Source: Lutjanus erythropterus (lineage: Eukaryota; Chordata; Actinopteri; Lutjaniformes; Lutjanidae). Taken from it: 64,000 nucleotides of DNA. The translations under genes were made by a program, and so were the position numbers. Numbering within the stretch: the first letter of the stretch is position 1; each line of letters begins with the position of its first letter. The notes below the pieces were generated by a model. That model was given only the letters and a program-made list of their open reading frames with translations. It was not told the origin of the DNA and did no database searches. The stretch lies in the NCBI GenBank assembly GCA_020091685.1, contig CM034594.1:179981-243980 (forward strand), given 5' to 3'. Shown in pieces: positions 1 to 64,000 of the stretch.

Positions 1-443
1 TTTGGTTCTTCTGGGGATCGACGGGCTGCAGCTGCCTCTCTGTTAGGGAGGAGGTCGATCAGTTTACTCTGCAGACTCACATCATGTTGGCATTTACTCT
101 GCAAAAGGCTGATTTTTTTGTCTGAAGTTTTATTTCCAGATCATCAGGTCATTGTGACCAAAACATGAGTGTTTGTGAAGCTCTGACTGACCAACAGAGT
201 GACAGTTATACTGATGACTAATGAAAAGTTCCAACATTTTATAGTCTAGTATAGTTAATTAATTTAAAAAAAAGCGATGTGAAATATTGACAGGATTTAC
301 ACAGAATGAAGCTGATATAGTATAGGACAAGACGGAACCGTTAGACCACGTAAGTATCACATTTATTGCACTAAAAAAATACAATTTTATCAGGAAGTAT
401 CAATTGAGTTTACTTCGCTGTCAGTTGGAAAGAGCTTTGACGT

Positions 444-444
<1 letters not shown>

Positions 445-490
<46 letters not shown>
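445..490. repeat. (CA)n microsatellite
   Basis: An uninterrupted CA tract of about 23 units. The open frame across it (Thr-His repeats) is not a gene. Confidence 0.95.
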
Positions 491-494
<4 letters not shown>

Positions 495-884
495 GCAAGA
501 GATGTAAACCCAATAACACACACAGAAATAAACAAACAAACAGGAATGATTTGGTAAAAACCATAAGATGTATCTACATTCATTTGTTAAAATTTCATGA
601 ATCTTTGTAATAGGTGATGTATTGTAGGACAGGGTATATTGGGGACAGTTACAACAAAGCTTATTCCTCAGTTAAAATCCTGCTAGAATGATACTCATAC
701 AAACAAACAAATAAATGGGAATGATTTGATGGAATTCCTAAGATAAATCTACATGAATCTGTTGCAAAACCACACGGTCAGCTCATGAACATTATTATTA
801 TTATCTGTGAACTTGGGTTCTTTGAGGAATCGTTTCAGCCATTCACTATATTTCATGTTATTTTATCTGTTTACAGGGGAGCAA

Positions 885-1180
885 CTGAATTGAACCCAAG
901 TGCAGGACACAGAACTGAGGCTGGGAATTGGTGCAAGAAAAGGGATTTATTGTCACCGATCCTTGAGCTAGGTTATGCAGGGCAGGGGGAGCAGGGTCTG
1001 AACCATGAGCCAGGGTATGGAGCAGAGCAGGGGAATCAGGGTCTGAGCCAGAGGCAGGGGTAGGGAAGCCAGGCACAGGGAGTCCAGAGATCTTGAATGC
1101 TGAATTTTGATCCAAAGCTGATTTCAGGAGGAGCAGGAGTGGGTCAGAGGCAGGTGTCGGGTTAAGCAGCAACTGAGAAT
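885..1180. repeat. Fragment of a G-rich dispersed teleost repeat (tentative)
   Basis: It starts TTGAACCCAAGTGCAGGACA and continues with many CAGGG/GAGCCAGG blocks, a style I recognise from repeats scattered in fish introns. It resembles, but is not clearly the same part as, the sequence at 44.99-45.66 kb. Assignment is from memory of the family only. Confidence 0.4.
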
Positions 1181-1237
1181 CTGAGTCTACAATCTGGTAG
1201 CATGGTCCAGCTGCACACCTGATCCCACTCCTGCATT

Positions 1238-1240
<3 letters not shown>

Positions 1241-1317
<77 letters not shown>
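1241..1317. repeat. (AC)n microsatellite
   Basis: An uninterrupted AC tract of about 38 units, one of the longest in the window. Confidence 0.95.
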
Positions 1318-1320
<3 letters not shown>

Positions 1321-4300
1321 AGACTCTTGTTAGGATGAGGCTGTGGGCATGACAGTGTCCCAGAAAAAAAACAAAAAAAGACAACACTTAAGTATTTTCC
1401 TCTTTGCCTCAAGCATTTTATCTCCTCCTCCTCAAACTAATTGGACTGATTCTCATTTTTCTTTTACCTTTGATCAATGTTCACTTCTGAGACAATCTGA
1501 ATATTGGCATAATAGATCATGTGACAAATGAGATGCAGCAGAACTGAAGGTAATGAAGCCCTGATACATCTGTCTGTCACCGCAGAGAGAGAATGACAGA
1601 TCCAGAGAGGGAAAAGTGAAACAAGAGAGAAACATGAGACAAAAGGAGAGGAAACAAAGAGAAGAAAGATAAAATGAAAAAAAAACTTTTCAGTCCTTTG
1701 GACATTGTCCAGTGCTGGAGTGTTGAGTGGCTGTCTCTGGCTTTTTCTCTCCCACTCTCTGTCAAAGAGCACTTGGGATGTAGAGGTGAGAACAATAACA
1801 GGCAGAAATAGCTTTTGACAAGACACCCCCACAAATTCTGACCATGAACCACAGCTTTAATGGTTCCAGTCCAGTCAGAGACCTCTCTCTCTCATTTCCT
1901 GTCCTGCTGAGATTTCAAAGTCTTCCTGCACAAATATACTAATTATTGCTTTTGTTCAAACATTCTGCCAATTTTCTTAACGAGGAAAATCAGACAGTGT
2001 TTGCAAAGACAATCAGTGAGATTTCTCTCAGATTTCTTTCATCTTTCCCCCTTAATTGGCTGCTGACAGACTGTGTGTAAACATAATGGAGAAACTTTTG
2101 GAGGTTCAGTCTCAGTGTAAAAGAGAAATGCACATCTTCAGCACAGACACACTGAAAACTCCTGTGGTGTTTGATCCAAAATGATTCTGTTTGGTTGAAA
2201 TGGAGTCCAGTATCTTCACAGTTGTTCTCTCTGCTGCTCTGTGATTGATGGAGCAATTACTCCATGAAATGGTACAGCATTACATCCTCCCCCTGCTCTT
2301 TATGTCAGACTCTTCAGTGGAACAGACCTTAATGATCATTGTTCTGCTGCCACACACTGTTTGAATCATCAAACACACACCAATACAAGACAATCATACA
2401 ATTTTAAGTGTGTAGATTTTCTTTTGATTCCTTCTGTGAAGAAGATTTTGTATCCCCTTGTGTGTGCTGCCTAAGTTTTATATTGTTGGCATCTTTATTG
2501 CTTAGTTTCATATCTTGGCCCCTCATCTTGTTTAGTCCCACCGACAGTGTAGGCCTATTGGTTTCATAATCTGTCAATCAGTCATGGCAGATGTTAATGG
2601 TTTCTCTTTTTCAGTCGCTCCAGAGAGACTCAGGACGACAAATGTGGTATTACTTTTGTTGAGTGTAAACTTTAGTTAGACCTGCATGATTTGGACAGTG
2701 AGAGCCAGTGTGCAGCCATTGAGAAGTAAGTGTCCTCTTTTTTCGTCTACAGTGTTCTTTAAAATAATACTGAATTTGAAACCTTTGCCACATACAAGGT
2801 GTTCTTGGCTCACATGGTGAATGATCTGGTTCTGTCAGGAAACAGCCTGCATGCTGTCTGCAGCGGAGCAGAGAGAAGAGTTGGCCTTAACTCCCTGCAG
2901 ACTCACAGATCCCTGAGAGTCACACACACTCTGGCTGCAGAGAGACTTTTGTAGAGAACAGCATTTTATAGGGCTGAGAGGAAGCAGGCAGCTGTAGACA
3001 TTTGAGTTTGATTACATTGTTGAATCCTTGGTTTTCTTTGTAATAGTTAAATATGATGAGAAATATTTGGAAAATAATATTTTTCTTTCTGTTCATACTA
3101 AGAATTGAGTGATTTTTGCACTCCCATAATACAGCACATAATCTTGCAGTAGTTTTGAACAGTGATGTCACTTTTACAGTACATTGAGATGGTGGTATCT
3201 TCAGAAAGTCTTGCACATTTTAAGCCATTGTAACATAATTGCAACACTTTAGAAACCTCTGTCTAAAGCCATTATATATGCAATCTGAATGCATTTAAGA
3301 ACGATGAGTTGAAGTTACTATTTGACATATAATGGCTTTAATGTCATGCACCGTTGTCTTCAAGAGAACTTTAAATGAGCCACACTGAATGCTTTATTTG
3401 GCTTTGATTCAGTGTTAATTGGAGGCCAAATGAAGTGTGGCAGAGAGATTAGAATAATCTCCTTCAAGTTTCACCACCTCCACTAAACACAGGCAGGCAT
3501 CTCACCAAATGTTACTGCCTCTCTGTGAATATTCATTTGATTCAAATGTTTAAAAACAAAAAGCATTTTTTCCCAATTCATTATAATTCTAAGATGCATT
3601 GTTGTATGTATGGCCTTCTACAGAGATCTGTTGGAATTCGGAGTGATGATACTTTTCTTGCATTTATTCATTTCTGTACATATACATACATATACAGTGG
3701 AACTCTCTGTTGATATATTGTATGTTAATGTGGTCAGGATTATAAACCGAGAGGAGAAAAAAAAACAGGAAGAAACAGTGAGAGAGACTTGACACATTCA
3801 AGCATCCTGAGGACAAACAGTAGAGGCCTGAGTGACTCCACTTGACAGAGATTTATCTCTGAGCTCCAGAGGGTCAAATTCACATTGATTTTCCCAAAGA
3901 AAGATTTCTCACTCTCCATCATTTCCTAAAGTACATGACACCATCGATGATCTGAGCAGATATCTCCATGAAAAACATGAGAGATCCTCTGGTTAATGCA
4001 CCTGGGTGCACTTTAGGGTAAAACACAGTCTCTGACCGCTGAAGTATATTCATCCGCAAGGATGTCAGCAAAGTTGTCTTGACTCTGGTGCTCTGACTAT
4101 GCAATAAAAACTACAGTATGAGTCATATTTCCCAATGAATTAATTTCATTATCAGACAGCTGCATCAGTGTGATGTGTTGTTCCTGGAGTTTCTCTCTGC
4201 TGAGTGCTTCCTGAAAGCTGCTTCCTGCAGAGTAAATTGTTTCATTAACCTGAATGAACATGAATTATTGATACTTCAGGGTCACAAGAAGAGGAACAAA

Positions 4301-5204
4301 TAATTTTCCATGGTTGGGAGCCCAGGTGTGGATGTGTATGTAAATGCAGAAGTGTCTGGAAAGGTGTTCATGTTGTTTCTTTCTACAGAGCAGAGTTGTA
4401 TTGGAGAAATATAAGGGTCAGTTCAGTTCATCAGCTTTAACAGTTCTGTGTTTGCTGTCACCTATCAGCTGGAATATGTTTCACATATCTGCAGGAGAAA
4501 CACTGTGCTGGATCAGACTGTGTGTTGGAGCAGGTTAGTGTGACAGGACAGATTGTCCATGAATGATTTTCTCAGTCTACACTGAACAATTACAGTCAGT
4601 TTGTCACTCTGACAGTGTAAAGACTCCTTTAGGCAGCAGATGAATGCAGGAATTCCTTGTGACATAAAGAAATTTGTAGCCAGTTTTTCTTTCCTGCTGT
4701 CATAATCTGCTCATAATGAGACAAAGACGCAGTAATTAAACCTCTGATCTGAAAAGACACAATTAATTTTCTATTATATTCTTCAGGTGAAGGCCTGTCT
4801 ACTGTTCATCCTGTCAGTGCTCATTGTTTCTAACTGCTTAAATTTAGTTGGTTGTTAGTTTTGATTAAAGTTGGCAATGTTGTGTTGTGTGTTGTTGAGA
4901 CAAGAAATTCAAAGCTTGAGCTCCTGAAGCTCAGTTTTTTTTAAATGTTGTGAAAGACTATTTTCCTTCTGGAGGAGAAAAAAATCATGTTCTGGAATCA
5001 TATCAGGAATTAATTTACCGTAAATTTAAACCACTCTGTTTCTAATGTAAAGTAGCTTCAGGATAAACCACTTAATCCAGCAGATATTGTTGATGCTTCA
5101 CGCTTTTTTTTTCTTTTTTTTTTACTTTACATACAACACATTTCAAATTGTGATCTCACCGTCTCTCTTTCCTCTCAGTCAAAGTCATGATCTGTTAGTG
5201 AACA

Positions 5205-5440
5205 TCTTTCCTCAGCACAGTTAGGATTGTTTGAGTCTCCCATATGGAAAAGTCATTACCCTCCACATTGACCTTTGACCTTATTAGAAACTCAGGAGAT
5301 AAAGCATCCTCAACAAACTCACTTCATTTCCTCTGAGCTGCTCAGGCTGCTGCTGTATGACTCTTTCAGACTAACTGATACAGACAGCCCAGATATGGCT
5401 CTGGTTTATCTGCTAAATGAAGCTGACAGCTGAAGACAGT
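5205..5440 (+). promoter_or_regulatory. Duplicated non-coding module A with a DR1 nuclear-receptor site
   Basis: This segment matches 40643-40913 over about 200 bp, including a CATATGG box, TGACCTTTGACCTTATTA, an ACTTCATTTCCTCTGAGCTG block and a CTGCTAAAT end. The other copy has an extra 50-odd bases in the middle. Bases 5269-5281 are a perfect DR1 (AGGTCAAAGGTCA on the minus strand), the site type used by HNF4, RXR/PPAR and COUP-TF. It may be a duplicated enhancer or two copies of an unknown repeat. Confidence 0.45.
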
Positions 5441-8400
5441 GTGAGAACAAAACAGCTGAGCTGAAAGAAAGTTCTACAGTAATAAGAAATGTCTTGTTAC
5501 ATGAACATAGTGCCAAGTGTCGACCACCTTTGACTTTAAGTTTGGTCTAAGAATGTGAAAACAATCATGAGAAGCAAACTGCATGCTTTCATATCCCAGT
5601 AGCTGCCTCTGTATCTTCAGAGGGGATTAATAATATTACACAGTAGCAGTGGTCACACTTGATGAGATGGATGCATTGGACTGCAAAGTGTTTTACAGTT
5701 TATATAGAATATTAATGTTGTAATAAAAATGTTGTGTGCCCTTGTATGTGTTGCATAAAGTGTCAGCAGTCAGAAATCCAACATGGATGCTAAAATCACA
5801 GTCTGCCATCTGATTTGTATTGCTGACACTGGCAGCACCTGTATGAAAATTGAGCCCCTGTTCAGTTATCATTGAAGGTTCACTAAAATTAGAGCCCTGA
5901 GCAAATACATGGAGTTTGGTCCAATGAACACCATACATGGGTTTTATTTTGGTTAAGAGTTTGTGAATCTCTCTCTTTACAACAGCACAAAGTCAGTAAT
6001 TATGAATGTGGCTGCAGAGGCAGCAGCGGAAGTCCATGGTCTTCTTTGTCTCGTGTGTGTAACCTTGTTTGGATCTAATCATTCTTCAGGTTGATGAGTG
6101 AATCCTTGGCTCTGCTTCCTGCAATTAATTTAAACCCCATGATTACACTCAAGTGAGCTCTATATAACTGATTATATGACTTATAAAGCCAACTGACAGC
6201 ACTGATAATGATTCAGTCTTACTGAGCGGGATGAATAATTATGCGAATAATTAGTGTGTATATAATTAGTTCAGCTACTATATAGAGATTTGTTTTAATG
6301 TTGGAATTTAACAGTCTTTTACTGTCAATCTGAGTAAAAAAAAGCCACACTGGATTTACATTTATTTAATATTGTAAAATATTAAACATGAAAACTCACA
6401 AAGGGGTTGAATACCTGTGCTGTAAGTGAAGCTGCTCACTGACCAGAGAAGAAAATCTAAAAGTAATAGTCAAATTATACAACGCTTGATAAGCAGTGAC
6501 AGTTATTTATATGGTAATTTATCAAAGAAACACATCGCACATACTTAGAGTTCAGTAGAATGGAAATAGAATTAGCTCTGTGACTCCATATGTGGCTTTG
6601 TTTATGTCTTAATCTATTCACATTATGCTGATATTGTGTTGACTCTTTGCATCATTGTAAAGAGACTTCCTTACAGATTTATGGCCGTGTTTCAGTCCAG
6701 TGTTTGCTGCCTCACTTGTTAACTGAAGTGATTCAGTTACTTCGACACTGAACAGCTGTGAGCTGCAGCCAATGGGACGTGGAGGAGAGGCAGAGGAGAG
6801 TCACAACTCAACAGAGTTGTGCAGCAGGAACAGGATCACTCTCTTCAGGCTTGTGACAGATGGGCTCGCTGGTAGACTGGAGCTGTAGTTGTCCAAGAGG
6901 CCATCTAGATCAGCAGCCCAAGACCTGTGGCAAAATGTTGTGACTTTCCAGATAAGAACCATTTCAATTAAAAAATATTATTACGGAGATGTGCAGATCT
7001 TCACCAGGGCCAAATAACCCTTGTAACATTCATGAAAGCAAAAAATAAAAGCTCGACTAGAAAAAGAAAAGGAAATTAAAAAGTGAATAAAGAATTTAAT
7101 GGAGACATTTGCTTCTGTCATGTAAGAATTGACCAGAAAATGTCAGTACTGTTTGTTGACTCACTTTTATGTCATGTGATCTCTACAAGAGCAGTGTTCA
7201 TCACATAAACTATGTTGTCTTTCTAACTTTATCAAAGGAGACAAATCTTTTTTCCTTATCAGTCAGACAGTAGGTTGGAGGGAGGAAAAGAACTGAATGA
7301 AAGGAAAGAGACATGAGATGGGTGTTGAAACAGATTTGAACAAAAGATCAGCATCCGGAGACTAAATGGTCCTCATGAATAAACAGTGTTGTGAAAATTG
7401 TGGTTTAAGAATTTTAAAGAGATGATCAGAGGGGGAGAGATTTAACAGGGAAATGTGAAGACAGTCAATGAAGAAGAAAAAAGAAAAGATATAAATTAGA
7501 GTAGATGTAGGAAGTAAAGAGAGAGAAAATAAAATTCTTTAACCTCATTTGGCTTCTTCAGTCATGGTCAGTTTATCTTTTGCCACTGCAGGGCTCTGCT
7601 GGATTAAATGCATTTAGAGCTGCTTTAAATGAATAATTCCACTTCAGATCCACCAGCAAGGACGAGACATCCAGTCTGCATCAGATATCTCACATTCTGA
7701 CAGCAAACCAAACTCCTGTTAATTAAATCTGAATTTTAATCACACCTGGTGGAATAACCACTTGACTGTCACAGTAATCGGTGGGTGTTTTACTCTTCAT
7801 TCAAACACAGTGCTGATGATTTTAATATCACACACTGACTTCCAGACTTGTGTTAGTGATAATATGATGTGTGCAGGAGGGTCGAGCTCAGTGCTGATTA
7901 ACAGAGGCTGCTGAATTCCCCTCCATCTGTCCTCTGACACAGATAGTCTGACACTTCACATATATTCTAGTATTGATGACAACAAGTACTTTGTCTTCCA
8001 CTGGTGATTGTTGTAAACCTCCATTTCTGTCAGTAGGACACATGAACTCTCTCATGCTGTGGCCTTGTTCTGTTTCCAAATATGGATTGCCCACAACACC
8101 AATTTCAAATTCAATTTGACATTTATCTTGTAGACTTCATGTCGGTGTTGTTGTGACACACAAAAGATATGGTCACATTTTTGTTAATGTTTTTATTTTC
8201 CATAAGGGTTAATAGTTACTGTGTATTCCAGCTCTTCCTGATTGTCTTTCATAAGAGACTTTTATTCAGTCCTTATGGACTTTTCTTTTTGGTGCACTAC
8301 CCAAAAACATCAATAGGTGGCAGCAGGGCATTGAGCAGTTGACTGGAACTCTGTTTTGTCCTCTTGTTGACCCCCCAGGACCTTGTCCTGTCTGCTCATT

Positions 8401-11400
8401 TCACCCTTTTGCAGGTTAGTGTCATGTTTAAACATGACAAACACATGAGAATTGTTTGTAAGAATATTTGAATGTATTTTCAGGGGTCCATGAGTACGTT
8501 AAGAATTGCATTTTATTTAGTTTTGTGCCTCTGGACTGTAATGTTTGACCGACCAGTTGTGGCAGCTTAACAGTTTGTTAACATTGTGTGTACCTGCTCC
8601 TTACTTATTTGAGTTGAAACCTCAAGAGCTCTGACATCCAAAATCATATTACACATTATTAATCAAGTGCTTCAATTAAATATATATGATTATTTTGCAC
8701 ATTGGTGCCTGATAATACCTAAGAATTGCATAAGGCAACATTTAAGAGGTTGAATGCATTTTGTTATTGTTGTTTAAAAAATGAGAGTTTAACAAATATC
8801 TTAACATTGTTATTGGTTAAAACAAGGTAACAGTTTTACAAGTACATTCATGTTGTTATTGTTGTTAAAAGAATAATTGTTTGTCTGTCTGTCTGAAGTA
8901 TTAAAATACAAGTGAAATTTTGCTTTGTGAGGTCAATGCAGCAACAGCCTGACATTGTCTTGTCTACTCCTTTCACCCTTTTATCAGAGGATAACTGTTC
9001 ATGTGGTCACATGCCTGAGACCTGCAACATTGTTGGAATACAAACTGAGTCCAGACTTGTTATAATGTCAGTATTTTGTACCAGGCTCAGAGTCTTTGTG
9101 ACATCAGTAAACAGAAGCTAATCTCCACACAGTCACTAACTTCAGTTGGGCTGATTTATCCACATGTTAGACATTAGAATGGTGCTGATGTGTTGTGAGT
9201 AATGAAATGTTTTTTTTGTTTTGTTTATTTTGTAGTTGCAGTATTTCATCTATCTACTACAAGTCTGCTCAAGCTCAGAAAGTACATCTCTTCTTCTACT
9301 ATTCTTCAGCATGGCCTTCATGTCACTATCAATCCAGGAGCAACAAAGCAAATCCACCATCAGTCAGTTTCTGAGTGCAGAGCAGTGGACAGTGACAATA
9401 TTGTGCATAAAATGCATTTGAAGAGCAGAGAGAAGAAGGTCATTATGATTCAGGTTATAGTATTTAAGTGGAGAGGAGACTCTCAGCAGTCAGACTGTAT
9501 CAGCATTGTATTTTCTTCTTCCACGAATTAATTTTCATTCTCGTCTCTCAGAGGTAAAGATGCCATCCATTACTCTTCATAATACAACCCATTTAACATA
9601 TTGTAAATCAAAGGGCAGGTGCATTTCTGCTGTTCAGATGGATGAGTTGTTCCAGCACTTAACACTGAGATGCAAATTATGTTAAAACATAATGTTAATA
9701 TACATGCATGTTTATAGTATTTACATACACTTCAGTAGAATGCTAAAAAAGTGTGTATTCTCCTCCGTCTTTGGAATTACATGAATTCATTCAATAAAAA
9801 CAGATTCAAATTGTGATTCTTCATTAATAACAGCACAAGCAATGCCCCTATAGTACCACTGTTGTTTCAAAGTTTCCAGTAATTTTGTAAAACTTAAACT
9901 CCAGCCACAATCTGGACCTGATATTACAGAGACACACTGTTGTGGCTGTTTTGTTTGTCCTACTGACATGTACAGCCAGTTTAGCTTTCCCTCAGAAAAT
10001 TTAGTAGCTGCCACTTCACTCTGTTCAGCTTTTTATAACCTGCAGCCAAAGTAAAGCTGGTAGGAAGATGTAGATCAGTTGGCTTCTAATGTCTCTGCAG
10101 GATGTGAAATAAATAAATGAACTTGATTCCACTGAATGAGAAGCTTCACTGTAGTTCAGCCCTTGTGTGCTCTGAGATTTCCTCTTAACCCATATTATAT
10201 CATAGAGGTAAAACACAGACTAAATTCCCAATACTGTTTAATATTCACATTACCAAGGTCTGAGCGTCGCAAGGAAGAATTGCTGGAAAAATAACTAGTA
10301 TGTTTCATCACGATTGGAAAAATATATATATTTTAATATATTAATGGGTTTGTGTGTGGTTGTAAATTATCAGATAATTAATTTCAGATTAACTGAAGAA
10401 TCCAGTAGAGACAAGAAAACCCTGTTTGGACCCCAAAGTTGCAGAAATTCTCATCTTTAAACCAGAACATGTAATATCAGAATAACAGAGCGTCAGACCT
10501 CCTCTGCTGCCTTCAGTCTACAGTGAACACTGTGTTGTCTGATGCATCAGTCCTGATCTGACCTCTGTGAGTTTCAGGATGTGATACAGCAGAGACTCTG
10601 TGTCTCCATGCAGTCAGTCAGTTTTCTCTGTGTGCTGCTGTGTTAGTATGAAGCCTTGGTGTCAGTCACACATTAGAGTGAATGAAGGCTGTGGAGCTGC
10701 TGTCTCACTCTGCTGCTGGAGCTCTGACTTCTCTCTCCTCAATCTGCTCTCATCTCGTGACTTTAAAAGAGAATCAGACAGAGAAACAAAATCATTCATG
10801 ATACTAACTCACTCTACATTTGATGCTCTCAGTCTGAAGAGTCAGAGGTTTCCTGTCATGTCTTTAAAAAAAATAATTTGTCTTTATTTAATATTGCAGT
10901 CCAGTGAGATGTGTGAGTGACAGAAGGTTTGTTCAAAGCAATGCTGATGGAGTATCTGGTTATCTCTGATATATACAGACAGAATTTAGACACATTCAAG
11001 TCTACACATCCCCAACATCACTTTTTTGTAGTTTTATAATCAGTGTTTCAGACATTAGGATTGCATCCTGCCTGGTTTTGGTCCATTTTATTGTGTATCT
11101 CAACAATACAATCAATTGTATGATATATCATATGAGAAATAAGTTTTAAGAAGGTTTTATGAATGTAATTGACCCCATCAAAATGTGCCCAGATGCACTA
11201 CAAAACCACATTAGAAGGTCAAGACGCTGGAAACTGAGTCTGAGGAAGCAAGATGGCTGCTTGAGCTGAGAGCTCTGTGTCACCTCAGTGATTTATTTAT
11301 GCTTTTTTTTTTTTTTTTTGATTTAAGCTTTGAGTAAAAGTTTAACAAACAGATCCTGGTGTAAAAGGTAGGGAAAATGCAAGGACAAACTTTCTCTAGG

Positions 11401-12440
11401 GCAGAGTATCAAGAGACTGATACAAACTTCTGTCTTGGGAGACTGATCAAGCTATTACAAAGTGATGAAAAAAAAAAAAAAGTTGATGTTCTACTTAAAA
11501 ATGTCTCTTTCACAAAAATACAGTTTTCCCCATTTTTGTCTGAAAAGTGGATGTGCTTATACAAAAAGAATGAATGAAGCTAGAACAAAACTTTTGTGTG
11601 CGTCTGAAATTAGATTTTCATTTTTAGGTGAGCAATGGTTGGATTCTTCAGAGCTGAAGTAAACTTGCAAAAATAAATACTAATTATGAAGAAAACCATT
11701 GATTATTGAACCATCTACCCTGTTGGCAAAGCTAAAAACAACTGCATTTCAAGATGTTCCTGTTAGATTGAGGGACTGTGTTAATATCCAGTTGTTGAAG
11801 CGTTACATTAATATTCTGAAAGCACAAACATCCTGTCGATGAAGTTCCAGCATCTTTGTCTCAGGTTTTATTGATGTTGATATGATGTCAGATTCTGTTT
11901 TAGTTCCATCCTATTTTTGACTAGTAATAATAAGCTGCCTCCATCAGCACTTGTCTGTCTGTCAGTTAATATAATTAACTGGGATAACCAAAGTTTTCTT
12001 CATTCATAATTTCATTTTTCATTTTTGTGTATCGTCAATTGTCAATCAGTCCTCTCAAAGTTCTATCTGGTTTATTCTTGCAAATGAACTTCATTCAGGT
12101 GGATCAAATTGGAATTAATGAGAACAAAAGTAAGTAAGAAAAGCTAGTAAAGACTTTTCTCTGCACTCTTTAGGGAGGATACCAAATTTATTAGAGAGAA
12201 TTCATCTCGGGAACTAACATGTAGGACAGGTGACAGGTGATCAATAATCCATGTGTAAGAGAAAGCAAATACAGGTTTTAGACATGTGCAGACTGAGGAT
12301 GAGCTGTTTTTACCAAACCTGTCAATATTACAGCAGAAAGTGTCAAACTGAGGATCCAGTCTGTCTCAGGCAGAATGATGAAACATCTTTGAGGCAGAGA
12401 ACAGAAATCTCTACGGGATTCAAGAGAGATACACACAGAC
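5440..12440. other. Non-coding stretch, no gene recognised
   Basis: AT-rich sequence with small internal repetitions (a TGTTATTGTTGTT phrase twice near 8.76 and 8.86 kb, TCTG repeats near 8.88 kb, T or A runs near 11.3 and 11.47 kb). No open frame shows domain-like content. Confidence 0.6.
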
Positions 12441-12444
12441 AAGT

Positions 12445-12452
<8 letters not shown>

Positions 12453-12489
<37 letters not shown>
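12453..12489. repeat. (GT)n microsatellite
   Basis: A GT tract of about 18 units preceded by a short TGTGTGC lead-in. Confidence 0.95.
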
Positions 12490-12493
<4 letters not shown>

Positions 12494-12803
12494 TGAGTTT
12501 GCTTTTTAAATCTCAGCTTATTTCAGGATGTGGAAAATCCTGATATTTTGTGCTCTTGTTAGTATCTTGAGATGTGGAGTGGTGACAGTGAACAAAACTA
12601 TTTCTAAACGTATTCATATTACTTGTGTAATTTGCTCAATAACTGTAAACAACATCCTCTTGTTCATGTCATTCTGATTTTGTAGCAGTGACATCAGACT
12701 TGACATTGACCAATCACTTCTAACTTAACTCCTCCAGCTTGGCTGCCAACTACAGCAGGAGCTCATTAGCAGAGAAGCTGTTTATATGAAGAGACACCAG
12801 TGC

Positions 12804-12805
<2 letters not shown>

Positions 12806-12869
<64 letters not shown>

Positions 12870-12879
12870 TGTGTGTGTG
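12806..12879. repeat. (GT)n microsatellite
   Basis: A GT tract of about 37 units with one AG interruption near its right end. Confidence 0.95.
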
Positions 12880-14261
12880 CATACGTGCCGAGGCAGAAAT
12901 GAATATTTACTCGTAAGTGGGAAAGAGGAAACTGGAAGTTAATCACTAAAACTGTAGTTAAATTAAATACCATCATATTGTGTGTTGATGATCATTTGTT
13001 TTCGTCTCAGTTTCCCTCTGTGAGGCTTCAACACATGAGACCTTCAGGTGTGTAGACTGTGTGGGAAAGTTCATTAACATTCTCCTCTTGTTTCACTTTG
13101 CTCACTTGTATTTTAGACTCAGGGGAGAGGAGTGTGTGTTCATTATAATGTGACAAAAACAACACAAATCATCAAATAAATATGATAACTAAAGTTTGCT
13201 GCCACAATCACAGAGGCGAGATGATGTGATGTAAATGAGAACTGTGCTGACAAACTCTTTATTCATGATGTGTGTGTACACTATTTGACTTCATATTATC
13301 CAGTGTACCACACTGTAACACCACATCAGATTTGCTCTTTGACTCTGTAAAGATGTCCCTCAGTAATGAGCGATTCAGGCACTGTACACAGCATAAACAC
13401 ATCTAAATGACCAAAATCCATCATAAAATTCATGTAAATGTACCCTCAAATCTACCATCCACTTCAGTCTATAGTTGTTATAAATTACATTTCAGAATTG
13501 TTGCAAATGTAGATGAAAAAAATTGAATGACTGAATTATTAAGCAGAAAATTAATATTCACCTTACACAGTCTAGTCCACTTATCTCTTTGACTGAACAC
13601 AAGGTTCAAAGCTTCTGACCCCTGGGTGTCTTCATTTAGAATTAATATCCAGTCCACTGTGTTTCTGTTCTCTATCTGAGCTGCTGCCAGTGAGAAAACC
13701 TCCAGCTGGTCGTACAGTCAGATAATCTTGACTTCAGTGCGTTTGTGAGATGAGCAGATTTAAAACTCTGTGACAGCAGAAGGCCGCGAAGGTGAGAAAC
13801 ACATCAATGATCCACGCCACTAAAATCAATGAATCTGCATCAGGGTGTCTCTGTGGAGACTCTCAGCTCATCTTCCCAACAATCTCAAAACAAGACTCCC
13901 GCATTCTGCTCCAGACGTCTCAAGAAGAGACAGTGCAGCACAGACATGTTCACTTTTTAACTGTCGAAAAAAAAAAAGCGGAAAGACAGGGAAAAAGTAA
14001 AGTCTTTAGTCATTTAATTGCACCGGTGCAAAGAACAAAGCACGCACAATGTTTAGTTCATGTAAATTCAGTACAAAAGGGCTGACTGAAGGTGAACATA
14101 AGTGGTTGTGGTGATGAATAAATATTCTCTCAGCCAGTAACATTACTGCCCTCACGGCTCTGTTACAGATCATCATGTATTTATGTTTTAATTTGCACAG
14201 GAATGGAAGAAAATATAAAATGCTACATTGGATAAAAACACATTCAGGAAGGAGGCCTTTA
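12880..14261. other. Non-coding flank left of the transposon
   Basis: No recognisable gene. Open frames on both strands at 13.8-14.3 kb have no family-like features, and one runs across the transposon border. Confidence 0.55.
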
Positions 14262-14263
14262 TA

Positions 14264-14302
14264 CACTGTAAACCCTAATAAGTTCACAGAACTCAAAAAT
14301 TA
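14264..14302 (+). repeat. Left terminal inverted repeat of the CACTA-type element
   Basis: It begins CACTGTAAACCCTAATAAGT and pairs imperfectly with the right terminus at 23690-23728. It is preceded by TA. Confidence 0.75.
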
Positions 14303-14453
14303 TTTTGTAACAGATTACACAAAAATATTTTAGTGATGTTTTTAAATGTTTTAAGTTTACATAAAATAAAAATTACATTTGCAGTTGCCTTAAATTATCT
14401 CAATGTTATCTTATAAATATTGATATTCCACAACCTATAATTAGAGAGTAATT

Positions 14454-14562
14454 CACTCAAATTTTTTAATACTTTTCAACTCATACAATGTGGGAAATAG
14501 ACTCAAAATTTTCAATATTCTTCAACTCATAATCTGGGGGAAATGCACTCAAAATTCATTCT
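14454..14562 (+). repeat. 46-bp subterminal tandem repeats, left end of the transposon
   Basis: Units begin at 14454, 14500 and 14546, giving a 46-bp period and about 2.3 copies. Each starts with a form of CACTCAAA and contains TTCAACTCATA followed by a GGGAAAT block. AACTCATAA recurs just inside the right terminus. Subterminal repeats in CACTA elements are binding sites for their DNA-binding protein; applying that role here is inference. Confidence 0.7.
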
Positions 14563-14661
14563 AAACTGAAATACTGATGCTGGCCCACTACACAATTATA
14601 ATCAGCTAATAATTTTAGAAAACATGAAGGCAACACCACAGTGACAATTTAACAACTTTTT

Positions 14662-14667
14662 TTTATT
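14662..14667 (-). terminator. Candidate polyadenylation signal for the transposon transcript
   Basis: The minus strand reads AATAAA about 770 bases beyond the stop of the PB1 gene and about 400 bases inside the left terminus. I saw no AATAAA on this strand between the two genes, so this could serve both. It is assigned from sequence alone. Confidence 0.35.
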
Positions 14668-15435
14668 CAACACAATGTGCTTTTTAAAAGGGACGAGTCA
14701 AAAGAGCTCAGTCAAAACAAAGTGCTTGTCATAAATTAAAACAAAAGGAAAAGGAAATGACTCCAGCAAAACAAGATGTGTTTTAAAGTACAGTAAGTGT
14801 TAATAGTTCCATATTCTGATAGTGATCATTGCTACAGACGGTAGATTCAGTATTTTGGGTCTCCATCTCAAATTATTCAGTAAACATTATGATAAAACCT
14901 CACAAAGCATTCAGGATAAAATCAATCCATCCTCAACAGCAATGACAACTATTAGAATGTGGAGCCATTTAACACTGTTTAAAAACATTTTGGCACTTAC
15001 TGTACCTTGAAGGCTGCAACTCACTATTTTATAATAAAACATTCAAATAAAGCACTGGCTTTGGGCCGTACATCAACTGGCAACATCAAGGTAGGCATTA
15101 GACAACAGAACATTAAACATGTATAGTGCATGAATTGAACAGTTATTTTCCACAAGTTATTCAGTGCATAAACTTGGGCTGGGCAATATGTCAACGTTGT
15201 GATATTTATGTATTAACAATCAATGTATTAAATCTGAGGTAGAAGAGGCAAACAGTGCTACATTCAGTATCGTTATTTAGGCTTTGTACTGAGTAGAAAT
15301 TTGAGGTAAAATGGAAACAGTGTCACATCTTAAAACTGAGGTAGAAGAGGAAAATGATTACATTTGTAAAGACGGGAAAAATAAACAAAAGACTTCCTCA
15401 ATACTCAGCTCAACAAACAGCCCATTCTGAGTGAT

Positions 15436-17963
15436 TCACTCACTGAACAAATCATTCTTCAGCGTCAGTAGACGCCCTTTCAGTGGTTTGTTGTCCTCAA
15501 GACACATGACAACTTTTTGGATAAATGTGAATGTAAGCTCGAGATTCTTTGGGTACTGTAGGTCTAGTGCATAGATGTACCCAAAGAGCAGGAGAAATGA
15601 GTCAGCCAGATTTGTGGGACCACTCACAAGTATTTCATCCTCCACGACAATACAGATGCTCTCAGGGCTGAAGAGGGCCGCATCAGTAGTGTCATCCGAG
15701 ACGACTGTCAGGAGAGCCACCGGAGTGTCTGTGAGGTCTGGACCATCTGCTGACTACAAAACACAAATAATACAAGAATGAGTTCAGCCCCTCAAGGATA
15801 CAAATCATGCTAATGATGTCTAGAAGTGACATTACTGTCATTTAGCACTTTGCACTAAGACTGCAACTAAGCTACATGTAAACTATTTTCTTTACATATG
15901 CAATATATTAGTTTCACACCTACCTGTTAACATACTTTTTGTTTAGTGGAATGCTTTATACTTACCTTTTCATTTATATAATTTTTACATTTTGTTACAG
16001 TTTGCAGAATAACAACTCAAGTAAACTTCATAAACAGGTCCTGGTTCTCCTAGAGTTATTTGAGTGATGCCATATGTTTAAGCTGACTGAATAGCTAGGC
16101 AAAGGGATTGATAGTGAGGCCAGTACACTTACATTACAGGTCCTGAAGAACTTGGAGGCATCTTCACGCAGGTACACAGGAAGCGCACGAAGGACAAGGG
16201 CCCGTCTCATATTTACATCACGTTGTTCCTAAATGGACAAAAAAATATCCATTACAGTAATTTTATACTACGGCTTCTTACAGTTGTCTGCAAATAACCT
16301 GTTAATAATCTGTTTCTGAATGATGCAAAGTTAAAAATTCACCTGAAGGTCATAAATCCTCATGAGCTTGCCTAGCTCCTCCGCTATCTTGCCAGTCTTG
16401 GTGGCCTTCTCTCTGAACAAGGTGATGAGTTTAGGTGTGTGTCTATCCAGCTCCTTGTAGAATTGATTGCGCAGGTTAACGTTGTTGATTCGGTGGAACT
16501 CTGCAAACACCTGTATATGGACAGAATTACACAGAAATGTACAAAAATGAATTAGGAACAGAATTGTGAATGTATTTTAATTAGTTTTCAGTTGGCAGGT
16601 AGCAGAACCAAGGGAAATTCTATTAGGGATGGGTCAGAACCAAGGTCAAAATAGAAAGATAATTGTCATTGTCAACAGTCATTTAAATATTGGAAAAAAT
16701 CAAAAGAGACATGTTCAAAGTGGGCATGCTAAAGAGTCATGATGAGTAATTGCTCTCAACAAGGACAGTAAACAGTAAAATAATTTAAATAATCAAACAG
16801 TAAAATAGTTAAGTGAATTATGGACATGTATAGTTCTTTCCCTATCAGTGGTTACACATGTATAAATCAACTGGTGTTATCAACCCAACAGGAAGGTAGG
16901 GGAGAGGAGACTTGTGGAGAAAAGCATGTATATTGATGACTACATGCCATGCCATGCCATCAAAAGAACAGCATCTTGTTTTATTTTTTTTTACCTGTGA
17001 GTCCATAAGTAGGGCTGGCCATCTGTCCACAACATCTCTCACCCGTGGAGCTACAAGAGCTCCAACGATTTCTTGCCGACGAAGGGCATAGGTCGTGTTC
17101 ATGAGCTTGCCTATGACTAATTGGTTTCTCTCAGTCTTTTCAACTTCATGCATGATTTCTTCTCTCATTTCTTCCAGAGTGGCTGGGGTTTGATCCCTCG
17201 GTAGGTTGATGATGTAGTTGACCTCAGCTTTTCGAGCTTTCTTTATGTTTTTATGGGGGTGGTCTTTGTCTGGGTTGTTTCGGCTCCGTCTCCCTGTGTT
17301 GATGGCTACTTCTGCAACCCCAGCTTTGGCCAGAATGTTACGGTAAGATGCAACCTTGTACCCTATGTGACGTTTCCATCCCAACTCCCCGTCTTCACCA
17401 GCCATCATTCTGAGACATGGATGTGCTGTAATTAAAGCTTGAGCAGCCTTTGCCAATTCCTTTTCATGTGGGTATGGTTTAAAACTGTAGATAGTTTCTG
17501 CCATTTTTCTAAGGATTTCACCCTTCTGCGACCTCTTTAACTTCAGCAATTTTCCTGATTGTTCATAAACACGATTTCCTTCTTCTAGTATATGTTCCAT
17601 TTCATAACCAAAACCAGGAACAACAAAGTGATCAGGCCAACTCTTCTGGCGCTGTGATGCAGGAACATGTGGAAGTATGTCTGTGTCAGAAGATGCAGTG
17701 GATGAGGTGTCACCTTCAGGTCTGACGACTCTCAATGTGCCCTTTTCTGGTAACTCTTGGATGTCCACAAGAAGACAAAGATCACCATCAAAGTCCGGAT
17801 CCTCATAATGCAGGCTAAAGTCCCCATCCAGTCTCGGCTTGAACCTGTCTTGCATTATTTCTTTCAGCTCCTCCACTGACTTTGGTCGCTGAAGTAGAGT
17901 AAGTTTCAGGGCGATGTCTCGTGCAACATATACACGCAGCACATGCTTCTGGGCATCAGCCAT
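15436..17963 (-). CDS. PB1-domain protein ('SAMD3-like' fish family), four coding exons, second gene of the transposon
   Basis: The spliced model has coding exons 17963-16995, 16510-16343, 16228-16133 and 15753-15436, all joined in phase 0 at GT/AG borders, giving 516 codons without a stop. The first exon has an acceptor at 17972 and the start MADAQKH sits in a good context (A at -3, G at +4); the in-frame residues upstream are probably intron. Residues about 5-80 look like a PB1 fold, including the acidic YEDPDFDGD stretch typical of its OPCA motif. A Ser/Thr-rich linker, a charged helical middle (about 140-300) and a conserved C-terminal block containing LLFGYIYALDLQYPKNL follow. Fish genomes hold many relatives labelled 'sterile alpha motif domain-containing protein 3-like', but I see no SAM domain here. 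Its position inside the transposon suggests an accessory transposition or regulatory protein; the biochemical role is unknown. Confidence 0.75.
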
Positions 17964-18036
17964 CTTTTGGTTCTTAAAAGACAAAAATATGTTACTTCTC
18001 ATGGAGAGTGAAGGTGACACACACAGCATATACATG

Positions 18037-18149
18037 TCCATAGACCCACTGGTCCACACAAACACTGGGACACCACATGAACAATGGGACGTATGGAGGG
18101 CCAGCTGCTGGAGTGGGGCAGTATATTCATGGACCCACTGGTCCGCACA
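18037..18149. repeat. Pair of 24-bp direct repeats between the two transposon genes
   Basis: 18037-18060 and 18126-18149 match at 21 of 24 positions around the core GACCCACTGGTCC. They occupy the gap between the transposase stop and the PB1 exon. Function is unknown. Confidence 0.55.
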
Positions 18150-18197
18150 GCTCTGAGAGAAAGTTGCAGTCAGCTGTTTACGTGCTTCAACAAATCT

Positions 18198-20870
18198 TCA
18201 GTGTAACAATATGAAACATTTGGGTGTCAAGAGCAATCTTCCATTTATGTTGTAAGCGCAGAGAGGTGTTTTGTCATTTAGCTCTGATGGGGTGTGAACA
18301 GCCAAATTCTTTGGGAAAAGTTCGTAGGATCTCAGGTGTTCAATGTAGTGTGATGTGTGCTCTTGGCAAAGAAAGACAGCCCTACTGTTAACCAGGAGAA
18401 CCTGTTCAATTCTACAGTAATTAGGCAGTCCTCCCTCTTGCCCCACAGACAAAAACATTCCTACATTATAATCAGTTCCATCAATGCAGACTTTTGATGT
18501 GCTGTAAACAACATTGCTTGCTGTTATTTGTTCAATGTATGTCTTGGCAACATTTGGAAGCATTGATACCAGTACAGAGGAGACATTTGATGTCTGCTGG
18601 TGAGGTTTGAAGAATCCTGAGGCACTGAGATGGTATGCTACCATGTATTGATGCTTGTCTGCAAGTGTTTTTAACACATTCTTAAAGTTCTGTGTGTCTT
18701 GTACAACTCTCTTGAAAAAACGGTGTTTACCTTCAAACCTCATTGTCCACAATTGAACAAGGGGCCCAAAACGGCGCACAAGGTCAGGATAATGTTCAAT
18801 GTAGTGATGTTTAGGACGGAGTTTGAAATCTGGAAAGGCTTCTTTCAGCATCTCTCTATGATCCTGTATCTTGGACTGTAAATACTGGATGGACTCCTCT
18901 GTGAATTCTGAGCACAGAGATAACTCTACTACCTCTTTTAAGTCCATTAGCACAGTCCATGCACCATCCTCTTCAGGAACTGCATTCCCAATAATCAAAG
19001 GGAGCAGTCTAAGCAATGTGGCATTTTCATGGCCATTACCACCAATGCTTTTCTTTACAGCGAAGGTCTGTGGTATTTTATGAGGTTTGTCAATCTTGTC
19101 AGTGTGCTGGTATGGAAATGACACAATTCTCTCGTTCAAATCTTCAAGGGTAAAGTATTTGCGACGGATCATCTCTCCGATACACAGGGCAAGCTCTACG
19201 GGTACAATGCCCTCAAAAAGATCATGGAGTACATCAGGTGGAAAGCCAGTGACAGTATGAAAATGCTCTAGATGCTGGCTCAGGACACAATCTGCCTGAA
19301 CACCATTCTGACTCTGACTATCCCCATGCATTACAGCATGCACATCACTGTTATGGCTGTCTTTTGTCCTAAGACTGAACTCGCCACTTGCAACTTCATG
19401 AGTCTGAAGTTTAGCTTGAGTTGCTGTGCAAAATCTGCAAAAATATTCTGCTCTAAAAGACTTTGAAAAGCCTGCCAAATCATGGGCTGCAAGATTGTCA
19501 GACACCACACACATGACTGTTCCCTGAACTACCTTACCAATAGACTCGATGAATACCCCATCTTGTTCAAGGGTATGGAGGTCTCTCAACAAAGGAGCAA
19601 GTGCTTTTTCATAGCCAAATGTCTGTATGTCAGCCACTTTACATAAAGCTGCAAGCTGAATCACATGCAAGGCTGATCGGTATTTACTGGGTAGATCAGC
19701 AAGCATCCAGTATACTGAACAGATTTTGTGTATTTTTCGTGATGTGCCAAGTGGATTGGCTATTTCCAAATCATCAATGTACAAAATGAGTGTTATCTTT
19801 AACTCATCTGAAGACAAGAATGTGTTCTCTTTGAAGTACAAGCCATCTTGGTGGCTTGCATAATGACTGTTTTGTGCCACTTTTGTTTCTTTCATTTTGT
19901 CCAGAATATCTGTGTGATTGAAGATTTTTTGTATCATCTCCAGAATGGGAACATGCACTGCTGCATGTCCGGGCTCTAGCAGATACTGTACAGGCTTTAC
20001 CACAGGGTAATTATTTTCAATGAAGGTTTTCCTTCTCTTGATAGAGGATAACTGCTCCCCCTTAGCTGTGGCACTGACAATAACATTACTGTCCATAACA
20101 GTACTGACAACCTCATTTAGAAGTGTTTCACTGACAGTGATGTCATGACTCTGTAAGACCTCTCTAATGTCATGTTTGAGTATTGGTTGGGACAAGGAAA
20201 ATATCTGAGTCAAATGTTCCACTATTTCCTGAGATGCCATGTCAGATACATGAAGAATAGAGTGCATCTTTAGGAATAATGATGCCAAGTTATGTTTCAA
20301 CTGGGCTCTTAAAATGTCTGTGGCACACTGACTGTTTCCCTCATTGAGATCAAATGTGTCTGCAGACCCTGCACTGTGACATTCAGCAGGTTCCCCAAGA
20401 CTTTCTGCTGCAACTACAACTGGGGCACTATCATTGTCTGCCAATACAACACATTCATCAAAGTCAGAATCACCACCATGTTTTCTACTTTTGTGTGCAT
20501 TAAACGCTGAGTAGCTATTTGTTCTGTAATTACAGTTATTGAATGGGCATGTTACCATCTCATGACTTCGTAAATGACTTCTCAAATGACCAAATAGAAT
20601 TTCCTCAGAAAAGGGCTGCTTGAAGTTACACAAAGTACATGTAAAAAAAACACATGCTCCTTCAGTTGCAGCTACTCTACATGAATCATTGTGAGACCTT
20701 GACAGATGAGCTTTCATTGCTTCGAATGATGGGAAAGTACAAATGCAACTGTCATAGAGACATGGCAGGGGGGACACTCTTGAATATTGGCTATGCAGCA
20801 CAGTATAGTGCCAAAATAATTGTCCCCGAGTATTTGAAGTTGCAGAACACAACTTGCACTTCCACTCCAT
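18198..20870 (-). CDS. C2H2-finger CACTA-like transposase, first gene of the transposon
   Basis: This is one uninterrupted coding exon of 890 codons. An acceptor (TTGCAG) lies at 20886-20887, so the in-frame ATG at 20906 is probably intronic and MEWKCKLC at 20870 is the likely start. Four C2H2-type fingers fill residues about 4-131, then an acidic linker. The central and C-terminal part resembles tnp2-type CACTA transposases: IDDLE near 365, SDNLAAHD near 457, a CxxC pair near 478, PPDVLHDLFEGIVP near 544, and a final KHHYIEHYP plus MRFEGKHRFFK block (687-719). In this family acidic residues in such motifs form the DDE-type catalytic site; which ones do so here is not established. It probably binds and cuts the element's ends in the nucleus. 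The gene lies just upstream of the PB1 gene on the same strand. Confidence 0.75.
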   Translation of the reverse strand: MEWKCKLCSATSNTRGQLFWHYTVLHSQYSRVSPLPCLYDSCICTFPSFEAMKAHLSRSHNDSCRVAATEGACVFFTCTLCNFKQPFSEEILFGHLRSHLRSHEMVTCPFNNCNYRTNSYSAFNAHKSRKHGGDSDFDECVVLADNDSAPVVVAAESLGEPAECHSAGSADTFDLNEGNSQCATDILRAQLKHNLASLFLKMHSILHVSDMASQEIVEHLTQIFSLSQPILKHDIREVLQSHDITVSETLLNEVVSTVMDSNVIVSATAKGEQLSSIKRRKTFIENNYPVVKPVQYLLEPGHAAVHVPILEMIQKIFNHTDILDKMKETKVAQNSHYASHQDGLYFKENTFLSSDELKITLILYIDDLEIANPLGTSRKIHKICSVYWMLADLPSKYRSALHVIQLAALCKVADIQTFGYEKALAPLLRDLHTLEQDGVFIESIGKVVQGTVMCVVSDNLAAHDLAGFSKSFRAEYFCRFCTATQAKLQTHEVASGEFSLRTKDSHNSDVHAVMHGDSQSQNGVQADCVLSQHLEHFHTVTGFPPDVLHDLFEGIVPVELALCIGEMIRRKYFTLEDLNERIVSFPYQHTDKIDKPHKIPQTFAVKKSIGGNGHENATLLRLLPLIIGNAVPEEDGAWTVLMDLKEVVELSLCSEFTEESIQYLQSKIQDHREMLKEAFPDFKLRPKHHYIEHYPDLVRRFGPLVQLWTMRFEGKHRFFKRVVQDTQNFKNVLKTLADKHQYMVAYHLSASGFFKPHQQTSNVSSVLVSMLPNVAKTYIEQITASNVVYSTSKVCIDGTDYNVGMFLSVGQEGGLPNYCRIEQVLLVNSRAVFLCQEHTSHYIEHLRSYELFPKNLAVHTPSELNDKTPLCAYNINGRLLLTPKCFILLH

Positions 20871-21127
20871 TGGACCAACTTCACCCTGCAATTCAAATAT
20901 TTTCAATTAAAGTCTAAACCATTTCAGCCCTGTTTTGCAATTCTGGCTATTCAAAAATTGAATTTGTACAAGTTAAAATATGTTAAAATTTTGAATGAAG
21001 GGGAAAATGATTGTGCCAACCAGTTGACAACACATCAGTAATTTGATTAAGTCTGTTCTTCTGCTGCAAAAAATCTGAACATTGTGAATAATTCAGGGTG
21101 AAAAATTCCACAATTTACATAACTCAC

Positions 21128-21189
21128 CTATTGACACCTGTCTGATGGTGAAACGCTGACTCTCTGTAGCACTCTTTGTAGTCCGATAT
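21128..21189 (-). other. Candidate non-coding 5' exon of the transposon transcript
   Basis: The minus strand shows an acceptor (GTGTACAG) before 21189 and a donor (GTGAGT) after 21128, enclosing 62 bases without an ATG. It lies about 240 bases upstream of the transposase exon acceptor. It is predicted from splice signals only. Confidence 0.4.
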
Positions 21190-21614
21190 CTGTACACAAC
21201 ATGAGCACAAAAATGATTTATTAATGTTCAAAAACATTTCTAAAATAACACATCACATACATTACAATGATAAATACAATAAAACTGTGAATATACAGAC
21301 AAAACAGTTAAATCTATCAAAATATGCATTGTACACTAATTTTAGTAAAAATGAAAATGTAAAAAGATGAGCAAGTTAGTTATTAACAGGCAAAACATCA
21401 AAGTCATGTGCTTATAGATCTGCTATTTCTGTTGTTGATGGTTTTGTTTTTAACACGGTATTAATAAAGGGTTCAAGTGATCAAACATTTTTTTCTGTGG
21501 ACCCCACAGTTGAGATAAAAACATTTAAAGAAACAGTCATTTGCAAAAGAACGACTGTGGAAACACATAAAATAAAACCAAATATTAATAACACTATTTC
21601 ATAATACATCCTAC

Positions 21615-21664
21615 CTGAACCGTTAAAAGGATCTTGAGATGATCTCACAACCACATACTTGAGC
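21615..21664 (-). other. Candidate non-coding 5' exon of the transposon transcript
   Basis: Minus-strand borders are a pyrimidine-rich acceptor (TTTCTTCGTAG) before 21664 and a donor (GTAGGA) after 21615. The 50-base interior includes one ATG-free path into the next exon. It is predicted from splice signals only. Confidence 0.35.
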
Positions 21665-21753
21665 CTACGAAGAAATACAAACGCAGGCCTGGTTAGCATC
21701 ATGATAACACACGCACATTATGCTGTTTAGCATTGTTTGTTTCACGCTAGGAC

Positions 21754-22780
21754 CAGTGGTGGACAGTAACGAAGTACATTTACTTGAGTACTGTACTTAA
21801 GTACATTTTTTGAGGATCTGTACTTTACTTGAGTATTTGTTTTTTTGGAAACTTCTGACTTTCACTCCACTACATTTCAAAGACAAATATTGTACTTTTG
21901 ACTCCACTACATTTCTAGGAAGGTTGTTGTTACTTTTTGACTGAGGACATCGTTGAAGTCAGCCGTTACTGTTTTTTCTTTTCTAAAATGCAGTTGGTCA
22001 CATGTTGTGTTCCTCACAGAAACAAACCAATCACAGTAGCTCCTCTCAAATGGGACTGATGTAAAAGTGGAAATACGTCCAGGCGCACTAACAAGCACAA
22101 GCAAGTTCTCCCTCTTTCATTCAAACAAAAAGCGGTAATGGTGACGGCAGGAGAAAGACTAAATTAAATCTCAAGATGTTATTATAATTATTCATTATTC
22201 CAGGTAGCTTTTAAAGTTGGATTGTTTTTATTGGGGTGAAAAATACAACATAATTCATGTTTATACTGCCTCTGAAGACAGAAAGAAATCTCAGTTATTT
22301 AACAGACTTGGAGAACTTCTTACAGTTAGCTTCAATCTTATGTTATGATGTGATTTTAATACAGTTACATCAGAAAATGACAATAACTGTCCTTTTTGGT
22401 TTTGATTGCATTTCTATGCTGAAGTTTTTATAGGTGTTTCTATAGGCTTTGTGTAGCAGAGTGGTTCTACAAGCAAGTCAGTGCATCATTAGATGGTTTC
22501 AGAGAGTTACAAGCTTCTGTAAATAACTGTTACATCATGAAAACAATACAGCATGTATTGATATTCGAAACTGTACTTTATAATTTGTACTTTTGAATAC
22601 TTAAGTATTTTTAAAAACATGTACTTTTGAATACTTAAGTATTTTAAAACCAAGTACTCTAGTACTTTAACTCAAGTAAAATTTTGACTGAGCAACTTTC
22701 ACTTGTAGTTGAGGAATATTTGACCAGGAGTATCTATACTTTGACTCAAGTACTGGGGTTGAGTACTTTGTCCACCACTG
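21754..22780. mobile_element. hAT-type MITE nested in the CACTA-type element
   Basis: It is 1027 bp with 12-bp inverted ends, CAGTGGTGGACA at the left and TGTCCACCACTG at the right, flanked by a perfect 8-bp duplication GCTAGGAC (21746-21753 and 22781-22788). An 8-bp duplication with CAGTG-like ends is the hAT signature. The interior is AT-rich with TACTT/AAGTA runs typical of a MITE family widespread in fish, and I see no transposase frame in it. It sits between the candidate 5' exons and the CpG-rich promoter side of the host element, so it would fall in a first intron. Confidence 0.9.
22585..22650. repeat. Short tandem duplication inside the hAT-type MITE
   Basis: The phrase GTACTTTTGAATACTTAAGT occurs twice in direct succession, about 37 bases apart. 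It is part of the MITE's right arm. Confidence 0.6.
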
Positions 22781-22876
22781 GCTAGGACACACATACACAC
22801 AACACGTTGGCTATGTTGATTACTCGAGTCGACAACGTAAAATATTGACCATGTAACGCGAACTAAGTATACTCAC

Positions 22877-23000
22877 AGTACGCACGTGGATAACCGGCGC
22901 CCAGCGAAAACAACAACCGGCAGAAACCGGAAGCAGGGATAACGTTATGCTTTCGGACTCCGCCAGAGAGATTTTACTCGTGGATCTAACCGCCGATGTC
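22877..23000 (-). other. Candidate first (5' untranslated) exon
   Basis: A GTGAGT donor follows 22877 on the minus strand. The upstream 120 bases are CpG-rich, have no ATG, and lie just downstream of the ZNF143-like site. The 5' border is a guess. Confidence 0.3.
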
Positions 23001-23012
23001 CCGGGCAAACAT

Positions 23013-23032
23013 GCATTATGGGAAATGTAGTT
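23013..23032 (-). promoter_or_regulatory. ZNF143/Staf-like promoter motif
   Basis: The minus strand reads AACTACATTTCCCATAATGC, close to the vertebrate motif ACTACAATTCCCAGAATGC bound by ZNF143/Staf at housekeeping promoters. It faces the transposon genes. The match is visible; the binding is inferred. Confidence 0.5.
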
Positions 23033-23261
23033 CATCTAGGAAACCCGCCACGTTACCAACCTGCAACGTTACAACCCACGTTACACCGTTGTAAGAAGAA
23101 GTAACGTAAATTTGTCACATTCTACAACTTCTAAAGTTACCATTACTTGGATCTGTAAACTATTTACAACAAATATTCACTATACACATTGTACAAATGC
23201 ATTCCAAATTTAGACTATTTGTCGAAATTCAATTCAAAACAAAACTGTTAACGTTACTTAC

Positions 23262-23422
23262 CAAATCAGGAATGATGATAAGACGGCGCTTAAGAAAACG
23301 AGGGCAAGAAGACTAATGAAAAAAACTGAGGTGGTGGTGGTTTGAAGCGGTGGAATAAAAGTACGCATTGCAAACAAATAAAAAGAAATTAAAATGTGTT
23401 CCACGTCCACAGCGGCTGGCAT
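23262..23422 (-). other. Alternative candidate first exon with a short open frame
   Basis: A strong GTAAGT donor follows 23262. An ATG at 23422 opens a 53-codon frame (MPAAVDVEHIL...) that runs hydrophobic into the donor. It could be a leader exon joined to either transposon gene, or untranslated. No acceptor-phase test is possible without a transcript. Confidence 0.25.
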
Positions 23423-23689
23423 AAACTTCAGATTCGCAACTCCGCATCAAGGCAAATTCAACATGGCTGACTCAGCTTTCCTGAGGGAGAGATAAGACCC
23501 GCCCACCAGAACGTCGTAACGTCGTTAACGTCATGACGCTAATGTATGGTTCCTAAACTTTTTGAGTGTTCCACACAATTTAGCTATAAAATATTGAGCC
23601 CTATTCAATTAAAGTGGAATAAATCTTAATAGAGCTCAACACTTTATAGTTTAGTCAACTTCATAACGACATTTGACTGCCACGACCTT

Positions 23690-23728
23690 ATTAGTTATGA
23701 GTTGGTATAACTGTTTGGGATTACAGTG
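23690..23728 (-). repeat. Right terminal inverted repeat of the CACTA-type element
   Basis: Read on the minus strand it begins CACTGTAATCCCAAACAGTT and continues to an AACTCATAA motif that also occurs in the left subterminal repeats. It is followed by TA on the plus strand. Confidence 0.75.
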
Positions 23729-23794
23729 TACACAGGATTACATAATCCAACATCTTCCTCATAAACAGCAAAATACTGAGTTATGAATAATATG

Positions 23795-23814
23795 GTGTGT
23801 GTGTGTGTGTGTGT
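23795..23814. repeat. Short (GT)n tract
   Basis: Ten GT units just outside the right end of the transposon. Confidence 0.9.
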
Positions 23815-24035
23815 ATAAATACATATATGACACAATACACAAAAAAATCATTGATTTCCACAAGTCTCAGACTAAAATACCATCAGCGCCCTGATTAAAC
23901 TCTTATTAACAAGATCTGTTTGTCCTCTTTTGATGGGAACAAAAACTATAAGGCATGTGGGAGATTAATATGAATTAATTTAGGAAAGGATTAGTCGAAT
24001 GATCATGCAGATTTTTGATAAAAAGAACATATTAA

Positions 24036-24036
<1 letters not shown>

Positions 24037-24074
<38 letters not shown>
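24037..24074. repeat. (CA)n microsatellite
   Basis: An uninterrupted CA tract of about 19 units. Confidence 0.95.
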
Positions 24075-24078
<4 letters not shown>

Positions 24079-27000
24079 GTCTTAGACGCAGGAGGAGAAC
24101 TTGTTATTTTGCCCGACCAACAGTTTGAGACCCAAATATATTCAATTATTTTATTTAAAACATGATGTAAAACAGAAAAGCCCTTCAGAGATGAAGTAAT
24201 AAAGGTCAGTAAACAATGTGAATTTGAAAATGACAAAATGTGTTTAATAGAAATACTGTCAACTTGTGGGCTGAGGTGTTTGAAGAGGTTTTTTTTATTT
24301 ATTTATTTATTTTTTTCTTTCCTGCCCACAAAATCTCATCTGGTCATTGGAAGTCTGATCATCAACTTTGTGCTCTTCAGCCTGATAGTCAAACCTTTGG
24401 GCCACTTTCTGTCTCTGCTGAGCTACAACCAGATGCATAATCAGCTCATTAGTACATTATTCCTTGTAAAACCAGCAGCACATTTATTAACACTAAAATG
24501 TATTTCACATTTTAATGAGTGGAGGAGAAGGAAATGAAAGAGCAAATCAGGAGGAACTGTACTGTCATTAACAGATGTCCGCCAGTGGCAAAACATCATC
24601 ACTCTTATATCATTAAAGGAACGACACTTATTATTGAATCCCATCTGTGTGCAACATTTAGGAGAAAATTAATAAAGAACATATGATTTTGATCAAAATT
24701 CCGATTATGATTGGCCCATCTGGAAATATTAGCAACATACAAATTAAAAAAAATATGAGTGTACGTCCATTTCAGATATATAGTATAGGAGATATGAGAG
24801 GGACCAATGGCTGTGAGACTGTGGCCTTCATTTAACATGAGGACTGCAGGACACCAGTCCTGAGTCCTGCATTAAGTCATGTTTGAAAACAGGCAAATAT
24901 AATGTTTATTAAAGTACACTGATCTCCTTCCACCTGTGATTTTTATCATTCATCAGAAATCTAATCTCTCTTGTTTGATCCTACTGACTCTGTTATGTAA
25001 GACAGACTAAATGAAAAAGGTGAAACCACATTGTCACAAAGTACAAACTATAAAATCAGTAGTTTTTCACTGAAACACTGATTTGCTTTTCAGAGTCAAC
25101 AATCCGGGGATTGTCACCATGTACCTGAGGTGTGAAATCTTCACAGACTGAGATCACTCTGTTTCTGAGAAGCTTAATTTCTCCTTCAAAGTGTGAGCAG
25201 AGCTCAGCTAGTTAGCTTTGAAGTTTAATGCAAATCTCTTTTCAGCTGTTGTGGGCTAAATCATCAACAAGCAGTTTAGGAGGAGATTTTACCCAAATGA
25301 GGAACATTTGTACAGACAAAAGTAAATTATCTGCAAAGAGCACAGTGAAACATACTAATACTCTTACTATTGAGGATGAATTTCAGGCACCAGTTGACCT
25401 CTGTTGGTTCTGTTTGTGTCTCTATCACTGCAGAGTAGCAGATTTTTTTTTTGGCTCAGGTTTATAGCATTTTTTTCTGTGAAGGAAACTTGATTATTAT
25501 CTGGTGGAGCTCAGCTGTCCCACTGGTGAGCAGAGAACTAAACTGAGCTCTCACTACTTCTCATCCTGTGTTTTCTCAGTGAGTCGTTCAAATGTTTTCA
25601 CTCCCCGTTAACTTTCCACTCATTAGTTCACAGTCTGCAGCCTCTCCCATCTCTCTCTGCTCTCTTGTGTTTCTCCTCTCATTCCTTAAAGTTCATGTTT
25701 GCTGGCTCTTCAATATTTTAAGCTTTGTCTGCTTTTTTTTTTTATATCTGCTTACCTGGGAATGATTTCTTGAGGAGAACAACGTAATAAATGCTGAGCA
25801 GAGACTCCATGAGAAACAGTGAGGTCAGCTCAGATCAGCTGGGAGGGAGAAACATCTTTCTATGTACATACTGTATGAGTGACTTATGGCAGATAAGTAA
25901 GATAACTCTCAGTAAGTCCAAAGAAAATCACTGTTGTTTTCTTTTAGGTCAGAAATAATGTCTGTAGTTGATACCAAGATGAGGCTTTATGTTTCACTGC
26001 TGCTCCTCAGTCTGACTGAAGCTTGTCTTCTGGTGTTTCACTGCTCATCAGGGTATCATTGATGCGCTTTTCTACAGGATTCATCCAATTAATTAGGACA
26101 AATTAAACTCTGTAAATTTAATGATTGATTTGTTGGCTTCCTCACAGTGAGAGATTCAGAGACAGAGGAGAGGATAGCAGAGCGTCAGTTGATCCTTAAT
26201 CTTGTCATGTCTTCATTAAGGAATCTTACAGTCCCAAAGCACTAATGAGATGTTTTGACCGCTGTGTTGGTGTGAAGTAGGACACACATTGTTCAGCTGT
26301 TCTAAAAAATGAGACCCTCATGTACACTTCCACTTTAATGAAAACAATTATGCAACCAAACTGCTTCCACCAATGTGAATATTTAAAACATTGTGTTTCA
26401 TTATTATCTTCATGCGATGGGTTGTGTGTGTGAGTGAGTGTGTGACCTACTGTCAGCTGTGTGAACCTGCAGTTGAACAGTAATGGACATATACACTGGA
26501 GCTCTCTTCCATTTCTTGGGATCAGCTGAACATGTCAGGGACAGTCTTATCAGACATTTCATTTATCTAACACATGTTCATTGAGTTGCATACAGTGTGT
26601 ATCTGGAGGTATTCCATCAGTGAACTCATCTTTCATTTCTTTTCTCTTTTTCTTTTACATTCCTGCTTTTGCCCCTGAATGATATAACAAAATACAATAG
26701 TTAAAGTACAGTTTAATACAGAATAACAGCAGTATCTGTATAGCTTTGCTTTGCAATAAACTCCATCTTTCTGAAGTTTAAAATGATCAGATTTTCTTGT
26801 GACTGTGTAGAGAGACTTGGATCCACTAGAAGCTGCAGTTTGTGGTGACATTTTACTCCACTGTAGAGGACAGTTGTTGCAGAATAAGTAAGTGATAATG
26901 TACAGTGAGCAGGTCATTATTGCGAAATATACCCAGACAGTGTGATACAGGACCCTGACATGAAGCAGAGGCGACTTGAATCATCCTGAAGGGGTTCATT

Positions 27001-30000
27001 TCACAATAATGACCTGTTTCCTGTATATGATCCTGCTTCTGACATGGTAACATACCAAAAACATTTAATAATTTGACACAAAATATTAATCTTAAAATGA
27101 TTTTATGCATTTAAAAATAATTGTATTGTTCCTCCAGAGTTTATGATCAGAACTGTGTCCACAGCAACAGTCTGTTCCTCATAGCAACAGTCTTTTATCA
27201 ACAGTCAGATATACAGAAATAACAGAATACTGTAACTGACCAATCAGAAGAGAGTATATAATAATCAAGTTTTGATTATTATTCTCATGTGAATTTAAAT
27301 CACATTGTGTTAATGTTGATCAGTGTCACACCATGAAACAAATCAGTCAGAGATTCACAGTCATGATGTGTCATCACCCACCCACTCACACACACTCAGT
27401 TATTACATTACAGAGGTTATTAATTGTGTCTAATGACAGCAGGAGATTGAGAGTAATCAGTCCATAATCAATCATCTAATCAACAGACTTTAACAGCCAG
27501 TCATCCAATTACCTGCTGTGGTGTGACTTTATTATCACAAATGAACTTATAGGATATGTACTGAATAATAAATGTGTGGTGCACAGAACAAGGAGGGATC
27601 CAGCTGAGACACAGAGGAATTTATTTCAATACTGCATCATTAATGTATCAGTGGAAGAGCTGGTAGCAGCTCACATATTGAACTATACCTCCTGAGTGAT
27701 TCAATGCACAGCTGACTGGTAGGAGTTACAAGAGACTTCATCTCCCAGCTACCTGAGAGAACGTAAGGAGGAGCTGTAAGAGATCCAGGATCCACATAAG
27801 TGGTTAGAAAACAAATGGCTAGATTGTTGAAACAATAAATATTTTGTACTGATATTCAGACGTGGATGACATATCCTCTCATCAAAAGACAAATCATCAG
27901 CAGGAGCTCAGCTCATCATACAGTCATTGTGCTCTCCTGCAAACCAGCTTTGTAAAATTATTCAAATCCAAGCAGCTCCAGTTTTGCATAATTTGATCAA
28001 GTTCATTGAGAAAGTGAATACATGTTTTATTACCCAGATACTAAAGTTTAAAATGTGATTTAGACTTTTTTATTTCTGAATTGAATTTAATGACCTCTTT
28101 TTGTTTCTTTCTGTGTGTGAGTCTAAACACCTTTTGATCTGGTAAAGAAGAAGAGATGGTGACTGTAAGCTTTTGTTCTGAAGATGTTAGTTTGTATATT
28201 CAGACTAGAAAATGTCCTGTGTGCTGCTGCTCTGCAGGTCGTCCTTTTGTCAGTTTGGCCTTTTAAATAAAGAGTGGAGCTCAAGGTTCAGTGAAAAACA
28301 GCACTGAATAAGAATATTATGGAAATGTGAACCCACAGCCTATAACACATTATGATAATTAAATCTGCAGCAGATATTCAATACATAGTTTAAAGTTATC
28401 ATTATTTATTAATGACTTATTCCACAAATACACTTTTACTGATGTCAGTACTTCATTTCATTTCACTTCAAATGTTTCACTTCCATCACTTTTTCTGTTC
28501 AAAAGCTGCTCATCTTTTACTTTAAAATGCATTGAAACTAATAATTCCAACCAAACTGAACAGAGGAGCTTGAAACAAAAGCTTAAAGTTCTAAGAATTA
28601 AGTTAAAATGAACCTAAGAGAAATTCCAGTCCTTTCATTCTTTAGCTAAACTTTGTAGTGTTTGAATCATGATACAGTAAAGTGTAACAGTGTTGAGACT
28701 CTTAATATGTTTCACTGGGATATAACATAGACTAAATGTGTTTGCAGGTAATCATTATAGTCCCCAGATCAGATTCAAAGCATTGTGGACATCTCGTTGT
28801 CCCTCCTCAGTATCCAGGACCTGTTGTTGTGCAGTCAACCCTGACAGCCCCGCCACAGTCGACACTTGAATGACTGAATGGAGAATAACCAAGAGCTCTC
28901 AGTGTATTTATGCTTCACTGTTCTTTAATTACTAACATGGTTCAGTGAATCTCTACCAGCTCAGCTCTGAACACCTCTACTATGATAAATGCAGCGACAC
29001 CACAAGCAGTGCAGCAGCATCGTGGTCTATAGCTCATTATTTCCCCTGTAAAGGATTTGACAGTTGTCCTTTAACTATTTTTTATAATCAGCCTTTTCCT
29101 CCTGTTTCAAAAGCACCTTAAACAAAGACAGACAATTATGAGTTTCACTTGGAGACGTGCACAGAGACGTTACACCACAGTGCTCTGTCTCTCTTATTGT
29201 TGCTCACCCTCTACCAACTAATTACCCAGAATGCCAGTATAATTTTTAATCTTTTCTTTTACCTTTTGCTGGAGGAAGTCATAAATCCCTCAGCATCACA
29301 GTCTTTGTCACTCCTTCACCGTTGGCCAAACGAGACCTGCAGGCAGACATGTGACACCTTTATGACCGCTGGGTCGATGGCTGCTTTTTTCTTTTTACCT
29401 GCCAGCAACAAGCCTCACCTGAAGGGAGGAGGTTCATGCTCTCCCCCAAGTCCACTGTACAGGATTTCCAACCAACCAGTCGTAAATTTCACCCTCACAC
29501 CATCTTTGTGCTCTGGTGTGGAGTTAATGATTTAATATTTTAGAGTTTATCTTGAGCGTCTTTTATTTTAGTTCATTTCTGATCCACAGTAAATGATCTA
29601 TATAATTGATAATAATAATAATATCTATATAATTTATTTACCCACCACTTTTAATAAGATCACTGAACAGCCACACATTAATGAGCTCTAAATTGGCCTG
29701 CTGACAGACTGATTCAGAACATAATCCTGGGACTCCAGTGATATCAAGTATCTCAGACCTTCAGCACACACACACACACAGAGGAGCAGAGTTTCTCCAG
29801 ACAAATTTGCCATTTCAAGCTTTCAGTTTAACTTTAAAACCTCAAAAAACAACCTCAAACCTCATCATGAGCATGTAGAGGAGTCAGGACACAACAGCTG
29901 ATAAATACTGTGTACCAGCTGACTACTCAGCTTCATCCATGAGACTGATGGTGTCACAGGTCTACACTGTTTAAAAAACAAACAAAAAAAAACCATGTAA

Positions 30001-32610
30001 ACAAGTTGTTTACATGATACCAGGAACTTCATATGATTACACGTTTTGTTCTCAGAAGGATTATCTGCAAATGGTAACAGTTAGAGTGAAGAATGTGATT
30101 TTGTGAACATAAGATACAATATCTTGGATATGGATAATGGTTAAAGGAAACAGGAGAGGTTAGTAGGGAGGGGAGCAGCAGAGAGACAGAGTCAGCGAAG
30201 GTAAAGTAAAAATAATAAAGAAAGGTGGAAACATCGGGTTCAATTGATTCTCTGTCTCACGTCCACTCCTGTAATTGAATGTCAGCATTCATGAAGTTCT
30301 TCAGACTGTAAGCAGCTGAACCCTCACAGATGTGCAGGTAATGGAGCGGTTACTAAAGAATCACAGTGATCGATCAGCAGCTCAGCTGGGCGTAATCAGG
30401 AAATCTCTTTCAGTGCAAACTCAGGTAATGTGGGGTGTACGTAGGCCGTATCTAAATTTAAGGGTAAATGTACCCCATAATAGGCCTATCTCAGGTGTGA
30501 CACAAGCATGGCTGACAACACAGGAGCTGCCCATGGCTCACTTAAATTTGCAGATCCCAGATGAGGAAAGTGAACAGCAGTGAAGTGACTGTTAACTATC
30601 ATCATCATTCTGCTATTCTGCAATCAACACAGGATTTTTCTGCATCATAGTAAACAAATTGAAAGTCAGACTGCTGCTAGTAGCTGACTGACAGGTGGGC
30701 ATAGAGAAGCAGCTGGTGACATGTTAACAATGAGTCACCAAGACAATCTGTTCCCCTCATGTTTAACAACAGAGGAGTCGACACTCGACTTTTAATCTGA
30801 GGTAATTCTTTGGTATATTTGTGATAGTTGTTGTTTACATCTTTGAAGGTGATCAATTTAATTGTCTCAGGGACCGTCTGACTATGTTTGACAATCCATC
30901 ACAATATTGCACATTATCCTACACATGTAGTGGCATTAATTGGTCTGTAGCTCGTATAATGACTTTGACCATCAGTGAAGGGAGTCACATGCACATGTTT
31001 TCTGATGGTGCAGTGATTGTGAGCTACCATGCAGGGGAGATGATGCACTTCACATTAACATTAACTAGGTCTTGATGATGTGAGTAACTGTTACATGATC
31101 CATACTGATAACACAGAACACGTCTAATAACTTTGAGAGCTTTGTAGTAATTTGCTGTCAAATTTTCATAATATGGGCTCTCCTTCTGTTCCTCTGAGTC
31201 CTTTATGTTTTAAGCTTTTTTATTTTGTTTCTTTCTCTTAATGAGGTTAAGATCAAACATGAGATGCAAATTTCACTGACTCACCCAAACTAGGACAATT
31301 ACAATTCTCACACAAACAACAACAATAAATATCAAAGGGATATAAAAAAAAAACAAGAAAGAAAACATCTATCACACGACCTGCAGTTTCTATTTGAGTT
31401 CATGTGGTCTTCGATGTGGGTCAGCTTTTGGTTCAATTTCCCACAGAGTCTCCTGGTTCCAAGGAGTTTAACTCCTAAATTATTGGAAAGAAGGAAAAAA
31501 AGCTACAGTCCCTCTGCAGCTGCTTTATTTTTGGATTTGAAGATAAAACAGATGCTGGCTCATGTATCCTCCTTTATATGCACACTAAAACACAATGTTT
31601 CAAAAGTTTCTATTCCACAAATATTTCATAAATGTGCTGAGCGATTATGCAGGAAAAGTTTCTCACAATGCCCCTCTGAATGTGAACTAATCTCCACATG
31701 ACACAAGCTGGCATTTTGTTCAGTGTTTTAGTTGTTCTACTCTTGTGCCTCCCGCTGTGAGTTCAGCTGGATACCAGAACACAGGAGAGTTTGACTTTGA
31801 TATTTCAATGCAGACATCGATATTCAGGACTGAATGAGTGTCTCTGTGTGTCTTTTTCTTGCTATTGGAAGTCTCTGTCATTGTTGGGCTCAGTAGGTAA
31901 CAAATCCATGTGTATTTTAGGAGAGGAATGTTTGTGTGTTTACTCATCAGTCTGTTTCCAGGTGGATCTGTGTCAACTCTCACTGAAGCCAGAGGATTAA
32001 GAGCTTTGCTTTATTTCAGAGTGTGAAAGTGTGTGTGTGTGTTTGTGTGCATGTATGTGTGTGTGTGTATTGTGGGGCTCTGATTAAACAATGCTGCTTG
32101 TGTTCAGTAATGACAGTCACAAGTTGTTTGCGTCTTGATGCTCTGTGAGTTTTGTTTAAAGGTAAAGATCAGGGCAACATCAACCAAGATTTAAACAGCA
32201 GGTTTTAGTGCGGAGCCACAGCTTGACTCAACACAGCTGGCTTCTGGGTTCTAGTTTTTCATACAGATCAGCAAGTTCCAGGACTGTGGAGCTTCACGTG
32301 GTCTTGCTTAAGGCACATTTCAGTTCAGCAAAATGCAAAATGATCATATTAAAAGTCTTGAATCTGTGATTTATAATATATAATTATATGATGTAGTGAG
32401 CATATGTTTTTTTTTTTTTTTGTATTTTCTGCGTAACACTGACATGATAATCAGATCAGATCACTGAGAAATGGTTTCTGTCATTAATAATTAATATTCT
32501 GTCATTCCATTAGATTGCTTTAACTTACTGCTACACTGTGTTTGCAGGGGGAGGTTGACACAAAACACTCTGTACTGTACTAACAGAACCAGCTGTTTTC
32601 CTCTGCGCCC
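24075..32610. other. Non-coding stretch, no gene recognised
   Basis: AT-rich DNA with a TTTA tract near 24.3 kb, a short CA tract at 29765-29780 and a GT-rich tract at 32029-32070. The longest frame (29149-29535, 128 codons) has random-looking composition. Nothing resembles an exon series. Confidence 0.55.
32029..32070. repeat. Interrupted (GT)n microsatellite
   Basis: GT units broken by TT, CA and AT dinucleotides. Confidence 0.85.
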
Positions 32611-32614
32611 ACTG

Positions 32615-32880
32615 GGGCTGCAACTAACAATTATATTCATTATCAAATAATCAGCCAATTATTTCCCCAAGTAAAAGACTAAACAAAAAAATGCTCATCA
32701 CAAGTTCCCAAAGCTAAACTTGATGTCCACAAATTGCTGAACAATCCAAACCCCCCAAAACTCTTTGCTTATTCTCATGAAGACAAAGAAATCCTCGTTT
32801 CTAAGAAGCTGTAACCAGCAAATGTGTGAAGGTTTTGCTTGAAAAATGACTGATACTAATACTAATTTAATGTAGTCGAG
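32615..32880 (+). mobile_element. Decayed hAT-like MITE (teleost GCTGCAACTAAC family)
   Basis: It opens GGGCTGCAACTAACAATTAT followed by CATTATCAAATAATC and a later GAAGCTGTAACCAGCAAATG and CTTGAAAAATGACT, the order seen in an abundant teleost hAT-like MITE. The mirrored right terminus expected after the last block is not recognisable, so the copy is truncated or badly diverged. Family recognition is from memory. Confidence 0.65.
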
Positions 32881-33189
32881 ACTTTCCAGTGACAAGTGAC
32901 TCTGTTTGACCCCAATAGAATGAAACCTTAATAAGTATCATTGATAACACCTGTGTTTACTCCACTATTTCATGTCTGAATGGCTGCTGTGGAAAAGGTC
33001 AATACTGACTATCATCAAGCAGAGATGAGGCCACAGCTCACCTCCAGTTTGCCCCTGACTTACAATCTGCAGAGTTTACCGTCCGTCTTGCACACGTCAT
33101 CTGCAGTTTACGATGAACTGGAATCACAAGCTCGTCTTAACACACCTGGAGTGTCTGTCAATCAAATGAGCAGTAACTGTGACAGCCAA

Positions 33190-33560
33190 TCATCACTGTC
33201 ACTCAGCTTCTGTGAGCTGGGGCGCATTCGGTCTGAAAACGGTGTGAAGCGTTTTGCTCTGGTTTCTGTGTTGAGAGACATGTTTCCTCAAAATGATGTG
33301 CAACAGGCTGTGAGAAACGTTTTCTCTCGTTTGGTGGGCGTGTCAGAGGTGCATATTAAAAAGGTGTTGCAATGCAGTGTGTTTGCGCACACAACGTGGT
33401 GTTCATTGTACGTTGTGGTCCAGCTCTCCTTGTCATCATCTGTTCACACTCTGGCTCTTTTCTTCAGTATTCACTGAACTACACAATGTATCTGTCCTTT
33501 CCGTGCTTGTTCTGTGCATATAGGATGCACTTATTAAAGTGAACGCCAACAAGCAGCAAA
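33190..33560. repeat. Possible dispersed repeat with CpG-containing core
   Basis: The segment around CGGTGTGAAGCGTTTTGC, GAAACGTTTTCTCTCGTTTG and GTTTGCGCACACAACG is richer in CpG than its surroundings and resembles non-autonomous transposon sequence of fish. A 165-codon frame (32980-33477) crosses it but has no recognisable domain. Boundaries are unclear. Confidence 0.3.
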
Positions 33561-33964
33561 AAGAAGCTCAGAAATATCCAGTCATGGACATAACAGAGAT
33601 CGCTCCTGTTTGTTTGAAATTTGAGGATAAAAAGGATTTTAGGGGCAACAAAGGAGACACACGGCAAGTGAGATAAAGCCTTAAATCCTCCTATGGAAAT
33701 AAGCAGACACTGATACAAACAGGATCACATACTTGTTGTCTGCCAGAGGTTGTGGAAAATTGAAATGATCAGCTCTGAGCTGAAGCCCATGAATAACATG
33801 AACAACCTCTTTAGTTAATCTGCTTCTTCCAGTCAGCCTCCGTGTGAAAGCCTCCACAGTCGCTTCATTCAACACAGGCTGTGCTGAGCTCAACAGGCCT
33901 TACCTACTGCCTCACTGATATGGACCTGGTAAAACAAAACATTAAATAAAAAAAAAAATAAAAT

Positions 33965-33965
33965 A

Positions 33966-34005
<40 letters not shown>
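33965..34005. repeat. (AAT)n microsatellite
   Basis: About 13 ATA/AAT units following an A-rich run. Confidence 0.95.
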
Positions 34006-36980
34006 TTTAAGAGTCTGATGATGGAGGAGGGACAGAGACTATCTTGTGTTGATTACCTCAGTATATTTTGACTTCTAGCACTGACAGTATATTAGCATAT
34101 TTTATCATTGTGGTTGTCATTGGTATAGTGCCATTCAAATATTTGGATCATTATTATTCAGAGATTAATTGTGCTCAGTAATCTCACACGGAGAAAAATC
34201 TTGCGAAGTGTTAAATAACATAACCAATGAGTCACATAGATCTTGTTACAGCTACCTCTGTTTAAGGATTAAGTTTCTGGTTATTTTATTTCTGCATTTC
34301 TTTTTTGTAGCAGCAAAGCTGTAGAAAGACTTGATCTTTATTGTTACTGTATTGGTACATTTTGTGACACCATCATCAAATAATCCCTCTTAAAAGCTTG
34401 TTATAATTATTTTTTCCACTGAGACATTGAAGCACATTACTGGCAGCAGAAGTCTGATTGTTATTAGGTCTTAGTGACTTGATAATAGTCCTAAAACAGA
34501 GTGTGTCAATCAGGAAAGCACTTGAGCTCAGATGAGGTTCAATTCATATATTTATGTAACAAAGATAGTTTATTAAATGCATGATTCCAAAGCTTGGATT
34601 CAAACTCACAATAGTTTGGCACAAAAACAAACAGCAGACCTGGAGAGTTCCCAGCATGCACAGGGTTGAGACACTGGTGGTGGTGAGAAGGAGAAGGGAG
34701 GCACAGTGGAAATGCATTGCAATGCAGAGATGCTGAGAAAGCAAAGAAGTTTCACCCCGTGAACTTTCACAGAGCTTTGTTTCTAAAGCCAACGGGATTT
34801 CATGCCATAGTGTCAATGTTACAGGTGAAAAAGACCAAGAAATCAGCATATAAAAAAGACTCGTGGCCTCTGGGATGTTTGTGGAATTGCTGAGCAACTA
34901 CACGAAAAAAAGAAACTTGGTTTAAAGACGTGTGAGAAACAAGTTTACTATCGCAGCAGAAAGAGAATGCTTCACTTCATGCGGAACATCAAGCTTCGTA
35001 TTTTTCCATCTACAGTCTGTAAACTACTTGTTAAACTGAGACAGAATCTCTGCTGAACATTAAACAGTGTTTTCTCCATGTCAGAACTGTGACAGGATCT
35101 TCTGGGTGTTGACAATTACTTCACACATTTACAAATAGCGAGAGACTGATGGAGGTAAAAATAATTTCTATTGTTCCCAGATGTCAGGAACTTTATGACT
35201 TGGAAAAGACTTATTAATGGATTTCAACACCTATTTATTTTAAAGACCAGTGTATAACATTTACAGTGATCTATTGGCAAATATGGAATATATTAGACAT
35301 GAATATGTTTTTTATTAGTGTAAAATCAACTGAAACTAATAATCTTTATGTTTGCATGGTTGTAAGACAGCATTTGTCATGAAGGATTTTAGAGAGGATT
35401 AAGGGCATAGAAACGTTTTTCAAATGTTCCAAGAGATCCAGAGATCCATGAGCATGAAATACTGTATGTACTTCATGTCTACTTGAGGATAAATGTCATC
35501 ATGACAGACAGATGAATTCACTCAGTATCAATCCTGGTGTTTCCTGTAGGACGGTGTCTTTCTTCCTGTTGGTTCTTCCTGGTAAATGTTTACATTAGTC
35601 TTAAATGAAAATGATCAGTGTGTTTTTTAAATCTCATGGAAAGAGAAATTTCCTCAAGTCAGTGAATTACTTCCCTGCTGCATTCTGGGAAATTGGTTTC
35701 CTCCATCTCCAGGTGTTATGTGTCTGTGATGAGCAATAAGCTCCGTCACCATCACTTCATTTAGTTCCACATTTAAACACAGAGGGAGACAGAAAGATGC
35801 TGACAGAGAGAAAAGAGTAGACTCTAACTTTGTCTACCTGAAGGTGAGAAAAAAAAAAAAAAAACAAAAAGGAAAAGAAAATGTGATAAAAAAGTGTTAT
35901 AGCACATTTCCGTAACAAATCCTCACCTCAGCCACAGAGAATTTACATTTAAATAGATATACGGTGCTGTGAAGATACATTGTCAGATGGATGCAAATTC
36001 TGTCCCTGCAGCAAACATTGGGGGATTACTTTTGCATGCTATGTACAGTACATATCATCATATGCTAATCCACTTTCTACACACACACACAGAGAAACTC
36101 CTAATAATATAGTATCTGAGATTTTCCAGACTCAGAATCACACAGAGACACAAAATATTTTAATGTAAATAAATAAACATTACAAGATGCCAGGATCCAT
36201 TTAATGGAATCTGATTTAAATGCCAGTCACAATTTTTTTGTTATCAGTGATGTGTCCCATTAAAACAGAAATTGACCGCAGTAAATTAATTTAGCAGCAG
36301 TAGTGATTCCTGTTAAATCAGGCCATCGACCTCTCAGCGCTTTAGGCTTCAGTTTCTATAATTGAAAACCAGAGCGTTGAAAATCCATTTTTCTCTCTTA
36401 TTTAGAAGGTGTCAGAGTTTCTTTTTCTCTGAATTATCAGCTGAGAGAAAAAAGACTCGTGTGGGAATATTGGAGTGAATACTGAAATGACGTCTTTCCA
36501 TACACAAATGATACTTTTACTGTTTTATACTTAACAAGCAGGTTTACTTGATAATATTAGTTGTTGAGGTTCTTTGAGGAGCAGTTTTCACTTATTTATT
36601 GTCATCATACATGGTGACCTGGCAGCATCATTTCCAGCTCACAGCTATTATAACTGACATGTGGTGATCTTTTGCTGTCGTAGTTTCACTGTTTACACTT
36701 CTATTCAATAATGTTTCCAATTTTTAAATGTTTGAGATGAACGAATGAAGAGATTCACTCCAGTGATTTACAGCGATGGTGTTTGTGATTTAGGATAAAG
36801 AGAAAAAAACATTTCACCATTAAAAACTTTCCACTTTCCATTTCTTCTCTTTTTCCAGGTAAGACGGACATTTGAACCAACTCCTTTTGTGTGTGTTTCT
36901 GTTCATATGGACACGCCTGTCTGCTTGTCTGACTGAGGGCTAACAAAGGCACTCCAGAACTTGTAAAAGAAACAGTAAGA

Positions 36981-36981
<1 letters not shown>

Positions 36982-37038
<57 letters not shown>
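36982..37038. repeat. (CA)n microsatellite
   Basis: An uninterrupted CA tract of about 28 units. Confidence 0.95.
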
Positions 37039-37040
<2 letters not shown>

Positions 37041-37994
37041 CAAAATGTATCTTTACTATCCATACAAGGAACAGAAAGTTATCCTGCATCTTTGTTACCT
37101 TTGTTGAAATATCTCTTCCAGCACTGACAGATTCAAAGCAGCTGAACTGATCGTGTCATTAGACTGTAGGAGGGGAACACTGTGTGTCTTCAGCAGGGGG
37201 TCGTCTCAGCTCTTTCTATGGCTCTATAGTTCATATTGAGCTCAGAGATGGAAAGCATCTCTCTTTCCCATCATCCTCAAGACTATAACACCACCACAGG
37301 AAAGATGTTTTCAGATGGAAGCACAAATGCTGCTTGGCACAAAAGTGCTGGTTTTAATCATAGATATATTTATAGGATTGTGTAGTGAGTATACAGTATA
37401 TTGCAGATATTTTTGGCACTGTCTTTGGCAGCTATACTGATTGTACAAGCTCTTGAAAAGCTTCAAACTTGATTTCATTTTCACATTATCCTCTCATACT
37501 GTTGAAAGACATCATGTGACCAGCAGGTGTCCTCAACCTGACCGCACACATCAGTCACATCATGGCACTGAGTGGATGCTGAGTGGTGACTGTCAGTCAA
37601 CTCATTATAGAAAAATATGAAGCTTTGATGAGTCGCTGTTTATTTTAGTGAAATTACTTTTCTTATTTACCTCTAATGGTATTTTGTCACGTAAATAACA
37701 TGCAGACGTCACTGTGGAAAGTTTGTATTGTAAGAACTTCCTATGAAAGAAACTGTCTCAGTGGCTAATGATGTTTCTGAGCCTTAAGTGACTCAGCACT
37801 GGACAGCATTTGTCCAGTTTAATGTCTGTCCACTCTTTACTGAACATTTAGGTGACAAACAGTGACGTCTATCGCTGCAGAACAGTTCAATAAAGTTTGA
37901 CTTGTCAAGGAAACACAAAGAGAATGAAGGGCAGTTTATTGGTTTCACCAGCAGCCCTGGTCTTAACTGCTCTGATAACTTCTTGACCTCAACA

Positions 37995-37996
<2 letters not shown>

Positions 37997-38052
<56 letters not shown>
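37997..38052. repeat. (AC)n microsatellite
   Basis: An uninterrupted AC tract of about 28 units. Confidence 0.95.
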
Positions 38053-38054
<2 letters not shown>

Positions 38055-38462
38055 TCACAGCTCTAATTTGAGAGGAACACCCTCGCCACCACACTCACAG
38101 ATAACAACAACACTCTGTCTGCTGTTTGAGCAACAAAGATGTTCAACATGAACACCGAGGGCGTCCTGCATCTCTATTGTGTTTACCAGAAATAAAAGTC
38201 GAATAAGAGATAAATGTGAAGGACAAAGAAGAAGTGAGGAAACAGAGGAGAAAATGAGCACCTTGCCCAGATTTCCACCTGCTAAGATGATCAGTTTGTG
38301 AGATTTCTGTCATTTATTGTTGATGTCTGAAAAATAAAATATAAAATCAGCCACTGAAAGGTTGGAAGTGAGAATTTTCAAAGAACAGGTCCCACAATTG
38401 CATTTGAAACAGTAAAAAGTGTTGTCATCTGAACAAGGAAAAACAACAGAGACCTCTGAAGA

Positions 38463-40215
38463 GAAGTGGTATATTGCACTGATGTTTTATCTACCTCTGT
38501 GTATACAGCTGGGCGTAAGGCTGTAAGTCGTACATGCACACCACCTTTGTTACAATGAGACTCAATGAGACAATGGCTCAGTACAGAGAATGAATGTTAG
38601 CACTGTGTCCACCTCATCAATACACTACAATAACTGGCGATGAGGATGACAACTTTTTTGCTACAGGGAGGGAGAGACACTTGGTGTCGGTGCTAGAGAG
38701 TGCAATGGCCCTGTTTGGAAGAATTGGCGAGTTCAATCCTGAAGGCGAGCAAATGGTCAGCGTGCACTGACAGTGAGTTATCCCGAGTGTCTTTCACAAA
38801 GTGTTTTTCACAAAGAGAAAGTAACTGTGTACAGAACAGGGGTGTGTCATGTGAGGCACCAGAGTCATTGAACCCTTAAAGATCACAACAGCTGTTTTAA
38901 AGGGGATTCACTCTAGTCACCAAGGCCTAGTTTACAAGTATGTATGGTGGCCAAACCTTGACTCTGATGTGGAGCAAATCTGTAGAGAATGTGAGATGTG
39001 TCAGCTGGAACAAAAAATGCCACAGCAGATTACACTGGGAATTTCCAGGTGATTTTTGGAAGAAACTACATATAGACTTTGCAGGACCCTTCCTGAACAG
39101 CATGTTCATGATTGTCGTTGATTCATACGCAATGTGGCTGGAATCGTTTTACATGTCACAAATCACCACACAGGCGACCATTACAAAGTTTAAATAACTG
39201 TTTTTCTCTTATGGTCTGCCTGAACAAAATGTGCCAGATAATGCCAAGTCAAGCAGAATGGAATTCTGCAAAACACAGTGACAACTGATCTGGCAGAGAG
39301 ATATATTCAGACGTTCAGGGTAGGTATAAAAAAAACTTACTAACACCAACCTGAACATTGTGGACAAGATTTCACTGTTTATGTTGGTTCAGCTGCACAG
39401 CTGGACAGTCTCCAGCAGACCTGTTTCTTCACAGACATCTCCCAACAAGGCTGAATTCTGTCAAACCCTACAACAATATAAAGATCACCGTGACCGCAGT
39501 GCTGCAGATCATTCCTTTGATGTGGTCGACACTGTGTATCTGCATCGCGCTGTGGGGGGAGGCAACACCTGGATTCGTTTTAAGACAGACTGGCCCTGTG
39601 TCATATTAAGTCTGAGAGCGAGACTCTGACACAGTGCACAGATGCCACGGAGACCAGCTGCAAGCTTGAGTCATTGCTAAACTTGGTACCGGAGGTATGG
39701 ACTCACAGACGGGACAGTTTGATGTTAAAGACTGCAGTGGTTCTCACCGAAGTGTGGACACTACTATGCAGCCCCTAGAGCCTGAACCTGTGGCTCTGAG
39801 GTGTTTAACCTGAGTGACTAAACCACCTAAATGATACATACCTTAAGACTGTGTACAACCATAGTGAACTGTCTGAGCACCTTACTTTATACGTATACAA
39901 GATGTTGAGAGTGAAAGTATTATTTGAGTAAACTGAATCCATTTATTGTTTTTGTTAAGTGTTTTCAGACAGTCGCCAGTCAGTTAAGAACAACAGTGTT
40001 GTTAGGATTTCCAGTTGTTCACTGGAATATTTTTAGTTGATGTATTCTGAGCTAGGGGGGATACTATAATAATAATATTGACCAAATTATTCTGTATCGT
40101 CATTATGCACATGTAAGTTGCACGTGCGTACCGATTTTATTATGATGAGAGGCATGGCTCAGTAAAGCGAACAGATAAATACAAGCACTGTGTCGACCTC
40201 ATCAGTACGCTATAC
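38463..40215 (+). mobile_element. Fossil Ty3/gypsy LTR retrotransposon, broken and internally deleted
   Basis: Related but well-diverged LTR-like segments lie at about 38463-38634 and 40065-40215; both contain ATGGCTCAGTA and a GCACTGTGTC.ACCTCATCA block. A TGGCGATGAGGATG primer-site-like sequence follows the left one, and a G-rich tract precedes the right one. Between them are a short gag-like start, an integrase zinc-binding and core region around 38.94-39.2 kb (HIDFAGPF, IVVDSYA) and an integrase C-terminal-like region around 39.4-39.63 kb. Most of gag-pol is missing and several breaks disrupt the rest. LTR divergence suggests an old insertion. Confidence 0.8.
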
Positions 40216-40642
40216 GAAGGTCAGCTGATTGTTTGTATCACTGTATAAAACACATTTGAGAATATAATAACAATCTGTTGTTCTCAAACTGGGAGCAGAA
40301 TGATTAATGAATGACACTTGCTTTGCATGTTGGTGGAACAAACAGATGAAATTAAGATTTGAGCCTCACTGTTTTATTATTAAAAAATAATGAAGAATTA
40401 TTTTCTTTCTGCAGTGGAATAGATTGGATGTGGAGGCGCCATTAGACATAATAGATGTTTATGAAAGAGCTGCTGGTGTCAATATCATGTGTTGATTTTT
40501 CAGAGTGTTGGTTTAATAAGAATCCTTCTGCAGAGTGAAAACAAGTCTGTGGAAACACTGAGTTACCTTGAAGCATTTGAACACTTGATAGCAGTAAAGC
40601 TGCAGCCTTTTCCAGCCTTTGTCTTCCTCTCTGTCTCTCACC

Positions 40643-40913
40643 AGTCAACATCTTTCTGCAGCTCTGGTTTCATGTGTCTCTCATATGGAAGGGTCACTGC
40701 CCTCCAAATGACCTTTGACCTTATTATAAACTACTGGTGGAGTTAAAGCATTTTGAACAAACAGCTGAACTCATCCAGGTGCTCTTATTTCTCCTGAACC
40801 GTCCTGCCTCACTTCATTTCCTCTGAGCTGCTCAGGCTGCTGTGCTGTACGACTCTTCACACTAACTGCTACAGACAGCTCCACTGTGGCTCTGATTTGT
40901 CTGCTAAATAAAA
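40643..40913 (+). promoter_or_regulatory. Duplicated non-coding module B with a DR1 nuclear-receptor site
   Basis: This is the second copy of the 5.2-kb module, in the same orientation and 35 kb away, with an insertion of 50-odd bases after the DR1. The DR1 (40709-40721) is identical to that of the first copy although the flanks differ by many substitutions. Whether it is a regulatory duplicate or a repeat family is open. Confidence 0.45.
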
Positions 40914-41663
40914 CTGTTTGACTGTTGATTTAAACAGCCTGTACAGTTCAGCAACACTGAGGAGAGGAAGTGAATCAACGTCCTCGTGTCGAAGTAAAGA
41001 CGAGCTTCACCTCTTTGTGTTTTAATCTGTGCAGACATTAGAAATAACATTCAGCATCTTCATCTACAGAAACCTCTCCGCTGGCTCAAAGAAGACAGAG
41101 ACAAAGTACCTCATAAATAAATACACAACAACAAGAGAAACAATGAAGTTATTTTCTTTCCTCTCTCCTGTCAGAGAGGTTGTGAATTATGCTTAGTGTT
41201 TAGCACTTGAATCAAACTGTAGCACACTACACTGAATTAAACTTTAATTAGACTCATGCTGAGAACACAAACAATAACACACACACTTGCTCTCTCTCTG
41301 TCGCACACACACTCCAACATCATGTGCTGGGTACCGTGGCACTCGATTAGAATATGTTAATCTAGTATACATTATGTCTGCCTATTTGCCATTTCAATAC
41401 ATTACAGTAACGCAACAGTAATATCACAGAACTGGTGTCGATTGAGAATGTTGTAATATTTTTAAATGAAAGATCAAAATAAAGTCAGATATGATTGTTA
41501 TAAAAGAACTGAGATGATGTCACTTCTAGCTTGCTTTGGGGATATCAAGTCCAGCAGTATCAACGGAAATGCAAGCTTATATTTTATTTTAAATTGTAAA
41601 TCAAGCCAGATGCAACTTTGGATGGGTTAAATGCAGAGAAAGAATTTTCTTCCAGGGGTAGAA

Positions 41664-41685
41664 AATAAATAAATAAATAAATAAA
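41664..41685. repeat. (AAAT)n microsatellite
   Basis: About five AAAT units. Confidence 0.9.
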
Positions 41686-41719
41686 AATAACTTAACCTGT
41701 AAACATGTTTTGATGGTAT

Positions 41720-42720
41720 TTCAAGATACCAATTTGTAGGTCCCAAAAGTGCCTGCAAAAGTTCCTGTAATGTTATACAAGTTTCTGCAAAAGTTCTACA
41801 GTAATTGCCCCCTAAACATTGCCAGAAAGTCTGCCAAATAACATCCCCGTAACCTGTAAAGGGACACTTCACCCAAAAATCAAAAATACATTTTTTTTTC
41901 CTGGCCTGTAGTGCTATTTATCCATCTTGATAAAGAGATGTCTTCCCTCCAGTGTAATGGGACTAAATCGCACTCGGCTTAATACATGCGAAAAATTCAA
42001 AACCAGTGTCTTTTTCCAAAAATTATGACCCAGTTCCTCAAAATAATGAGCACACCTTGTTCTGAGCAGTTTCTTGTAGGAACTACTACTACTGGAACTA
42101 CTTTGGATCCTGCTGGGAATATTTTGCGAACCTTACAAGGCCATCTTCTTTACGCCAGCGGTTACACACACTCTGAGAACATACAACTTCTAGCTGAAGT
42201 GGAGTTACCTCACCACACACGCACAGAGGCACAAGGCTGTCAGCGGTTGTAGGTGAAGGAGATACTGAACTGTGACAGCTGTTGTCTGTGCTCAAACAGT
42301 TCAGTTCTGTGTTATCGCCGTAGGCTTCATTTAGACTACAGTAAGAGTTTGAGAGAATCACCGAGGACCGCTGGTACAGTAGAGACTCGCTTGTGGTTCT
42401 CTCTGTTCTGCCTCTGTAGTCGCTGTTTTAGGCCACTGGGTTGACAGATGTTCAGCTACAGCTGTCTCAAAGTGAAGGTGATGACGGGGCTCGGTCTCCT
42501 CTGAGCTGCCTGGAGGGCTGAGTGCTGGTCGTGGTGCTGGAGCTTTGTCAGCCGAGCAGCAGGTTTCTGGTCCAGAGGACAAATGACTTGTTTCACAAAA
42601 CATCCAGATTTTTAAGATATGAACATTAGCAGCTACATTACACAAATTTAACTCGAAAAAAAACAAACAAATTATCAGCTGTTGGCTGTTCACAGTCACA
42701 GTGGTTAGATACTAGATGAA
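41720..42720 (+). repeat. Teleost interspersed repeat, probable non-autonomous DNA transposon
   Basis: From GGGACACTTCACCCAAAAAT (41861) through GTAGTGCTATTTATCCATCT, AATGGGACTAAATCGCACTC and AGCAGTTTCTTGTAGGAACT the order matches a common fish repeat. The GCCTGCAAAAGTTCCTGTAA / AATTGCCCCCTAAACATTGCC part before it (from about 41.73 kb) also looks repeat-derived. The right border is uncertain. Frames inside it are not genes. Confidence 0.6.
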
Positions 42721-43186
42721 CATGACAGAGTCGTGTTGCTGCTGGATTCAAGGTTTTTCAGCATGTAGGTTTTTATGTGAATGTTTGTCAGTGTAAATTA
42801 TATATTTTTTTACAGCTGCTGTGTCGGTCTGTTTTACTGTAGATACACCTGACCTGTGTGCCATTGTGCTCTCAATATTTGACATTCAGGTCATCGAGGT
42901 CTGAATACCAGCGTGTATTTACTTAGAGGCGTTGCATTTTGCAAACTGAGGAACATGCTTCGACCTATTTCAGGCCAAGTTCTGACTGTGCTTTTCTCAG
43001 CATTGTAATGCCACTGATGTTCACAAGCATGATAGTGTCCAGCTCCACATGAGACCGCACAGATTAATGCACAACAAAACAAAAGTGGATTCTTCAAACT
43101 ATTTTAGGAACTAACTTCTAAAATAAAAACTATTTGACATGTTCTGTGTCTGTTTAATATCAACGAAAAGTATTGTGACGAGTATT

Positions 43187-43212
43187 GTGTGTGTATGTGT
43201 GTGTGTGTGTGT
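43187..43212. repeat. (GT)n microsatellite
   Basis: About 12 GT units with one AT interruption. Confidence 0.9.
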
Positions 43213-44307
43213 AAGCCATCATGCATAATAAAAGGACAACAGTCTGACTGTGAACCATCTGCTGCCTCTTAATGTTGGCTCCCTTTGTTGGACACCAGAA
43301 GGTCACAGTCATTCATGGAAACTGAGAAAGGTAGAGAACAGGACAGTGTTTGCATGTGTGAGACAGAGAAGGGGAGAGCTGTATGAGACATATCTATCCA
43401 AAACAAATCACAAATAAATAATTCCAAAAAAAAAATCATTCAAATAATAAAAAAATGTTTTTTCAACCACATTAGATAATTAGTGAGCATGACGTTCATC
43501 TGGTCAGCAGTATAGTCATTTGGTATAAAGTCAATTTGCCCTATGAAATTATAATTCTGGATGGAGAAAATATCACCAAGATGATTGTGTGAGGTCACTA
43601 AACCAGACCACAAAGTTTCACAGAGCAACAGACATCAGAGTTGATCTAACACCATCTTTTGTGATGTCATCAGGTTGGCATGGTTTTCATGATTTTAGTC
43701 CAGACTGTGGAGTTTTGTTTTGTTTGTCTAAAGTAAAGGAGCAAAGGTCAGATGTGTCGCCGCTGGTTGCCTCATTTGGCTCTTCAGTGTATCTTTCTCT
43801 CCTGATGCTTCAACATGTTGGTGCTGTATCTCTGACTCCCTTTGTGATAGATCAGTGTTGTTCACAGTGATTGAGGTTTGGTGAATATAGATATTCTCCT
43901 TTTTTTGTTTACTATTTGGCTGAAAGATCTGTTCAGGGAGTCACTGTCAAGGTTACACACCCACACAAACACACACACACTCTGACTCCTTGCCAGAGGT
44001 TACTCAGCTGGCTGCCATAAAGATTCCCACCACTGAACCAGCTGACTGGCATTAACAGCCTGTAGCCATGATAGAGGACGAGGAGCAGCCTGTCACAGCA
44101 GGAGAGGACAGGATGGGAACACTGGGGGAGCAAAAAGACAGAATCTGTCCTAAATGTGAGACACAAGACTGACACAGACAGAGGTGGAGGTTGAATATGG
44201 CGACCTGGAACTGTAGATCTCTTTTTTTTTACCTCACCAGAAGAAAATAGCATGTTAGTTGAGACTGCAAGCAGCTTATTCCCACTGATATAGCTATTAA
44301 TTGTTAG

Positions 44308-44640
44308 GCAGCGCCCCTAGTAGAAGGAGTGTGACAGAAGTATAGAGTGAAAAAGTCCAATTTGGAGGAGGTGGGGTGGATGGATGGTTCAAACAAGCAC
44401 AGGACTTCCACCAAGGAGACCTGGATCTGAGTTCTGTGTGAAACAAGAGTAGTAAGTAACTTAATTTTTCAATGGACGCCTTTCACAGCAGTGATGTGAC
44501 GTACATAAGTTATTTTAACCTAAACACCATCTTTTCCTAAACCTAAGGAAGTAGTTTTTGTGCCTAACCCTGACTTTTTTACAACATAAACCACATGTGT
44601 CATGTCATGTGAGGTATGTCATGTGGCTTAAGTACTGTAG
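44308..44640 (+). repeat. tRNA-like (SINE-like) repeat, copy 1
   Basis: GTGGATGGATGGTTCAAACA, then GACTTCCACCAAGGAGACCT and GATCTGAGTTCTGTGTGAAAC, resemble a decayed tRNA-like head with A- and B-box-like parts. It continues into a tail with ACCATCTTTTCCTAAACCTA and GTAGTTTTTGTGCCTAACCC, which I know from fish repeats. The head aligns with the minus-strand copy at 56.82-56.99 kb. Confidence 0.5.
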
Positions 44641-44989
44641 TTAAGTTCTAGTAAGCCATCACTGCCAGTGATATTTATCATTTTGAGAGTGCTTAACAAT
44701 CAACCTATTTTATTGTTAAGGTATGAGGATGGGTTGACTGATAATGTTGCAGTGATCTTTTACCAAGATCATTTTTTAAATATTGCTTTGATATCACTCC
44801 AACATACTGCTCAGAGGAACACAACTGTGATAATGTCCTGGGAAATCTTGATATTCTCACTCTACATGCAGATATGTGCAGCTAAAACATATAGCAAAAC
44901 AAACAAAACAAAACTGCTTTGCTTCAGGTTGGAACAGATGTGTTTTAAATCCAAGTTCAGCACAAAGTACAACAAGGACAGTTGGTAAT

Positions 44990-45660
44990 GACCTTTTTTT
45001 ACTGGTCTCTGACCACCTGAGACAGGCTCGTACTCACAGTTCAGTTCGTAGCATGAAGGAGCAGGCGGGAGATGTTGTCGAGCAGGCAGAGGGTCAAGAG
45101 CCAGGTAGGTATGCAGTCCAAACAACCAAACCAGCAGGAAGCAGATGGACAGTCAGAGCCAGGCAAATTTGGGGAACCAGCAAAGCAGAGGAATCATCCA
45201 TGAGGCACTCAAAAGATGGTGGGACCACCAGCGGTGAGGTATGTAGATTTTCTCCACAGGGAAACACAGGCAGGCAAACAATCACTTATTCTGAAACACT
45301 GTGAAGAGGAAACATTCCTCAGCCATGGAAAAAGACAGACAGAAACAAGAGCTTGTTGTCGGGGACAGAAGGCTGAGGTGTTTTCCAGGACTTAGACAAG
45401 ACGGGAGAGTCAGAGGCGAGCAGGGTCTGGCAACGGAGAATCGGTGCAGAGAGATAACAAAGAACAATCTGGCAACGAGTGAGTGAACTGGAGAGGCTTA
45501 TGTATTGGCTTGATGACTGATGAGCTGCAGCTGTGAGACCAGGTGAGTGGAGGGAGGCGATAAGGTGGGTGTGGCTGTCAGGTGGAGCGAGGCAGAGGCG
45601 GGGTAAGTGGAAAAATACTGGGAAAGCGGAGAAGCTGGATGCAGATTGGATGTGACGGGC
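44990..45660. repeat. G-rich dispersed teleost repeat (tentative)
   Basis: Blocks such as AACAATCTGGCAACGAGTGA, GAGCTGCAGCTGTGAGACCA and GTGGGTGTGGCTGTCAGGTG follow the order of a repeat common in fish non-coding DNA. Open frames in it have low-complexity Gln/Glu/Gly/Arg content and are not credible genes. Type and borders are unknown. Confidence 0.45.
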
Positions 45661-47124
45661 TGTGTCGTCATTTCACACAGAACAGAAAAATACAGTTTTC
45701 AGCCACAAATGGCAACCAAGTCAAAACTGCTGAATCATGATATTTTAAATCGCTTAATTCCATTTGCAGCATGTTTTAGCCGCACGTTTCTACACGTGTT
45801 TTGTCGCAGGGTTTTGATACATGGACTGTAGAGATGTTTAACACTAAATTCTCATGGAGGACTGACAATGTTGAATCTTCAATGTCTTTAACTGAATCAG
45901 TAACTTTCATCAGAGCTCCCCTCACTGGTGGTTAGGAAAAAGCTCAAACATTCAACAGTAACAACATGTTACTTCCTGGATAAAAACTGATTTAAAAAGA
46001 ACAGAAACAGGAACCATTGTCATCTGTTTCTGCTGTCTGCTTAACTCTTATAATTTTACACACTGAACGACTGACTGTTTAGAAATCATAACCCAACTTA
46101 GTATTTAATAAGTGTGAAATGTCAAATCTAATGCAATCACATGTCACATCTGTGAGTAGGTACAGCCGTTCCCTCTTCAGCCTTTCAGGCAGTAATTCTT
46201 TCAAATAGACTGACTCAGTGGCTCCACTCTGAATAATTTCATGCTGCATTTCTGTTTGGAAACAAACATCAGTGGGGAAAAAGGGGGTAAACATACAAAG
46301 ACCAGCAGACACTCCGGGTGTGTTTGGGTGATAGACACTGGGCGCAGAAAGAAAGTGTGAGTCACTCAGATAACAGCTCCACAGCCCACTCCACTCATTA
46401 ACATGGTGGCAGCTGTGAGGGGAAATGTGCATGAGGAGATCAATAAGGATTTGATTCAGTTCAACAATTTCCCTCCTAACATGATTATTATCATCATTAA
46501 ATTGGCTTTGAGGCTGTGAAAGAATAATGACATCATCTTAATCAAATACTACATCAAACGACAGTGAGATTTTCTCAGAAGTCTTGGTTACAACATTTGT
46601 ATTTAGTGCAGCAGTTCATATCTCATCAAAGCTGCAGGAGGTAGGAAGCCAGAACACGGTCGATTGTTGAGTGTCATCTGCATTAGGTTTCTTTTTCTCC
46701 AGCCTGAGCCCCTCCTGCCAGATGAGCAGCACACGCTTCATGAGCAAACAGGGAAAAAACAGGGAACAGGGAAGAGCTACATTTCAAAGCACATCAATTC
46801 AGTTTGAAACCAAAGAAGTACTGAGAGCTGAACATCAAGAGACTTTTAAAAATGTCTTTTTCTTGGTGTACTGCACACACATGAGCTCAGCATCACAACA
46901 CTCGCTTGTTTGAGGGGGGAGAAAAGGAGGCTCATCGTGGTTTGGCCATGGTCGGCGGGATGTGACCGCAGCCTGCTTGGAGGTGGGTCAGGCTCGCTTT
47001 GGCCACACTCCAGAGCCGGTCCATCTCAGGTGCAGCTCAGCACTCTCAGTCCATGACTTTCAAATATATTTGTCATCCGGTCAGTGGTCGACATGGACAC
47101 AGCCTAATAAATTTACTGTAAACA

Positions 47125-47600
47125 GCTCGGTCGATTCCTCTATGGTCACTGCTGCAAATAGGTTTACGAGCAAATGTGAAGATAAATCCACTTTTTAATC
47201 CCAAAAGTTTAAATAACAAATGCTGAGCTCTCGTCTGGCCAGTCCAGAGGTCCGTAATTTCTCCACGGTTGCTGCTGCAGAGGGGCTGAGACACAGAAGT
47301 ACAAATAAATCCACTTTTTCATCTCAAAAGTTTAAAAAACAAACACTGAGCTCTCATCTGGCCAGTCCAGGGGTCCACAATTTCTTCATGGTCGCTGCTG
47401 CAGAGGTTGACGAGCGGGAGTAAAAGTAAATTTTTAATCCCAAAAGTTTAAAAAGAAAATGCTGAGCTCTTGTCTGGCCGGTCTGCGGCTCCACGATTTC
47501 TTCATGTGCTGTTGCTGCAGAGGTCTGAGAAGCACAAGTGAAAATAAATCCACTTTTTAATCCCAAAAGTTTGAAACATACACTCTGAGTTCCCCTCCTG
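47125..47600. repeat. Minisatellite of about 120-bp period, about four units
   Basis: Unit starts with GCTGAGCTCT-like sequence are seen at 47220, 47344 and 47460 with a partial unit before and a start-like CACTCTGAG at 47580, so periods are 124, 116 and about 121 bp. Each unit carries a CTGGCC.GTC block, TTTCTTCATGGTCGCTGCTG-like sequence and AATCCCAAAAGTTTAAA. Frames across it are periodic by-products. Confidence 0.8.
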
Positions 47601-47618
47601 CCAGTAAAGTAGTTGGCG

Positions 47619-47747
47619 TCAGAGCGACTCTGGTCTTTCTTCTTCCAGAAACCTCCACTCTGCCAAGGACCCTCTCCTGCAGAGCTCCCCAGCTCTGAGC
47701 AGCTGTCTGTCAGCTCTGTGTCTCAGCTCCGCCCAGTCCTCTTGGCC
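47619..47747 (-). other. Possible lone exon-like frame (unrecognised)
   Basis: On the minus strand an acceptor (GTTTTGCAG) is followed by 42 codons, GQEDWAELRHRADRQLL and on to FLEEERPESL, then a stop. The composition is charged and helical, unlike other chance frames here. I do not recognise a family and no partner exon is evident; it may equally be chance or part of the neighbouring repeat. Confidence 0.2.
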
Positions 47748-50049
47748 CTGCAAAACACGTGAATGAATGCAAACAAAGGTGAAGTCAATAGTAACCGAGA
47801 GTGCTGACAAACTCCTGGGCTGAGCATGTTGCTCATTAGGCAGACTCTTTTTAAGATTATCTTCCTGATAATTCCTGAAAGGTTTTTATGTAATTATTTC
47901 TCAGTCATACCAAAACAATGTTGCCTATAGCTTTAAGTTCTGTACACTGTACTCCTTAAAAGTTTACTATGTGAATTGTTCTGGATGCACCTTGAGAATT
48001 TTCTTTTGAATTCTTACTTGAACATTTTATTTCAAATTTTCTCTCAAATCAGAGGATCTGACAGGTGTGAGGATTTGCCATTTGCCGCACTAAAGTAAAA
48101 GACTAACAGCCTCAGCATTTTTCAGTCCAGAGCTGCAGATACGACAGCAACATTTGCTTTTTCAGATACTCATCAGTTCTCTCTCCAACCTTCTGAAAGC
48201 AGCTGAATCGACCTTCTTTATCACCCAGAGCAGAATAGACAAAACATAGCAGGAAGAAAAGAACTGAATGAATGAAAGAACAAAAACAGTGAACAGAAAC
48301 AGTGACTGTTTTGTAAAAATTGATTTGAACAGAAAATGGAAAGAAATGCTCTACATGCATAACTATTGTGATCAAAATGTGGTTTGTATTTGATAAAAGA
48401 AAACATGGAGAGAAGACAAATCAAGTGACATAAAAGTGACAAAGAAAAAGGGAGAACAAAAGAAAACAAAAGAGGCAGAAAGAAAAGAACTTTGAAAAAA
48501 ATGAAGCGGAGAGAGACTCAACAATGTTGTTTCAGGCAAATCATGACAGGGACAGAGACATTTTCATTTTTATTCTGTCATTAAGATTTATCCCTCACCT
48601 CCTGCAGCAAAACCAATTTTTCACAAAAACTGTTCAAAATTCAGGTGCAGTTAACCTTTTTCAACTCATAAATTCAAATAATGTGCATACAGAATATAAC
48701 CTGCTACCTGTTTCTCTGTCAGGTTATAATGTGGTCACCAGTTAACCTATAAATATACCTCAACAGTTCTGTAGCAAAGAAAAGGTGATGATAGACCGTT
48801 TTCATGGAAGCTACGTTGATCCGATATCTTGTTACTTTACTGTGCTTTACAGCGTGTGCTTTCATGAAGTGATGAGGCCACAGCTCAAATTCCAAATAAC
48901 AACACTGGACATGATGTAAACATAATTAACACCATGTAGTTAACACATATCAGTTAAGATATATAACACCACAATTACTATGTAGAATGCGAATAAAATT
49001 GTTAGACACTCATAACAAAAATGTATAGAATGTATTATATTTAATAGAATTTACTGATAATTTGCCTTCAGTTTTTAAGCCTGCTTGAGATTATAATAAT
49101 ACAGATAGTAAAAATAGCTCACAGTCACTTTATTTCTTCAGTATTAATTAGGATTAAATTCATTACATTAATGTTTCATTAAGTGCAGTCAGTCTTGTGC
49201 AAACTCTGCACTCTGTTGGATTACATGTATTTAGAGCTGCTCAATGAGCTTTTACACTTTAAGAACAACAAGGCCTCTGAATTTCAACACATATCCAATA
49301 TTTAGACACACTGAATGGGAAACTTAAAGCATACTCATATAGTCGTATAATAGTGATTTACACAGAAAAAGTGTGGATGTTAATGGTAATAGAGGACTAT
49401 GACCAGTATTAATACACCTGCTGTAAATAATGGAAAAAACCTGCAAGTGTGGCAGTAATTAACCTTGAGATTAAACTGATTTGTAATAAATTGATTCTCT
49501 CCAGCTGTTTGATAGAAGGGGATTAGTTAATGATTCATTCATTTGGTCACTTTTGTAGAGTACTATCGCTGTTGGCTTTGAAACTTGTTAATGAGTTTAG
49601 CTACAAGCATTTTGAGGTAATTTTAAAACCCTTTAAAAAAAATTGAACATCTCTTCTCCCTTTATGGTTTTTTGAACTGGGATAATCCTTTCCTCTAGAG
49701 CCTTTTGTGCCAACTGAATCATTTGTCAGAGTCTGTGTGGAGGAGAGAGGAGCTGTGACATTGTTTCTAAAGAGGTGGAGAGTCACAGTGATTTATGTAT
49801 CAGCTTATTGTCTCTTCCAGCACAGAGACTCAGCAGTCTGGAAACATAAAGGTTGTTCAAATGTATCTTTCTGCTATTTTATAGCATGTGTTTTATTTGC
49901 AATCTGTGGAGGTTTGAGGGAAGAGAAGAAGCTGCAAAAAAAAATCTCATCTGATAACTTTTTGTAGTTTTTTTTCGCGAGATCAATATTGTCCTGTTGT
50001 CTATGAGAAAGAGTCACTATATTTGATTACTGGTTTAACACTGAGGACC

Positions 50050-51320
50050 CAATCTTACACTCGGCACAAAGTCGTCGTGCTGGTTTTGCACTTGTCTTTG
50101 CTATCTTACACCAGTGCAGTTGCCATTTTTGTCACGTCTGCAAGATAGCAAATTCACTTGCACGTGGTCCGTGTGGCCATGAGCAGGAGGTCTAAAAATG
50201 AAGGAAAAAGAAGGCCTGGCCAGGTGCATTTGCTATTTTGTGCTCTGCGCATTGGAGTAAAAAACACTTGCGCCTTAGACCCGCTAAAACCTGGTCAAAG
50301 CACAAAGTCTGTGGCACAATGGTCTTTCTGTGCAAGATAGCGGATACTGAAAGTCACAACCGGAAGTTGGTCTTTTTCCGTGTATGTTATTCGTCATTCG
50401 CCGCTCCATTCTGTATAATTTAATAGTTAATTGACTCTAAGTCTTTTCACGACTTTATACAGTATGTAAAACTGAGATGTTAGCAATTAGAAGCCTAAAA
50501 TAATCACTTAGTGATAATTTTAATGTTTCAACGATTTACGATTAATATTAAGATGTTATTAACCAACCTGAATACAATGTGCTGACTGTGACTGTATCGT
50601 TCTATCTCTTTGTATCTTCATATCATCTTCGATCTACCGTCTGGACATACCGTAAAGACGGAATGCCGAATAAGTAACAAGATACACGAAGAAGACCAAT
50701 TTCCAGTGATTTCCGGTATGGAGTAGAGCTATGTCCTGTCCAGCCTTGTCCGCCATCTTCCCTGCAGACGGATTCCTTTCTCTTCAGGACCTTCAGCCAG
50801 CAAGCTGCATAATAATGATGATAATAATGAATTACAAAATATAAAATAATTTCAAGGTGCTTAAGTGTCAAATATGAACAGTTACATATCTGCATGACAT
50901 TTACAGTTCATGTATTGTATTACTTTTTGCAGGTGTTCATGTAAATAAATTCTTAACACATGAAACTACTTTGGAGACGTCCTGTTGTCTCCATTTATTG
51001 AATGCTCTTGTGCTTTCACTTCTCTAACCAATCTTTTCTCTGTTTCCTCCTGGTAAATCCACCATCATGCTGCCACTGCTTATGCTGCTGGCACACCTGC
51101 TTCTTAAAGGTGATGAGAGCTGACTTTCTGATTGGATCATTGCATGCTCGGCTGAAACTTGCCTGTGAATTAATCGAGGTACCGGGCCGCGGCTTGGTAG
51201 GTGTATCCTGTTGTGTGCTGCTGGTGCAAGGGGCGGGACCGGACAGCATATCCCTGCACCCCTGGCGCAAACCAGCAAAGGAGGCACACCTTGAATAAAT
51301 TAAACCCACTCCACCTCGCA
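50050..51320. repeat. Probable non-autonomous DNA transposon remnant(s)
   Basis: CpG-bearing sequence with recurring CAAGATAGC/GCTATCTT words, including an exact 11-bp inverted pair TTTGCTATCTT (50097-50107) and its complement (50142-50152). A second GC-richer block lies at 51.11-51.31 kb. Similar word patterns occur in fish transposon-derived repeats. I could not define ends, target duplications or a transposase. Confidence 0.35.
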
Positions 51321-51639
51321 CTTTCCAGTTGTGCTTTAGATCAGCATGAGATAGAGCCCTAAGATACTAAAGAGTAATCTGACAATGACTGAACTCTGGA
51401 GCATTGGAAATGAAACCAACAACCATTTTAAGTCAGGATCCTCTTGACTTAGAGCAACTTAACAAGCAGCCATTCCAGTCTGCTTCTCCCTCAACAGGAA
51501 CATACAATGGAGTTTATTCTTTTGCAGAGTCATCTGAATCTTTTGAAAGTGTCTCACAGCTTCTCTCACTACAAGATTTTTCAGGATCTCCCATGTGTTA
51601 GGGTTAGAGTGTGTGACACCAGTTCTCAGATCACTTTAT

Positions 51640-51935
51640 CAGCTTCTATAAGACATAAGCATCAACTCCGAGGCTCTGCTTCTTGTTTTTAAAGCTCTAA
51701 ATGCTCTCAATCCACAGCACCTCTCAGACCTGCTCAGTGCTTATGAGCCGAACAGGTCTCTCAGGTCGTCTCACACAGACCCGTTCTAAGGATTAAAGTG
51801 AAGTCTGGGGAAACTTATTTTGCATTTAATGCTCCAGTCTGTGGAACAGCTTTCCAGATGACCTCAGATGTGCCCCAGTGTGCACCTCATTTAATAGAAA
51901 GCTTGAAATACTGTTTTTCTCTTCGAATTTTCTTT
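51640..51935 (+). mobile_element. 3' end of an L2-like LINE open reading frame, decayed
   Basis: The translated pieces follow the tail of LINE ORF2 proteins of the L2 kind: a 'VFKALNALNPQHLSDLL' stretch, 'YEPNRSLRSS', then a 'FNAPVCGTAFQ' stretch corresponding to the usual F-x-x-APxLWNxLP. The stretches are in different frames, so the copy is broken and 5' truncated. The upstream part from about 51.37 kb may belong to it. Confidence 0.65.
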
Positions 51936-51967
51936 TGTGCTTTTTTATGCAAATGTTGTTTGAGAAA

Positions 51968-51970
<3 letters not shown>

Positions 51971-52030
<60 letters not shown>
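51971..52030. repeat. (TG)n microsatellite
   Basis: An uninterrupted TG tract of 30 units. Confidence 0.95.
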
Positions 52031-52031
<1 letters not shown>

Positions 52032-54580
52032 CTTTTAGTGCACGAATGATGGATTTATTAATATTTAATGTAAGCCAGGGATAATCCTTTTTGTTGTCTG
52101 CTGTTTCATGAAGACCACACTGAGTTGGTCGGTGTATGAGACTTGAATTGAAACAGCTTTGTCCCTATCTTCCTCTTCCTCCACTGGACATGCATCGAGG
52201 CATTATTTCCACCTCCCTGCTGTGTGCTCCACAGTGCTGCTGCCACCTGTGCACTTCACCGAATGCCAGCTCACTCCCTGTTGTGGGATTTGATGTCTGT
52301 CTTGTTTGCCTTCCAGTTAATATTCATAAGGCTGTTGGATGTGTACCACAGGCTGACCACTTTTTATGTTATTTACATTGTACTTTGAATTGATTATACA
52401 TGCAGGAGAGGCTGTAGATTCATGGTGTATGAAGGTAGATTACAGTAGATGTTTATCCAACCCTCTTCACAGGTCGTATAGAGAGCACATTCACCTTGTC
52501 ACCATCTTAACAAAATAACCATCTTTATGGATCGGTTATGACAACAGATGTTGTCAAAGCAGGGAAATCACAGGTGTAACTAACTGAGTTAATGATGGCC
52601 CAGTTCCAGTGAGTGTCAGTCAGCACTCCAGCAGGGCCCAGGACCCGACTCACCTGCATGGGATGCAGTCATTAGTGATGACATAATTATTAATTACACC
52701 TGCGATGGTAAAAATATCTGCTGTGAAAAGAAGGCTGAGTTGTCATAGTAACAAGTCACAGGCATATACAAACTAATGAATTATTGTATCACACTATATT
52801 TTTAATCTAAAACAGAATGACATACTTTTAAGAGTTTGATACAATGATATGTTTAGATTAAAAAGTGCAAACTGTGTGGAGAGATATCATGTATCTAAGA
52901 TTCTTGTATCTTCAATTATGTCAGCAGAAAACAGTCATGATCACCAGTTTACTCACTGTGGTTGAGTCACTGTAGAAACATCAGCAGAGCCAAACCATAA
53001 CATTTCATGCTACTACATTCCACTGCTATTTGATTAAAAAAAAAACAAGCTTTTCACAGACATTATAGAGTATAATCCGAATATAGAATAGAATAGAATA
53101 GCGTACAGTAGAGCAGAGTAGAGAAGAGTGCAATCTGTTTTTAACACAGACATCGCAGCAGACTGTGGGGGACTGGGACACGTAAAGGTGAAATTCAGGG
53201 TGAGTTCAATAACCTCTACAGAGACAGAGAGAGACATGTTTTTGTTGTTCCCTACAATCAACCAAGGAGAACCTAAGGAAGAAAGAAGCTGAATCTCAAT
53301 TTCAGCAGATTTTTTGCAAGAAGATTAAGTTTACATGTCTTTGAAAAAAAAGAGAAAGCCAAGGGGGGAAAAAAGGAAAAAGTTGGAGCATATGTCAGGT
53401 ATGTTTTCAGTTGATCCTTATATGAATGAGCTTGTTACATCAGTTCCCCTAACAGCAGAACCCAGCAGAAACCTGTGTCAGCCTTGTTACCACCAGAGTG
53501 TTGCCTTGTCTTGTAGCTGACAGGTGAGACTTTGCGTGATCAGACTGCAGTCGATACTGGATGGTCGTATTTTATACAGAAGCCCTCAGGCTGAAACTCT
53601 GGCGCATGTTGGATTTTGAAGAGTGTGAGTTTGGTCAGAGCCAGTGGAAACATCTCATAAAGAGGAGCTGTGCTTTTAGTGTGTGAGTGTGTGTGTGTGT
53701 GTATAATGGGAGAGGAACAATCATGGCATATCTGTTTTTCCTTCCTCTTTTCACTTCCATCATCATCTCCACCATCAGTCTTCAGTAACCAAACAAAACA
53801 CTGAAACTAAACTGCTCTAACATTTTATTGAATCACCCCAAACAGTCATTGTTTTGTCTTAATTATCTGCTGCTCATCTGTGTCTATCAGTAATATTGAA
53901 GTAGCAGTGCTGTTCATCTCTAGTGAGTGGTCATGCTGAGCTGTTTGTAGGCCTGAATGTGATCATAGTTTGTAGCTTCCAGCTCTGGTTGCTTCCAAGC
54001 CCGGCAGATCTGCTGCTCCGAGTGTGAACTGGATCCTGTATGCTGCATAATGACATCCTGTATTGCTGGGAGCTCAGAGTGAAGGAGTGCAGAGATAACA
54101 ATGAACAGAGGGACACAGAGAAAGAGTGGAGAGAATAAAAAAATCACTGAATGAAAACTAAATTGTTAATTTAGGAGTTGGCACTGAAGTGAGTAGTGTT
54201 GTCTGTGCTGACAATAATTGCTGTCTGTGACTGTCAATGTGACCTTTTTTCACATTATAACTTGACTCATATTGAAAAAAACAACAACACGGGTGTCACT
54301 AATAACACTAATAACAAGTGTCCCGCTCCACTGACATGCAGCCATTGTTCACATCATTAATCACAGCTGCTGTGTTCCTGCTGTGATTTCTCCCATTTTA
54401 GAGGTTCCTCCAAAAGCAGCTGAAAAATGCAGCTCTCTGTAGTTGAACTTGAAGGACACAAACATTTGCTTTGTAGATTTTACTGTGCCATAATCCATCT
54501 AATCCAATCCAACTAAGCATTAACAATGGCAGCACTTTGTGTGTGTTACATGGCCTGTATTAGTCGACATTTAAACACAC
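52031..54580. other. Non-coding stretch, no gene recognised
   Basis: AT-rich sequence containing a short AGAAT tract (53084-53101) and a GT tract (53679-53704). No exon-like frame was seen. Confidence 0.55.
53679..53704. repeat. Short (GT)n tract
   Basis: About 12 GT units with a GA interruption. Confidence 0.85.
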
Positions 54581-54586
54581 ACACAC

Positions 54587-54780
54587 GGGGCACCCTGCAG
54601 CTCGATCGGTAGAGCATGTGACCCATGTACTTAGTTTATCAGTCCTCTGCAGCGGCTGCTGGTTTGGCTCCCACCTGCGTCCCTTTGCTTTGTGTCATCC
54701 CCACTCTCTCCACCCCCTTTCCTGTCTGCTCTTCAGCTGTCTCTGTCATACAAAGGCAAAAAGGCCAAAATATACTAATA
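54587..54780 (+). mobile_element. tRNA-derived SINE
   Basis: The head GCTCGATCGGTAGAGCATG is a tRNA A-box region (closest in style to tRNA-Lys). TGGTTTGGCTCCC is a degraded B box. The body CCCTTTGCTTTGTGTCATCC with CTTTCCTGTCTGCTCTTCAG and the AAAGGCAAAAAGGCCAAAA tail matches a SINE family very common in teleosts. It has inserted beside a short CA tract. It is not a functional tRNA gene, since the cloverleaf 3' half is absent. Confidence 0.8.
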
Positions 54781-56820
54781 AACAAACGCACACATGCATG
54801 CGCACACACATATTCAGTTTGAGAACATAAGTAGAAACATTAACAGATAAACTGAATAATTTCGACTTCCTCTATTTAAGTTTCATTGTTTGACACTCGA
54901 TTATAGTGCTGCCAGAGACCTTTAAGTTATTAATAACAGCCTTCACTTTCAAACATGGTTTTATTGGCTGAGCCACTCATCCTGTCAGCTCAGCTCACTG
55001 CAATCTGCATGTTAATGCTCAGCCATGACGAGCCCATTCAGGGCTTTTTCCTGTACAGTGACAGGAGTAACACCACTCCTCAATCACTCTTCTTCAATGT
55101 CAGAGATTAATATAACTGGACTATGTAACAGGATATGATCATGTCTTGATGATCATCCTGCAAGCAAAGACACAGTCCAGTATTTTATCATACTACCTTT
55201 ATTTTAAGTCCATTATCTGTTCCACCATGTTTTGTCAGAACAGCAGCATCTGAAGCTAAATCAAGTCCAACACAAGACACACACACTTCAGCCAGGTATC
55301 AACCAGATAATTAACCATTGCCTTTATTTCACTACTGTGTTCAGGACTTGCAAAGTTTGTAAAACAAGAAACACCTCATCGAATTTTATGTTTTTCATGA
55401 AATTTTTTATAGTGCACAAACACTCACACAGCAAACCCAATCCTGTTTTTGTGTTGTTATTGTAACATCTGTGACTCTGCCAACAACAGCAGCCTCCTAC
55501 ATATTTCAACACTTGATGTTCCACTGAGACACCAGATGGACACAATTTGATTTGTCACAGTGTGTGTGCACATGTGCAGTTGTAGCAAAACAGAATTTAA
55601 AAAAAAAAAATTAAAAAATCATGTCAAAAGTCCCTGATGTGAGTTTATGTATATTGTCTCTGCTACTTTTACAATCTTGTAATGCCGTTGAGTCGACTTC
55701 CATCACAGCAGTGTTCAAGTATTTGTTCATCAGAGCTGTACAAAGGCTGAACTGGACTGCATCTCTTTGTCAGAGCGAGGTGAAGATGCCTCCTGAGTGT
55801 TGTCTTGTTCCTGTCAGTCCAATATAAATGGAACTTTTTCAAGGACAAATTCAAGTGGAACAGAGTTTCATCACTCAGCCTGCTGACTTTTTAAGTTCAG
55901 AGAGATTTGAGGAATCAGACCAATAACTGACTGTTTTCACAGCTTGTTGCCTCTCTTCTTCGTCTGTTGTTCAGTTCTCACTGTCATAATGTGGACTGTT
56001 AAAAGCTCCAGCTTCAGTAAATAAGCCCAACACTTTCTAATGAAGAGTCAGTGACAGGCAGCTGAGTGGAACCAAGCAGAGAGGAGACGTCAGTCATTGT
56101 GACAGTCGCCTCCACACTTTACACTCTCCTCACACAACAACAAGCCAGGTGGAGTGTGGTGTGTGTGTGTGAGAGAGAGAGAGAGAGTTACATTGTCACA
56201 GTTATATTTGGAGGCACAAAGTGGCATCAAGTGATTTGGCATGTGTTTGCCTGAAAAAGAACAAGAGTGTGTTTATGTGTGAGTGCGTTCATGAACATGT
56301 GGCAATTACATTTTGTCTGTCATAAGAGCATATTTGCTAAATGCTGCATTTGCATTTTTTATGTTTGTATGTTAAATATAGTGGCATTAAGAGGGAGATG
56401 GACAGAAAGACAGTATTGGAAACTGCTCATATGGAAGTGAGTCTGCATGGGGACAGATAGAGGGAGGAGAGAAATGTTATAATGTTTTATTAAATAAAAG
56501 GCAATGTTTCCTCCATGTCATTTTCCTAACACATCCTCATTCTTAACAACAGAATAACTTCCACAATGACTTACTATATGACTGCTGGAGAGTACTAGCA
56601 GCAACAGGCATAACCTGCCCTATTCTGTTTCTGACTGATTTATCCTGATGTTCTTATTCTGACCATACCTTCTTACACTCATCATGCCCAAATCTACCCA
56701 GAATCTACCCAAACCAAACAACCAATGAAGGCAATGAGAACTGGCCAATCAGAGTCAGAGTAGGGCAGATCATGACCTTGCTCAGAGGGAAGAAAGAATT
56801 GCCCGCAGACCTTAACTATA
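54781..56820. other. Non-coding stretch, no gene recognised
   Basis: AT-rich sequence with an A run near 55.6 kb and a (GT)n(GA)n compound tract at 56161-56188. No supportable gene. Confidence 0.55.
56161..56188. repeat. (GT)n(GA)n compound microsatellite
   Basis: About five GT units followed by about eight GA units. Confidence 0.9.
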
Positions 56821-56990
56821 TTACGTAAGTCACGTGACATAAGTTTCACACAGGACTCAAACTCTGGTCTCCTCGGTGAAAGTCATGTTTCCTTGAGCCA
56901 CCCATCCACCATTTCACCTTCACATGTGGAAATTGTTGCATTTCTTACTTCTTCTGCCATCATTACTATGCCCACTAGAGGTCACCACAT
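56821..56990 (-). repeat. tRNA-like (SINE-like) repeat, copy 2
   Basis: On the minus strand it reads GGTGGATGGGTGGCTCAAGG, then GACTTTCACCGAGGAGACCA and GAGTTTGAGTCCTGTGTGAA, aligning with copy 1 at 44.31-44.46 kb. GTTTGAGTCC resembles a polymerase III B box. The opposite orientations and divergence indicate independent old insertions. Confidence 0.5.
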
Positions 56991-57627
56991 GATAATAAAC
57001 AGAAATTTGGGTTGCACAGATGATGGATGCTCATTTTTATAGTGAGGAGAAGCTGGAGGATGTGTCTATCGGAACAAACACATACTGAACCCTGACCTTT
57101 AAATAAAATTATAATGGAGCATGGAAGTTTATTCTTGGTCCTAGTACCAGTTTGACAAAACAATCCCTATACAAGAGCCACTTAGTGGCTTTTTGTGGAG
57201 GTTTCAGTCATATTATATGATCTTCATCTGCAGATAGATTTTAATCAGTTGCTATAGAGACGGTGTTGTTTACATACTAGCTGGGCAGCTGTTATGATTT
57301 CATCCAGGGCGTTTTCAGAATTATTTTTTTGTGCTGATGTTGTTTTCTGTGGTCAAGAATGAGCTTAATGTTTAACTTTAAGACAAGATGGACAATCACA
57401 ATTAGTGCACCTGCATGCTGCACCTGTCTGTGTGTCTCTTTGTTAGTGTTCATGACAGCCAGACAGCAGCTATCTGTACAGACTGTTTCTAACAGAGCTG
57501 TTTTTTATCCTGTGTGTCTCACATCTGTCTGATCTTGTTAGATCACAACATGTCTGCTGGGTCGATCAACGCCGTATCGCAGCAGATGGTGAACTGATGA
57601 TCATTCAGAATTGAGAAAATTATCAAT

Positions 57628-58211
57628 TAAAGGGATAGTTCACCCAAAAATGAAAATTAAGTCATCATCTACTCACCCTCATGCCCACTGAGGGTCAGAT
57701 TTATTTATTTTTTTTGTCCTGCTAGAGTTTCACAGAAAACAGCGTTGCAGAATCTCCCAAATAATGTAAGTGAATGGTCCCCACTTTTCGAACACTGAAA
57801 ATAACTGGAAAAAATATATAAATGCCTCCATACTGCTCGTCTGGTGTAATCCATGTCTCCTAAAGTCCCGGCATGCTGTTTGCACACCGTCACAAGACAC
57901 ATACACACAGTTCAGACAGTGTGCACGTGAACATGGCACCAAGGTAAGGGTCTACAGTGAAGATTCAGGCCAAAAACATGGTGTAAATAACATTTTTTAT
58001 GTAAACTTGGCATGTTGGGGCTTTAGGAGACATTGATTACACCAGACAAGCAGTATAGAGACATTCAGCATTTGAAAACTGGTCACCATTCACTTCCATT
58101 TTTTGGGAGATTACACAATACTGTTTCCTGTGAAACTCCATCAGTGTTTTATGGACTGCAAAACTAACTTGGGTGAGTAGATAATGACTCAATTTTCAAT
58201 TTTCCCTTTAA
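57628..58211. mobile_element. TTAA foldback MITE (piggyBac-like ends)
   Basis: Both ends read TTAAAGGGA inward, and TTAA is the usual piggyBac target. The right arm reverse-complemented aligns with the left arm almost throughout: AGTCATCATCTACTCACCC, GAGTTTCACAGAAAACAG, GGAAGTGAATGG-like and TGTCTCCTAAAG blocks occur in both in the same order. The arms run about 57628-57890 and 57990-58211 with a loop of roughly 100 bp. The right arm has a small deletion near its end. No protein frame is credible inside. Confidence 0.75.
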
Positions 58212-60276
58212 ATCAGCTGATAATAGAAATGAGACTGACTTTTTCTTCTGTCAACAAATCAGTTCTATGTAAATGTATTTTCTTTAGGCTCGTAGCCTGC
58301 AGTTCTCCGTCTAAATTAAGTCCTCTCAGATATTTTCATGTTCCTCTTTAGCTGAACAGCTGCCCCTCTTCCCAGCCTGTTTTGTGTCAGAGCCAGGGGG
58401 CTGGAGCTGCTCTCTTGTGTCCTGTCAGTGGTTGGACTTCAGCTGTCTCTGTCTCTTCTCCATCAGACTCCACTGACAGAGCAACCACACACAGGCTGAC
58501 CTCCATCCACTGTCCCTTAAACCAGGACAAAACTTCACATCTCCTTCAGTTGTGTCATTGTCACTGTCCAGCTGTTTCTGAATATTCTGTTTATTTAAAG
58601 TCTCCAGGTGTGATTTTTTTTTTTCCAGTTTTTCAAAAAGGGTCTGTACAGATGGGATTTTATAATTTCTTGGCTTCTATTGATGAACAGTATTTTGTCA
58701 TCTTTATGTCACCTTCATCTGTTTCACCAAATTTATTCTTTTCTTCCACCACCTGCTCTTTTGTTCACTCTTCCTATCTCACTCAACAGTTTGATGTTTT
58801 CATTCATTTAGGATTTTAAAAAGTTTGTGCTCTTTTGTTCTCAGAATATGCCTGGTATTTCAAAACATGAAAATTTCCCTGTACAGACCTACAGACTGCA
58901 ATGTCAAACAACTCAGTTCATTTTCTCCTGTGATGTTTGTTTGCAGGCAGCAGAATCACACGTTCATTTAATATTTTCTTTATGATCTGTAAGGAACACT
59001 GAAAGAATCTCTTCATTGCCAAGTTTACTCTTTAGCTTTGTTGGTTATACAACGAACACATCAAACTGATATTGGTGCATGAATTCTAATGATTTATCAT
59101 TGATGGTGTTTGTCCCTCTCTGCTGGTGGAGCAGCACAATGAGTGATGTTAGAAACAAGATGCTGTTGTCTCTCTGTCAGTCAGAGTTTTGTCTTCTTTT
59201 GGCTGTGTTTGAACTGGATTAAGCTCGGACTTAACTGGTGGTGTTATAAATCACTTGAGAGTTGACCACAGTGTTGAGGAAGGATGTGTGGAGAAGTACA
59301 GACTTCAGTTTGTTAGATATTTGGTTGTTTGTTTTATAGGACATGTTGGACAAAAGAGTGAGCTCAGGGGAAGAATGAGTTAAATCACAATGGATGGACT
59401 ACATGGCATCATAGATATATTAACACACAAGAAGAAAGATGTATGAGGCATCACAGTTCAAATGCACTTACGTATTCCAAGAAATATTTCAATTCAGTAT
59501 TTTTTCTCTATTATATTTTACACTACATATATGCACAGTGTTGATATGACTCATGATTGAAAGCTTGTGATGTATAGTTGCTTTGTTATAGTTATTGCAC
59601 TGTGATAAATCTGGTAAAATAAAGAATCACCTTCATTTTCACAGTTTTTGTACAGACGACCACCTACTGTATTTTAAAGGAAATCTCTTTCACTGAATCG
59701 AGACGAGTATCAGGGAGTTTGAGCTCATCATGCTGATTCACTGTTAAGACTTGAAAGTTGCTCTCTCTCAGTTCTCACAAGTTTGAAGAGATTGTCTTTG
59801 TCAGCGCTGAGTCATCAGTGAGATTTGTACAGGATATGCTCTTTTCTCTTTCTCTCTTCAGTCTCTTTGTCACTGACACATATTTCATCTGCTGTAAGAA
59901 GGATTCAGCTTCTCTCTGTTAAAAGTAACATGCTGCATTTTTCCACCTACACAATTCACTCATATTGTTCCTCTGAATAGAACTGATTGGGAATAGAACT
60001 GCTCTGTTTTCAGCAGCTGGGCTTAAGTAAACTCACCACCTGTTGTCCCTTCATTTATATTCAACACTATTCTCAGACTGTTGATAGTACTTTCATGTTT
60101 TAGCTGTGTGTAATCTGTCTTCACTGATTATAAGATGATTCAGTTCATTCCTGCTGTCTGATTGCATTTTTTGTTTTTTTCTCTCTCTGGCTTCTGATCT
60201 GCTTAATCATGAACCAACTCATGGATGTTAAAATGCAGTTCAAACATGAACAGTTCTTAATTAGATAAGAGCATGC

Positions 60277-60277
<1 letters not shown>
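58212..60277. other. Non-coding stretch, no gene recognised
   Basis: AT-rich sequence. A 145-codon frame at 58382-58819 has Ser/Pro/Phe-rich random composition and no domain. Confidence 0.5.
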
Positions 60278-60334
<57 letters not shown>

Positions 60335-60372
60335 ATGTGTGTGTGTGTGTGTGTGAGTGTGTGTGTGTGTGT
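60278..60372. repeat. (GT)n microsatellite, longest in the window
   Basis: About 46 units with GA and AG interruptions in the right third. Confidence 0.95.
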
Positions 60373-60596
60373 CACGTCCAGTTCTTACGGAGGATCATGG
60401 TCTCACATGAGCTTTAGATTCAGCAAACACTGAAACAATGTTTTTTGCAGCATTTTAAACTAGTCTACTTCACTACAGCTCTTCCTCAAACAGGGGATTT
60501 ATGATGGTTGAGTTACTGACAAGCAAAAGGTCTTACAGGATGTGAATGAGACAGACAGGATGGATCAGGGAAGACGACTCCACAGTATTCTGCTCC

Positions 60597-60620
60597 TGTG
60601 TGTGTGTGTGTGTGTCTGTG
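60597..60620. repeat. (TG)n microsatellite
   Basis: About 11 TG units with one TC interruption. Confidence 0.9.
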
Positions 60621-60737
60621 CAGATGGAGTATTTGTTATTTGGACATTTACAGGAAAACTCTCTGAGGTCTTGAGTAATTATCATATTGGATAAGGATGC
60701 CTTTTGTACCAGAGACAGCCCTTTATTCCAATTTAAA

Positions 60738-60740
<3 letters not shown>

Positions 60741-60782
<42 letters not shown>
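60741..60782. repeat. (CA)n microsatellite
   Basis: An uninterrupted CA tract of about 21 units, complementary to the TG tract 120 bases to the left. Confidence 0.95.
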
Positions 60783-60783
<1 letters not shown>

Positions 60784-63700
60784 TTTTTTCCTGCCAGTTT
60801 ACACATTTAGCTTCAGTTTAATTCTGCTAACAAAACAGTGAACAACAGCTGAGATTGTAATGTCATGTTTACTGACAGGCAGCAGTAAAGTTTGATTTAT
60901 CAAACCTGGCCAGCAGCCTGTGATGCAGCACACGAGGGAAAAACTGCTCTGTTAGTTATTAACAGTCAGTGATGATCATGAAAATAGTGTGAAGCAATTA
61001 GTTCAGTTAAGTGTGAAAACAATTAGCGTGTAATTAACATGGTGTAAATCTGGTCGCTGCTATGTTAAGATGCATGTGATCACCAACGCCTCCTAAGCTG
61101 TAGGAAATGAAACATGAGTGTTAGCTAAAAGACATACTCCTTGGGAGTGTGATTTGAAAAAGAGGTTTTTTTCAGTGTCCTGAATCACTAGAATCAGTTC
61201 ATTAAACAGATTTGTTCGAAAGATTTGCTCACCAAACCATTCTGTACTTGACCAAAACGTTGTCTTTCAGCCTCCTAATAGCTGAAATGAGACTGCGCTG
61301 AGTTTAATCATTTGCCACCCATTTATATAATTTTAAACTATGCAGTGTCAGTTTAATAGACCCTTTTCAAGACCACCATATTATTATGAACTAGTAGGGT
61401 AAACACATGTTTATGGCTGCTGTCAAATGCCTATTTTGATGTCTCGCAAACAAAAGACAAAGATGACAACAAAGACTGCAGACAAAGACTTCATTTCAGA
61501 ATGATGAAGAGGATTGAAGCGGAGAGAGGATTTGGTCTGACAGGAGATGTGGAAGCGAAGCAGCTAACAAGTCTGCAGAGACTCAACAAAAGAATCGTCA
61601 GGAGAACAGATGAGGTCTCTGCTTCTTTGTTCAGCCAGTTCTGTGGTTGTGGTGGTTTCGGTGGTTGATCCAAACAGCTACATACAGCTGATCCACTGGT
61701 TTAATCAAGGATTACATACATGTTGTAACTGAACTCACTGACATTCACTGGAGAAATTTAATGTCAGAGATTTATTATATTCTTTAGCATCACCTTTACA
61801 AAGGTGATATTACTGCAAGACCAGTTACCTGGATTAAATTACACAATTTTTAATTCATATATGTGTTACTAACAGAGGATAATTAAAACTTTTTACACTG
61901 AAGTGAGAAGAACATACTACTGGATAAGTTGACAATACAGTGACATTGATTTAGTCTTTTCAGAACAATCAATGACACATTTATTCCTGATCGCAGCTAT
62001 GAATTGATGATCCACCACCCCAGTGCTTTTTTTTCTTTATCTGTTGTTGTTGTTGTTGTTCCAGATGGTTGAACACTACACCAGCAGTCCCCACAACATC
62101 CCATTGTTCTCTTTTTAACTGGCTGTCGATCATCTTCATTCCTTCTCTAACTAATCTATGAATAGACATTGCAGCTGCTAACTCTCTATTCACAGTAATG
62201 GAGAGGTGGTGAGGTGGAAAATGAATCTTCTAAATTACTTCTTTTCTATTTACTCTTTATTAATTTAACCTTTGTAGATATAGTCCCACTCCTTATCCCT
62301 CCCTGAGTATTTAGGGCTTCTTCTGTTAGCGATGAGACCAAAACACTTTAAACTGGATCTAAACCAGAAAGTGATGCTCTGTTCTACAGACATTTGGCTC
62401 TCTGTCAGAGGTAAACTGTTATCAAACCAAAGTCTTCAGGGAAGCTTTCACACATTTGGATGCCAGCTGAGAGCTGCGGTGTTTCAGCAGAGAGCTCAAG
62501 TATAATAAGAACCAAACAGCCATAAATCAACGCTCTGTGCAGAGTCGCAGGTAATCAGCTGGGGGTTTGCTGTGATGGAAACCACTGGGATGGAGTCACT
62601 AGAAATAGACAGAGGAGCTCTTTATTCAGGACAGAGACCAACAGCAGAGGAAACTGGAGCTCCAAGAGTCATTAGCATCAGAGTACAAGTACCACAGAGT
62701 TTCTGCAACTTTACTGTAAATGATCCACTTCTGGAGGTCACAGCTCAGCGTGCAGAGAGAGCTGTGTAATGTGGTGTCAGATTTAGAAGTTCAATCAATG
62801 CAGATCTGTTCTGAGCTGTATCCTAATACTTGATGGTGGAAAGTCAAGCAGGACTTTGACTGTCACACTTTTTCCATCTTACAGTAACCGGCAAGAGTCG
62901 GACCTGCTATGAAGAAACCAACACAGTAGTTAATGGGGAGTGATATGACAGGTCTATTTATGCACTTTGGTAGATTTACTCAAAGGATGAAGCACCATGA
63001 CTTTGGCAGCCTCCTGACCTTTCCTGCAGCAAATGTGCAGTGTGAATATAGAGCATGCATATTGAAGGAGAAATGTGTTTCTCTACAGCATCCCAGAACC
63101 AACAGTGGAGTTTAACCGAGGCCAGGACTGCAGTGCAGGAGAACTGAATATTACAAAGTGAGCAGAGAAAGTAACAAAACTGAACCAACTTTTAAGGAAA
63201 ACATTACATTTTTAATTAAAATGCATGGTTACACAGATAATTGCTCATGACAGCAACTCAGTAAAAATGCTTTAGTATGATATTGAGAGTAGTTCATTAA
63301 TGTAGTGATCACAGCAGTCCTCTGTGTTGAGCTCTGTCTCCACAGTGAACCAGGCTCTGTGTGCTGCTGCTGCTCTGTCTCTGTCCATGGTGCTGACTGG
63401 GAGGACCGCACTCCAGTTTGACTCTGGTGTTTAAAGAGAAAGTTCACTCCACCTGAAAATCTTGTCTTTGCTGACCTCCAGTGGCTGAACTTATCACTGT
63501 GCTGCAGTGAGGAACAGGTGGACTCCTGGACGCAGTGACATCACTGACAGGTGTGGCTGCAAATTCAACAGAGCGACACCTCTGACCCAGCATCACTGGT
63601 AGGTGTGGTTGGGTGTGGTCAGAAGTGTAAATGTAAGGTGATAAACAGGCTTGAAAATTTCAACCAGAGAGAGCAGCAAAAGACAGCTTTAAAACCTGCT

Positions 63701-64000
63701 GTTAAGTTCTGCTTAAGCAAACAGCAGCGTGAGCAGCATTTTGGACAAAATGGTGGGGTAGTTAAACCATTACAACCAGTAAGCTATCATGTGAGCAATG
63801 ATATAGAGATATCAAAAATGTTCATCAGAGCCAAACAGGATTTTTTACATCAGTGATTCATTGGGTAATTTACAGCATGTTGTTGTTTAATTGTGTAATT
63901 ATTTTTTTTTTATTATTAATTATATTTCTCCTGTATGACAAGTTATAACATGTGTGACATTCACTGTAGCAGAGGCCACTGAATGTTACATTTCTAAATA
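60783..64000. other. Non-coding stretch, no gene recognised
   Basis: AT-rich sequence with one small TGT tract. Frames such as 62572-62769 (65 codons) and 63551-63856 (101 codons) show no recognisable domain. Confidence 0.5.
62042..62060. repeat. (TGT)n microsatellite
   Basis: About six TGT units. Confidence 0.9.

Follow-up and report, generated by a model that had tools for sequence, protein, structure and literature searches.

The window, a 64,000-nucleotide stretch of Lutjanus erythropterus DNA, contains a complete CACTA-type element of 9,465 bp at positions 14264-23728, with termini CACTGTAA and a 2-bp duplication, TA. The earlier note had given exactly these coordinates, together with matched CACTG termini and TA flanking both sides, and each of these points holds. 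The element carries two genes on the minus strand, both modeled from sequence only: a single-exon transposase and a partner gene of four exons encoding 516 amino acids, in which every exon length is a multiple of three. The features of the locus are as follows:

14262..14263, no strand: left target site duplication TA, from flank comparison
14264..23728, minus strand (that of both genes): whole CACTA-type element, delimited by its termini, TA flanks and the identical copy G000:C8:11123412-11132876
14264..14279, plus strand: left terminal inverted repeat (TIR) CACTGTAAACCCTAAT, 13/16 match to the right end
14264..14563, no strand: left subterminal region with repeated ACTCAAAA-type motif (outer 300 bp, repeat test)
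15436..15753, minus strand: predicted partner (PB1) exon 4 with stop; gene model, relatives downstream of transposase
16133..16228, minus strand: predicted partner (PB1) exon 3; gene model
16343..16510, minus strand: predicted partner (PB1) exon 2; gene model, relatives downstream of transposase
16995..17963, minus strand: predicted partner (PB1) coding exon 1; relatives 3' of the transposase at 10/10 other loci examined
18198..20870, minus strand: predicted transposase coding sequence, 890 aa, one exon, ATG at 20870 and stop at 18198
21754..22780, no strand: nested hAT-type non-autonomous insertion, with 8-bp duplication GCTAGGAC at 21746-21753 and 22781-22788
23429..23728, no strand: right subterminal region (outer 300 bp), counted jointly with the left region
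23713..23728, minus strand: right terminal inverted repeat, reverse complement CACTGTAATCCCAAAC, pairing with the left end
23729..23730, no strand: right target site duplication TA, from flank comparison

The element ends, CACTGTAAACCC and CACTGTAATCCC, match at 13 of 16 positions and have TA on either side; a genome search with them returned three left and three right ends. In first-order Markov shuffles of the searched regions (300 per copy), the observed TIR match was reached 3 times in 300 for the window copy, 0/300 for the C8 copy and for each of C2a, C24 and C18, 4/300 for C2c and 6/300 for C15. CACTG or CACTC ends are present in 10 of the 13 copies examined; the ends of C14 are uncertain, and those of C3a and C282 were looked for and not found. 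All ten copies with mapped ends show a 2-bp duplication (TA, CA/TG or TT, hence not TA-specific), the search itself having required a 2-bp match for C2a, C15, C2c and C8b. Unlike plant CACTA elements, which duplicate 3 bp, none of these ten copies has a 3-bp duplication.

The subterminal repeats claimed previously were recovered in part. At the two window ends, the motif ACTCAAA(A) is over-represented when the outer 300 bp are taken (p 0.005 for 7-mers and 0.01 for 8-mers, uncorrected over several tests), but not when 500 bp are taken (p 0.155 and 0.07, respectively). Across families, such repeats are significant in four of six, one of which (C15) reaches significance in only three of four settings, and are without significance in the other two.

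A second copy, G000:C8:11123412-11132876, equals the window element over all 9,465 bp, while its flanks and duplicated dinucleotide differ. These differences rule out segmental duplication as the origin of the C8 copy and point instead to very recent transposition, bearing out the earlier claim of recent activity; the element may be active at present. In a third copy, of 4,049 bp, the transposase and exon 1 of the partner are lost. The deletion copy C4d, which has no transposase, retains its ends and a CA duplication. The transposases of C24 and C18 differ at 3 of 2,646 positions by direct count; the pN/pS value for this pair was set aside as a likely product of a dropped stop codon. The earlier description of the window copy as apparently intact stands for its complete ends and two open coding regions, but not for its interior, since a 1,027-bp hAT-type element has inserted in the stretch that separates the transposase open reading frame from the right end. 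This insert is present in both identical copies and may disturb the 5' region of the element. The C4 deletion copy (C4:45.70-Mb) preserves the corresponding empty site, with GCTAGGAC present once.

The transposase begins with four C2H2-like Cys/His clusters, matched by Pfam zf-C2H2 below cutoff in two of six family members. Residues D366/D367, D458, C478-x2-C481, H689-x3-H693 and E713 are invariant in all six aligned families, and from this motif pattern we assign the putative catalytic D and E residues. The resulting signature, D-D-E with C(2)C and H(3)H, is by its motifs that of the CACTA-Mirage-Chapaev/RAG1 clade. A comparison with CMC profiles, proposed in the earlier note, gave sub-threshold matches only: Plavaka (PF18759) matches two of six members (best 1.8e-5, below the curated cutoff) and DUF4218, which we take to be a plant CACTA domain, matches one of six (0.0014, below cutoff), but neither is among the Pfam matches of the window protein. 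Transposase_21 is absent from the Pfam matches of all six members. Searches of solved structures with the transposase returned zinc-finger proteins, and the core alone gave an insignificant FokI line (E 0.61). A single-sequence AlphaFold model was unusable (mean pLDDT 34). Assignment to the CMC type draws on motif architecture and sub-threshold profile matches. The CMC-EnSpm fish families of Repbase/Dfam presumably belong to the same broad group.

PB1 domains are protein-protein interaction modules, and PF00564 (PB1) matches six of eight N-terminal stretches of the partner at E <= 0.1, below the Pfam cutoff; the window stretch reaches 9.8e-4 and 19.5 bits, where the cutoff is 23.6 bits. Among solved structures the PB1 stretch found no match, and partner exon 1 gave two insignificant lines (E 0.49 and 0.8); its single-sequence AlphaFold model had a mean pLDDT of 36. 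The protein also has conserved Lys/Arg-rich stretches. The partner may resemble vertebrate SAMD3, and the earlier note had called it a PB1 "SAMD3-like" protein. The PB1 half of that label retains its sub-threshold match, but Pfam matches include no SAM domain in the 516-aa protein, in the exon-1 products of eight copies, at two solitary loci or in two extended frames, a scan of coding stretches that an undetected exon upstream of the gene model would escape. PMC10706053 deals with SAMD9L. Three viral-contig scans turned up no relative. Between the window and C282, pN/pS values are 0.25/0.75 for the transposase and 0.33/0.73 for partner exon 1, and at the level of coding sequence both genes are demonstrably under constraint.

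Partner genes accompany many of the transposases in this genome. The top 12 transposases by score all have a partner directly downstream, and relatives of the partner lie downstream on the same strand at 10 of 10 other transposase loci examined. Scoring of transposase loci covered 50 candidates out of 198 in one list and 51 out of 227 in another. Among the matches listed, pairs account for 28 of 45 transposase loci and for 28 of 44 loci with partner exon 1, compared to an expected 0.01; all 28 pairs share one arrangement, with no other arrangement within 10 kb. Conversely, partner exon 1 is missing at 17 of these 45 transposase loci and the transposase at 16 of these 44 exon-1 loci. When all partner exon rows are counted, unpaired loci among the matches listed number 16 of 45 for the transposase and 33 of 62 for the partner. 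Of the 17 transposases without partner exon 1, eleven share just 25-33% identity with the window protein, and the other six 38-61%. Trees of the two proteins from nine families have the same topology, with six of six internal splits in common (Mantel r 0.87, p 1e-4), one shared split being weakly supported in the partner tree (0.31). Because it stands side by side with the transposase in many divergent relatives and evolves jointly with it, the partner looks like a long-term component of the transposon, co-diverging with its transposase, and unlike an ordinary host gene. The two genes occurring apart, at conserved syntenic positions and without the termini, which the earlier note had named as evidence against its reading, is not what we found in this genome: the genes are paired at most of the transposase loci listed, their trees agree, and they move jointly.

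RAG1/Transib elements duplicate 5 bp of target DNA, unlike the 2 bp seen here, and profile searches of solved structures detected no match between our transposase and RAG1 or any solved transposase. The likeness to RAG1/Transib lies in a DDE triad whose insertion carries C(2)C and H(3-4)H, as well as in a nearly equal distance from the second D to E: the spacings D458-C478, C481-H689 and H693-E713 are 20, 208 and 20 here, and 19, 207 and 20 in RAG1 according to a part of PMC4914335. The first D-D distance is 91-92 here, whereas that portion of PMC4914335 gives 108 for RAG1, and the histidine motif is H(3)H in place of RAG1's H(4)H. CMC/CMCT elements have inverted 5'-CA(C)...(G)TG-3' termini; a part of PMC12730594 defines them by target duplications of 2-5 bp and a DDE transposase in which C(2)C and H(3-4)H fall between the second D and E, and places Plavaka near EnSpm. 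The element has each of these: CA(C)...(G)TG ends, a 2-bp duplication, and a DDE motif that includes C(2)C and H(3)H.

The overall plan resembles that of maize En/Spm, with its TNPA and TNPD proteins, and of plant CACTA elements: as described in parts of PMC2613891 and PMC1636069, these share CACTR termini, subterminal repeats, a catalytic and a second protein, and a large transposase open reading frame on the 5' side, nested in an intron of the gene for the second protein. The present partner differs from TNPA, by description only, in its PB1-like N-terminus, and plant proteins of the TNPA kind are said to lack resemblance even to one another (PMC2613891, in part). SmTRC1 and the animal TRC elements have 2-bp duplications and a second protein beside the transposase (PMC1636069, in part). 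According to the same part of PMC1636069, other animal elements showed no relative of the SmTRC1 second proteins, for which its authors proposed fast evolution, whereas the second protein here is conserved across nine families; SmTRC1 also has a Transposase_21 domain, which is not among the Pfam matches here. By description, the partner further recalls plant MUSTANG-B, a transposon-derived protein with a PB1 domain, but in MUSTANG-B (MUGB) that domain lies inside a domesticated transposase-derived protein (PMC8616336, in part), and here it belongs to a gene of its own within a mobile element of CACTA type. A literature search of titles and abstract openings found no PB1 or SAMD3-like partner described in CACTA elements.

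Overall, we consider it likely that the locus is a recently mobile, possibly autonomous CACTA/EnSpm (CMC) DNA transposon whose two genes move jointly, an estimate that covers both the identity of the element and the joint mobility. Placement in another DDE superfamily, either Transib/RAG-like or a new lineage, is improbable. Such a placement could draw on the 2-bp duplications in place of the 3 bp of plant elements, on the lack of Transposase_21 among the Pfam matches of all six members, and on the RAG1-like spacing of the zinc site; a part of PMC12730594 gives 3 bp for fungal EnSpm elements as well. Against it stand the CAC...GTG ends, the partial Plavaka and DUF4218 matches, and SmTRC1, an animal CACTA element with 2-bp duplications (PMC1636069, in part). 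We regard it as very improbable that the partner is a host gene, standing beside the transposase by chance or captured once. Solitary open copies of the partner, such as C13:1163113-1164294, would fit that idea, but a transposase remnant lies beside one of the two solitary loci examined. Moreover, the partner sits within the termini and moves with them, pairing at the transposase loci listed far exceeds expectation, and the two trees agree at every internal split.

Whether the window copy is autonomous is a separate matter. It would be non-autonomous if mobilised in trans, its promoter or first intron broken by the hAT insert, and we judge this unlikely but worth weighing. The position of the 1,027-bp insert favors such a loss, and C4d, which has ends and a CA duplication and no transposase, may itself have been trans-mobilised unless its deletion came later. 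On the other side, both coding regions are open, the insert-bearing identical copy is present at a second site, and the nearest other full-length open relative among the matches listed is C282, whose identity of only 59% makes mobilisation by it seem unlikely.

For the favored CACTA-type transposon, movement would be by cut and paste, with the DDE transposase, which carries N-terminal zinc-finger-like clusters and a RAG1-like zinc-binding insertion, cutting the CACTG ends and joining them to the target with a 2-bp stagger. The PB1 partner would most likely bind the repeated subterminal DNA and/or oligomerise through its N-terminal PB1 domain, and might thereby bring the ends together or relieve repression of the element, as TNPA does in maize En/Spm. 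We give a role in end binding or assembly about an even chance. Somewhat less probable is that the partner is a transposon gene without end binding, serving anti-silencing, target choice, nuclear entry or expression control. The use of PB1 domains in protein-protein interaction would suit these functions; in addition, the transposase's own zinc-finger-like clusters could bind the ends, and two of six families have no significant subterminal repeats. Against this stand the Lys/Arg-rich stretches of the partner and a gene order resembling the TNPD/TNPA division (parts of PMC2613891 and PMC1636069).

More tentatively, these data could describe a whole animal CACTA lineage in which a RAG1-like DDE transposase is obligately paired with a co-diverged, polymer-forming PB1 end-binder, and vertebrate genes annotated SAMD3 or SAMD3-like would be transposon partner genes or their domesticated descendants. 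A conserved second protein that co-diverges with its transposase makes its role testable and provides a candidate element that is recent and low-copy. The partner also offers a route to spot transposon genes that may have been annotated as host genes.

Both proteins probably derive from one transcription unit beginning near the right end, in which case the transposase open reading frame would sit within an intron of the partner transcript. By a home-made acceptor score, sites just 5' of the partner ATG score >= 0.7 in six of nine families, compared to 11% of random sites, and the window site scores 0.6.

The CACTA-type element extends over exactly the interval claimed by the earlier note, and it carries CACTGTAA termini, a TA target duplication and two minus-strand genes. 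We refer to the two genes as the transposase and the partner; the predicted partner product, assembled from four coding exons, is 516 aa. A hAT-type insertion lies between the transposase and the right end of the element, and a third copy of the element, the deletion copy described below, carries the corresponding empty site. The features are as follows:

14264-23728: CACTA-type element
20870 (ATG) to 18198 (stop), minus strand: transposase ORF, with four C2H2-like Cys/His clusters at its start
16995-17963, 16343-16510, 16133-16228 and 15436-15753, minus strand: four coding exons of the partner gene
21754-22780: nested hAT-type non-autonomous insertion, 1,027 bp, with an 8-bp duplication GCTAGGAC

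Elsewhere in the window, a minisatellite with a 123-bp unit in 3.3 copies occupies positions 47182-47576.

Across the genome (937.6 Mb in 444 contigs, with the window in contig C4), the outermost 137 bp on the left and 129 bp on the right of the element each occur three times. One of the other two copies, on contig C8, is identical to the window copy over 9,465 of 9,465 bp, hAT insert included, yet its flanks are unlike those of the window copy and its target duplication is CA/TG rather than TA. At least one jump therefore postdates the hAT insertion, and it was too recent for any difference to have accumulated, which supports the earlier proposal of recent mobility. An assembly error seems an unlikely source of the identical copies, since both stop at the termini and have a proper duplication. 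The third, at 45.70 Mb on C4, measures 4,049 bp at about 97% identity and has a CA duplication of its own; it lacks window 16671-21038, and thus the transposase and partner exon 1. Two further pairs of related copies, C24/C18 (99.6%) and C8b/C2b (99.8% in pairwise alignments), suggest that other families have moved recently too. The element is a recently moved, two-gene CACTA-type transposon.

Many side-by-side copies of the two genes were the support that the earlier note asked for, and side-by-side pairs are found in this genome. The window transposase has at least 56 matches (best 50 of 198 candidates scored); a second transposase query was scored for the best 51 of 227 candidates, and a second partner query for 66 of 66. 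At all ten loci ranked directly below the window and C8 copies, examined with their flanks, a partner gene lies downstream on the same strand, starting about 70-550 bp beyond where the transposase match ends at the eight loci measured. We merged the listed matches into 45 transposase loci (66 rows: 56 from the first query and 10 informative rows from the second) and 44 partner exon-1 loci (62 rows: 57 from the second partner query and 5 from an earlier one). Among these, 28 pairs fall within 10 kb, against a chance expectation of 0.01, and in all 28 the partner follows the transposase on the same strand. Counting all 143 partner rows, later exons included, pairs 29 of the 45 listed transposase loci with 29 of 62 partner loci, again with no other arrangement. 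Among the matches listed, 17 transposase loci are without partner exon 1, 11 of them at 25-33% identity to the window protein and six at 38-61%.

The two genes have also diverged together. Transposase and partner exon-1 trees of nine families have all six internal splits in common, and their distance matrices correlate (r 0.87, p 1e-4 by label permutation). Support values range over 0.94-1.00 for the transposase; the lowest values for the partner are 0.31 (one split) and 0.75-0.78 (two others). In both genes, amino-acid-changing differences are fewer than silent differences, the latter being saturated. Taken with the linkage, this agreement and constraint mark the partner as a long-established gene of the transposon rather than a neighbouring gene or one captured recently.

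On its architecture, we file the transposase as CMC-type. In a six-family alignment, D366/D367, D458, C478, C481, H689, H693 and E713 are invariant, and the order D-C(2)C-H(3-4)H-E is described as the signature of the CMC/Transib/RAG1 clade (PMC12730594). The spacings of 20, 208 and 20 resemble the 19, 207 and 20 between the reported RAG1 residues D708, C727/C730, H937/H942 and E962 (PMC4914335), whereas the first D-D spacing is 91-92 in the transposase and 108 in RAG1. Pfam matches fall under the curated cutoffs: Plavaka over the C(2)C region in two of six members (best 1.8e-5) and DUF4218 over the H(3)H-E region in one of six (0.0014), with neither matching the window transposase itself. Profile searches of solved structures with the transposase did not retrieve RAG1.

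Eight partner exon-1 products can be aligned over their full length. In six of these eight, the N-terminal ~85 residues match PB1 with an E value of 0.1 or lower, the best (9.8e-4) still short of the curated cutoff, and the partner stretches that were scanned gave no SAM domain. Six of nine families have an acceptor-like site ahead of the partner ATG that scores at least 0.7, a level that 11% of random sites reach; the score in the window copy is 0.6. Before the transposase ATG, four of nine families have such a site. From the partner sites, it is probable that an exon lying upstream of the transposase ORF is spliced to the partner's coding exons. Such putative splicing past the transposase would resemble En/Spm, for which the tnpD ORF is described within the intron-1 region, with further tnpA exons downstream (PMC2613891, PMC1636069). 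By analogy, we infer that the partner would bind the element ends.

Ends could be placed in 10 of 13 copies examined, by pairwise alignment for the window copy and its two relatives and for the C24/C18 and C8b/C2b pairs. The target duplication is 2 bp in all ten and 3 bp in none, a 2-bp match having been a condition of the end search for C2a, C15, C2c and C8b. Terminal inverted repeats vary by family (CACTGTAA, CACTGAAAAAA, CACTGCAAAAAA, CACTCAAAAAAA), and subterminal repeats likewise differ from family to family. Tested at four settings per family (two lengths by two word sizes, p uncorrected), these repeats fall below 0.05 in 4/4 settings for C24 and C2c, 3/4 for C15, 2/4 for the window element and 0/4 for C2a and C8b.

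We looked at two solitary partner loci. Upstream of one lies a broken transposase remnant. The other, at L037:2617-3909 (G000:C13:1163017-1164309), is an open frame of the partner family, 431 codons long with a short SHDKLL-like internal repeat; it has no transposase match in the 2.6 kb upstream and may be a deletion derivative or a host-recruited gene. A stop-free frame of more than 7,300 codons contains a transposase relative (42% identical) at G000:C3:6640237-6642798, with no partner gene nearby among the partner matches. Divergent relatives (31-37%) at G000:C7:4420340, C200:10140 and C5:14624365, and at C16:37250832 and C23:28227466, likewise have no partner among those matches, and have equal or near-equal scores at several sites. 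These represent other families, possibly recently moved, whose partner is unrecognised or absent.
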